From Cenococcum geophilum 1.58 (Eukaryota; Ascomycota; Dothideomycetes; Gloniales; Gloniaceae), in the NCBI GenBank assembly GCA_001692895.1, contig KV748213.1, positions 1,240,001-1,304,000 on the forward strand: a stretch of 64,000 nt of DNA, written 5' to 3'. Position numbers and translations under genes: made by a program. The notes under the pieces are model-generated. The model searched no databases and was not told the origin of the DNA. It worked only from the letters and a program-made list of their open reading frames with translations. Within the stretch, counting starts at the first letter, position 1, and every line of letters starts with the position of its first letter. This document shows, in pieces, positions 1-64,000 of the stretch.

Positions 1-1132
1 GGCCCATCCGGAGAAGACGCAGTCATGGCAGATGGAAGCATCCATGGGGAGGAGGGCCCTGCAGAGATGACCGCAGAGCCCGAGGAGCCGTCCTTTGGGG
101 AACTACTTCAAGCGAATGCGCCAGACATTGTCGACGTTGAAACCACCTTCGCCGATCCCAATGCGAATGTCAGGGCTCTTGCACCTGCTTCAAGGAATCG
201 GACACTTTCGCTTCCATCTGCAACATCCCTCGGCACAGTGCTTACACAAGCCCTCAAGACAAATGACAGAGAGTTGTTGGAATCATGCTTACACAAGCCC
301 TCAAGACAAATGACAGAGAGTTGTTGGAATCATGCTTACACAAGCCCTCAAGACAAATGACAGAGAGTTGTTGGAATCATGTTTCGGAATGAACGACTTG
401 GAAAGCGTGCGATCCACCATTGAACGACTTCCCTCGACCCTCATCGCGAATCTTCTACAAAAGCTAGCAGAAATACTACACAAACGCCCCGGGCGTGCCG
501 GTAACCTCATGGTATGGGTACAATGGTCTCTCGTAGCACACGGTGGATATCTAGCCAGCCAGCCAAAAGTAGTGCGGCAGCTTTCCAACTTGAACAAAGT
601 CCTCAAGGAGAGAGCAAGTGGTCTTCAGCCGCTTCTGTCGCTCAAGGGAAGGTTAGATATGCTGTACGCTCAGCTAGAGCTGAGAAGAAATATTCAGAAG
701 ACGGCTGCGACTGAGGATGATGATGGTGAAGGTGTAATATATGTTGAGGGAGAGGAAGAAATCTCATCAGATGAGGCAGTGACTGAAGAAGGTCGGCTCG
801 CCATTGATAGAGGCTCTAGACCGGACAAATCGAACCAAAGGAAACCAGCGGACTTACAGCACATAGAAGAGAACGAAAGTTCTGAGGATGACGAAATGCC
901 AACAACTGTGAACGGTATTGACCATGTGGAAGAGTCGGATGATGAAAGTGAAGACTCGGAAGTGATGTACGATGAGGAAGCAGAGGAGACGGAAAATGAC
1001 ACGGGAGACGATTTGTCTGAGCCAGACAGTGACGCAGAACTGGACGATGGAGAGGAAATCTCCGAAAGCGAGGAAGACGTACGGCCCACCAAGCGCTCGA
1101 TGGCAGCTCACTCAGGCCTTTCTCGCCGGTAA
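1..1132 (+). CDS. UTP5: UTP5/WDR43-like small-subunit processome protein, 3' part with a frame break
   Basis: The window opens inside a reading frame, so the N-terminal WD40 part lies upstream. The frame from base 1 reads into a conserved block starting VLTQALKTNDRELLESC, runs into a triplicated 47-bp unit and stops at 360. The continuation, from GMNDLESVRSTIERLP to LSLKGRLDMLYAQLELRR, is in the next frame and ends at 1132. Together these are the two halves of a Utp12 domain, followed by a long Glu/Asp-rich tail, as in Utp5/WDR43, a nucleolar t-UTP/UtpA subunit needed for 18S rRNA maturation. The family assignment is from remembered domain similarity. Two extra 47-bp units add 94 bp, which explains the frame change exactly. 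A gene of this kind is essential in yeast, so an assembly error or an unusual allele are both possible. An ATG at 332 opens the downstream frame. Other Utp12-domain proteins (Utp4/Utp12 relatives) are a less likely alternative. Confidence 0.72.
240..380 (+). repeat. Three perfect tandem copies of a 47-bp coding unit
   Basis: Units span 240-286, 287-333 and 334-380 and are identical by eye. They lie inside the Utp12 domain of the UTP5-like gene. Since 47 is not a multiple of three, the extra copies change the reading frame. No AGGT occurs in the unit, so a GT-AG intron cannot remove exactly two copies. Confidence 0.95.
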
Positions 1133-2045
1133 TGAACGATCTCACGCTATCTTTTTTCTTTGGCTTGGAATAGACGTCTTACGCTTTCGTCTCATAACGG
1201 TCGTGGACGGGACCAAAAAGTACTTTAACGACCCCCCGATTTCTGTGTTCATCTGTTGTTGTACACAAGATACATCGCTTTTTCCAGTAGATACCAGCCA
1301 CACGAGGATATGAGTGGGCATGATATCCTGGCGTTCAGGGAATTTGGAGTCTCGAATATGCGCGAGATGTTGGCAACTACTTGCATAGCGTTGGCTTAGA
1401 AAGGCAATTCCGGCTTTGTTCCTTTCCCAGCATATCTCTGATACATGCTCTTGTTATAGTCCCTGACCATCTCGTTTTAGGAACGGTATTGGCGCTCTGT
1501 TCAATCTGTCACTCATCAAATAGCGAGCATTGTCGGTGCTTTGTTTCTTAGCAGAAACTATTATATTAAATTTAAAATATCTTAGAACAAATTAAATGGA
1601 GAACTACCTAAACGTCTTCAGACGCCTCTAAAATAATCTCCTGTTCTTAACGTTCCCTAGCGAGGGCGGGTGCGGAAAGCCTCCGCCCATCTTTTCTAAA
1701 AGTGCTTCGCCATAATGAAAATTTGGCTTGAACACTGATATGTAACTACTCACAAACCAGATATTAGAATGCCTCCAGGTCCAGCTTCATGACGGGGATT
1801 TACTCCAAACAGCGTTCTTCCCTGCATCTCTCAATATGTCCTCTACAACTTTTACGGGTGTTGAAATGGCGAACTTTATTTACTTTTAAAATATGTAAAC
1901 TTTGTATGATTTCGAAACCGTTTAGCTTCCGCCATTGATGGGGATGGTAAGGTTTGTGGTTTTGATAAGGTTGGACACTATAGAGAGGCGAGGGCGCTTT
2001 CGCCCCTCCCTAACTATATCCTGCAATTCTAGTTTACTTCCTCTT
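1133..2045. other. Intergenic region, no gene seen
   Basis: This lies between the convergent ends of the UTP5-like gene and the next minus-strand gene. It presumably holds both 3' untranslated regions. It is moderately A+T rich, with an AT-rich patch near 1560-1610. I see no recognisable gene, repeat or RNA. Confidence 0.6.
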
Positions 2046-2636
2046 TTAGCTTTCCCTCTTCTCCCAACACCTAATTACCACTGCTGACCTTTCAGTCTTT
2101 AGGTAGCTGCTCTCACGTTCTACCGTTACTCCTGCACCCTCCCATACGTTCTTAATACCTATAAGCATATCCCTGTATGCAGCCCGTGTCTTTTCCAACT
2201 GTTCCTCATCATATTTACCAGCTGGAACCCTGCATCTCCATTTAATACACGATCTTCGACGCTTTTGCAGGTCTTCACACGTCTCTTTATCCAGAAGAAT
2301 ATCTTCCACAAAGTCTTTAACAATATCATCTCCAAACACACTCGCTTCCCCTTCCCACAGATGCGGGGAAACTATCCTTTCCTGTACGAACCGAACCTCA
2401 TTTAAACAACCATCTTGAAGCATACGGAGGGCTGTAAATGACAGCTTCCCGTTGTTCGAGCCCACATACTGAGGAATTGCGATGCTAAAGCTTTTCAGAG
2501 ACATCCTCTGGGGCAAGAATGTCGTGGCGGAGGAAAGCGAGGGACTATCTTTCGTATGCGGTCGGAGCTGGTTTGGTATGTAGATCCTTTTGATCTGTTT
2601 CAGGTTCTTTGGTGGAGGAGATCGGAAGAATTTCAT
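2046..2636 (-). CDS. Hypothetical protein, 196 aa
   Basis: A single uninterrupted minus-strand frame of 196 codons with ordinary codon use, unlike the RIP-mutated DNA nearby. The N-terminus is basic and proline-rich (MKFFRSPPPKNLKQIKR) with no signal peptide or membrane segment. The middle (IAIPQYVGSNNGKLSFTALR) could be a beta-rich start. The C-terminal half is charged and probably helical (KDFVEDILLDKETCEDLQKRRR, then EEQLEKTRAAYRDMLIGIKN). It ends SAVVIRCWEKRES. I do not recognise the family and assign no function. Just upstream of its start begins RIP-mutated sequence resembling the end of a transposase, so the gene sits at the edge of a repeat. It could be a lineage-specific gene or a shortened copy of a longer one. 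Confidence 0.5.
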   Translation of the reverse strand: MKFFRSPPPKNLKQIKRIYIPNQLRPHTKDSPSLSSATTFLPQRMSLKSFSIAIPQYVGSNNGKLSFTALRMLQDGCLNEVRFVQERIVSPHLWEGEASVFGDDIVKDFVEDILLDKETCEDLQKRRRSCIKWRCRVPAGKYDEEQLEKTRAAYRDMLIGIKNVWEGAGVTVERESSYLKTERSAVVIRCWEKRES

Positions 2637-2639
2637 AAT

Positions 2640-2935
2640 TTCCCTGAGCTCTGTGATGAGAAGGAAAGGCTAAAAAGGGAAGCTAAATTAAAGGTATAGA
2701 GATAGGTAAAGAAAGAGCAGCAAGTAATAGATAGACAGTTAAAAGTAGAGGTTAAGTAGGCTAATAAGAAGCCTAGGAAAGTACCTATTAGGAAGCTATC
2801 TCCTAAAAAGGTAGAGGTTAAGCCTAAAAGTGTAAATAATAATGCCGAGGTGGTATTTTAATATAAGTAACCTAGGAGGCAACCCAAACCTACACGAAAG
2901 GTTTTAGAGAGGGATAATTAGATAGAAAGTTTCAC
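2640..2935 (+). mobile_element. RIP-mutated remnant, possibly the 3' end of a pogo/Fot1-type transposase
   Basis: Read on the plus strand, this gives a lysine/arginine/glutamate-rich coiled tail (KERLKREAKLK, then KKPRKVPIRKLSPKKVEVK) followed by PTRKVLERDN, interrupted by stops of the CAG-to-TAG kind. Long basic helical tails of this sort are common at the C-termini of fungal pogo/Tigger DDE transposases. No inverted repeat or catalytic core is present, so the family call is tentative. Confidence 0.3.
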
Positions 2936-3739
2936 ATTCCTTTAAGCTTTAAATTTCGCTAAAAATAAATTAAATACGTTAAGAAATGGTGGAGTTATAG
3001 GTTACTAAACTTATTTGTGAAAATGGTGGAGAAGCGAGCATTTAGTGAGGCCGTGCATTTGATAATACGCACGGTTATCACGTGATACGCCGCTGAGCTC
3101 AAAGAGACTGCCCAAGTACCCCCCCCTACCAACAGTTTGTGCCATGGCTGAGTGGTGCGGAGCTAGTCGCCTCACAATAAGCAACTCTTTTTAGGTAGGA
3201 GTTGATTCCTGCTAGTATTAGTATATAAATCGTTATAGAAACTTCCTATATAATTACTCGCTTAAAATTAAATGTAAAACGGTATAAGCTAGTATAGCTT
3301 CTTAAATAGACAAATGTCCCTCATTTTGGTATTTAACAAGAGCTTCTTATGCTATGTCCTAATTTTAAGCTATATTGAACAAGAAGTGGTGGATTAATTG
3401 CGTAGAAAAATTGGTGATTTGATTTTGGTAAGACATCCGAGCTCAGGGGCGTCCGAGTACTATGGGCCCGAGCTTACATGAAGAAGATGTAGGAATAGAG
3501 GGGGATGGTGTAGGTAATAGAAAAATAATAACAGGCGGCTGGAACAGGGTGGTAATTCATAGGGTGGTAGGCAGCAGGTCGACAGCTAGTTACAACAATT
3601 ATTCTTCAAACAGTACTAACATACAGGACCCTTGTTTATGCCATTCAATACCCTAGTTATATTTGCAATAAATCCAAGAATCAGTTATGACTATGCATAA
3701 GTCAAGTGGGCATCTCATCAATTAGAAGTGAGACTCCGT
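2936..3739. other. Intergenic region with partly RIP-mutated sequence
   Basis: Downstream of the phosphate symporter gene. A perfect 12-bp palindrome containing CACGTG is at 3076-3087. A tRNA-like T-arm is visible near 3192-3213, but no complete tRNA folds. A 64-codon open frame at 3462-3656 has no support. AT-rich stretches carry TA-rich RIP character. Confidence 0.5.
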
Positions 3740-5737
3740 TTAGGAAAAGTGAGGAGCATTGAGGAACAGACCCATGAGTACTCCTCCGAGAGTGCCGGCG
3801 ATGGGGATAGTGGCGATCCATGCGAGGACGAGGAGGCCGACTCGCTGGAAGTTGACTGCCTTTAAGGTGCCGTTGCAGAGGCCGACACCGACGGTAGCGC
3901 CAGTGATGCACATAGAGGTAGAGACGGGAAGAGAGTACTGCGAGAAGACGAGGACGGTGATGGCGGCGCCCATCTCCATAGAGCAACCTGGAAAAACGAG
4001 CAGAGTCAGCAGATGCCGTGTTAGCCCGGAGGGAAGGCGACAAACCTCTACTAGGTGAATGGTATGTGATCTTGTTACCCATGACTGTTCAAGAATCGAG
4101 TTAGCATAAGTATTCAAGGTACGCCATTGAGCTCCGCTCACCCTTCATGATGTTGTAACCATAGGTAATAAGGCCGACCGAGATGGTTGCAGAGAGAACG
4201 GCGAGCTGCCAGATGGGGACAGGAGCCTTGGAAGCAGCGGCACTGCCGGTAGACCAGGCGGAGTAGATGACAGCCCAGGGTCCGACCGAGTTTCCAATGT
4301 CATTGGCGCCATGGGCAAAGGATGCAGTGCAGGCGGTGAGGATCTGGACGAACGAGTAGGTGTGCTCGACTTCGTTGGGATACTTCTCTGCGTGTGCGTA
4401 CACACGCTGCATGCGGTTACCCTCCGGGGTGCCAGCAATACCAGTCTGTGCAGCGTGGATATCATAGTGGAGGCCATAGAGAGCACCGCAAACGATCATG
4501 GCAGGAATGCGCTTTGCGACAATCTTGATGTTGTGAAGCTCGTAGAGCTGGCCAGCGCCCATAGGGTTGTCATGGAGTGTGCGCATAGCCCAGCCGAGGG
4601 GACCGCGCTTCTTCCTGAGCTTTGCATGCAGCTTGCTCTCGCCCTGAGCCATAAGCTCTTTGTAGGTGAACTGTGTGGCCTCGGCCGCAGCAAGCTTCTT
4701 CTCGTTTTCCTCGGCGGGGGTCGTGATGGGCATGTCTCCGGTCTCGTTCTTATTAGCATCATATTCACCGACTAATTCTGGCGAGCGAGTGGGGGACTGT
4801 TTCTCCTGTTCCTCCTGGTCCTCCTGGACGACGGCGTAGTTGGGAACATTGGCCCGGTCAGCATCGGCAGGGGCTGGGCGTTTGAAGAGCAGAGGGCCCA
4901 GTATGAACATCCACGGCTTAACCTTGTTATCCTTCTTAATAATCTTTGCATACACGAAGGGGACGAAGAAGATGGCCGACAGGACGGCGACACCACCGCC
5001 TGTGCCCATGGTGACGGCGGCAACATACCACGCGGGCTTCTTGTTTAGGCCTAGGTTGGGAGAGCCCTTGTAGACGATGGACAGTGTGCAAATGGTACCG
5101 GCGATAAGGAAGAAGAAGGGCGAGGTGTAGACGGCCCACGGCACGGGATTCTTGCGAATGTGCACAACGAGCTTAATGAGCATGAAGATGCTAGCGGCAA
5201 AGCCGGCGGAAATGGCAGGAGCCATTCCCAGCCCGGCAAAGATGGCACCGAGACCCTTGCCATTGTTCCAGCTCCACTGGACCTTGGAGGCCCCGACGGT
5301 CGCGACACCGACGCCGGCGACGGCCGAGATGAGCGAGTAGGTCGACGAGACGTGGGCAGAGTGTCGCGTGCACCACATGACCCATGAAGAGGCGGCTGCG
5401 AGCGCGCAGGTGAATGCGAGCATCTGGACACCAGCATCGCCGCGGAAGGCCGAGTTGGGAATGATGCCGTTCTTGATAGTGTCGGCCGTTCGCGCGCCGA
5501 CAGTGATCGCTCCAAGCATCTCAAATATGGTGCCAAATACCATTGCCTGTCTGTACGAGATGGACCTCGACGAGACACTGGTCGCCCAGGCGTTTGCCAC
5601 ATCGTCTATCAAATTAATTAGTATCTGTACCACACAGAAGCAGGTCCGAGCTACTCACTTGCACCGTTGTTGTAGGCATCGAGCATGGCAAACAAAGTGC
5701 CAATAACAAAGACGTAGGTGTGCTGGTGGATCGCCAT
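3740..5737 (-). CDS. PHO89: Na+/inorganic phosphate symporter, PiT (PHO89) family
   Basis: Plasma-membrane transporter that takes up phosphate with sodium. I read four exons on the minus strand: 5737-5659, 5605-4142, 4084-4046 and 3987-3740, giving 609 codons, the usual size for fungal Pho89/PHO-4. The three introns (53, 57 and 58 bp) have GT-AG ends. Splicing restores both family signatures: GANDVANAWATSV at about residues 25-37 and HGANDIGNSVGPW at about 458-470. The small third exon supplies GNKITYHSPSRG, continued as CSMEMG in exon four. Hydrophobic segments flank a long hydrophilic loop at about residues 290-375 (rich in E, Q, K), as expected for this family. The C-terminal CITGATVGVGLCNG motif is intact, and the start ATG (MAIHQHTYVFVIG) is the only sensible one. 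A TATA-like box lies about 80 bp upstream. A retroelement begins 149 bp upstream of the start, so normal phosphate control may be altered. Confidence 0.95.
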
Positions 5738-5814
5738 CTTGACGGAAGGTGAGCGGGTGTTAGTCGATAATAGATGCCGGATACTAGAGGTAAGAGAGAG
5801 ATAGCGAGACAAAG

Positions 5815-5822
5815 CTTTTATA
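5815..5822 (-). promoter_or_regulatory. TATA-like box of the phosphate symporter gene
   Basis: The minus strand reads TATAAAAG, 78-85 bp upstream of the ATG at 5737. Spacing and sequence suit a fungal core promoter. It lies between the gene and the retroelement edge at 5886, so the core promoter is intact. Confidence 0.55.
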
Positions 5823-5885
5823 TGCCGTATGACATGGCCTTCTGCCCCCACCTACCCTCTTAGCTCATCGAGGCCTACAAACGTT

Positions 5886-6034
5886 GTCTATTATTCACAC
5901 GCTTGCGGAGAAGAGGATTAATTAATCTGATTAGTGGGTACGGGCTTAAAGGCATTAATTAAGAATGGGTATATTCGCAAGGCCATTTGCAGGGGATTGC
6001 CCTGCCTTAACTAAACGTGATGCCCATAGACCCG
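5886..6034 (-). repeat. Outer split direct repeat B2 of the retroelement
   Basis: 149 bp matching 6215-6363 position for position apart from RIP-type transitions. This copy keeps its CA and TG dinucleotides, so it is essentially unmutated, and its outer end defines the element boundary next to the phosphate symporter promoter. Confidence 0.85.
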
Positions 6035-6110
6035 TGCGCAAGCATATCGCTACAGTATCTATTTACAAAGCCTAAAATATATAACCAAAGAAAAAGGTAT
6101 AGGTAGGAGG

Positions 6111-6216
6111 GAAAGCAAGCAAGCAAGGCTTAATTTTGTAAATGTTAATAATATTAATGTTACTAAGATATAGGGGTGCTGCTATAGTGCTCGCTTAGCC
6201 ATATAGATATATCTAT
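6111..6216 (-). repeat. Inner split direct repeat A2 (RIP-mutated copy of 10524-10629)
   Basis: 106 bp matching the far terminal repeat at 10524-10629. It begins at the repeated GAAAGCAAGCAAGCAAGG and ends exactly where the other inner repeat begins. The differences are transitions of the RIP type. Confidence 0.85.
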
Positions 6217-6363
6217 CTATTATTTATATACTTACGGAGAAGAGGATTAATTAATCTAATTAGTAGGTACGGGCTTAAAGGCATTAATTAAGAATAGGTA
6301 TATTCATAAGGCTATTTATAGGGGATTACTCTACCTTAACTAAACGTAATACCTATAGACCTA
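6215..6363 (-). repeat. Inner split direct repeat B1 (RIP-mutated copy of 5886-6034)
   Basis: 149 bp matching the outer copy at 5886-6034 with many C-to-T and G-to-A differences. It abuts the A2 repeat, with one or two shared bases at the junction (6215-6216). Confidence 0.85.
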
Positions 6364-9300
6364 GAAGCGCAGCGCCTATACCACACAAGGTAGAGTAAGG
6401 GGAAGAAAAAATAAAAAATAAAAAAAGGGGGGAAAGGAGAGATTTAAGTTAATATATTAAAGTGCTAAAATAGGTACTTCTATACGCCGTTATACCTAAA
6501 TACCTTTACCTATTATATCTAGGGCGAGTAATAATAAGAACAGTATTAGTATTCTATGTTAGAAGTTTATACTTAGCCAGAATAGGTTTTTTAGGGATAA
6601 TAAATAGTAAAGCTGGAACGCTTATAAGGACTACTAGCCTAGTTGCTATATTTAGCCGTTTATAAAACCGTTATCTTAAGCGTATTAAGTAGCACCTTTT
6701 TAAAATAAGTGTCTATTATAGAGCTTAGAGTAGAGGCTAAGAGCAGTAACTTTATACTTTAGCTTATTTCTAACCGCGTAGCTTATAAAGGCCAATCTCT
6801 TAAAGTAAAAGAGAGGGGCGTTTTTAGGTTAGGGGTTATTTTTAAATAGGTGTTTTATAGCTTAAACTGCGCATTTAGGTTGCCCTAAAGCGGCAATTAT
6901 AATTAAGACTCCTTAGTAATTAACGTCTGTTTTACTATACTTTAGATATAATATTATATAGTCCTCTACTAGCGTTATATTATTTCTAGTACATTTTATA
7001 GTAAAGAAGGCGTAGCTATCTTTCTAAGCCTTAGTGTAGGTAATCTCGCCTAGATAAAGGAATCCCGTAAAGGCTATAGTAATAGCGGTATTAAAGTTAA
7101 GATCCTTAACGGATTAGGTATTTAGGGTAACTAATTAGGTAAGAATATCTTTAGTAATTAGCAATCTTTTAGCCGTAGTAGAGGGATTTATAGATGTTAC
7201 ACCGTTTAGGATTCTCTTAATAATAGGATTATTAAAGACGGAGGTATTATAATTAGCGTTAATATAGTGGGATTAAATTGCGAAGACATAGGCTCTAATT
7301 ATAGTAGGCTTAATACGGCTTATTCCTAGACTAGCATTACTAAAGATCTATTAGGTAATCCATTCTCCTAGGTAGTAGAGGGGCGCTAAGTACTTTACCG
7401 CTCTATAAAGGTTGTAGTAGCCCTCCTAACTCTTAATTGCGGAATAGTATAAATCTCTTATTCTATTAAAGAGGCTATGCTATAATAGTTAGCCGAAGTA
7501 TTCTAAGGGGGCTTTTACCTTAATCTAGAAATTAGGTAGGGGGTCTTTAAAAGGAACTAGGTCTTTTATTTTAGCGTTAGATTAAATATAATAAAGAAGC
7601 GTATAGTAACGGTAAATTAGAAGTATCCTAATGCGGGTATAATAATAACACCCTATTGCAATTAAAATGAGATAGAGTATTAGCTAGCCTATTTTTTATA
7701 AAGGAAACCCACTCTATATAGAGCGTAATATTATAGGCTGCGGCTAGTTAAAGGATTTTACGGAGCGGGTAATTACCCAGTTCTTTTACCACCATATTCT
7801 AAAATCCTAAGAGTGCTACTATATTATCCGTATGGATATAGACTAAGCTATACTCCTACCGCGTTACCTAAAGCTAGAATAAGGTTGTAATTACTTAGAC
7901 CTCCTACTTATTAATTAGGGCAAGGCGGTGTTTTATATTAGGGTAGTAGCTTAAAGAATTATCTTAGGGTAGAGATACTAAATAGGGCGGCTATATTATC
8001 CCTTAAGAATCCTTAAGAAAGAAGAAGGCCCTATAACTAAGAATCCCGGATACGTCTAAAAAGAGATAGAATTATTTTTAATTTATATTATTAAAAAAGA
8101 GGATACTATTTAAAAGGGTAAGAGTATCCCTCCACTATAATAAGTCTTGGCAAAGTTTAGCTATTAGCCGTTAGTAAGGATAACCACCTACTTTTATAAA
8201 AGTAGAGATAAACTCCTAGATAGAGCGATTATATAAATACCTAAGCCTAATTACCCGGGCGCTTTAAGTAAGTCTACTAGCTAGTTTTTAACTCTAAACT
8301 AGCGTTAGGGATCTACCACTTAACGCTTTATTAATCTCCTTAATTATAGTGGCCTATTTTAAAGGAGAAAGACGCAGCTTAGACTTTAGAGTATCTATAA
8401 TATAACCTAGGACTTTAGCCATAGTGCCTTTAATATTCTTTAATTCGTTTTATAGGATGCCTAATTTATTACTTAATTAGTTATACACGCTAAGTAATTA
8501 AGGGAGGATAGAAGCGTTAGAGAGTATAAAGATAAAGTTATCTAGATAGTGCTTTAAGGCGGCGTTTAAGATATATTAGATAAGTATTTAGTAGAATCCC
8601 TTCGCAAAAAGATTAAATAAAAAGGGTGTAGTTTAAAGGCTAAATAAGAGGTAATATTTAAAATATACTATACCCTTTTAGGAGAACCCTATAAGGCGTT
8701 AAGCTTTAATAGAAAGTAGGATGTTTTAAAAGGCGTCCTTAATATCCCTTTTAATAATTATATAACTACGGCCTATATATATAACGTATTAGAGAACCTA
8801 ATTAACTATTAAATATTATAGTATAGTAAATGCTATAGGGATTAAGTTATTAACAGATTAGCTAGATAGTAAGGATAAGTTATAAATATGGCGCCATCCC
8901 CTATCCGCTTTAGGTACTAAACCTAGTAATAAAAATATAATAGGAGACGTTGCTATTATAATTCTACCTATATTTAGATTGGCGCTAATCTTCTCTAAGA
9001 TTAAGACCATATTTGTGGCTATTAAGGCTTAATTTTTCTAGGAGAGGAACTTAATTTTTAGGTCTGCCCTAATCTGGCATCTAAACTTTAAGATACTAAT
9101 AATGTTATATTAAAGGTTGCCGGGGTATAGGGATAAATAACGCCCCCACGCTTAAATAATTAAGGGGGAGGGAAAGTCCTATAGAGGAGAGGAGGGTAGA
9201 AAGACTGGAAATAATAGTATAGTATTTAGCCTACCCGTACTATAAGGGTAAAGCACGGTTTTAGTAGAGTATAGGTATAGCTTAATAAAATCCTCTTCCT

Positions 9301-10523
9301 TCTCTTCCTTTTTCTTATTAACACTTTCCTCTAGTAATTACTACTTATAATTTCTTACAGTATACGGGCCACCGTACTTACTATAGGTATATAGGAACTT
9401 ATAATCCTTACCTAGGTCACACTTCCCTCTATTAAAGCTATAATAGGTCCTTAAGATATTAGTGCTTACTTATACGCGTTTTAAGATAGATACGGATTTA
9501 TAAGTACTAGGATTATAATAAATATCTAGGAAGTTACTAGAGATCTTTTAGTTAGCTAGCTCTAACTAGTTCTTTTAAATAACTATAAAGTAGTGCTCTA
9601 AGGCTATAGTTATTAAGGGAGCAATTTAGTAGGTGGTAAATAGCTAGATAACTTAATTATAGAAGGCAAGTATTTAGGGAATAAGATCTACTAAAAGATT
9701 CTTATATATAATAATTAAAATTATTATATAGTTAAGAAAGCCCTCTACCTATACTTTAATAAATAGGTAGTCCTTTATTATCCCTTTTTTTAATCTTATA
9801 AAAAGGACGCTATTAATAATAAGGATATTATTTTAAGGCTTAGACTAGAGCTAGTATATCTAGAGGCAAGAAAGGTTATTAAGTAAAAAAGTACCCTAAA
9901 ATACCTTAAGTATCTCTTTATTTAGGACGCCAGGGAAAAGGGTATTTAGGATATTAGCTATAGATAGAAGCAACTTACCTAGTTTATTAATTAGGGTTAA
10001 GAATAATACTACTATAGCTAATTTCGCTATTACCGTAGCGAGGCTTAATATATAGAGTTTAGTCGCCTAATCTTCCTATTCTTTTTAAACGTATAGTATT
10101 TTAGTACAGTCCTCCTATTTCTAAAGAAGTTTTATTTTTTAGTTAGTTGCTTAGTCCTTAACCTCCTTTACCTAAGCTCTTTTAATCCTTAGGTCCTCTT
10201 TATATAGTTACTAAAGCCATTTTTTAGCTTTTTTAGTAGCTAAAGTCTCGCATTAAGCCGCGGAGAGAGGCGCTATTATAGAGAATAGAGACTATAACGC
10301 TGGCGTATCGCCTAAAGGTGTAGGGGAAGGTAAGGGAGACTGGTAGGTAACCTCTAAGGAGTTTAGCTTATTAAGTGTATCGTTATTAGTTAAGTTTTTA
10401 AGGTTTTTATAAATAATTTGCGAAGGTTTAGATAAGCGTATAGGTTATTAAGTTATTAACAGCAATAATTAATTATTAGAAATTAAGTAAATAAGGCATT
10501 AGCTTTTAAATAAGACTAATATA

Positions 10524-10629
10524 GAAAGCAAGCAAGCAAGGCTTAATTTTGTAAATGTTAATGATGTTGGTGTTGCTAAGATGCAGGGGTGCTGCTGCAG
10601 TGCTCGCTTAGCTACATAGACATGTCCAT
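10524..10629 (-). repeat. Outer split direct repeat A1 of the retroelement
   Basis: 106 bp, the nearly unmutated partner of 6111-6216. The RIP-type composition ends sharply just before this repeat, and ordinary host-like sequence continues after it. Confidence 0.85.
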
Positions 10630-11071
10630 ATACAGACAGTGGCAAGAGTGGTTTGCCCTATTTAGATACAATTCGTGCCACGTTCCCATATCGCGGAGTG
10701 TGATTCGCAATAACGACATAACAGCCACTTTCGCAAGCGTCTTGGTATATCCGTGAAGTTGCGTGAAGATTGGAGTGTCGTTCGCGGATGAGGCTCTCGG
10801 CGAGGCTTGGGTGTTGTCCGCCTTCTTGGGAGGATCCGCTCTTCGCCTTGGCAGGAGACCGATTGTAGTCGATTATTTATATGCAGACCTGTGGTCTATG
10901 ACAGCGATGTCACCCTCAAGCCCCAAATCTAGTATCCAGGGAGGCCCTCATAGCCTGCTTCTGCTGCCAAGTCTCAAACGGCGGCGAGGAGGCGCATCTC
11001 TAGGGGTGGACGATCGGTTATTACGTATTGTATCGTTCTACTTATAATTACAGATATGCGTTTGTAGCGCA
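10630..11071. other. Host-like sequence, displaced upstream region of the phosphate symporter
   Basis: Ordinary composition without RIP character. Removing the retroelement would place this directly upstream of the symporter promoter. A 94-codon open frame at 10763-11047 (+) has no recognisable domain and I do not call it a gene. CACGTT occurs at 10679-10684. Confidence 0.5.
10679..10684. promoter_or_regulatory. CACGTT, possible Pho4/NUC-1-type site cut off from its gene
   Basis: CACGTG and CACGTT are the known bHLH phosphate-regulator sites of yeast and Neurospora. Here CACGTT lies 50 bp beyond the outer end of the retroelement, so in the uninterrupted locus it would stand about 200 bp upstream of the symporter ATG. 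A six-base match can be chance. Confidence 0.3.
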
Positions 11072-11664
11072 ATCCCTTCGTGTGGCAAGAATTCATGCAC
11101 TTTTCGTATATGCACGCCTCTTAAGCCAATCTAGAGGCTCTATACTGTATATAGCTTGGTGTTAAAGCCTTGGTCGGTGCGATTGCTCGGCGGTAGGGGT
11201 ATAGGCGCCTTATCTGCGCCTCTGACGTTCGAATATTGCGGTAAGTAGCAGCAACGTGGATAGGAAGCCTGTACAGAATATAGAATATATAGTATAGTTA
11301 ATTAAAAAGCTTTAATATTATTGCTGCCTATTTAATTATAAATCCTCAGCAACTTATTATCCTTATGCCGCCTAGAAAATGCTGTGCGTCTTTAGTTCTA
11401 AAGCCTCTATAATTAAACAGCTAGTTAATAAAGGAAGGACAGGAGTATACAGCTATAACATTATATATTACAACTTCCTGCCTAACTTCCTCAAAAAATA
11501 TATATCCAGTGTCTTTTTTGTAGTGGCCTTAGACAGCATTTCGTCGATATATTGAGGTGCTTGCTAATAAAATCGCGCTAGCTAGGATGTCTGCAGCATG
11601 CTAACCCAAGTAGAAGCGCCCAATGCGCCCAATACGAAAAGTGCTAAATGCCACACGAAGGGAT
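11072..11664. mobile_element. Short inverted-repeat element (MITE-like), 593 bp
   Basis: The left end (11072-11110) and right end (11632-11664) form an imperfect terminal inverted repeat. The outer arm ATCCCTTCGTGTGGCA pairs perfectly with 11649-11664, and an inner arm GCACTTTTCGTAT pairs with 11632-11644. The interior is AT-rich and non-coding. I see no clear target duplication, so the superfamily (Mutator-like or other) is open. Confidence 0.6.
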
Positions 11665-12670
11665 AGCTTTTCGGTCATACATATTGTATAATAAGCCAGC
11701 ACTTCTAGATAGACCGCTCACACCTAGAAACGAGCATCATGTGATCCTCCTACCCCGTTTTATGATAATTACTCTCTTTTATTTTGCATCCGTATATAGG
11801 TAACAAACAATAGATTGCACTAAACATCGTTGTAAAAATGTACAAGATGTTTAATACAGTGTAATGTCAAGGCTTGAGCATCTCTCCTCATTTTGCCCCC
11901 TTCGGTGTGGTCGCACTGCTAAGACAAACTAGAAAATTCCAGAAAACGCAAAGACCGCCCCCCCCCCCCTTTGTATTGGCTCGGCGTTGAATTTTCCTTG
12001 CACAGCCTCTTAAAATTACCCAATAGGGAAATTCTGCCTTGAACTCGAAACCATCTGGTGCAGACTTTTGATCATCTTGGCGTTGTAGGTAAGCCTTGGC
12101 ATTATAGGTAAACCTTGGCATTATAGGTGCAAGCCTTGGCGAATCTTTAGATCCGACATGTTTCGACTTTGATTTCTTCGTGCTGTGTGCAGGCGGATCC
12201 TTCTCTGGCTTCTCGTACCATCGTCCAACTTCGACGCAATGCCCAAGACTGTCCGCGTAGACGAACATGTTCCTCTGAATGCCGAGAGTATCGAACGCTG
12301 AATGAAAAGTTCAATCCAGAAGAGAGGGCCTCACACATCCAGTGGATACGGGTGGGATCATGCAATCATTCCACCTGTTGGGTTATCCTGCTTCAAGGCA
12401 AGCTCGCGAAGAGTATTCCGACGTACGAGTGGGATAATGAAGGCTGTGATAGAACGGCACCCGAATCCAAAGCCCAAGAACTCAAAGTTATTCCAGCAAG
12501 ACTGCTTGTGCCAAGTGATGCCCAGAATTCCGGCGACTTTATCTCATAGATCAGACCCCCGGTGGACCGTTGGCACGTACGGGCATACTGCTCCTTATCC
12601 AACGAATTCTCCACGTGCGTATCACCAAATGCACGGTGCCTCTCGTCACACACATTGAATTTCAACACTT
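11665..12670. other. Unassigned region without a supported gene
   Basis: Several overlapping open frames of 70-126 codons exist on both strands (for example 11888-12268 and 12393-12668 on minus, 12169-12549 and 12302-12658 on plus). None has a convincing domain, and the first runs through a run of C residues at about 11957-11970 and the short repeat at 12084-12140. The DNA is not RIP-mutated. It may be a decayed gene joining the MFS relic downstream. Confidence 0.45.
12084..12140. repeat. Three imperfect tandem copies of a 19-bp unit
   Basis: The unit reads approximately TATAGGTAAGCCTTGGCAT and occurs three times in succession, the last copy imperfect. No function suggested. Confidence 0.75.
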
Positions 12671-12689
12671 GATATCTCCATTAATATGA

Positions 12690-13049
12690 AGCCGATTGAC
12701 AAGGCATTGGCATTAATTTGTGGCCAAAAAGATGTTAATTATACTGCCGTTACAGATAAATTCGGACGTAAATTTACCAGCTTTGCAAAGCGCAAGCTTA
12801 ATCGTAAGCGACCAGGTATTGAAAGAGCTGCAGGAAGCTGCAGGCAGTTCTATCAACACCGCCGTCAACTACAGCGTCGGATTAGGCCTCGCATTTGGCG
12901 GAAATTTCGAAGAAAGAACGAATAATAATGAGCAGGAGCCCTTGAAAGGATATCGCTCCGCTTTCTGGCTTGGGGCGGACTTCGCAGGTCTTGGTGTTAT
13001 TCTTACGTTCCCGCCGAGGAACAAGATGCAGGGATACAAACAAGGATGA
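12690..13049 (+). pseudogene. Relic of the C-terminal end of a fungal MFS transporter
   Basis: The plus-strand frame ending at 13049 contains EAAGSSINTAVNYSVGLGLAFGG (shown in part) and then LKGYRSAFWLGADFAGLGVILTF. These match the last two membrane segments of fungal drug-type major facilitator transporters, which typically read GTAGSLVNTVVNYS followed by GYR and a glycine-rich helix. Everything N-terminal is missing or unrecognisable. The best open frame begins at 12720, but similarity starts only around 12800. No complete transporter can be built here, so this is a gene remnant of about the last 90 residues, ordinary in composition and not RIP-mutated. The family call is from pattern memory. 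Confidence 0.55.
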
Positions 13050-13512
13050 TCCATCTACAATATGGCATTCTGTAACCGTAACAGGCCATAAGGGTTGAGG
13101 ATTTGTTTCCCCATTCACCAACCCATTGCCTTTCCATCTTTCCAGATTTTCTTACCATTCAGCCACGTTAGGGGCCAGATCTACCAAAATCACTCGTTAA
13201 TCAGAAGCTTTCCTTTGTGCTCTTATTTTGCTGTGTTGGTGCTCCACATTTCGCCGACATTGTGCGAACTTGGAGACTCATCTCCGCAAAACACAACGTC
13301 CTTCACAGCCGCATTTTTGCTATTACAATGTGCAGTTAGTGAGTACTATAAAATGTACTCGACGACCCCAGGACAAGCCAAAGCCCAAAAGGTACAGCCA
13401 CTCACCCTCAATCTGCTGTCCAGTTTTGGGCTAAAATTAGAGCCTTCTCTCTACCATTCTGTGTAACTGCCAACCTTGTCGTTCAATATCTCGTACTCGG
13501 TTTATCGCAATT

Positions 13513-14922
13513 ATGTTGGTTGAAGCTGGGCTTCAGTCCGTTATGAACACTTTTGATCATTATTGCGACACAGACTTCCCATCTTGTCAATCTGGAAAGC
13601 GGACAAAGAGAGAGACAGGTATTATTACAATAGGCTTTGCCTGCAATGCCACTAATTCATGCTCTTCTGTAGGGGACGATTTTACGCAAATGGCTGAGAG
13701 TCCCATACCAATTCCACACATCTTTCGAAACGGGTCTCGGGTCCTAGCGACTTCACCAGATCAGAAGAGGATGGGCATGCACTTTGGCACAGGCGTGACG
13801 ATGTTAAGAAGTACTGAGGGAACTTCGTCTTCTCTAAATCAACCCCGAAGCATTCGAGATGATGAGGGTGATGCCCGTTATTCTAAATACCCAACCCTAA
13901 GTCCTACCAAAATCACTTCAAAATTCTCTGAAGAATCAATTTATGCAAGGCTAGTTTTTGATCCCGAATGGAGTCTGCCTATGCGTTATGCATTCGATGA
14001 ACGAGATCGCAGTGATTTGGTTGCTTCTCTAGAAGAACGAGGTGAGATTTCTCCTCAACATCAAGACGCGATAGAAGCTATGCAGGAGTTTTTTGCCAAG
14101 GAAGAGGCTCTGTATCTATCTACACTAGCACGGAATTCCTGCGGCTTCTTGGCCCTTGTCAACGAACCTAATGGTGCGGCGTACGGGCCAATTTCTTGCA
14201 AGGATGAGAAGGAATTACGTGACTTGCTGACAGAGATTCGAATACATCCGGACACCTCGCCTTTCATAGTGCCGTTTGGTCCTCGCAGCTTCTTCGATGA
14301 TGCAGATGTAGATCTTGCAGTGGACCAGATAGATGACATCTGCCCACATGATAGTCCTTATTGGGGCTCCGCGCAAATTTTCACCTGGCAGCATTCTTTG
14401 CCTTCAAGAATTCCAATGGCGCAAGTGAGTGGATTTCTGGACTCCTTGCCTTCGTATTACTCTGGCACTGATATTCTTCAAAACGATGCGAAACTGAGGG
14501 AGTGCTGGCCTCGGCATAGGAAATTTTGGCTTGAAGACTCAGAAAGTTCACCGACCGAGTCTCCCATGGAAAATAGGGAAATTTCTGATCAATCGGGTTG
14601 TAGCACAGGTACGATTAACGACGTGTATCCGGATCAGTCCCTATTTACAGATTCCCGGGTATCATGGCTTAATGTCGGGCTAGTAATCAGAGCCCCAAGT
14701 CCGCCAATGCCACATGCTTCTAACTCAAACTCCATGGTTACCTTGCAAACACGGCCTCGGGTTACCACCGGTCTTTCGAATATTCGGACCAGGGTGATGC
14801 GAAAAATCAAGAGATTATCATGGTGTCCGTCTCGGAGACATCGTGGTGATAATGATTCTGATATAACCGCATCGCGGACTCCCATTCAATCCAATGCAGC
14901 GCGTATGTGGCCTCCACGCTGA
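13513..14922 (+). CDS. Hypothetical protein, 469 aa
   Basis: A long intact intronless frame with normal codon use. The N-terminal 100 residues are low-complexity and Ser/Thr-rich. A compact central part (about residues 135-320) holds acidic helical stretches, for example YAFDERDRSDLVASLEERG and QDAIEAMQEFFAKEEALYL. The C-terminus (about 415-469) is strongly basic, with MRKIKRLSWCPSRRHRG. I see no signal peptide or membrane segment and do not recognise a family. It is the first of three same-strand orphan genes, 484 bp ahead of the next. All three end in a short Lys/Arg-rich helical segment that could bind nucleic acid, membrane or serve nuclear import; this is inference only. A start at the ATG at 13513 is the first in frame. 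Confidence 0.65.
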   Translation: MLVEAGLQSVMNTFDHYCDTDFPSCQSGKRTKRETGIITIGFACNATNSCSSVGDDFTQMAESPIPIPHIFRNGSRVLATSPDQKRMGMHFGTGVTMLRSTEGTSSSLNQPRSIRDDEGDARYSKYPTLSPTKITSKFSEESIYARLVFDPEWSLPMRYAFDERDRSDLVASLEERGEISPQHQDAIEAMQEFFAKEEALYLSTLARNSCGFLALVNEPNGAAYGPISCKDEKELRDLLTEIRIHPDTSPFIVPFGPRSFFDDADVDLAVDQIDDICPHDSPYWGSAQIFTWQHSLPSRIPMAQVSGFLDSLPSYYSGTDILQNDAKLRECWPRHRKFWLEDSESSPTESPMENREISDQSGCSTGTINDVYPDQSLFTDSRVSWLNVGLVIRAPSPPMPHASNSNSMVTLQTRPRVTTGLSNIRTRVMRKIKRLSWCPSRRHRGDNDSDITASRTPIQSNAARMWPPR

Positions 14923-15405
14923 CGTGCGCTGCTGAGATAAAAAAAATCTACATACTGACGGGCCCGGTGCTTCTTTTCCAATCCTCTAAAATATAAAATT
15001 TAATACATTCTCCTTGGTCAATCCTTTGCCTATATTATGATTGTTTAGTTTTTGAACTTAAGATGCAAAACGTCCCCCATATAAGCGACACGTTCTTAAG
15101 TGACTGCAAGAAAATCCCTTTGACTTCTTTCATGTCAACAAAGAACTAGCAATTTTTTTCTTATTCACATTTGCATGCTATTTCTATGCTTATGTCCTTT
15201 ATGCGATCACTTTGTTAGGAGAGTGCCATCCTACCTTTCAATAAATTTGACAAGGGATTTCATACTTAACTTTCTATATAAGCCCATTGATGTTGCCGGC
15301 CTCGCTCCCGCCTTTATCAAACTACATACACAGAGAGCATATTGTTGCTAAGTTTAACCTAAACTGAAATTTTACGTAGCAGGGTTCTCCACAGTAATTC
15401 CCAAA
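14923..15405. other. Intergenic region with the promoter of the next orphan gene
   Basis: AT-rich but not RIP-mutated. It probably contains the 3' end of the upstream transcript and the promoter of the gene at 15406. Apart from the TATA-like box I see nothing in it. Confidence 0.5.
15276..15282 (+). promoter_or_regulatory. TATA-like box upstream of the orphan gene at 15406
   Basis: TATATAA at about 125 bp before the ATG, followed by a C/T- and A-rich leader. Position and sequence suit a fungal core promoter. Confidence 0.4.
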
Positions 15406-16008
15406 ATGCTCTTCGCAAAATTCCTTTCTCTACGCAAAAGGTCAAGCTCGCCTGCACCACCCAAGCCCGCCTCCGTACGTTCTACCCACCAATTATTCCA
15501 TCCCGCAATAGATGAGCCGCCCTTAGAACACCCAGGCAAGCAGATTCTCCCATGCAGCCGCTCAAGCCCGCATATATTCCTCACTCAACTCGACACCATC
15601 AATGAAGAGGATCCGAAAACGAAGGACACTTTAGCATTACCATCTACTTCTAATGCTCTGAAGCGAGAACTCGACAGTTTCCAGTTCCACTACTACTTGC
15701 CGCATATCGGCGGCCATGGCGTTGACTTCTATTCCGACCAGGGCTTTGTGGCATATGACCTCGGGAGTTTTGATGCGGAACTCGACTTGCCTGTTATTCA
15801 AAACGGGGATTTTGAGTACTACCCGAACAGCCCGCAGGCTAGTTCGTGTTACTCGCAGTCCACAGCAACAAGCTCGGAGACTAATATGCCATTAACTAGA
15901 GAAACAGTTTCACCGCGAAACATGCCAGCGCTGACGAAGAAGGTTATGTGGCTCTCCAAGCTTTTTAAGTCTGTGAAGGGATTGGTTACGAGACTTCCGC
16001 CGCATTAA
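15406..16008 (+). CDS. Hypothetical protein, 200 aa
   Basis: Intact single-exon frame starting MLFAKFLSLRKRSSSPAPPK. The N-terminus is short, hydrophobic then basic, not a classical secretory signal. The middle holds an aromatic, aspartate-rich patch (QFHYYLPHIGGHGVDFYSDQ, then DLGSFDAELDLP). It ends with a basic amphipathic tail (KKVMWLSKLFKSVKGLVTRL). I do not recognise a family. It sits between two larger orphan genes on the same strand, with a plausible TATA box 125 bp upstream. A small lineage-specific protein near a transposon-rich compartment may be a candidate accessory protein, but there is no direct sign of secretion. Confidence 0.6.
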   Translation: MLFAKFLSLRKRSSSPAPPKPASVRSTHQLFHPAIDEPPLEHPGKQILPCSRSSPHIFLTQLDTINEEDPKTKDTLALPSTSNALKRELDSFQFHYYLPHIGGHGVDFYSDQGFVAYDLGSFDAELDLPVIQNGDFEYYPNSPQASSCYSQSTATSSETNMPLTRETVSPRNMPALTKKVMWLSKLFKSVKGLVTRLPPH

Positions 16009-16546
16009 CTGGCCGAAGGTACTGGTAGATGGATAGTCAGCGTAAGGTTTTAAAATAATCAATATTATTCTTACTTTTATCTACTGCGGGTACTTGTTTT
16101 CTTGCAATCCAGTTTTTTGAACTAAGAATCAAAAATAGACATCTTCAATTCCTTCACTATGACTTTCCACGACTTTTGCAATGCATTTTATTCGATAAAA
16201 TATCTCAATTCATTTCATCTAAGCATAGTATCGCCATTTCGGCATTATTCCTTGTCTCTATGCATTATCAAAACATAATGCGCTTGTTATTTTCTGGCCG
16301 CTTTTGCATACGCATTGTTGTGAACTCCTCCGTAAGGTATATGAATGCCCCGAAGCATTCGGTTTATGCCGTTCACTCTTTGAAGTTTCGATCCATATTT
16401 GATTGTATTTGCAGCCTAGAATCGCTGATTCCATATCATACAACTGACCGAGGTAGGCTCTTCAGCGGTTTAAGAAATCCCGCACTTAGCCAAAGACAGT
16501 AGATCCATATCAATCCACTCGCACGTCTCGTCGGAACCCAGAACTT
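16009..16546. other. Intergenic region
   Basis: AT-rich spacer between two same-strand orphan genes. An open frame of 108 codons (16176-16502, +) looks like chance: it is rich in Ile, Ser and Phe, with no domain. Nothing else seen. Confidence 0.45.
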
Positions 16547-17812
16547 ATGTTAGATTCACTATCCGCCGTCCGCTATGGCAACAAAGGACTGACTCGTAAT
16601 GCCACTACTCTCCCTAACCGTCACTCTGGATCCTCAGTTTCCGGTTCTATCCATATTCATCCACACACTTCTTCGGAGATGCCTTGCGAGACTAGTTATG
16701 TTGGCACAGCATCCCGGATCAAGCACGGTGCCCATGGTTCGCTACGTCGCATTAGAGGCATCCCAGGCTGCTCTCTCACACCACACACAAGCAACTACTC
16801 CCTAGAACGGTCGGCTGCTGACTCTCAATGCTCTGAGGAGGCTAACCAAGAGAAAGCTGACAAGAGAGCTACCTGTTCGACATTCTCGTGGGCTAATTTG
16901 TCTTTCGTTGAAGAAACTTCTGGAAAGCTTCCAGGTGAGGAATTCTCTGCTCTTAAAGAACAATACGAGCGCGAATGCGTCCTCAAGTGGACCAAGACTG
17001 CCCAAGAGAAAGTTGCCACCTCTGTATACCATCTCGAGCTACTGTATAGAGAAAGCGAGTATGAAAAACAGTGCAAAGAGCAATTGCATAGCGACGTCAG
17101 AGAGCTTACAGGGAATAGAATTATCATGNCTGAAACAGAGGCGTGGTATGAGAATAACTGCAATGATACACAGGGCTTTCAAAACATGCAGGAAAGGTTT
17201 GATGGCCGAATGCCAGCTATAAAAAAGGGCTGGTTAGACAGAATGCCGGATGGAAAACATACCACTCCGGCAGACATACCGGACCGTACTCGTGAGCAGT
17301 TTGATCAACGGTGGCATGAAGATGATTTGAAGCATGAGCCTGCGCAGTATCATGCCGATATGGGACTGTTTGCGCCGACATATCAGAGCCAACATGTGCA
17401 GGCGCCGTTTCAGTGCCATGCGGATGTCGCTCAGATGATGGCTCATCGGAATGAGTATCAGCGTCTCTACGGTCCAGGAACAGGCAGGTATCTTCCCTCT
17501 TACAGAGAAGATGAGAGTGGACGCCCGATTCCGTCGTTCAACTTTTCACTGTCTCTACAAACTCCGAGTGTACATGATGATTCAGCGCAGTCACCCCCGA
17601 TTATGTTAGGGGATTTGAGTCTCCAAGACAGACTTTCTAATGATTCCAATTTTGATATGTCATACAGCGAACATTCTCAGGAATCGACAAACCAGAGTCG
17701 ATTCAGTGTGGATTCATCTATTGTAGAGGCTAATGCTAGATCGATAGCGAGAAAGACGCGGAATCTTAGTAGGGAGTTGAAGAGTAAGGCATCAAAGATT
17801 TTGAGAGAGTAA
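16547..17812 (+). CDS. Hypothetical protein, 421 aa, with a charged central helix
   Basis: Intact single-exon frame with one ambiguous base (N at 17129, inside codon 195). The first 95 residues are Ser/His-rich and disordered-looking. Residues about 130-200 form a charged, probably coiled-coil stretch (ALKEQYERECVLKWTKTAQE, then LLYRESEYEKQCKEQLHSD). Residues about 235-330 are His/Gln/Tyr-rich. The C-terminal 60 residues are Ser-rich and end in a basic helix (ARKTRNLSRELKSKASKILR). No signal peptide, membrane segment or known domain is recognised. It is the third of three tandem orphan genes and the last intact gene before the long transposon-dominated tract begins 441 bp downstream. Confidence 0.62.
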   Translation: MLDSLSAVRYGNKGLTRNATTLPNRHSGSSVSGSIHIHPHTSSEMPCETSYVGTASRIKHGAHGSLRRIRGIPGCSLTPHTSNYSLERSAADSQCSEEANQEKADKRATCSTFSWANLSFVEETSGKLPGEEFSALKEQYERECVLKWTKTAQEKVATSVYHLELLYRESEYEKQCKEQLHSDVRELTGNRIIMXETEAWYENNCNDTQGFQNMQERFDGRMPAIKKGWLDRMPDGKHTTPADIPDRTREQFDQRWHEDDLKHEPAQYHADMGLFAPTYQSQHVQAPFQCHADVAQMMAHRNEYQRLYGPGTGRYLPSYREDESGRPIPSFNFSLSLQTPSVHDDSAQSPPIMLGDLSLQDRLSNDSNFDMSYSEHSQESTNQSRFSVDSSIVEANARSIARKTRNLSRELKSKASKILRE

Positions 17813-18253
17813 AATTGAGTTAGTTTTTCTTTGTAATTGCCCTTTGCAAGCTCTCAGCACCTTGGATGCGCAAGTAACCAAAGTACTAAATTAATTACAC
17901 AAAATGATTATTTTGCCATGGGACATGAATTGAAGCAAGGGATGGGCTGGTGCTATTGTGCAAAGCGATGTCATGAACCGTATCACCATGTGTTGCGCAA
18001 GCACATAAAGACGTAACGTAGACGTGAAGCACAGAGAGAAACATATCAAGAATGACCTCGGGAAGTCGAATCGATGGCATAATAGCTACGGCCAATTAGT
18101 AATCTGTGCATAGAGTAGCATTCATTGAAGCTGAACTGCTTTTAACTTTTCGTCGTGAATAACTCCGTAGATTCCGATGAAGGCGCTGAAAGACGCTTAG
18201 ACTTTTGATATAGAATGCGTTGAGATTATGAAAAAAAGATACTGAGAGGTTCT
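17813..18253. other. Intergenic region up to the first LTR
   Basis: Ordinary composition and no supported gene. The last five bases (18249-18253, GTTCT) are the left target-site duplication of the copia element that follows. Confidence 0.55.
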
Positions 18254-18492
18254 TGTCGACCTGAATCAGGTTATCTTATCACCGACTCAGCTACCTCCCA
18301 TTGACTCGGTCATTGGCTCGATCATTGACTTGGTCATTGACTCGGTCACCTACCCCTTGTTTCCATTGCCACCCCCCCTACCCCTCATTCCCTACACCTT
18401 TCCTATGTATATATAGAGGCTCTTAAAGCCATATTCAATAGACAGAGTTATCATTCTTTTCTTACAATCGGTGCACGGACTACCAATTAACA
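18254..18492 (+). repeat. 5' LTR of the outer copia element
   Basis: Begins TGTCGACC and ends in ACA. It contains four 12-bp tandem repeats at 18299-18346 with TGACTC cores and a TATATATAG-like box near 18410-18417. It pairs with 29553-29801. Confidence 0.9.
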
Positions 18493-20764
18493 GTTATAAG
18501 CCCGGGTTGCTTGCCGTATTGCCCCTATTTAACTATTTAATTTAATTAATTATACCCCTTATTAAATTACTACTTATTACTAAATCCTTTAGCCTTTCTG
18601 CAAGCACCTTTTAATATAACTTCTTAACCACCTACCCAAGCTATTACCACGATGGTGATATTATCGAGCCAAGCTAATTGGGATAAATAGATTAACTTTA
18701 TTAGGCTTTAAGCCTAAATAGGAGACGTATAGGAATATGTTGACCCCTTAACTAAACGGGACAAGTTGCCCCAATTAATTAAGCTAGTCTTTCTTAGGCC
18801 TTAAGACGTAAAGTTAGGAATAACCTCCTATATAGCTCTCTCTAAGGACAAGAAGGACGAGCTTTAAATTCTCTATAAAAGGTATAAGATAGTAAAGAAG
18901 GAGTACAAGAAGTAGAAGGCAGCCTTAACTTCTCTATAAAGCTATACTACTGGTATAGTAGCTAGACATCTAAACACCTATATACTAGGTATTAACTCGG
19001 TATATAATATACTAGTAACTCTTAAGGAGAGGGTTGCCCCTACTAATACTGTATATTAGCTCTACCTATCTACTTAATACGCTAAGGTTAAAAAGGGTCT
19101 AAAGAACTAGAGCTTTAAAACCTGGTTATAGTAGTGGGAAAAGACGTATAATAACTATAAAAAGATTAAATTGTTAGACGTAGACGGCGACTAAGTAATT
19201 AGAGACTTTCTGCTAGCGGTAGAGCCAGTATTACTAAATTAGGCCTTAATATGGAGGGTTAAATTTAATAAATATAACTGGGCCAAGGACTACGTAATAT
19301 CTATATATTAAAACTATTAACGATTAAAGACTGCCTAGTAGAAGAATAGAGCTTAGCTTAGTGCTAATATAGTAAGCTTCTAGGGTAAGCTAATTAATAA
19401 GGCTCCTAAGGACGAGGCTCCTAAGGACAAGGCCCTAACTACTACTAGGACGGCACGGAAGAAAGATACCCTAATATACTACTATGGAGCTGTTTACTAG
19501 TTCTAAGATTGCCCTTATATTAATGAGTTGGTTTAATTAAAGAATTGGAAATTAGATAAAGCTACGGCTAAGAAGGTTAAGGAAAAGATTGCTAATGCCT
19601 TAGAATAGTATAAGCGAATACTAGAGAAGGTTAGGAAGTAGTCTTTAGAAAAGGAAGCTATACAAAGCCTAGATAAAAAGGAAGATAATAGTACCTTTTG
19701 CGTATATTAAATAGGCGCCTATAAAGTAGGCACTGACTATAAGTTATATAATAGCGTAATCCTTAACAACGGAACCACTATATACGTTATTAGCGATTAA
19801 TTAAGGTTCGTTAATGAGCTCTAATTAAGTAATAACTTTGTATATACCAAGATGGGTATAGATCTAGTTAAGGGTATAGGGACGGCGGTAATTACTATTT
19901 AGACGCTATTAGGTTTTAGAAAGATCTTCTTAGCTAACGCAGCTTATATACTAGGTTTTTATATAAATTTAGCCTACCTAAGAAAGTTTAATAAGAAGGA
20001 TATATGGTAGGATAATAAAACGAACCTACTATATAAAAATAATTATAAGACGTTTGTATATTGCAAGCGCTATTATAATTAATTAACCTTAGAGTATAAC
20101 AAGCTGCAATTAAAGACCCTAAGTAAGGCCTTATTCGCAATTTAATTATAAGACCCCCTTTCTAATTAGGAAGTAGCTAGTAGACTCTAGTATAAGAGAC
20201 TAGGCCATGTAGGACCCGACGCAATTAAGTATTTACCCTAGGAAATAGGTAGTGTAAAACTTTAAGGTCTAGCGATAATTAACTATAAGACCTATGCTAT
20301 TAGCAAGGCTTATAAGATTGTATTAAGAAGACTACCTACTAGTAAGGCAACTAGACCCTTCTACTAAGTGTATATTAACTTATTTCTAGAAATTGTAGCA
20401 TATAACGGTTATATCTAGACGATATATTTTTATAACGAATTTCTGTATTTAAATAAGGTTAAGACCTTTGCCTATAAGTCGTTAACAATATAAGTAAATA
20501 TATAATACTTAAATAGGGTAGAACGTTAATATAACCTAAAGATCGCAATAATCTAAATTAATGGTAAAACGTCTCTAGGTGGCGAGTTTAACACCTAAAG
20601 GACCTAAAAAGGAATATTACTAGAGCAGTTGGCCCTATATATAAAGTCTTAAAACAGTTCTACTAAACGTTCTAGGGGGGTAATTATTATTAAGTCTTAA
20701 TATATGCAGATTAAGGCTTAATTACTAGAAGAACTCTAGCTGGAAATTGTTAGAGCTGTAGTAT

Positions 20765-21024
20765 TGTTCGTACTAACTTAATAGCACGAGTGAGTCATAT
20801 CCCGGGGCACGAAATACGTATAGTATCGTATGCTCTTTGGGATGGTGGTGACTGTCTCTTGTATTGAAGCAGACTACGTGGTCTATATACTGATGCGTCC
20901 TTCCCCCCTAATTAGTCAGTCCAGACGCGTAAGCGGGTGGTTGGTGCGCCGAACGCGTAAACGCGTACCTGACGTACCGAACGCGTAGGCACGCGGTTAG
21001 TACGACAGGTGCTATAATTATACA
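20765..21024 (-). repeat. 3' LTR of the nested copia element
   Basis: 260 bp, the better preserved of the two LTRs. It contains four ACGCGT hexamers within about 62 bp (20925-20986). Confidence 0.9.
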
Positions 21025-24000
21025 CTGGCGGTACTTGAAAAATGAAACCACTTGTGTATAGTCTCCGTAGTTGCTTTAATAAAACCATAGAACATAAAAG
21101 AAAATACATAGGAAATCTCCCCTAAGGTGCCTTCTGGGTTGCCTTCCAAATGGTGCTCCAAGCTAGCCGTAAGTCCTGCTTACGGTCCGTAAAGTGAACT
21201 GTACGGCCTTTTAACGGGCCGTAAATGCACCATACGGCCTTCCAACGGGCCGTAACTAAACCGTAAATGCTCCGTTAGTCTCGCTCTACCCATTCTGTAA
21301 CCTTTAGGTTGAGCTTATTCGTATTAATTAGGGTTTTAAGAGCTTAACACGGCTTTGCCTTAGTTATGGCGTCTGCTAGGTTGTCTCCACTGCTGATCCA
21401 TTTGACCTCTGTAATCTCATGTCGTTCGTAGGCCTGATGTAAGCACATTAGGTTAACTATGAGCCTCTTCTCTTGTATCGTACCTAGTTTAACTAGGCAG
21501 TTATAAAGGGACTTTAAATTGGTGTATAAAACTAGGGGTAACTGCTCCAGTTATAGAATCTTCTAAACCGTTGATTTGATTGCGGCTGCTATATTAAATC
21601 TATGNGCTAGTATATATAGTTTAGAAGCTAGTACACTACGGGTTACTCGTTTGCACTTAATTGAAGACTAGTATAGTATATTTACGTCCTAATTGCGGTC
21701 CGTAAGTACAATTATAAAGCCGATTTGTAATAATAGGTCCCTGTTATTGGCAAAGGAGGCGTCCGTAAATGCTAGTAGGCTAAGGGAATTCAGATCTAGT
21801 GGTATAAAAGTAAGTCCCCTTGCTATATTGTCGATTTGCCACTAAATGCGCTTATTAAGCTGCTTAATATTTTCTTCTTATAGATTTACTGCCTGGGCCG
21901 CAAAGGATAAGTCGTAGGCAGATTTGGGTTGGCAGACTATGGTAATATAGGCGCCTCTTATACGCTGTGCAGCGTATTGGTCCTTTGTATTTACGGTCTT
22001 ATAGGTCTCTCTGCGGGAGCTAGTAAGGTCCGTAGGCTTTATTATAACGGGCTTTAGGTTTTAAGCTTAGCGTTCCTGAGTTAACTTAATTAGGTTGCCC
22101 TTTTATGTAATTAAGCCTCTATTAAACTTAATTGGGGTCTGCTTAGTTAACTGCTCTTACGGCTTTACTAAGAACTTTGCCTTTTATAGTTTAGTTTCTT
22201 TAGCGTCCGTAAAGGTCTGGTCTGCTAGGAAGAGGGTATTGTCTATTTGGAGTCTAATAATACTAAGGCCGTTTAATGGGCTGTATAGGAGGCAGGGGTC
22301 GTAGGTCAACTATTCCATTTTAAGTTTACTAACGTGGTGCTAGTAGTATATCTTAAACTAATGGTTTCTAGCTTCTAGTACTCCGTATAGAGGTTTTATA
22401 ACCTATAGGATTGTTTCTAGTTGTAGGTTAAGCTTAGGGGGTAGTTGTATAAAGATGTCCCTACTTAGGTAGGTATTAGACTGTATATAGGCTTGCGAGA
22501 TATCCCGTAGGTAAAGAGCTACGGGTTTGCTTTGCTGTAGTCCGGGCGTAAGTATAAGTATAATCCGTTAGCTGACTCGTTAAATTATAGGCGATTGCGT
22601 AAGGACTAAGCCCTTCCCTTAGTCGTTATAGGCTTATACGACAAGCCTTAATTTTTTAAAAGCTTTGTTAGTACCTGGGTGCTTAATTTTATTAATAAAG
22701 CGTAAGTTAAATATACGGACGCCTTACGGAACGTCTTTCTCCGTTATAACCGTAAAGACCCCCTTTTTAAGTAGTCCGTTAATCTCTTTACGTTATAAGT
22801 CCGTAAAGGGGGTTTCCTATACTAGAACTAATATATCCGCAGGCGGAGATTGCCTTGCGGATATTCCTGCGGAGGTTAAGTAAGTCTTTATTATAGTGTT
22901 CTTAGTTATAGGGTGCTTTTAGGGGCGTCCTTAACCGCGCTTTATGGTAGGTATAGTAGGTTTAGTAGGTTTCTAGAGGACTTTTAGGGTAGGTAAGGGT
23001 GTTTCTAGCTTGTTTGATTCGGCGGTCGCTTCTAGTTTATCTAGCTTGGTAGTTGCTTCTAGTTTGTCTGGCTTAACGTCATAGGTGTCTTTAGGCCGAA
23101 AGTAGGGTTTTATAGACGTGCTCCTAAAGCTGGTTGGGCCGCTAGGAAGTTGTATATAGCACGTCTCGTTTTCTATAGCTAGTAAACGGTAGGGTCCGGT
23201 TCACTTGCCGCTTTTACGCTATATAAGGACTTTAGAGTTAAGTAGGAGGTCGTATACTAGGGTCGTGTTAGGTCTATTACGGTAGTATAAAGCGTTATTA
23301 ATAGCTTACTTGGCCCGTAGCTTGACTATTTCGGCTATTACCTTCCGTATTATAGCTGCTCGTTTTGTAATAGACGGGGTAGGAGGGCCTAGGTTGCTTA
23401 TCCTTGGGTAGGCTCCGTAAACTAAGAGGGTGGGTACTAGTCCGTTAGGGCTAGCGGTGTCGTTTATGGCTTTTACGGCTATCTGTAAAGCTAGTTCCTT
23501 TTAGATGTCCTTATACTTGTCTATAATAATCTAATAAGCTCTCTATAGAGCTGGGTAAGCTTACTTAATAAGCCTAATAGACTAGTACGCCTTAACTGGA
23601 ACGGCTTTTATTAAGATAGCCATGGCTATAGCGTATTATTGGAATTCTTTGCTAATAAAGTTCCTACTGGTATTATGGGTGATGTACTTAGGGGGTCTAA
23701 CGTATGTGTTAATCTAGTAGGTCCGTAAAATGTCCTAAGTGTGTTTTATAGATATATTTTGCAACTAACGGACGGCTTAATAGCGGGTTGCCTCGTCGAT
23801 TATATGTAATACTAGACTGCCGTTAATGTATATAATGTCCACGTATACTAAGTGGTTGAAGTTAAGGTCCTTATAAAGGGTAAACTTAAATTAGCCTGGG
23901 GAACATCCGTATTTCTGGCAGAAGGAGTAGTATTTAGTTAGGTAATTAACTACCTTTCTATTGACGTTGTTGTGTCTAGAGCGTTTAAGGACTCTATATA

Positions 24001-25665
24001 GCTTTTCGGCTAATAGGTGGCCGAAACGGCGGTATAGACGGTAGATCTCCGTACTAGTAAGGTAGCACGGGTTATAGTTAAAAGATTCCTAAATATAGGT
24101 CCGTAAAGTCTCTCCCTATATAAGGAACGGGTGTCTAAATTGTTGTATAATTGGTAGGGTAACATGCTTACTTCCTAGGGCAGTTATAGGGCCAATTAGG
24201 GTGTCCGTAACATTATTATAGTATACCTGTAACCTGTCTATGTTTGTAAGATAGAGTAGGAAGGGGGTGTCCGCTTTTACTACGTAGAAGTTAACTAGGC
24301 CAATTGGAGTCTTGACTTTAACTAATCTAATTAATGCGGTTAAGCTAATGCCGAATTAGACGTTTACGGCCCCAGTTTACATAATATTAATGTCCGTATT
24401 ATTATTTACGGTGGTCTTATACGCAAGGTATTGTCCGTAACCTATAGTAGACTTCTTAGAGGTATCTGTGTCGATTATAACGCCGTAGAATTCCTTAGGG
24501 GTATAGCGTTCTATAGTGATATATGCAAATAGGTCCTGCTTATAATCTATAATATTCGTAACGGAGATACTTACGGAATAGTTTTTAGGCGTAACTAAGT
24601 GTATAAAGGAACGGTCGGCTAATACGGTCGTAATATTAAAGGCTTGGCTGTTTATAAAAGGTCCGAAAGTGGTTAGAAATGTCTTTAAGGTCTCTTATTC
24701 CTAAGCGTTTAAGTTAAAGTTAATTATAAGGGCTTTTATTAACTTATTAGGGGGCTCTTCTGCTTCCTCTTCTTTATATTCTAAAATGAACTGGCTGATA
24801 CGGCTATTAAGTCTCTTCCTAGACTTATTACGTTCTTCCTAGGTATGCCTTATAGACTAATATCCTTCCTTACCGCATACGAAGCACTTCTAGCTAGTCT
24901 GTCTGCGGGGGTATGTTTTTATACGGGAGTTGCTATAGGGGTTACGGGTGGGACTTAGTTGGTACAGGTGCTGCTAGCGGTAGCGGCGGTCCGTAAAGTA
25001 GACGTCTAAGTCTGTTTGCGGATATTAAATATCCGCAGTAAAGGCTTAAGTGCTGCCTAGTGGGTTTAAGAATTTATACATTATAATAGAGGAGCGTAAA
25101 TCATTAATAAGGCCAGCTAAGGTGTCTATAGGCTTATAATAGGCGTACTTATAGGGCTCTACTTCCTGGTAGGCCGTAATAAGTTTGTTATGTAGGAAGT
25201 CGTCTATTTGAAGCTTGGCGTTAAGGCCGTGCTATAGGTGCTAAAGGTCTTTAATAAGAATTTACAGGCACTCTATAGTCGATTTTTTAGTATTCTTATT
25301 AATTACGGTCCGTAGCTTAGTCGCATTCTATTAGGTAAGGATATTACGCCTATATTCCGGTCCTTTAAAGTAGTTACAAGTAGTTTTATATAGTTTATTA
25401 AAGGGAACACTAAGGGGGTTGCTCTTGAGGTTAGTATAGTAGTAGTTAAGTACTAGGCCGTATAGTATAGTAGAGTAGGCTTGGCTAAACTCTTATTTAG
25501 GAATGTTAGCCTTTTAGTAAAGGTCCGTAAAGATAGTTAGTTTAAAGTTAAAATTGTCGTTTTTACCGCTATACTTAGATTTGTTAGTATAGAGCTTAGC
25601 TAGGTTAGCTAGTTCCTTACCATAGGTCTTTACTTAGGTATATTACGGATCTATAACTTATAGAT

Positions 25666-25725
25666 CTATGGCTTGCGGATATATGGCTTGCGGATATATG
25701 GTTTGCGGATATATGGTTTGCGGAT
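25666..25725. repeat. Four tandem copies of a 15-bp unit
   Basis: The unit is close to ATATGGCTTGCGGAT. It lies inside the gag-side half of the nested copia element. Confidence 0.85.
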
Positions 25726-26727
25726 CTATGACTTAGGTAGGTTGCGGATCTGTAGCTTTGTTAACAGAAGGGTTTTGGTCCGTATTTTGGTTTACGGGGG
25801 TATTATAGTCCGTAATTTGGGTTGCGGGGGTATTGCGGTCCGTAGTTTGGGTATTAGGTATACTTTGGCCAGTAAGATTAATTCTAATGCTACTTGGGTT
25901 TATAGAGCGAATTTAGTTAAAGGGGTTAGCTATAAAGCTAGAGATTCTGTTAAGTTTAAAGGAGGCAAAGAGGTTGTTGGTTTTAATGTAATCTAAGATC
26001 TGCTTTTTGGTCTATTCCGTTTGGTCTTCCTTATATAGTGTATTATATAGGGACCGTGTAATAGTAACTTGTTTATCTTTTTTAACCTATATACCTTGGT
26101 AACGTAAAAGGTTTTATAGGTTACGGATAGGTATGATACTATAAGCCTTAAAAGTAGCTTCTGTAAAGTTTGTAAAGTCTTTCTTATATTGCTCCTATAG
26201 GTCATCGTTTATAAGCTTATAATGTCCGTATTTAAGGACTTTAAACTTAATATAGTTATTAACGTCGTTTATAGATGTAAGGTCGACTCCCTAACTCCAC
26301 TTCTCTTAGCCTTCGTTAATTTGCTTACTTATATCCGCTATGCTATATAGTATAGTGCGTAGCGGGTGGGGAGGGTCTTATAGTGTCCGTAAAAGCGGTT
26401 GGTAGGTCCGCGGTGGTTTATAGAAGGGTAAGGGTGTCTCTATAAGGGGTTTAAAAAGACGTCGGAGGTATTAATAGAGGGTGTAGTAGGAATAGGGGTT
26501 TGAGGTTTAAGGATAGGGGGTTCTGTAAAGGTCTGTATTCGCGTTTATAAACTTCTGGTAAACTATATTAAGACTTAAATAAGTATATAGGGTTGGTAAT
26601 AGTTCCGTAATTTTTTACCTTCCAACCTTCTAGTAGGTTGTATTAGGATTAAACGGGTAGTCGCTATTAAGTATTGCTTGGGGGGAGGTGTCGAGTGATT
26701 GCTGATCTGTGCGCGCTTACTAATTAG

Positions 26728-26987
26728 TGTTTGTACTAACTTAATAGTACGAGTGAGTTATATCCCAGGGCACGAAATACGTATAGTATCGTATGCTCTT
26801 TAGGATGGTAGTGACTGTCTTTTATATTAAAGCAGACTACGTGGTCTATATACTAATGCGTCCTTCCCCCCTAATTAGTTAGTCTAGACGCGTAAGCGGG
26901 TAGTTGGTGCGCCGAACGCGTAAACGCGTACCTGACGTACCGAACGTGTAGGCACGCGGTTAGTACGACAGGTGCTGTAATTATACA
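26728..26987 (-). repeat. 5' LTR of the nested copia element
   Basis: 260 bp, same boundaries as its partner. The differences are almost all CA-to-TA or TG-to-TA type, showing RIP after insertion. Confidence 0.9.
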
Positions 26988-29552
26988 AGTATATTTAATT
27001 AATAGGACACTAAGCGCCTAGCTCGGCTAGATAACACCTTTTAAGAAACTTTAGTTAGTAATAGGGCTCTTACTATTAAAGCTAAATATAGCTTACCTAT
27101 AAGTATACGGCTGTAGAGCTTACCCGCTTAAATATAACATCCTATATATATAAAAGCTTAAGCTAAGGGCTTATATTGGTTACCTAGTGGGGTACTAGTT
27201 AACGAATATCTTTAGGGTCTATATACCTAGCGAAAAAAAGGTAATTTAAATAAGAGACGTAACGTTTAATAAGCAATTGCTCTATAATAATAGTTAGTTA
27301 AATTTTGCAAATCTGCTCTAAAAACGCGCGGATTAAATTTTGGAAGTAATTAATGTATTAAATATTAATAGGACGCTTTAGGAAGAGCTTAATAAGACGT
27401 TAGATAAGACGTTAGATAAGGAGGACGAGGTAGATATTAGTAGAAGTTAATAGGTAGATTTTAATGAAAATTAAGATTAAGTAACAGATTAAGATGATAA
27501 CGTAATTAGCCTATAAGCCTCTAAGGACAACTCTATACTAGGCCTTTCTACCCTAGCTAAGACGCTAAAACCTTAATTAAATACTACTAATATAGAGCCG
27601 TTAAGTGCCTTGATTAAGCGAAAACCCTAATTTAAACTCGTTCCTAAAGAATAAGCCTATTTAAGATAGGAGATCCACGGCAATATAGGCGATATTAATA
27701 TTATAACAAGTAAAAGAACTAAAAAGCCCTTAATGCATTAAGAAGCTTACCTTATAGATATTAAGTAATTAGATACCCTTCCTGCCTTCTATAAAGCTTT
27801 TGCTATTAGAATTAAATATTACTAAAAGCAATTATACTATAAAAAGCTTTTATTACCACCTTATAGCTAAAAGGAGCTTTAAGCTTACCCGTATAAAGAT
27901 AGCTTTATAAAAGCCGCTAATAAGGAATTTAGTAATCTTAAGCAGTAAGGGATATTTAAGACTATTAAACGGATAGTATTGCTTAACGTCTTACCTGTTA
28001 CCTAGGTATTTACTTATAAGTTTAACACTAATAGATATTTAGTTAAATTTAAAGCTTATCTTTATATATAAGGTAACTTATAATAACTTAGTAAAAAGGA
28101 TACGTATATAGCAACCCTTGCAGCAAAAATATTTAGGGCTATAATAGCAATTGTCGCTATATGCAATCTAAAGACTTAATAGTATAATATAGTTAACGCC
28201 TTTACTAATAGCCTTATTAATAAGACAGTCTATATTAAGTTTCTAGATAGCTTTTAATAAAAGAGTAGGTATTTACTCCTTTAAAGAGCTTTATACGGCC
28301 TCTAATAATTACTATTACTTTAGCTTAATAAGTTCTTAACTACCCTAACGACCCTAGGTCTAACGGTAGTTAATAGAGAATTATACCTATTTTATAACGA
28401 CTAGCTAATCGTGTTCTTCTACGTTAATAATATTATAGTAGCCTACCGCATAGAAGACCTACTAAAGCTTTAACTCTTTAAGGAAGAGCTAATAAAGAAG
28501 TACGAGATTAAGAACCTAGGAGAACTAACCTAGTTCTTAGAAATTAGAATCCTTCGCAATTAACCTTAATAGAAGCTTTAGCTTTATTAAGATTCCTATA
28601 TTAATAAGATCGCCAGCACCTTTTATTTAAAAGATTATTATCTAGTATATACGCTAATAAGTACGGACGATATTTTGCCTAATTTAGAGCAGGCCTCTAA
28701 GTAGCAGGTCTATATATATTAGAGAAAGGTCGGCTTACTACTCTATACTACCTATATTACACAACCTAACGGCACTTAAGCCTTAAGCAAGCTTATAGAA
28801 TTCCTTTGTAATCCGTCGCCCCTATATAAAGCTGCAGTTAATTAAGCAATTATATACCTCTATTAAATAAAAACCCTAGTAATTAAATACTTAAATAGGA
28901 ATATTAGAAGTCAGATCGTCGTCTATATAAGTAACGCTATATTTAGCGATAATCCTATTAGTTAGAAGAGCACTAACGGCTTTATATTTTTACTATTTAG
29001 GGGAGTAATTAACTGGCGCTCTACTAAGCAGAAGACTGTTATAATATTAAGCACTAAAGCTAAACTTAAGGCTCTATTAAATATAGCTGCCGAATTAATT
29101 TAGTAGTAGCGCTTCTTTTAAGCTATATAACTCTACATAAATAAGGAGTATATAATTGGCTGTAATAACCTATAGATAATTTAACTGCTTACTAAGAACG
29201 GACCTTAATTAAATATAAAGCTTTATTACGTAGATATCTACTAGCACTAGCTTTACCAAGAGGTTTAAAAAGGCTTAATTATAATTAAGTGGGTTCCTAC
29301 TACTAATATAACGGCTAACGGTCTTATAAAGGCCCTGCTAAGGCAGAAGTATAAGAGCTTTATTTAATAACTAAATCTAATTAATATCAAGACCCTATTA
29401 TAGTTAGATTTAACTATACTGTTTAACCTATTTGCACGATTTCCTTATTAAGTTATTGCTTTTAGATGGTTTCTATTTAGTTTAATACCATAGATATTTC
29501 CTATTTAGGTATATCTAGCTAATCACCTACTAGTTAATTAGCTGGGGGGGTG

Positions 29553-29801
29553 TGTCGACCTAAATTAGGTTATCTTATTACCGACTTAGCTACCTCCTAT
29601 TAACTCGGTTATTGACTCGATTATTGACTCGGTCATTGACTCGGTCACCTACCCCTTGTTTTCATTGCCACCCCCCCTACCCCCTTCTCGTCCTTATTCC
29701 CTACACCTTTCCTATATATATATAGAGGCTCTTAAAGCCATATTCAATAGACAGAGTCATCATTCTTTTCTTACAATTGGTGCACGGACTACCGATCGAC
29801 A
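29553..29801 (+). repeat. 3' LTR of the outer copia element
   Basis: Partner of 18254-18492, slightly longer because of a short indel. It ends TCGACA and is followed by the GTTCT target duplication. It carries the same four 12-bp repeats at 29598-29645. Confidence 0.9.
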
Positions 29802-30068
29802 GTTCTTTAACATATCGTGAAAAATCACGTATCTATAATTTTAATCATTTTAGGACATATGGCACGTGGATGTCATTTACTTATCTTTTAACTACGCCCA
29901 CAAATCCGTTCTCATCCCCGATTGTATTTAAGAAAACGTTACCGCGTCCACTATGCCTATTAAGTCCGTCAAAGCTAATGGCGCAGCTTCCGCGCTCACA
30001 ACTTCATCGACTAAATTATTTCCAGCGCCCCTTAATTCCAACTTCAAATAGACTCTCAAGACGACAAC

Positions 30069-30662
30069 ATGCCCTATTCCGAATCATATGCCTCGCAGGA
30101 TTACCCAGACTGCCTCTCAGAATTCCTGCGAGCGAATGTATCTTAAGACACTTATATTTCATTCCCCTACGCAACTTCAGCCGGCGGGCCCCGTATTTAT
30201 GAGCACATCTCTATCTCTAAACCAACATTCTCTTCACAGCATACATTCCACCAGCGTCAGCTTCCTTGGGATATAGCGCCTCCCATACGTAACCCAATTC
30301 CTCACATACCAGGACGCCGCTATTACACTTATGCACTCACACCGGAAGACCTCTACCATCTCATTGTGGGTCATGCCATTGACCCAGGTTACCACCCTTT
30401 AGGAAAAGGAAGCCAGAATTTGGGGTTGGATAGTCTTGAAGAAGGAAGGGATAAGATTCGCAGGCCCAGATCGTTGTTTACCCCAATTTCCTCCCCTCTC
30501 CGACCACAACATTCAAGACTAGGATCAACATTTGACGACTTCTTGCAGCCACACCAATTTGACAAGAACGACCCAGCGTATAGTACTAAAGAAAGCCCAA
30601 AGGAGAGTCCACGGAAGAGGCTTAAGAAGAAGATTGGACAGGCAGTGATCTTGTTAGACTAG
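30069..30662 (+). CDS. Small hypothetical protein, either with one intron or with one in-frame stop
   Basis: A plus-strand frame starting MPYSESYASQDYPDCLSEFL runs to a stop at 30660-30662, with one TAA at 30144-30146. A GT-AG intron at 30138-30239 (102 bp, in frame, GTATCT donor, CTAAAC branch-like motif, TTCACAG acceptor) would remove that stop and give about 163 residues. Otherwise the gene carries a nonsense codon. After the intron the protein reads HQRQLPWDIAPPIRNPIPHI, then YYTYALTPEDLYHLIVGHAI, and ends in a Lys/Arg-rich tail (SPRKRLKKKIGQ). No family recognised. It lies 262 bp beyond the copia element and is the only gene-like unit with ordinary composition in the right-hand 46 kb. 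The basic tail recalls those of the orphan genes on the other side of the insertion, but this is not evidence of homology. Confidence 0.5.
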
Positions 30663-30810
30663 AGCCAATTTGGACTGGACTGGACTGGAGCTGGATTACT
30701 AACCTTTATAGGTAACCGTTAGTCCTATTTAGGTTTAGTGTTCGTGGAGCTCTAGGAGCTTTGGAGTGGATTTGACCCCTAAATCCACTCCACTCCAATC
30801 TAACAAGATC

Positions 30811-30985
30811 TGTTAATCGGTAGTCTGTGCACCGATTGTAAGAAAAGAAGGACTCGTGTGTAGATTGATCTATAAAGAAAAGAGACTATTTATACACTAG
30901 GAGGGAATCCAATCTACCACCTCGCTACGCGAGGTGGCGTCTCGCTGTCTCGACTTAGGTGGCCTTTTGCTGTTTCGACTTAGGT
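30811..30985 (-). repeat. LTR-like fragment related to the outer copia LTR
   Basis: The minus strand carries the same end as the copia LTRs (CTTACAATCGGTGCAC through to ACA at 30811). The remainder differs, so it is a related family or a rearranged solo LTR; the far boundary is uncertain. It contains a perfect hairpin at 30917-30937 (9-bp stem, 3-base loop) and two direct copies of TCGACTTAGGTGGCCTTT. Confidence 0.6.
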
Positions 30986-31723
30986 GGCCTTTATATAATC
31001 GCGTAATATAGATTTATATAATTGATTACGTGATGTATATTAATAATAGCTATTTACATCGTCATCATTGTCGTCGTCTTCTTCTTTAATTAATAGCACT
31101 AGCACTACTATTACCACCATTACCACCACCACCGCTGCTGCTGCCGCTCCTACTTCTGCTCCTACTTCTACTCCTACTACTACTTCCCTTATTATAAAAG
31201 CAAAACTTCTAGATATATAATATTGTCCGTTTCTATTTAATTTGGGGGAAGTAGTACCAAAATACTATTTATAGTAGTAACCTAAGATAGTGCAATATAG
31301 AGCTAACTATGTGTAAAAACTGGTATATGTAAATTAACGCCTATAAAGTTAAAAGACTAACCCTATAACTTATTTACGGTTATTATAAAAGATAAACGGA
31401 TAGGAAACTGCCGTTAACTAATAATAAACGGCAGCTCGCCCTCTATAGAAGTAAGCTTAATCTATAGAATAACCTATAGCTAGTTAGCGAAGGAGCCGCT
31501 AATAATATAGGCTTTAAGATAGCGGCGGCCTATTCGGGTAAGAACTATACGGGGACCGTTATAAAGGCCCTTTTTAGGATATAGGTTCCGTAAAAGGATT
31601 ATTAGAGCGCTAATTTTAAGGTAGAGCTATATAGGAGGAAGGCCTATAGGGTTAAAGCTCTATAAAAGCTCTAGGGGGGGAGTATTTTTAGTATTTAGAT
31701 TGTCCTATTGTGGTGGGGTAAAA
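30986..31723. other. RIP-mutated sequence with a trinucleotide-rich patch
   Basis: Positions 31066-31190 consist of CCA, CTG, CTC and CTA triplets, a degenerate trinucleotide repeat. The rest is TA-rich, with a purine-rich tract near 31674-31681 and 31711-31723 just before an LTR-like sequence. No intact gene. Confidence 0.5.
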
Positions 31724-31955
31724 TGTCTCACGCCTAGTACCTTGGCATTCTCCTGTATTTATAGAGCCTTCGGCTTCCCTCCTTCTTGGACATCACGAGC
31801 GACCGGAATACATTCTTTCCTTTCTTCTTACTGACTGCTTTCCTACTGATTGATTACGACTGACGACCGACCGACCGACCGACCGACAGACAGACAGACA
31901 GCATTGTGACTTCCTATCTGGAGGGACCGCGTCCACCACCACACTATTCTATAGT
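31724..31955 (+). repeat. LTR-like island, little mutated
   Basis: Starts TGTCTCACGCC after a purine-rich tract and contains TGTATTTATAGAGCC, a TATA-like promoter stretch, then C/T-rich leader sequence. This is typical of a fungal LTR. No second copy is in the window and the right end is uncertain. It retains CA and TG dinucleotides, in contrast to both sides. Confidence 0.45.
31865..31901. repeat. Tetranucleotide microsatellite, GACC then GACA
   Basis: Five GACC units run directly into about four GACA units inside the LTR-like island. Confidence 0.9.
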
Positions 31956-34452
31956 ATCCGTAGAGTAAAAGATGGACTTAGGGCTATTAAGGGAGCGGAG
32001 AATAGTATCGTTAATAGCAGTAACGGTATTATTACGGACGGTTAAGATAGTACGGCTGTAGAATATATAGAGATTAGTATACACCTGCTATAAAAGAGTA
32101 GAAGGGTAAATAAAGTCAAAAAAAGGCTGTAGATTGGTAATCTATATCTAGGTATACTACCTCTTTAAGTTTAGCGGGGCCCCGATACCCGTTTTCGGGT
32201 ATCGATCTCTTACTTAGTCAACCGCTGCTTTTAACGTCTATAAAATGCTTTATTACCTTTACTGCCCTCTCTACCAGCACTTTCTCTCTCGAATTCCGCT
32301 TCTACCTTTATCATACCCCTACTATAAGGCCCCACCCTTGATACCCTACGTCTACTCCTTAACGCCGACCTTCCAATTATGACTAACACCGAGATACGCA
32401 CCCTCTCAGCTAATTTCTAAATGTTTAACTATTATTTCCGCTCCTAAGGCCTATATACTACCGTCGAATTAGATTTGGGGAGACTAATACTAAGTATCCT
32501 CTATGTGAAGGCTCAGTCAAAAGAACAAGAATCTATTGGTAGCCAGTGAACGAGAATTCCAAGATGGGGTCTGGAAGAAGGTCAAGGAAAGGACACGTCT
32601 ATATACATACGCCAAGTCTCCAAGCGAGCCCCTGGCTAGGGTCTGTAATAGTGCCGTAACACTCTAAGCCTCCTTTTCTCTCTGCCTTGCTTTTCATTTA
32701 TTCTCCTCTCTAGTATTCTTTTTATAGCTATTTATATTCTTAGTCTTTGCTTCTAACATCTATATAGCCCCATTTCGCCTATTTTCTATCGTCTTAGTTC
32801 TAACAAAGGATTATCCGCCCTAGGTTAAGACACTAACTTAACCCTTATACGTTGTACCGGAAATATACTTTAGCACTAAAACTCTATTAGGTTATTATTA
32901 TAGATAACTAAAGAATATACCTCACCCTTACCGCTTTAGGAGTATAACTTAGGTAGCTGTAGCTAGAATAAGAAGTTATGGAGCTTGTATTGCAACTAGT
33001 TACTAAAATATAACTGCCGTAGCAGTATAGTGCAAATAGGGCAGGAGGGGGCAGCAAAGGGCGGCAAGAGGCTTAGAGGATAGATAGACTCGGTTAAAGG
33101 ACCGCTATATTAACCTTATAACTGCAAAAGAAATACCTCACTATATAAAGCTACTATAGTGGTAAAACGGGTCCGTATACCCCTATTAATACTTTATATA
33201 AAGTGCTTACCAAATAACTCTAAGTTAGTCGACCCTATTTTTACTGCGGAGTTTCTATCTTATATAAGAACGGGTAACACACTACGGTAAACAAATACTA
33301 TAAACTAAGGCCAATATACCAGGATCTAGGGTTTACTATTAGCCCCCTAACTCCTAAGCATTAGCTTTAGTCCACTTTAGAAAGGCTAGATTTAAACTTT
33401 ATAAAAAACAGCTAAGGATATACAGCCTTAATTTAACGGCAATGCTATAACAAGTCGTCCATCTAGGAGACTACGTTATACTGTATAAGGGGCACCTAAA
33501 GCATCCACTTTTAAATTAGTGAGAAAGTAAGTAGTAATATAGCCAAGAGGGGCGAAGGCTGAGCCGCGGAGCAAGCTAACTCGACACCACTAATAAATAC
33601 CAATACTGCCTCTGCTTCCAGGAGTTGCGGGTAAGCATTACTAATATAGACCCTAGTACAGCAAGGCGCAGACAGCAATGGTTGCACCCCTTTACACATT
33701 TACTAACTAAAAGAAGCGGTATCCTACGAGAAAACTCAACGGATTAAGTAGGGGGAATGACGCGTAAATCTTAAACGACTCTCTAAGTAGTTCCCCTGGC
33801 TAGAAGCTAACTTATTAAGCTGATTCTAGCACTAGAGGCACCACCAATTCCAAGGGGATGGGCTTAATATCTATGCACTGTAACGTCTTAGCTAGAAGCT
33901 ACTTAAGCTAAGCTACTACTTTAGCAAGGTTAGCAGCAAGCTAAGGACTAAGCTATGCTAAAAGCACGCCTATAAAGAACACTCTCTCTTACTTATTTCT
34001 GAACTATCTTACTTAAAAAGACTACTTACCCATTCTATATCTTTTCGCCCTAAATTTTAACCTATAAATAGATTCCCAAACTTTCTATAATCCTATAAAA
34101 TTAACTACCCGGTTACCTAAAGCTAGACCAGTCTCTTAATCGCCCTACTTTAAAGGGCCTCCCTTAAAAACTAGCGGGCAAAGCTAGAAACCTACTGATA
34201 GAAACAACTATTCTATACCGATTATAGATCTTATAGGTCTTATCCCGGAAAAAAAAGGTATAGAGCGCTAGGAAGCTAGAGATGGCTTAACTAGAACCTA
34301 AGGTAGATATATATACAGCTAGGTTATAGTAATAGCATCTAATATTACGTAGGAAAATTATCTATTATAAACGATAATCCTATTAGGAAACCTAGTGTTA
34401 GTGCCTATAATAACAATTATAATAACAACGACAATAGTAACGGCAATAACGA
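31956..34452. other. RIP-mutated sequence with a few less mutated islands
   Basis: No intact gene. Islands at about 32500-32690 and 33510-33710 keep normal dinucleotides. A perfect hairpin with 9-bp arms (CGATACCCG, TTTT, CGGGTATCG) is at 32183-32204. The far end (34396-34452) is an AAC/GAC triplet-rich patch. Probably decayed retroelement DNA; family not assignable by eye. Confidence 0.45.
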
Positions 34453-34465
34453 TGACGATGACTTT

Positions 34466-36582
34466 TTTTTATTTTTATTTTTATCCATTGTATTATACTA
34501 CGTACAATACTGCGCATGCAGCCTTGGGCTATAGCGCTATAGTTCTATATATATAAATCCTTTCTAGGCAGCTTAATATGTACTAGTAGCTATATCCTAG
34601 TAGTTTATAAACCCCTAAATTAGGAGTTTATAGTTTCCTAGTAAAATACTAAGATACTACAACTACTAGGGAGTGAGAAAATGGTAGGAAAAACTATAAG
34701 AAATCCTAACCCTTGTCCCTGTCCTTTTGCAATTTATTTCTATTCTTTTGCTCTCTAATATCTTTTTAAGAGCCTAGTAGGAGTTACTTCCTTCTAGAAT
34801 CCTATCTGTTTTATTCTTCCATAGAATCTTCTTCGCGTACTAGTTTAGCAGCTTTAAGAGTCTCGCAGTCTTTACTATTAGCAAAGTATTTTTCTTTACA
34901 ATTAATGCAAAGAGGGGTGGTATGCTGGCAAGGCTTGCCTGTTATTATACAGATAGAACAGGAATGGTCTTTAGATAAATGTGCAGCCGTATAGTATCTA
35001 CAGGCCCTAGTAGAGCACCTATCTCCTATATGGCCAAATTTTTAGTAGCTCGTACACTGCGTAGTAAGAGAGACTTCGAGGTATTTTACTACCTTAGTAG
35101 CTGTACCTGCAATTGATATCTCTTTTTGCTTAAGGATTTCTTATCTTTTTTCTTCATTCTCTATAGTAAAAACTATAGAGCCAAATCTAGTCTATAGATC
35201 GTGTCTTTTTACACTAAATAGATCCATCTAGGTAGTCCTTATATCCTTATAGGATTAAAGGTCTCAATTTCTTCTTTTAGAAGCTTAGAGCCTCCTTCTC
35301 CTAAGAAAGGTAGGGTAGGAACCCNATAGGCTATAATTTNAACCCAAGGTTCTAGTTTTTNTTCTCTTTAAAAGGTAAAGCAGTTATGCCAGATTTCTTT
35401 ATATTTAACTAGGAAATCCGCATTATTCTCTTCTATAGTCGTAAGGAGAATATTTTGTTTTCCTTTAGTTCTAGCTATGGATACTAAAACAGGTTTTTCT
35501 ACTTGCAGTTTTAATGCAAATAGTTGATTGACTTTGTTTCGTATAGAGAAGGTATCTAAAGGTTAGTCCTTTTAGTCTGTAATTAGGACTAGCTTTCTTT
35601 CTTATAGCTGCTTTTTCTTACTTCTAGTAGAAGTAGAAGGAGTAGGAAATGGTAGTGATGAGGAGGGTAGAGAGGACGAAGTAAGGAGGTCCTTCTTTAG
35701 CCTCTCTGCGTAGGTTTTTTTAGTAGGGGCTACCTCCTTACGGAGAGCTCTTACTTCTTCAACTAGTCCTTTTAGGACATCGTTTATCTTTTCTTTTCCT
35801 TTTATAAAGGGGTTTTCTCCTACTAGGACACTACGTGTATAGTCCTCTAGCTATTTAACTTGTTCCTTTTTATTTTATTTTTCTTCTTCTTCTTCTTCTT
35901 CTAGCCCTTTATAGGCCTGGGTTAGGCTATCTAGAGCCTTTTATAGGTATTGTTCTGGAGAAAGGGGAGAGAAAGATATACTAGGTATACCAGCCGTAAA
36001 AGTCCTTATTTTGGTTGTCTTTTTTGCAGGTTTTTGGTTTTCTTTTTCAGTAGAAGACTAAGGATGTCCTCTTTTTTCTCCTGTCCCAAATAGGCCAGGN
36101 GAAGGAGAAGGGNCAGAAAAAGTGANTGTAGATATAGACTNATTATCACTTATTTCTATAGGAGGTTTCTTTTTAGGCCTACCGGGCCTTGGCATTTTGT
36201 GTCTTATAGGGGGGTTTTCCTAGTTTTTACTATTCTTATACCCTTTTCTCCTTACTAATCCTACTAGAAGATTTCTGGGGAGATTAGGCTAAGAGGTAGT
36301 AGAGAAACTAGCCCCTATTTTGTAGTTTTGGTATTAGTGGTAGTAGTAGTAGTTTTGGTGTTCCTGTTCGTGCCTCGCTTATAAGCTAGGGCCACCCTTA
36401 GAGAAATTTTTCTGTTAGGAAAAGGGGGTAAAATGACAAATAAATCCACCTCTAGCTCGCTAGGCAGTAGGAATTAGGTCTTAAAAGTTAGAAAATCGAT
36501 TGTTTTTGATGGTAAGATGGGTATGCGTAAGTTTTGGATTGTGGCGCTACCTTTTAGTAAGGTTGCATGTGTGGTAGAAGGT
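34466..36582 (-). mobile_element. LINE-like element carrying only ORF1, copy 1
   Basis: A 2117-bp insertion with a 13-bp target duplication (TGACGATGACTTT at 34453-34465; at 36583-36595 one base differs, G to A). The low-coordinate end is a poly(T) run, the poly(A) tail in minus orientation. The minus strand encodes one long ORF1-type frame from about 36195 (MPRPGRPKKKPPIEISDN) to about 34800. It ends in zinc knuckles: C-x2-C-x4-H-x4-C around GHIGDRC near 35.03 kb, then two further Cys/His boxes. This is the gag-like ORF1 of Tad1-type fungal LINEs. No endonuclease or reverse transcriptase follows; about 330 bp after the knuckles the poly(A) tail begins. RIP has introduced stops, and one knuckle cysteine reads Tyr. 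The copy contains several N bases. Confidence 0.75.
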
Positions 36583-36595
36583 TGACGATAACTTT

Positions 36596-39500
36596 CTTTT
36601 AAAGGTAGAAGACTTTATTTTTAGGAAATATTAGAGAAGCGTATTAATAGCTAGTCTTAGCCCTAGGCGCACGGCCATTAAGTAGCTAGCCGGTAATAGG
36701 GGCTAGGGGGACAGTATCCTCTAAAATAAATATAGAGCTAGAGTCGGAACTAGAGCTAGGACTAGAGTATCGGTTAATAGCAAAGGTAAATATACTACGT
36801 TTCAAAATTTTGTTATAATCGGCTTAGGAAAATTGCTTACACTATACTATAGATAAACCACTTATACTAGATACTGGAAAACTATATAACGGTCCACCCT
36901 ATTATAGCGCCCAAAGTCTTAAGCCTAATACTCTTAACGGCTAAACTGGCTAAACTTCTATTTTTAGTCTTCTAAGTAATACTATAGCTAGTCGCCTAGG
37001 TGCCTACCTAGGACCTACTAATAGCATTAACAGTAGCCAGAGCCTTAATAACTAAAACTATATTATTTATAATAGTACTAACAAAGTACCCTATAATCAA
37101 CTTGGTTTTAAAAAGGTATATAAGCGGCTAGAGAAAGCAGACAAGCAGCTAGCTAGAATTATTTCAGACTCGGAATACTCTTTAATACCCTCTAAAAATT
37201 CCAATTAAAGCACCCTTAAAAGAATTATAAATAACACGGGCGTTTAGGGTAAGGAGTCGGTCCCTAATTACCCTAAAATAATGCATAGAAGTGGCTCTAG
37301 CTCTAGTAACACTAGCGACTATATAAGCACTTAGAATGCAAATATTCTCTAAAAGTAAGGAAGTGGGCTATAGAATAGACTAGACTATACTTATACCCAT
37401 ACCCGTATAATTAAACCTAGGCGTTTTAACTTACCTAATGGACTTCCTAGAGAAAAACTATAGGACGAATCTGCGGTAAGGGTTAGCGATTTTTGCATAC
37501 TAAGTCCGACTAAGGTAGATATTAATAACGTTTACGGCAAATACCTTTGTAATAAGGAAGTTAATTTAGGACAAGATAGTGACTAGCATTTAGAGTAAAC
37601 ACCTACCTAGGGTGATTTAGCTATAGAGTATTATATTAGTAGTAATTCTGCGGGGAGTAATATAAATATAAAAAGAGCATGTTCTTAAAGAGCTTATTAA
37701 GGTATACCTAAAATAGTCCTAAAACTATCCCAGTCTATCTAATGTATTTCCTTAGAAAATACTATTAGTAAGTATAATCCGGCTAAGAACGCTAACAGAC
37801 TAGACCCTATCTATTAACTATTACTAAAATAGCAAAGTTAATACGCTCCATTATCTAGCATTAATACTCTACCTTAGAATACTCCTGCTTAGAAATAGTC
37901 TGCCTTATCCATTAATTCTTCTACGCCTCCTAAAGATAGCTAATCTACTAAGCGACGTAAAAGCTTAAGGGGGGAAACGGTAAAGGCTAAAAAGGTAAAA
38001 GTTAAAAAGATAAAGAAAATAAGGCAATTACCGTTATTAAATCCTTATAAAGAGAAAATACTTCCTTATATATATCTACCTAACTAAAAGAATAAGGATT
38101 ATATAGTTAAGTGTATTAAAGCTGTTTAGCTTATAGATAGCGGGTCTATACTATATACTATAAGATAGATATTATTAGAGGTACTAACGGATAGTCTAGT
38201 AGGAGAAGAGTATTATAACTAGTTTAAGGGCTTAGTTAAGATAAAGTTTAGAGAAGAAAAGTGGGACCTATAACGGGAGAAGCGGCTTTAGAAGATAGGG
38301 AGATATCTATATTATAGAGAGGATAACGATTATATAGTTAAGTATATTAAGGCTCTTCGTGTTGCAGAGGATAGATCTATATAATACACTATTAGATAGG
38401 TGTTATTAGTAGTATTAGAGGATAATCTCGGAGAAGATCTGCTTAAATAAGCTAAGAAACTATTTAAGGAGAAGTATAGAGAAGAGAAGTGGGAGTAGCA
38501 GCTTTAAAAGAAGCAGGAAGCTACTAACTAAAACACTAAAGCAAAGGTTAGAAGGTTTGGAGAAGGTAATAAGGTATTTTTACCGGCCGTAATCTAGCGT
38601 CGGCATTAAAGAGAGAATATCATTTTTAGTATTTTATATTTAGTAACTTAACTAAATGCTTTTAGCTTAGGTGTAAAATATACTTTTAATAATTAGATAA
38701 ATTAGCGAGGTAGATAAGATCTAGTAATTGGTTCTACTAAAAGGTTATCCCTTAAGAAGGTGACCCCCTTACTAAAATCACCTCCAAACCTACTTTATTA
38801 AGTGCTATAAATCTTACTTATAAAAGGTTAAAGCTAGTTCTTCATTATAAATACCTATTAACTCTATTATTTAAAGATGTTTTTATTTTAGGATAATAAT
38901 ATACTTCTTCGGCCTAATATATCTATTAATATTAATGAAGTAAACTGTTTTATTAATGGTGACTATAATATACGTATTGCGATGTATTAGCAATATATAA
39001 GCCAGTTAATAAATTCGCATATCTACTAGGCTTTCCTCTAAGAAATACTATATAACAATCGCGAGAAATTATTTAAGAGCATTAATAAATAAGCACTTTT
39101 AAGATCACTTCCCTATATAGACTACTACTAAGCTAGGGACATTCTTACAAAATACTATAGGGAAATTGACTCTATAATTAAAAAATTTAATTATATCAAT
39201 AACCAACAGCGAGCACTATTAATATTCACGCTTATAAAAATAGCTTATATAAGAATATTCAATAATATAGATAAGGAAAGTAAAGATAAAGCTATTTACG
39301 GTCTTAATAGCAAAGCTATCTATAATAAGAGAAAGCAGATAGGTGCTATAGCACTTAGTAATTATAGTACCTATCCGTTAAACTAGATAAAATTTAAAGA
39401 TTTATATACTTTATATAAGAAGAAATATAGCTTTAGAGACAAAATATAAAGAGTAAATTATTAGGACTATACCTATTATAGAGACTATTTGCTTAATCAC

Positions 39501-42500
39501 TATAAAATAAACTGCATTTGATGAAAAGTTCTACTATATATTATTTACCTTTAAAATCGGCATTACTTATAGGAAATTAGACTAACTAGGATAAAGATTA
39601 ATAAACTTATAGTCTACCTACAGGACTAAATAGTATACGCGATAGCAAAATTTATAAAAGAAGAAGACCCTTACTAGTACAAAACGGAAGTCCTTTATAA
39701 CTATTATGGCGCTGCATATAATATAGCGGTATTTAATTTCCTTTGTATACTAACTTTTAGGCAAAGGCCTTACCTATAAATAAGATACATAGGAGGCGGA
39801 GGTAGAGGCAATAATAGTAGGTAATGTAGTGTTAACTAATGTAGTAGATTTCTATTACTTTAAAGAGATATCTACCTGCTTACTATAGGTTTATATAGTA
39901 GCGCTCAAACAGTTTGTTCTGTAAAATTAAATAATAGTACTACCGCGTAGAATAGATTTTGAGAGTTAAAAAGGTCTATAATATGCTATTTTTTTTATAC
40001 GGTTATAATATTAAAATACTATATTTTGCTGGTAATGTTTGCTACAGTTATTTATAATCGGGCTATTAGCTTTAATCGTTTCTAGAGACGATTTTAATTC
40101 ATTTATAATAATGCAATACTTTTATACTATATTATCTGGAGCAATAATTATAGAAGCTTTAAGGCTGAACTACTATACGAGCTTGCTACGCATTTCTACT
40201 ACGTCCTAATCACCTCCACTAGTTATCCTATCCTAGTCCCCATTAAAACGAACTTCCTTAATATACGGCTTAGACTCCCTAAAAGCCTTACGGTAATAAA
40301 TACACAAAGGTTTTTAAAATATCTCGCTTACTATTTAATCAAATCGCCACTAGCCTAGGACCTTACTCTACTAGCTATAGTAAACCAGAATGCCAATACG
40401 AGGCTAGTAAGGCTGATATTTATTAACGTAAAACTGCATACTAATAACATCCTTAAGATATACCTATTCATACCTTCGTCTTTATAATATCTTTACAGTA
40501 TTATGATAGTTGTAAATACTAGAAGATCCTACTACTAGTTAGGCTAATTTAGCTGTAAGTTAGTGTAATAGGACTTTATAAATACCCAACTAAATATAGT
40601 GCGACTACTTCTAATATCGCGTAGTCCTTGATAAATTTCGCAATAAAGTGTTAAAATATAATGGTTAACTTGATTTACCTATCTAGTAGAGGCTAGTAAG
40701 CCTACCTCCTTACACCGCTAGAAGATCGATTCTTAATATAAAGACAATAACTCTATAATTAAAATTCTTAACTATTTAGACGACTAATAGTAAACACTGC
40801 TATTATATTATCCTCCTAGCTACAGCGGTATTACTAGACTACCTTTTTCTCTTACAATTAGACTAGTATCCCCCATTACATTTTAATTTAGTAGCCTAGC
40901 AATTAGAACCCCCGATTAGGTACTTATGGAGATTTAGTAACTTTTATCCTATAAACTTATAGGTACCTATTGAGATTTTCCGCTTATGAAAAGTCTTTAG
41001 CGTATCTTAAGCCTTTAAATTTTAAATTTAATGTATCTAGAGGTATTAGAAATAAAAAAAGTTGTAGTATAAAGCCGAACTTACGAGTCCGTCTATATTG
41101 AAGCATGTTTTGCCTTTTAGCGTAGTTCCTTGGATATATATTACAATTTGCTTATAGAGCTAGTGTAGATAGTTCTAAAGTAGGTGTGCTGTTGCTATTT
41201 ATAGGAGAGGTCTTTTTCTGCCGTACGGGCAGTGCGAATATATAGTCTCCGTATATTCCTAAAGAACTATTAAAAGTTGCTAGAAGGGTTTATAGTAGTT
41301 TTATCTGCCCGGTCTTTATACCCAACTAAGTAAGTAAATTATTAAATATTTTTAAAGACAAAGGGCTAGCTATCTAAAGGATCTTATTCTAAAGTAGCTA
41401 ACACTTTACTAACTCTAGATGCGCTATATAGCATATCTAAATCTCACTTTAGATCTCTTTAATATATATATTATTTATCTTTAGCATTAATATTAACAGT
41501 TTTACAATAAGCTGGGATATATTCCCACTTTGTTTAAGCAGCGATTAAAGTAGTATAAGCTCTGTAGATAAATTATATTAGCATTTAGTAAAAATAATAG
41601 GTGCGGTAATAATAGTAAATTAAATAAGACTGGATATATTTAATGGAGGTAAGCTATGTTAAAGGCATAGGTAGAGCTACCTTTATTTATAAGTTTATTT
41701 ATAAGGACTGTATCTAATATTAATATCACTTTTAGGGTATGTCTATTGCGTACTAGGGTCGTAAAGATCTATAGCGTAGCCGGCAGTTGTTTTAAAGGCC
41801 TAATAGTGCTGTCTATTATTTAATAGTACCTAACCTTTAATGTACGGGTTATTAGAAGGGGGTATAGAGTGCGCGCGCGGATCTAATAACTTATATCTTA
41901 TTAATGCCCGCTATATATTATTAAGCTAAGGAAAGTTATAGATATACTAGTAATAATATAATAGGCATCTAAGATATATATAGAAGGCTATACTAAATTA
42001 CTTATCATTAGCTGGGAATTAGAATCCTAACTTATTAGACTTTATAGAGGGGAAGGGATAGTATTAGAAGGCGTTCCTAGAATAAATTCCTATATATTAG
42101 TATTAAGACTAGTAAATAGAGGGCTAGGCGGGTATCCTACTAACTAATTAATACTTAATATATATTAGTAATTAAAGTATACTAGGAACATATCGACTAT
42201 TATATTTAAATAGCTGCTCTAAAGTACTCGTCGCCGGTTAGGAATTAGAACTCAACTCTACCGAATCTAGGTTTATTTAAAGAGGCGTCGCGATATAATT
42301 TAGGGCTAAATGCCGGTTTTAAGAGTGTCTTCTTTATAGTCTTCCAATTTATTTAGCTTAGTAAATCCGTTACCTTTTTGAGATTTCTTGCGATTTAAAT
42401 ATAGGTAGAGGAAAGACTTACGGCCGCCGTGTATTCTATAGGCATTTCTTTTATAGTAATAAAGGTTACTAGTTAACAGAGTCTTCTAGCAACCCCTAAA

Positions 42501-42840
42501 TTCGCATTAAACCGTCAGCATTAGAATTAGTTATATAAATAGCTAGCATTAAAGGTAATAACTTATTTAGAAAATCAGGAGATATAGATAAACGATTTGT
42601 TATATAATAAGATCTGGTTTAATTTGGAGAGGAAGAGGAATTAGGGTCAATATAAGGAAGAACCCGACGAGCTCTCTACGAGGCACTATTGGCGTTAAAT
42701 AATTATACTAAAGGCTTGTCAAGTATAGGGGTTATAAAAGAGGCTTTTATTATTTATTATTAAGGATCTTTTATAGATCTGTTAAATAAGGTCCTAATAA
42801 AGAGAGACTGACGGAAGGAAGGAAATGGGCTTACACTTAC
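36596..42840. other. RIP-mutated tract, unassigned
   Basis: About 6.2 kb of strongly TA-rich DNA between the two LINE-like copies, with no intact gene. Positions 38020-38540 (+) hold two diverged copies of a basic segment of about 75 residues (each with DYIVK, IKA and a later REEKW motif). A longer relic frame at 38877-40790 is listed separately. The rest (36600-37690 and 40790-42840) shows only decayed sequence. Confidence 0.45.
38877..40790 (+). pseudogene. Long decayed reading frame of unknown family
   Basis: The plus strand keeps a protein-like reading over about 1.9 kb, for example DNNILLRPNISININEVNCF near the start and FYYVLITSTSYPILVPIKTN and NVKLHTNNILKIYLFIP near the end, broken repeatedly by RIP-type stops. 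Composition is rich in Tyr, Ile, Asn and Leu, partly because of RIP. I cannot tell whether it was a mobile-element protein or a host gene, and I assign no function. Confidence 0.3.
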
Positions 42841-44979
42841 TATTTCTTAGGCTTTTTTTTAAAAATTTTTTTTTATCCGTTGTATTATACTACGTACAAT
42901 ACTGCGCATGCAGCCTTAGGCTATAGCGCTATAGTTCTATATACATAAATCCTTTCTAGGCATCTTAACATATACTAGTAGCTATATCCTAGTAGTTTAT
43001 AAACCTCTAAACTAGAAGTTTATAGTTCCTTAGTAAACTAAGTTACTGCAACTACTAGGGAATNAGAAAACGGTANGAAAAACTATAAGAAATCCTAACA
43101 CCTGTCCCTGTCCTTTTGCAATTTATTTCTGTCCTTTTGCTCTCTATGGTCCTTTTAAGAGCCTAATAGGAGTTGCCTCCTTCTAGAGTCCTATTTGTTT
43201 TATTTTTCTATAGAACCTTCTACGCTAATACTACGTACTATGTACTAGTTTAGCTGCTTAAAGATTCTCGCAGTCTTTACTATTAGCAAAGTGGTTTTCC
43301 TTACAATTAATGCAAAGAGGAGTAGTGTGCTTGCAAGGCCTGCCTGATATTAAACAGGTAGGACAGCAGTGGTCTTTAGATAAATGTGCAGCCGCACAGA
43401 ATCTACAGGCTCTAGTAGAGCATCTATCTCCTATATGGCCAAATTTTTGGCAGCTAGTACACTGCGTAGTAGGAGAGACTTCGAGGTATTTTACTACCTT
43501 AGTAGCCGTACCTACAATTAATATCTCTTTTTGCTTAAGGATTTCTTGTCTTTTTTCCTCGTTCTCTATAGTAAAAACTATAGAGCCAAATCTGGTTTAT
43601 AAATCGTGTCTTTTTACACTAGATGAAATCCATCTAGGTAGTCCTTGTATCCGTATAGGATTAAAGGTCTTAATTTCTTCTTTTAGAAGCTTAGAGCCTC
43701 CCTCTCCTAGAAAAGGTAGGGTAGGAACNCCATGGGCTATAATTTGAACCCAGGGTTCTAGTTTTTATTCTCTTTGAAAAGTAAAGCAGTTATGCCAGAT
43801 ATCCTTATATTTGATTAGGAAATCTACATTATACTCTTCTATAATTATAAGGAAAATATTTTGTTTTCCTTTAGTTCTAGCTATAGACGCTAGTACTAGC
43901 TTTTCTACTTGCAGTTTTAATGCAAATAGTTAATTNANTTTGTTNCGTATAGAGAAGGTATNTANNNNTTGGTNNTTTTCGTCTNTAATTAGGACTAGCT
44001 TCCTTTCTTATAGCTGCTTTTTCTTACTTCTAGTAGAAGTAGAACTCCTACTAGAAGGAGAAGGGGTAGAAGATGGTGGTGGTAATAGTAAGAAGGGTAG
44101 GGAGGACGAAGAAGGGAGGCCCTTCTTTAGCCTCTCTGCGTAAGTTTTTTTAGTAGGAGCTACCTCCTTACGGAGAGCCCTTACTTCTTCTACTAGTCCT
44201 TTTAGGACATTGTTTGCCTTTTCTTTTCCTTATATAAAGGGATTTTCTCCTACTAAAATACTCCGTGTATAGTCCTCTAGCTATTTAACTTGTTCTTTTT
44301 TTTCTTCTTCTTCTTTTCTTAGCCCTTTATAAGCCTAAGTTAGGCTTTCTAAAGCTTTTTGTAGGTGTTGATTTGGAGAAAGAGAAGAGGGGAGTATACT
44401 AGCCGTAATAGGCCTGAAATCTATCCCCTCTCTTGTTTGGCATTAGTTTTGGTATTGGTTTTTTTCTTCTTTCTTTTCTTTTTCTTTTTTGGAAAGTGAT
44501 TAAGAGTAGCTTCTTTTTTTTCCTATATAGATTGGAGGTTTAAATAGGCAAGAGGAAGATTGAAGAGAGGAGGTAGAGGTAGAGGTAGATGATATATCAT
44601 TAATTATCTCTATGGTTTTGCTTTTAGATAGCTTTTTTTTTTAACTTATAAGTCTTTACCATTTTAAAGCTTATAGAAGCTTATAGGGGGGTTTCCTAGT
44701 TTTTACAGTAGATAATAACCTTCTTAGGTCTCTTATCTCCTAGTCCTAGAGGTGAAAAACTAGGCAAAAAGCCTTGCTAGTTTTTACTATCCTTTTACGC
44801 CCTTTCTCCTTACTAATTCTACTAGAAGATTTCTAGGGAGACTAGGCTAAAAGGTAGTAGAAAAACTAGCTAAAAAAAGACTAGTATCGGTTTAGTATTA
44901 GTGGTAGTAGTACGGAGGTCCCTAATAAAAGTTCTTACACCTTCCTAATTAGGAAGTTTGGCTTACCGCCCATCGGCAG

Positions 44980-45850
44980 AATATGAATTTCGGCGCTAGA
45001 CGCATTAAATTCGTTCTTAAAGCTTTAAATAAAAGGCAATATATAGGCGATTAATTGATTTATTAATAAGCTATGTATTTTTAAGGTTGCGGGCTCTGCG
45101 TGACCATAGGTTCCTGCCCTATACTAGCTCCTCCACCGACTCTATAAGGTCCTCTGGTTGAGCAGTAACCTCTTATTACTGCCTTCTTCCTATTTTCTTG
45201 TTAATTGTTTATATAGACGTTTGGTGTTTTGGAGGCTCTAGAGGACGACCTACGGGCGGCTCTAAGGACCTTCCTCTAACGTCTACGTTAATTAAGCTGC
45301 TAGTGGAGGCTGTGCCGTTACCTACGGCCTCCCTAGAGGTAGTAATAGGGTCCTTCTTTCTTACCTACTTCCTTGTAGTTTGATTGACCGTACGCCACCT
45401 AATATCCGCTGCTTGGTGTTAATCCTCCTGCCCATTTAGAGCCCGTTGTTCTTGCCGCTGCCGCTCTACAAAGCTGACTTTGAACGTTGCCTTCTTTATA
45501 TTTCTGCCCTTTGTATTCGGTCGGTTCTAAAGCTTAAGCGGCTAAGGAGGAGGAGGAGGAGGCTTAACGGGTGGCAGAGGCTTAAGGGGAGGCTTATCGG
45601 AGGGAGGTTTCAATTAAGTAGGCGGCTGGAGGAGAGCCCATTTAGCTCGACGTCGGCAACGCTGCTTTGGATTGTAGTCGCTATGCAGAGGCTCTAGATC
45701 TATAAGGTCGTGCGGTAGCTAAGGTCCTATTTTTATACACTCCGGAAGCTCTAGTAGCTTAGGCTTACTTAATAAAGACTCTATTAGATCAACTTAATTA
45801 AGGCCTAAAAGCACCTACTATCGCATATAAGTAATAACCTGGCGCTAATA
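44980..45850. other. Extra segment of the Tc1/mariner-type element
   Basis: Richer in G+C than its surroundings. On the minus strand it reads as a proline-rich stretch (for example KPPPPPPPLSR near 45545-45580), which could be a C-terminal extension of the transposase or a second frame. It makes the element longer than a typical Tc1. Confidence 0.35.
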
Positions 45851-45929
45851 TTAATCCATGCATTTAAGCGCCTTCGCGATAGTCGTTGCCTCCTTAATAG
45901 CGAATAACCTCTTTAATATAACGTGGAAT

Positions 45930-47110
45930 TCGTTTAATCTAAGCTTAAATTCGCCACTGCTTAAGCTCCTCCTAAGCCTTCCGCCATACTCGCTCAGCTT
46001 CTGCTCTAGTTTTTAGCGCTCCCTTCTATATAGTGACTCGTTTAAGATAGGCCTAAGCTAATTTAATTATGTTTAAATCGGGTGAATTACTGGGCTAAAG
46101 AAGGCGCTAGAGGCCTACTACGTTAAAGTAGATCTGCTGGTAATGCGATATATAAGACGGAGCTTTATCCTCTTAAATAATAGTATCTAGGCGATTAATC
46201 TGGCACTTAATACCAAAAGGAATGAGGATAGAAAGGAGGATAGTAGTAAGGTAGCGATACCAATCAATACCCCCTTTCTTCCCGTTTCTTTAGAAGGCGC
46301 CATTCTCCTTAGTTATACAGAATTAAGGCTTTCTACCTGGCTTATTGCGAAGCCCGAGTTATTATATACTAGTAGTAAGCTGCCAAGCCACGTAAAGCTC
46401 TGGCTTAATCGCTTCGTTAATCTTTTAAAGCTCAATCTTTAAAGCCTTCTTCTCTTATATAGTCTTAGGCCTCTATATATAGCAGGGAGCCTTCTAATTG
46501 TATAAGAACGCGCCCTAAAATATAAACTTAGTAGCTTTAGGAAATTAAGGTCAAATTACCTTTTTATTTACCTTCTCTTTAGCTAAACACCAGAGCTTAT
46601 ATCCACCTCTTTTATAGCCTAAAACAACGCCGGTTTCATCGCTCTAGATAACAGCCTTCCAATTATCAATTGTCCAATGCTCATATCGCAAGGCGAACTA
46701 CAGGCGAGCTTCCTTTAGGCTTCGTCTTTTGATATCTATAGCGTTAAAGGACCCGCTAGACAGTCTAAGTAGAGCAGCCGCACTTAGCGGCAATATAGGT
46801 GTAGGACTTCTCTCTACCAAATTAATTGGTGGTGACTTTCTTAAGAATTTGCTGTTTAAACTCGCGGGTAATTTTAACCTTTAATCTAGTACGAGGAGCA
46901 TTAATAATATAGCCGTTAAGAATAAGAGGACGAGAGGAAGGGTCCTAGCCACAACTGTGGGCCTTTTTGAAGAGATATTATAGTGCTCGGCGCTTAATTT
47001 TGGTGATGCGTTTGATATACTAAAGGGTCGCTCCTATAGCCTTTATAGCTAGGGCCTGAGCCCTAGTCGCGAGCTGATGAAAGCGTATAGTTAGCAAAGT
47101 AATATTTAAG
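45930..47110 (-). pseudogene. DDE transposase of the Tc1/mariner-type element, with stop codons
   Basis: Minus-strand frame of roughly 390 codons (limits approximate). An N-terminal helix-turn-helix region lies at about 47090-46850 (QYLFKKAHSCGWDPSSRPL). It is followed by the catalytic part: WSDET-like box at 46632-46643 (SDETGVVLGYKRGGYKLW), a second box EDKAPS near 46160-46175, and SPDLNIIE near 46063-46090, which matches the DDE/DDD triad spacing of the family. Several codons read as TAG or TAA where Trp, Gln or Arg is expected, consistent with RIP, so this copy is inactive. The best relatives are fungal Tc1-like elements with a homeodomain-like HTH. Confidence 0.75.
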
Positions 47111-47536
47111 CTGGAGGAGTTATTAAGCAATTTTAGAACGCATTAAGGGGACCTAGGGCGTTGGTATCGGCGTAATGGAGGTGATGAGGCTGTAGAAGTT
47201 ATTCTGCCGTCGGCGGTCGGTGGGCGGTAAGCCAAACTTCCTAATTAGGAAGGTGCAAGAACTTTTGTTAGGGACCTCCGTAGTAGTAGTTTTGGTGTTC
47301 CTATCCGTGCCTCGCTTACAAGCTAGGACCACCCCTAAGAAGAATTTTCTGTTGGGGGGAAGGGGGTAAAACGACAAATAAATCCACCTCTAGCTCGCTA
47401 GGCAGGAGGAATTGGGTCTTAAAAGTCGGAAAATCGATTGTTTTTGATGGTAAGATGGGTATGCGTAAGTTTTGAAGTGTGGCGCTACCTTTTAGTAAGG
47501 TTGTATGTGTGGTGAATCTTTTTTATTTCTTAGGCT

Positions 47537-49362
47537 ATAACCTATAGCATTGGGTAAGGGATAGATATAGAAGAAGGAAGGTTGTATTTAAGTTAACGTT
47601 TATAGTCTGTATTATAGTTGGCTCCCTAATTAAACGTATTTACCTAGATTAAAATAGCTGCCTATAAATATACACGGTTTACAGCCGCTTGTCTTAAAGT
47701 CTATAGTAGGGTAATTCCTAAAAGGATTTATACTGCGCTTAGAAACTATATACTTTAAGAATTTACTAGGTTTTTATAAAGTTAGCGCGCTGATAAACAT
47801 ATATATACAGAACTAAGAAAATTCTACAATAACTATAGAGAAGTGTAGAGTTAAGTCTCTAATATTTAGTTAGGACGTAGATTGTTAACCGTTTTCTATT
47901 ACCTACCCGCTAATAAGTTATATACGAGCCGTATCTAAGTGACTTAAAATAAGGAGGAAGGTCTTTAGCTAGACTTCGTGGTTTAAGAGTTAAGTTAACC
48001 TTATTTGGCTCTAAATTAGACACTAAAAAGTCTCTAGAAGGAGTATTAAGATTTATAATTAAGATAGTAGAAGAGTAGAATATAAAAAGTTAAAAAGATA
48101 GACTGTTAGGGAGTGGACTGCTAAGTTAAAGGGTAAGAGACTGTTGGAGGAAGCGTGGAGAGCAGGGTTGTTAATAATATTTTTATTTATTGCTTTATAG
48201 CGATATATTCATTTATAAGGAGTAATAATAATTAAATATTTTACCAGCCCTTATAAATGAATATTTATAAAATTATAAATATATATAGAGGCTTAGGCTA
48301 GTAAATATTAAGCCTTTAAAGTACTTAAAGTTATAGGCAAAAGGGCGAGTTGTATAAGGCTAGAGGAGAGAGCTATTAGTAAATGTTTAGGGGGGGTAGA
48401 GGGAGGTGGAGGCCTCTAGGGAGACATCGGCCCCATCGATTAGTATACCCTACCATGCCAAGACCGGTAATACCGCCTATATCTAAGATATCGCGATTAT
48501 TCATTTATATCGCGATATTTTAGTTAGCTTATAAATTAAATGCAATATTAGGCCTATTTATTCATTTATTTATTATTAATAACCCTAGTAGGGAGGCAAT
48601 CTATTAGCCGGATAAGGGCATTATTAGGACTATTACGGATAGGTACTCCGGTATATTAATCTAGAGGCATTTCCTAGCTAATTTAGACTAGTAGAAGCTC
48701 CTTTAGTCTAGGCAGTAAAACAAAGGTTAGATTAACTCCAGCTTCGCCACTATAACTTAATAAATAATAATGGAAACCGAACTGCAAACTTTGTTCTTTA
48801 AGAGAGTTAATAATAATTATACGCGGAAATATAATTTACTAGTAGGGTATATAAATTATACTCAAAATTTCTATAAATATCGCGCTAGTAATACGGCGAT
48901 CTATTAATAGTATAGAGACAAAATCTACCTTTACTATCCCTAGTTATATAGTAATGCCCTAAATGCGAGCTAGTTGTAATTCCCCTTTACTAAGTTTATA
49001 GGTTAAGAGTATATAATAGGGCTGTGGAGTAGTCCGTATCCTTTAACTTCCTAAAAGGTAATAAGGGAGATTTATATCTTTCTAGGCTAAGATTTTATTC
49101 TAATACTTTAGTAACGATAGATAAAGAGATAAATTCGTTTATAGGCTGTAAGATATAGAGTTATTAGCGTAAAACCTTATCCGTTTATCTCCATTTTTAT
49201 TAATATATCTATATACCTAAATAGTAGATTATTTATAAGTTGTTTTTAGGCTTAGGTTGCTAGCTAGTTAGCCTAGCCTAAAATAGAATAAAATATATCT
49301 GGCCTATACTCTAAAAGGTAAGAAGTAAAAGTTAAAGATAGATATGAAGTAAAAATTACCCT
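47537..49362. other. RIP-mutated tract with inverted repeats
   Basis: No gene. A 16-bp perfect inverted repeat has arms at 48205-48220 and 48249-48264 with a 28-base loop. A 10-bp-arm palindrome ATATCGCGAT is at 48488-48518, and a purine-rich patch lies near 48390-48425. The last five bases before the LTR (49363-49367, ATAAC) are a target duplication. Confidence 0.5.
48205..48264. repeat. 16-bp perfect inverted repeat
   Basis: Arms ATATTCATTTATAAGG and CCTTATAAATGAATAT separated by 28 bases. Could fold as a hairpin or be the ends of a very small inverted-repeat element. Confidence 0.7.
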
Positions 49363-49367
49363 ATAAC

Positions 49368-49537
49368 TGTCGGAACATTAATCACGTGACGTAGTTACGG
49401 GACTACGAAGCGAGACTAACTGTCTGACCTTGGAGCAACCCCTTTCTTCTAGACAACAATTAACTACTAACTTTAACACCGCATACGTACTACTATAAGT
49501 GATATTTATGCACGTTGATAAAGCGAGTATACCAATA
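49368..49537 (+). repeat. 5' LTR of the third copia element
   Basis: 170 bp, RIP-mutated partner of 55381-55550. Contains TTAATCACGTGACGTAG near its start. Confidence 0.9.
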
Positions 49538-49576
49538 CTAATCAGTAGACGTATAGATTAGGAAATACGCAATAGC

Positions 49577-49880
49577 AAAGCTTAAAACCACGCATTGGCT
49601 TAACTGCTAACGCGTTAGATCACAGAGCTATTGCCCTATTTTAGTTAAAGGAGAAAACTACGTTACCCTCAAAGCTCGAAACTATGTATTAGCTTAACTG
49701 CTAACGCGTTAAATCGCCTAGAGAACCGTATCTTTACTTAGAGAGAGCTACGTTATCCTTAAAGCTCAAGACCACGTATTAGCTTGCTAATGCGTTAGAT
49801 CGCCTAAAGGACCCTTAAAGCTTAAAACCACATATTAACTTAACTGTTAATGCGTTAGATCGCCTAGAGGACCGTATCTT
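49577..49880. repeat. Four direct repeats in the leader of the third copia element
   Basis: Units begin at about 49577, 49671, 49761 and 49817. Each runs from AAAGCTCAAGACCACG-like sequence through TAACTGCTAACGCGTTAGAT to GCCTAGAGGACC-like sequence. Unit spacing is uneven (94, 90 and 56 bp). Confidence 0.75.
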
Positions 49881-52800
49881 TGCTAAGAATCGTCTACAGT
49901 ATCTAAGAACTATAAATTCGTCGATAGGACACGTATACACCTTTACACTCTTACTTTAACACTTAAACGACGACCTACCCTTATACCTACTCTTATACCT
50001 ATAACTATGGCATAAATGGAGGAAGAATAGGCCGCAATGGCCAGTAAATACGGATACGGAATTAATGTAGATAAGGCTATAAAGAACGAACTAGTAGAGT
50101 TTATATAGACGATGATATACCTAATATAAGACCTTATAGACAATGACTTATAGACCATCTTTTAAGAGTAGTTTAAAGGGTTTATAGTAGAGAACTTTAA
50201 GAAGATACGCACAGATACCAGATCTAAGCTGCGAAAATATCTCCTTAAAGGAGGTATATATGTAGGCAAACCTAGCAACAGAGTTACTATATCCGAACTG
50301 TTATTTAAAGTTATATAATAAGAAGAGCTGCATTAATGGATAGATGAGGAGATTATAGTAACTATTAAGGAGTTAGCAGAACCACTAGCTACGAGAGCAC
50401 TGCGAAATAGGTTAAACCACACTTATAACGGTCTATCGGCTTAGCGTATAGCTATAGTTGCAATACCACCTGGGTCTAGTACGCAAACACCCGTATTTTT
50501 AACTCTAGCCCTACTACTAACTACTCCGCCAATTCCACTAGCTACTCCAATTGCTACCCCCGCTACCCCTGTTACCCCTCTTGGTCCTTAATCCCCCAAT
50601 TATAAATAAATCCACGCTTTTATTAACTAACTGCTATGGCTAAGAGAATAGCAACTACAGTAACCGCAGCAGCTATATATATATATACTACCTAAACTAG
50701 CTATGCCTAGTGTGGAGTAAGGACCTAGACAAGGACCTAGATATAGTAAAAAGGTGGCCATAATTATAAAGATCTATATAGACGACTAAAAGTACAATAG
50801 AGTTAGTAATAGCTTTAACTTTAAGTTAACTATCTTTTACAACATCTACAAGAGATCTGGCTTGCCACTAGAAGGCTACATAGTAGCATTCCCTAGCATG
50901 CTAAAAGGGCTTGCTTAGGACCACTACTATAACAGCAACCTCGAGTTAAGACCTTTTACTAAAGCCTATAACTATATACGACAGTTCTTTAAAGGGCTAG
51001 AATACTACTATAAGAACCTTATAGAGTGGAACAGCATAACCCTTTAAGAAGTTATGGACGAGAACCCTAATAAGTTAATCTATTAGAACTTCTAACTGCT
51101 TATAAACAAACTGCTAAAGTAACGTTATAGACTATACCTAGACTTTTATATAAACCGCATTCTTATAAATAAGTTGGTTACCGCTTACTAGGGAGTACTA
51201 GTATGCCATATCGCTGTCTCTAACCCCTTAAAAGACCTTTCTTAGTTAATTAGCAAGCTATAATCCTCTATTGTTATATAGGAAAAAGAATACCCCTTAT
51301 AGGCCTTAATAAGACTATCTTACTAAGCCTTTTTTACGGATTAACGCTACTATTGGAATGACTAAAGTCAAGACTAAAACACTAATCGCTACGGCAGCAA
51401 TCGCTCTTGTAGAACTAATGGCAGACTAAAGGCCAAGTGCTACGTCTACAAAAAGGAGGACTACCGTTCGTGGAAATATATAGAGGAGGAGCGCAATCGG
51501 TCTAGAGATAACTATAAGAGACGCTTTATTGATATTAAGGGCCGCAATAAGGGCAACTTTGATAACCACTTTAAGTAATACGTCGCTGCTTACGAAAGAG
51601 ATAAAGAGGATAACTTAGACTTTAAAGCCTATATATACGACGCTAATAACTCTAGAAGCAATGCTGGAGAACCTGATGATAGTTCTACCTACATCACTAC
51701 CTTTAAAACGCTTACTATAAAAAAAGCAACCTTTATAAGCGTAGAGCTAGCTAATAAGGCTTATACGCACCTGCTTATAGCTTTAATACTTACTATAGAG
51801 TCTACTACGGAGCCTTACACGGAGACCGACCCATTTGCCTATAGTACGGCTACAGCTATAGCGTTACGGTATACCTTAACGGTCTTTATGGGAATCATAA
51901 TTAATATAGGTGCTTCGCGTAAGTCTATAGCTAGCTACGGTTAATTCTAAGCTCTATAGGCCGTAGATAAGTCCGTAAGTCTTAACACGTTAATTAAGGG
52001 CTAAGTAATTATCCAATTCAGGATTAGAGCCTTTACATCTATTAGAACTATAGACGTCAATAGCCCCATAGGCAAGGTATAATTCCATATTATTAAAGCA
52101 GATACTCCCTTTTTACTTTACTTAGTAGATATAGATAGACTCTATATTAAATACGATAACCTAAAGGACGTTATTATTACTCGCACTAAAAAGGTGCTAG
52201 TGGTTAGATAATTTGGCCACCTATTTCTCTTATAGAGCTTCTCCTTATAGTCCTATCTCGTCGAGTCTTTTAATACGAACCCTTGCTATTTAACTAATAT
52301 AGAACTACAACGCCTATACCATTAATTTGGTTACCTATCAGTTAATAGACTATAAAAGCTTCTTAATAAGACTAGCTACGGCTATAATACTAATAGATCT
52401 GCTATCGAAGAGCTAACTAGACTCTGCTACTATTGCTAGAAGTTTAGCAGATTTCTAGGTAGATTTCGCTTCACCTTATAAGACGACGTTAATTTTAATT
52501 ATAATATTATTATTAACATTATGTATATTAACGGCTCCCCCCTACTATACGTAGTTAACGAAGCAACTTAATTTTAAGCTGGTAAATAGCTACGAGATAT
52601 CAGCGCCAAGTACACTTAGGACGTTCTATGAATATGCTAAATTAATAGCTATTTAGGACCACCAGACTTAATCACCACAGACGCTAGGAAGAACTTTATT
52701 AGTAAGGAGTTTAAACACTACGCTGCTACTATGGGAGTAACCACAAAGTTAGTTCCGGTCAAATTATATAATTCCATTAGAATGGTAGAACGCTACTATA

Positions 52801-55206
52801 GTCCGCTATAACGAGCCTACCAAATCATTATGACTAAAATCCCTGAAATTAGTAAGGAGATGGCCCTATAAATGGCCTTTAAAGCTATTAATAATATAGC
52901 TAGCCCAGAAGGCCTAGTCCCTACACTCCTAGTCTTTAGAGCTTACCCCTAAATAGTTAAATCGGACGCGCCATTACCTTCAGTTATATAGCGAGCTGCG
53001 GCCATTAAGAAAGCAATGGTGGAAATCTAGAAGTTATAAGCTAAACGATAGATTGCTGACGCTCTTAATATGTGAAATGGACCATAAACTAACGCTATTT
53101 ACGGCCTCCCACCTAATTTGCCTGTCTTAGTCTGGAAAGAAGGCAATACTGGCCAGAGTGGTTATTGGGATAGGCCATATACGCTACTTGCTGTTGACAG
53201 TAAGACCTATACCGTAAAGCTATTAAATAGGCCTACGACCTTCCGCTCTACGATTGTAAAACCTTACCTACTAGACCTATAAGACCCAGTTAAACTACGA
53301 GAGCCTGTTGAATTAGCTAAACCAGTACCTTTACTAGCTAAACCTTAATTATTACCTAAAGCCGAACTATAGCTACCGCCAAAGTAAGGTAGAGGTCGCC
53401 CCCGTAAATACCCATTACTTACGGCTGTCGCAGATATAACTATTACGGATGCTACGATAGATATAGACGCTTTTACGGGTGATATTGCGGATATTGCGGA
53501 TATTATAGATATCGCTATCTACTTACAGGACAATAATACCGCAGATACGGCTGGCACTACTATTTACTTATAGAACGATAGCAACACCTAATTTAGCGCT
53601 TCACAATAAAAGGAGGTCATAGGCCTACTTAAGAAAGGCGTCTTTAAAATCATTAAACTACATAATATACCAAAGGGGGTCAGACTCTTTAATTCACGGT
53701 TTGTTAATAAGATTAAGAATAAGGGAACTAATAAAGCCTTTAAGAAATTACAACTTGTTATATAGGCTTATAATAACTTAGAGAAAGAGCTGGTCCTTAC
53801 TTAGTTACTAATAATTCAACAAGTTAGCCAGCGGCTAATTCTCTATATCGCTGCTATGCTACCATAGACATAACTCTACCTCTAAGATATCTTATAAGCC
53901 TACGTCTAGTCTACTACAAACCTAAACCGTAAGTTCTACGTATAACCACTATATAAGCTAAATAAACAATTAGGAATTAATACGGACTCCATTCTAAAGG
54001 TTATAAAGCTACTTTATAGAGTACCTAAAGCTAAAAACCACTGGTTTAAGACCTACTATTTACACTACGTTAATTAGCTGCGAATAGACTAGTCCACGTA
54101 TAACCCTTGCTTGCTCTATAACAACAAGCCTTTTAGAATCGTTGGCCTATAGACTAATAATACACTATTCCTTGCAGATAATACCTTTATAGAGGCTAAA
54201 TAAAGCGAACTATATAAGGCCAAATTTATGGCTAAGGAGCGAGAGTAATTAACCGCTAATATACCAATTAAGTTTAACGGAGGACTTATTTAATTAATAT
54301 AAGACAGGAGTATTACGCTAACATAAAAGCGCCAGTGTAAGAACCTTAGTGTAGTTAATACTACGCTAGTAGACAGCACTAGCCCCAGAGGAGTTACACG
54401 TGGCCTGCTTACGCTAAAGAACTAGTATATCGCTTAACGCGCTAGAGGAGCCTATATCGCCTTAGTCTGTCAGCTAGAGGCCTTATTCAACCTATTCTTT
54501 ACTACCTAAGTAATTAACCCAGTTAAAGACGATGTAAAGAGTCTTAATAAGCAATTAAGCTGGCAGATTAAGAACGTAAATAGAGGCCTAAAGTTCGTTA
54601 AGCTAGACATCAACACCTTATAACTCCTAGTATTTATAAATGCTTCCTTCGCCAACAATAAGGACTTATCTTTGTAAATTGGCTACATACTTATACTAGC
54701 AGACGCCTTAAATAAGGTAAATATCGTCTACTAGTCCTTAATTAAGTGCAAAAGAGTTACTAGGAGTGTATTAGCCTTAGAGTTATATAGTATGGCGCAT
54801 AGTTTTAATATAGGTGCTATAATTAAATCCACGCTAGACAAGGTCTTATAGGTTAACTTACCACTTATTCTCTATACTAATTTAAAGTCTTTATACGACT
54901 GTCTTATCTGACTAAAAACTACGTAAGAAAAACGCTTAATAATTAATATAATGTGCCTTCGCTAAGCTTATAAATAAAAACAGATTACTAAAGTTAAGTA
55001 GATTAATGGAGATACTAACCCTACGGACGCTATAACAAAGGGTAAGCCCTATACGGCACTATTATAGCTTATTAATACGAATTAAGTTAAATTACGGGCC
55101 GTAGGGTGGGTTAAGCGAACGGATTTAACTTTAGTTTAGCGTTGGCGCTAGTACTAAGCGAGCCAATAGCGATTTTCTATCCCGGGGATGGAAAATCCTA
55201 ATTAGT

Positions 55207-55298
55207 TGGCAGAAGTTAGGTTCGGCAGAATTTAGCAGAATTTGGTAACATGGCAGAATTTGGCAGAATTCGGTATTATAGCAGAATTTAGCAGAAAG
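55207..55298. repeat. Clustered short repeats of GGCAGAATT
   Basis: Seven or eight copies of (G/A)GCAGAATT(T), some directly adjacent, lie between the RNase H region and the 3' LTR of the third copia element. Confidence 0.8.
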
Positions 55299-55380
55299 TC
55301 GCTATTGCGTATATGTTACGAGTAGTCTAGAAGACTTAACTTTAGAGTGTAGATTAGCCTTCTTTTTAGAGTTGCTCTAG

Positions 55381-55550
55381 TGTCGGAACATTAATCACGT
55401 AACGTAGTTACGGGACTACGAAGCGAGACTAACTGTCTGACCTTAGAGCAACCCCTTTCTTCTAGACAACAATCAACTACTAACTTCAACACCGCATACG
55501 TACCACTATAAGTGATATTCGTGCACGTTGATAAAGCGAGTATACCGACA
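55381..55550 (+). repeat. 3' LTR of the third copia element
   Basis: 170 bp, slightly better preserved than the 5' LTR; ends CCGACA and is followed by the ATAAC duplication. Confidence 0.9.
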
Positions 55551-55555
55551 ATAAC

Positions 55556-58500
55556 TATTAGCGATTTAAATAGGGGTAGCTAGAAAAAAAGTACCTAGTG
55601 TATAGTTAAGCTATCCCCTAGAAGTTTTTAAGGGAGGACTAGAGATATAATAATTATAATACTTATAAGAAATAGTAAGATAACTTATATCCAGCCCTAG
55701 ATTCTAATACCTCTCCTTATTAAGCGAAATAAACCCTTTTAGCGTTCCCAGGTTAGGATATGAATTAGGTAAATTTGCTTTATAATAAGAATGCCATATA
55801 TTAAGCGGCGCACCTATACTTTTATCCTAGGAGTTCCACTTTAATAAATTTAGCATTTAGAGCTAAAAGTTAAAACCTTTTACTTATATAAATGCCGAAA
55901 ATAATATTAAAGCCACCTTTACTATAGTAAGAAACGACCATCCAGCTAGAACCCTATAAGAGATGGCTTGCCTAAACGTTTTTACTGCGCTAATTTTAAG
56001 TAATATAGTAGTTTTTAGGGTCTATAAATAATATTAGCTATAAAAAGAAGGTTAGATACCGTACTTATAATTAAAAATATTACCATTTTTAGCGCGCAAT
56101 CTATTACTACTAGGGAAATATTTTTAAACTTTTATCTAGTCCCGTGCTGCTTTTAGGCTATTTCTAAAAATATAAATACCGAAACTGTAAAAGTAATATA
56201 TGCCCTATAAGCAATAACCATAAAAACCTTAGTAAAGCTGTAAAAGGGTATACGTTCCTAAAAAAGGATATAAATATTAATACCTATTGCAAATATATAA
56301 GCTATAGTAGTAGTAATAGCGAAGGAAAGCGCGATTGCGGTAGTATTAAAGGAATAAGTAGAGTTCATCTTAATAAACAGGTCCTACTAGTCTAAGTAGC
56401 GCAGAAATAAGGTAAATAAGGCCACGTTTTATCGTCTAATAAATACCAGATTGACTATAAAGGAAAGAAGATATCTAGGTAAGGATTATACGTGCTAAAG
56501 TACATCTTAAACTCCCCACAACCCCTATAGTACGCCAATATACGATATACGTAGTACGCGACCTGCGTGCTATATATACCCCGTCTATAAAAATCCCCCA
56601 ATAACTTTATACCACCCCCCTATTAAGCCCCCAAAACGAAGCCGCCGTAAATACACCACTATGTAGGTCTAATTCTATAAAAAGTTCTATCTAAATTTAA
56701 ACTCTGGATATCCGAAGTCCAATTATAGAGGGGTAGAATTATAAGCTTCTAGCTATACGTCTCCGCTTTATCCAAAATAGTAGCCATTATATCTTAAATA
56801 TTAGTCTTATTAGTAGTATAAATAACAAAGGTTATAAGGTAAAACATTATAAAGGGGTGTTTTGCGTTTATATAGCAGTAGATATAATACTGCCATATTT
56901 GCTTTAACTAAGGTCTATTAAACGGTATAGATCTCTAACAATAGACGTAGCCTTACTAGGTGCCGAAATTGAGCCCAGCCTTCCCTACTCATTTAATAGC
57001 CGGCATAAGCCAAGTATAGTAGTAGGTCTAAATTAAACCCTTAGCTATAAGCGCATTTAGATACTTCTCTTTAAAAGTCTCCGCACATTTAACGGGACAA
57101 TTAGGTGGAGGGAGTGCTCTATAGGATATTATAGACTCTAATAACTCTAGTAATTTTTCTCTAAAGTCGTATGGGAAGTATAGGTCAAGGCCTCTATCTG
57201 TACCTTAAATAGCCAATAGCCGAGTCTAGGTAGGTCCGCATTCCAGATTAAGACTAATTACACCTCTTTTTTCTATATCCTAAACGACGGATATAATAAA
57301 CCGATCTTTATCTCTAGTACGAGATTTCTTAAATTCGGACTAACGACTTGCAAGTAATCCTTTATCTAAGTCCCAAGACCTAAATCTGGTTCCCTTATAT
57401 TTAATATCCTAAGGGGATAGGTATCCTAAATCGAAGGTATTTTATAGGGTTATTTCCTCCCAAATATATCCTAAATCGCAGGCGGGATTATATCTTAAAT
57501 AACTCTTTTAGCTAGTTGCCTTAGGGAGGAGTCGCTAATAAGTATTAGCAAAGCGTCCTAGATAATATTAAAAAGTAAGAACGGTAAGCTAGGTTGCCTA
57601 TCGATAATAATAAATTGCCAAGAGTCTACCACTAGCGGATTATATACCGAGTTTTTCCTTAAAGTGTTTTTTATATCTTCTAAAGTAACCTTAGTTATCC
57701 ACTTAACGTTCTTAAGTTCCTCCTCCGTCTTTGCTAAACGGCGCCGCCTAATAGGGGCATTATCTTTAAACGGATAGACTGTGTTATCGGCGTTAGTTCC
57801 TTTATAGACAACAAGTAATAGGCAGTCGGGTCGCTTTTATAACTTATTTAGAAGCTAATAGGTTAACGAATTACCTATAGCCATCTATCCTATTATATAG
57901 TTTTAATACTAGACTTACGAAACCAAACTATCCTTTAGGTTTATAGAAGGTAGGAAGCTCTTATAGTTAACCTTATTAGAAGGCATAAAACCGAGATATA
58001 CTACAGTAGTATATTTAAGTAGAAGGCTTTCCGGGTCGCACTAATATTTATTATATAATCCTATTATTAATAGCTTATAAATAGAGCTATAATCTTTAAA
58101 GCTTTTATAGATAGTTAGAAGAGTTTAAGAAGTAAGGAGCTTTAGGAGCTATTAATAGAGTATATCCTAGTACGGCTTAGTTATTTTTAGGCCTTCTATA
58201 TTAGATGGAATAACGCCGCCTAGAATTCTTATATTCTTAAATTCGAGAGCAGTAAGCGTTTATACCTAGATAGCGACCCTAAGATATTAAAGAGTATACG
58301 GACGCTATGCCTTCTTAAAGAAGTTAACGTAAGTCTCTACCTAGCTAGCGTAGAGACCTTTTAAGAACTTATTAATACTTACTACTTTAGTTACCTGCTT
58401 AAGCACCTTAGGGTCGCTTTTATTAAATACTATAATTTAAAACCAGCTACACAGTATATCGGTACCACCATCCTTAGGCGTTAGAGGTCTTAAATCTAGA

Positions 58501-61500
58501 CTTACAGCGCTATACTCCGGTAAAAAGTCGTTAAGGTCTAGTACAATTTTATAAAGCTAATAGACGGTGCTTACGCAGAAGTATATATAGAAATACTTTA
58601 AAACTATAACGGTGCTATTATTAGGAATGCTTTAGAGGGCGCTTAGCGTTACTATCTTTATCTTTAGAAAGTCGGTTCCGGCAAGGCTCGGCCCTAGGTA
58701 TAATATTAGAAAGGAAGTACCTAATTAGGCTTTATTATACTTATAGCATATAACCTACCTAAACTCCAGTTAATAAGGGTCTATATATCTTGTTCCAGTT
58801 CTATAATCTACTAAATACGGTTAGCGGTATCACTACTAGTCCTATAGAAGTGTACACTAATCTACCTTTTTAGATTAATAACTAAACGCAACTTATCCAC
58901 TTTCCGGTTAGCGGAGTCAAAATTAAGGGGCCCTTTAATATTATTAGCTTCCTACTAAGCTTGCTTCCAGTTTATATTTAGAGACTTTATCTCCTTAAAA
59001 TAGCGATTACACTAGGCCTAACCTTCTGTTGGAAGGACGGTATAGCAAGGCCGGTTGTTTTTAAGCGTATTGTATTTTAGACCTTATACCTATAGGGATA
59101 AAGGTAGCTCTGAGGACTAATGTAATATTCTAGCTTATTATTAGTTGCTAAACCTACCTAAGCTTTAAGACGCACGAATGCGAAATTATAGGCTTATAGT
59201 AAATAATTATAGAAAGCTAATATTTAAGTTGATTTTATAAGTACGCCTAAGGAAAATAGCTACGCCGTAAATAAAAATTTAGATAGCAGGCGTTGTTGGC
59301 TTCTAGGTTGCTAGTATTACGGCATAGCTACACTAGTCGCTTACTAGATAGGCTATTTCTGCCTAAAATCTAAAGCATATCTATAGCTTTGCTTATACGT
59401 ATCTATAGACAAAAATATTACACCTAAAAAATATAAAACGCTAAAATAAGCTCTGTAATATAAGACGTCCCTATATATCTATTATAGCTCTATAGCAAAT
59501 ACAGCCGTAAGGGTTAACGTCTATTCTATACTACTTAGCGATAAGGGAGCTTAAAATCCGCTAATTGGTTTATTAAACATAAAGCATTATAAGTATCCTA
59601 ATATATAGCACACCTACTTCCTCTACTAGGTCTTAGGGTGTGCAAAAAGTACTAACTATATATCTAGGGTGTTACAGGTAGGGAGCGGCTTAGCGCACCT
59701 TTATTTTAGTATTTTTTATAAAGAAAAGTATATAAGAGGTAGTACTGTACAAGAGGTAGTCTAAACTTCTAGTAATATAATTTCAGTTCGTTACGGGAAA
59801 ACAGTAGGGCGTTTACTAACTAAATTATTAGTAGGGATATAAACACCGTAAATACTCTAAAGGTGCAAACTGTTTAACTCCAATCCTATATATAAAGCGT
59901 CTTCTATAAACAAATAATACACTATAATAACTAAAAGGCAACTCGTTTATATCTATTTCCGCTTATATTTTATAATTTCATTTTTAGCCTCTCCAAATTA
60001 TTTACCTATATACTCTAAAGTCTTATTCCGGCTTCTTTTAAGGCTTTTAATTTTTTGTTTTAGTATAATTTATACCCTAGCTAGAGTCCGAGGACTTTAA
60101 TAAATTTAGCTTTAAACTTAAGAGCTTTAATATAGCATTCTTAGCATATGCAGCTATATTTTATTAACAGGTCCGCTATTTTATAGATTTCTCCTAAAAA
60201 AGAGTTAGCCGGGTTTAATAAGCTCCGTTAAGTAGTATTAAGATAAAGTACATTTAGGCAGCTTTACTACGCCATTATTTTCTTCCGCACTAGGACTATT
60301 ATACCCTAAATTATTCTTGCATTCTATGGCTAATAAGATACTCTATTTATATTAGTAGGCTAATAAACGATAAAGCTATTAGGAAACTACCATTAACGTA
60401 CCTACCCCGCTGCGTTAAAGGTATTATCTAAGCCTTTAGACTTCGGGACAAACGGTATAGCCTAGCAATATTAGTAGTACCCTATTAAAGAGTTAGAAAT
60501 AAGGCATACCTCAATTAAATATAACGTGCTATCCTTTACCTTTACCTTTAAATTACTTACCGTTAATTATTTAAGGAAGCCGGCTATTAGGACGTTATAA
60601 AGTAAATAAATATAACTTCTTTAAGGGGTATTATACTTCGTGTAAGCATAACCTAATTTATATAGACCTTTTATATCCTACTCTTCTTATATAACTCGTA
60701 AAAGAGCTAAATATAGGCTCTATTTAGCTCTGCCTAGAAAGTTAAGCCTTAAAGGCTAAGCCGGTACACTAACTTAATAATATAACCGTTATATTATAAA
60801 TGCGTTACAACGCGACTACAGACGGGGCTTAATCCCTTCTCTATCCATATTTGACTTTGCTACGCCTCTATATAATAGTTATATTAAAGATAATAGTTTA
60901 TATTACCCTATATCTTCTAAGTATTCTAATATAGTAATATAGGCGCGGCCGGTAAGGCGGTTATTTACAGCCTTTACCCCCTTAATAAATTAATAGCTAA
61001 AAAACCTAGCCTAGGGCCGATATAACCTAGTTTAGGCTTTAAATTTAGCTACCTAGCAAACAAGAACCGATATAATCTGTAATTAGGATATAGTATATAT
61101 AGAGCCCTAAATTAAACCATAGATCTTAATTATATATATTTCCCTATTATATATAGGCCTAATAAGTATAATAACATTTTAAGGGCTTATCCTCTTATAG
61201 AAACCACACCCTACTAGCGGTTACTATATTATCTATCTACTAGCTTATATATCCTAACCCTCTTATAGGCACCAATAGTAACTTCTAACCTTATAATATA
61301 TAGCGCTGCCAGCTAAGCTATAACAGAATATTCTTATATTAAACCAGCTACTTATATAGGCTAAAACCGCTTTTTTTTTAAAATATATATATCTAGTACT
61401 CCGGCGCAATTCCTAGTAAGAAAGTATAGTACGCTACGGACCCCTAAAGCATAGAAAGGGTAATTAACGCTCCGCTAAGCCTCCCTCGCGTATAAATCTT

Positions 61501-64000
61501 CCTCTGTTATAACCGCAGTTAATATAGCCTATAATATAAATATAAGCGTCTCCTATATTAATCTCCTTTTTAACCGGCTTCTATTCCTAGGACTTTTTCT
61601 ATAATCTAGCGCGGCGCGTAAACGCCTACCTATACTTTACTAAAGGTTTTGTAAAGAAGTAGTCTTGCTAGTATCTAGCGTACGCCTAGAACAAGCATTA
61701 TTGCGGTAATAGTTTAAGCCTCTTTTAGTTTATATAGTTGTAAAGGCTACAATAACGCCCCTTTTATAACCGTGGTATAATTATTTTAAAAACCAATAGC
61801 AGAAGCTATAGGTAAAAGACTTCTTAGGATCGCTTAACCAAAAAGAGCAAAGGGGACCCCTTATTATTACTAGCACTACGATTACACCGGTACTTCCCTT
61901 ACGCCGATATCTCCACCCCCTATTTTGGCCCATTTTAACGCTAAAATTCACTCCACGCCTATATCCTCAGTTATTTAGCGTAGCTATAAGTATACGATTA
62001 ATATCCGAACTCTAATAACTAAGTAAAGGATAGAGTTTACTTAAGAGATAATATATAAGCTAGGTCAAGTTATAAAATCTTTTTACTACCCTTTTATTAC
62101 TTACGGTATATAAGCAGACTACACCTTTATACGTAATCCTATCTTTAAGGCCCTAATACCGCCGCATTACTAATACGCCTCGCGGCTGCGCTATAGTAAC
62201 TCCTATTATACCGAACTAGAGAAGGGTTTATATAATACGTGCCCTTGCTATCCCTAGAGGCGCAGCACCTAAGGTAGACCATTACGTGTAAGTATTATAT
62301 TAGGCAGCGTATATCTGCATCCCTTAACCTAGAATATCTATACCTTAAGAAAGAAGGTTATATAACCTTTGGCTTAAATGACCTAAAGTAACTTTTACGG
62401 CCAAGACTTATAAGTTAGCTAAGTAGAACTATATATAAAGATGCCACTATTATAAAGAGAACGGAAGCTGGCAAAAGGCCTTAAAGCCTTAGCGATTTAG
62501 GATATACCTTATACGGTATAATAGACGGCGGTAAAAGCGGTTAATTGGCTTATACTAGGAGCCCTAAAGACTTTACTATACGGATAAACGGTATAAAGCG
62601 TTTTATCTAGGCTTAGAAGCTACTAAAGCTAGTTTATCTTTTATAATTAGATTAGGGGCTTAGTAATACAGAGTAGAAATCCTTAGTTAAGAACGTCCTT
62701 AGAGATACTACCCTATCTTTAAGCGGAAACCCACGTTATACAGGATAGTAAGGAGTGGTATTTAAACCCTAGCGTTCGCACTTCTTGAATAAACTTATCT
62801 CCCTTCTTAAATAACCCTACCTCCTTTTAAACAAACCTGCCGCACATCTTAGTAATAGATTATTCTAACTTTAAATATCCTCCTAAGCATTTCACTATCT
62901 CTAAAGCCACTTATTTAAGGTTAGCATAGGCAGATTCTATACTTAATTCTGCTAGTCCTATTCCTCCTAGGTTTAAAGATACTTTTATAAAATTTAAAGC
63001 TGACGAAACTCTAAGCAGAGAGACTTACGCAATTCCTATAATATTTACTACGAACGGCCTAGCGGCTATAGAGCTTACAAACAAGTCCTATATATCCCAC
63101 CTAAAGTATTTCTTAATTAGTAGTAGGTAAGGCTTAGCTATAACCAATTCCCTTAACCCTAAACCTTTTATTAACAAAATTATGCCAGAAGACTTTTAAG
63201 CCTATAATACCCGATTTAAATAGATCTTCTGCTACTCTAGCTACTTCTTTAAAACGGTAAATACTTCCGTAATAGTGGTTAACCAAATAATAGAGGAATT
63301 TAAAGGGTATATACCTACGGAAGACTCTAGCTCTAAAAACACGACCGAGCTATATACTTATATTAATACTATAGAAGTTCACTTTAACGAAGGTAATATA
63401 ACGCACGCCCTTTTATATTAGCCCTAATAAATACTAATTAAAGCCTATAAAAGAGGAGTAGATAGATATAGAAGATTATAAGCCGCTAGCTAAACTTACC
63501 TAGTAGTAATACCCAGATTTAGAGCAAATCCTTAGGAACGATTATTAAGATTTATTTAGATCTTCTAAAGGTATACTAAAATATAAGAAAAGGCAAAAAG
63601 AGAATACTATATATATACTAACAATTATATAGATTACCCAATCCTTATTAAAGAGGGCTTTAACGCTCCTATCCTTTTTACGGAATCCCCTATACGCTAG
63701 AAGTCTCCTATACGCCAAAAGTCTCCTAAAAAGGCAAAGAAAACTACTACTTTAGATAAAGCCGGGCGATTATAATATAGTAATTAGCTTAATCTAGAAG
63801 CTTTAAGGCCTAAGATATAGTTAGAATAAAAGGAAGTATAAGTAGGCTAGATTTAAATAGAAGAGATTTTCTATAAATAAGGATGCTAAGTTTTACCAAA
63901 AAGCTTATAAAAGTTTAAGAAGACTTTAGGAGAAGGGTTAAAAACTATATACTCTTTTAAGGATTCTAGGCTTTATAGATAGCAACTTATAAAGCTCTAA
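55556..64000. other. RIP-mutated tract, unassigned
   Basis: About 8.4 kb of TA-rich DNA with no intact gene. Protein-like but broken readings appear on the minus strand at about 56.8-58.9 kb (for example NSVYNPLVVDSWQFIIID) and on the plus strand at about 62.9-63.9 kb (for example KFKADETLSRETYAIPIIF). I recognise neither. No LTR pair, poly(A) tail or terminal inverted repeat was found by eye. A slightly less mutated patch lies at about 61860-61960. The tract runs off the end of the window. Confidence 0.5.

What the first reader, a model, noticed from the sequence alone, without database searches (positions are those of the whole stretch)
5886..10629. Retroelement with complete split direct repeats (A1-internal-B1-A2-B2) in an ascomycete
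Four repeat blocks sit in the order expected only for PAT/Ngaro-type tyrosine-recombinase retroelements. B1 and A2 abut at 6215-6216, and that junction is exactly what joining the two outer ends (5886 and 10629) in a circle would give. A DIRS1-type reverse transcriptase is recognisable on the minus strand near 8.3-8.9 kb. To my knowledge split-repeat elements are described mainly in basidiomycetes, zygomycetes and animals, so an ascomycete family would be noteworthy.
Basis: partly seen in the sequence, partly recalled or inferred. Interest (0 to 1): 0.8.

Follow-up and report, generated by a model that had tools for sequence, protein, structure and literature searches.

The report
Split-repeat tyrosine-recombinase retrotransposon, mutated by RIP
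This is a dead copy of a rare kind of jumping gene that inserts with a recombinase and leaves no duplicated target, found here in many recently spread and then heavily mutated copies in one fungus; it is a well-preserved ascomycete example of a kind already known.

Summary
The finding is real. Direct-repeat blocks lie as A1-B1-A2-internal-B2 on the + strand (A-internal-B-A-B on the coding minus strand); the element is 5887-10629 (4743 bp). The host genome holds many copies: 34 of 40 fetched show both ends. The B1/A2 junction equals the two outer ends fused with one shared T. A nested copy, read directly, and spanning matches to the joined flanks of two others show insertion without target duplication, only that T shared. 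The minus strand carries, between many stops, RT/RNase H and tyrosine recombinase similarity, with a weak gag-like zinc-finger motif, in Ngaro order and without room for a methyltransferase. A1/A2 and B1/B2 differ by 3 transversions in 9,264 sites, the rest being transitions, mostly RIP-type. I file it as Ngaro-like by structure; phylogeny untested. It is not the first in ascomycetes: a complete Ngaro family in Zymoseptoria tritici and a truncated one in Neosartorya fischeri are in print. Noteworthy: over 100 scored RT matches, a young star-like burst, then RIP, in a fungus without known spore-producing structures.

The parts
5887..10629 (-). whole element, 4743 bp, coding strand minus
   Evidence: both ends in 34 of 40 fetched copies
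5887..6032 (+). repeat A1 (outer, less mutated)
   Evidence: 87% to 6216-6361 over 146 nt
6033..6110 (.). 78-bp spacer between A1 and B1
   Evidence: between the repeat blocks
6111..6216 (+). repeat B1 (inner, more mutated)
   Evidence: 86% to 10524-10632
6216..6216 (.). single T shared by B1 and A2: equivalent of the circle junction and of the shared base in the target
   Evidence: element positions 225-330 and 330-475 against the ends; empty sites
6216..6361 (+). repeat A2 (inner, more mutated)
6499..7641 (-). degenerate tyrosine-recombinase ORF (frame from 7641); similarity begins near 7506
   Evidence: 17-copy alignment A1 against the recombinase of L050: hhalign probability 97.3, E 2.5e-11 over 280 columns; motifs
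7631..9340 (-). degenerate reverse transcriptase / RNase H ORF; RT core 8402-8779
   Evidence: RVT_1 E 0.0063 in the window, 1.4e-9 in L047 and 9.7e-14 in L049; alignment A2 against L050 hhalign E 4.4e-24
9341..10522 (-). degenerate gag-like region with a CCCH-type zinc-finger motif at its end (weak evidence)
   Evidence: zf-CCCH/Torus below cut-off in L013, nothing in L047; hhalign with the L050 gag-like ORF E 4.7e-4 over 30 columns, probability 32
10524..10629 (+). repeat B2 (outer, less mutated)
   Evidence: right end placed in 35 of 40 copies

Best explanation
A dead copy of a Ngaro-like tyrosine-recombinase (YR) retrotransposon with complete split direct repeats. When it was active (inferred): the minus strand was transcribed from one outer repeat to the other; RT/RNase H copied it; the internal B1-A2 block, a contiguous copy of the joined ends, served as template to complete the ends and to give a circular DNA with junction ...CCA-T-CTATT...; the YR then recombined the circle at a T in an A/T-rich target (R-T-W-T-A). 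Shown: four blocks, junction equal to the fused ends with one shared T, constant ends in many copies, no target duplication, RT homology, YR homology through a bridging element, near-identity of A1/A2 and B1/B2 apart from transitions. Afterwards repeat-induced point mutation (RIP) hit the family: all 111 scored RT matches carry stops, one of them (C77) far fewer than the rest.
For: Repeat blocks. 40 of 40 scored genome matches to 5887-6361, the window copy included, cover at least 473 of 475 bases at 92-100% identity (237 candidates). 34 of 40 fetched copies with both ends, 20 exactly 4743 bp and 29 in 4741-4744. Nested insertion L010/L051: empty site AACYAA-T-TAAG in five uninterrupted copies and the window, filled AACCAA|TCTATT...CCAT|TAAG. 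Joined flanks of L028 and L030: 40 of 40 and 40 of 40 scored matches span the junction (of 2713 and 437 candidates), 11 and 4 of them run 1-181 in exactly 181 bases; only spans were seen, not alignments. No excess of flanking duplications over shuffled pairs in 34 copies. RT. YR. A1 against A2: 594 differences in 5694 sites, 1 transversion; B1 against B2: 435 in 3570 sites, 2 transversions.
Against: The YR pieces of four copies give no Pfam integrase match, PF00589 finds nothing in the genome, and profiles A1 and A2 find no PDB chain. YR identity rests on one bridging element, L050, whose own integrase score is just below Pfam's cut-off (25.4 of 27.1 bits); of its 71 matches in the genome only 6 lie within 4 kb of one of this family's 111 RT places. 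In the five copies printed the first YR arginine reads Y and the HxxR arginine is a stop. No DIRS/PAT/Ngaro reference set was at hand, so no tree. RNA intermediate and circle were not observed. The 40 fetched copies are the best matches to the window's left end, a biased sample.
Confidence: 0.93

Rival explanations
1. A PAT-like or VIPER-like element, or a separate ascomycete lineage of split-repeat YR retroelements, rather than Ngaro-like in the strict (phylogenetic) sense.
For: [quoted passage not shown] No reference tree could be built here. The nearest relative found, L050, is 34% identical over the RT.
Against: Order gag-like - RT/RH - YR with about 155 bp between the RH and YR similarities leaves no room for a methyltransferase, as PMC9210276 describes for Ngaro (passages).
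Confidence: 0.25
2. An LTR retrotransposon with rearranged or partly duplicated LTRs.
For: Six of the seven PDB sequences matched by the RT piece L049 are retroviral- or LTR-type pol proteins (best E 5.1e-5; the seventh is a maturase RT, E 0.15; that these are foamy virus and Ty3-type proteins is recalled).
Against: No LTR pair; the same four-block order in the 34 copies with both ends; no target duplication; a YR-like ORF; the match to the YR element L050 is far stronger (1e-49, on a much smaller search space).
Confidence: 0.02
3. A DNA element (Crypton-like YR transposon) that carries an RT fragment by nested insertion.
For: A YR and absence of target duplication are also Crypton traits (recalled).
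Against: RT/RH and YR lie together in the same order in L050 and at 27 other loci of the genome that are not among this family's RT places; split repeats are not a Crypton trait (recalled).
Confidence: 0.03

Closest known systems
Ngaro-like retrotransposons (order DIRS)
   Same: A-pol-B-A-B split direct repeats; gag-like, RT/RH, YR in that order; no methyltransferase found; (recalled) no target duplication
   Different: host is an ascomycete; copies are RIP-mutated; a 78-bp spacer between A1 and B1 on the + strand; no hydrolase match in the Pfam scan; phylogenetic place untested
Ngaro (RYN) family of Zymoseptoria tritici, PMC4502367 (passages)
   Same: complete YR retrotransposon family of a Dothideomycete
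   Different: one family covering 23 kb there, against 111 scored RT matches (some partial) here; sequences not compared
Truncated Ngaro of Neosartorya fischeri, PMC3783388 (passages)
   Same: RT, RH and YR in an ascomycete
   Different: single copy without terminal repeats there
L050, unnamed YR element on contig MEIF01000115.1 (filed as a gammaproteobacterium)
   Same: gag-like ORF with CCCH-type finger, RT/RH, YR in the same order; RT 34% identical
   Different: open frames; no repeats of 25 nt or more on the 4.2-kb contig; probably eukaryotic DNA in a bacterial bin (inference)
DIRS1-like elements
   Same: RT/RH plus YR; circular intermediate (recalled)
   Different: DIRS1-like elements have inverted terminal repeats, an internal complementary region and can have a methyltransferase (PMC9210276, passages); none seen here

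Membership tests
Ngaro-like | split direct repeats in A-pol-B-A-B order | tested here: met
Ngaro-like | reverse transcriptase | tested here: met
   RVT_1 in 4 of 4 sources scanned for it, above Pfam's cut-off in L049 and L047, below it in L013 and the window; best relative the YR element L050
Ngaro-like | RNase H after the RT | tested here: met
   alignment A2 runs to column 560 of 570 through the RNase H part of L050; no Pfam RNase H match of its own, L050's RVT_3 is below cut-off: moderate evidence
Ngaro-like | tyrosine recombinase ORF | tested here: met
   through L050; direct Pfam searches found none
Ngaro-like | no methyltransferase domain | tested here: met
   no Pfam match to one in three minus frames; about 155 bp between RH and YR similarity; frames are degenerate, so moderate evidence
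Ngaro-like | insertion without target-site duplication | tested here: met
Ngaro-like | A1=A2 and B1=B2 at insertion (as the replication model requires) | tested here: met
   3 transversions in 9,264 compared sites; identity at insertion is inferred from that
Ngaro-like | RT/YR phylogeny inside the Ngaro clade | not testable with these tools
   no DIRS/PAT/Ngaro/VIPER reference set held; four viral-contig scans found no relative
DIRS1-like | inverted terminal repeats with internal complementary region | tested here: not met
   0 inverted pairs of 20 nt or more in 5600-11000; only an internal near-palindrome at 9699-9738
LTR retrotransposon | LTR pair and 4-6-bp target duplication | tested here: not met

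The most novel reading that the evidence does not exclude
An ascomycete lineage of split-repeat YR retroelements distinct from the known Ngaro clades, spread to more than a hundred copies in a very recent burst and then RIP-mutated in nearly all of them, so that its young insertions record recent premeiotic (sexual) cycles in a fungus with no known spore-producing structures, and give sequence-level proof of insertion with a single shared base.
Probability: 0.3. Interest if true: 0.5.

Novelty: new member of a known kind. Interest (0 to 1): 0.42.

Why it matters
YR retrotransposons are among the less studied retroelements, and the reports from ascomycetes that I found are few. This family has dozens of complete copies with sharp ends, empty sites, and repeat pairs whose differences are almost all transitions of RIP type, which makes the replication model (ends completed from the internal B-A block, circle inserted by recombinase without duplication) testable from sequence alone. 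The combination of almost no transversions with heavy RIP places the silencing after a recent burst. Sexual recombination in C. geophilum was already suggested from population data (PMC5023957, passages), so that inference would add support, not a first claim.

Tried and rejected
Pfam searches for the recombinase in four copies and PF00589 against the genome found nothing; profiles A1 and A2 found no solved structure; four viral-contig scans found no relative; an AlphaFold model of the L050 recombinase was useless (mean pLDDT 33.6) and was not searched. LTR, DIRS1 and Crypton readings rejected for the reasons given in the other fields. An empty site for the window copy itself was sought: its flanks match only themselves, one side each.
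Full report
Observation. The four blocks are in the sequence at the stated place and are far beyond chance (BLASTN E 8.9e-46 and 4.0e-31). On the + strand the order is A1 5887-6032, spacer, B1 6111-6216, A2 6216-6361, 4.1 kb, B2 10524-10629. On the minus strand, which is the coding one, this reads A - internal - B - A - B. The interior is heavily RIP-like (composite index 0.89 to 1.74 between 6001 and 10500; negative at 4001-6000 and 10501-11000, but 0.40 at 11001-11500).

Host. The window lies in a genome of 177.19 Mb in 162 contigs. PMC5445492 (passages) gives 177.57 Mb for Cenococcum geophilum and lists RIP there as 'Probably'; PMC5023957 (passages) gives 178 Mb and 81% repeats.

Other copies. 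The 475 bp of A1-B1-A2 gave 237 candidates, of which the best 40 were scored; all 40 (the window copy included) cover at least 473 bases at 92-100%. I fetched these 40 with flanks. The left end was placed in 39, the right end in 35 and both in 34; 29 of the 34 are 4741-4744 bp, 20 exactly 4743, the other five 4615 to 5192. The six without both ends are L010 (left end outside the stretch), L020, L024, L027, L033 and L038 (right end not found). L020, L024 and L035 are interrupted, with 5-6 bp of overlap of the element coordinates. The choice of the best 40 favours copies like the window's. A read-through RT query gave 111 scored matches (window included, some partial) of 294 candidates, each with stops, 6 in the C77 copy.

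Ends and junction. Flanks differ from copy to copy while the ends stay nearly constant: TCTATTATT... (TTTATTATT in L011 and L012) and ...CCAT or transition variants of it; L035 and L041 end in a different last base. Element positions 225-330 match 4638-4743 and 330-475 match 1-146: position 330, a T, is shared. This is the fusion of the outer ends with one T in common.

Insertion. In 34 copies the immediate flanks show no more duplication than shuffled pairs (0 bases in 14 copies, 1 in 12, 2 in 3, 3 in 4, 5 in 1; shuffled means 16.7, 10.9, 3.3, 2.5, and 0.1 for 5). The base before the element is a purine in 35 of 39; the three after it are W in 33, T in 26 and A in 26 of 35. L010/L051 is a copy inserted in another copy: five uninterrupted copies and the window give the empty site, and the filled site differs from it by the insertion, with one T in common. 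Joined flanks of L028 and L030 gave 40 of 40 and 40 of 40 scored matches that span the joint; 11 and 4 of them run from 1 to 181 in exactly 181 bases, others have small length differences somewhere; alignments were not shown, so the exact joint is read only in the nested case. The window's own site is single-copy and gives no empty site (one search was spoilt by my typing). Insertion without duplication is what a tyrosine recombinase does and what DDE integrases do not (established knowledge).

Coding content. RT: Pfam RVT_1 E 0.0063 in the window, 2.8e-6 in L013, 1.4e-9 in L047, 9.7e-14 in L049; the cut-off of 29.6 bits is passed by L047 and L049 only. L049 shows YLDD. The one relative found in the single genome-contig scan (41 stretches matched a pattern) is L050 (tblastn 1e-49, 34% in the best segment, residues 4-362), a 4.2-kb contig filed under a gammaproteobacterium that carries open gag-like, RT/RH and YR ORFs in this order. 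Its third ORF is a tyrosine recombinase by Pfam (Phage_integrase E 1.4e-5, 25.4 bits, just under 27.1), with weak Cre similarity (best E 0.032). The window family's minus-strand frame at 6499-7641 aligns with it over 280 columns (hhalign probability 97.3, E 2.5e-11). L050's recombinase finds 71 places in the genome, 6 of them within 4 kb of one of this family's RT places, among them C77:614407-615312 (E 6.2e-15), right after the RT of the same copy. In the five copies printed, GRW is kept in part, the final Y is kept, the HxxR arginine is a stop and the first arginine is a tyrosine. RT/RH profile A2 aligns with L050 to the end of RNase H (probability 99.6, E 4.4e-24). A zinc-finger stretch ends the gag-like frame (below cut-off in L013, none in L047; probability 32). 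Against solved structures L049 matches pol proteins of retroviral and LTR type weakly (5.1e-5); the profiles match nothing.

Repeat pairs and age. A1 against A2 in 39 copies: 594 differences in 5694 sites, of which 544 are C>T or G>A from outer to inner, 49 the reverse and 1 a transversion; 390 of the 544 are in CpA/TpG and 97 in CpG context. B2 against B1 in 34 copies: 435 in 3570, of which 358, 75 and 2; 335 of the 358 in CpA/TpG. Across 20 gapless copies (of 34 with both ends) the mean pairwise transversion rate is 0.0003 per site against 0.0881 for transitions, and all 16 transversion columns are singletons. So the pairs were probably identical at insertion, as the model cited in PMC6681497 requires (passages), and the family spread recently and star-like before RIP. 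L049, the piece with the fewest stops of the 111, differs from the window by 172 bases, 169 of them C>T or G>A towards the window (86 in CpA/TpG, 59 in CpG context). [quoted passage not shown] Since RIP is a premeiotic process (established knowledge, Neurospora), this family would support recent sexual cycles; that rests on the host's identity.

Known or new. Muszewska et al. (PMC3783388, passages) found one truncated Ngaro in Neosartorya fischeri; Grandaubert et al. (PMC4502367, passages) a complete Ngaro family in Zymoseptoria tritici. PMC9281073 (passages) lists Ngaro counts in Sporothrix. Searches for Ngaro with Cenococcum (1 paper) and for DIRS with Cenococcum geophilum and transposable elements (4 papers) showed no description of such a family in that fungus: I read passages of PMC7181583 (in both lists) and PMC5445492; the other two papers I saw only in the listing, as I did most papers, among them a Hortaea paper that mentions Ngaro (PMC7601665). 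PMC5023957 itself holds neither 'DIRS' nor 'Ngaro' in its main text. Supplementary tables were not readable. I therefore file it as a new member of a known kind, Ngaro-like by the structural features tested, phylogeny untested.

Noticed in passing
window 5735-5887: The element sits about 150 bp upstream of the likely ATG (5737, minus strand, my reading) of a PHO4-family phosphate transporter gene (Pfam PHO4 E 3.5e-78 for 4101-5651).
   Followed up: partly
element positions 1-4743 in 20 copies: RIP falls off towards the ends: fraction of mutated CpA/TpG sites 0.21 in the first 50 bp, about 0.5 by 250 bp, about 0.7 inside, 0.18 in the last 53 bp. The fall-off is longer on the left than on the right.
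   Followed up: partly
G000, places: 42 of 76 RT matches of the L050 query do not fall on the 111 scored places of this family, and 27 of these 42 have a recombinase match downstream on the same strand within 4 kb: probably further YR-retroelement families in the same genome.
   Followed up: partly
L050 1-4206 (MEIF01000115.1): An open gag-like - RT/RH - YR element on a contig filed as a gammaproteobacterial MAG; probably eukaryotic DNA.
   Followed up: partly
L020, L024, L035: Copies interrupted by other sequence with 5-6-bp overlaps of element coordinates, as LTR-type insertions would leave.
   Followed up: no
window 314-1129 +: Utp12-family gene fragment (Pfam E 1.8e-26).
   Followed up: no
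window 9699-9738: Near-palindrome of about 40 bp inside the gag-like region.
   Followed up: no
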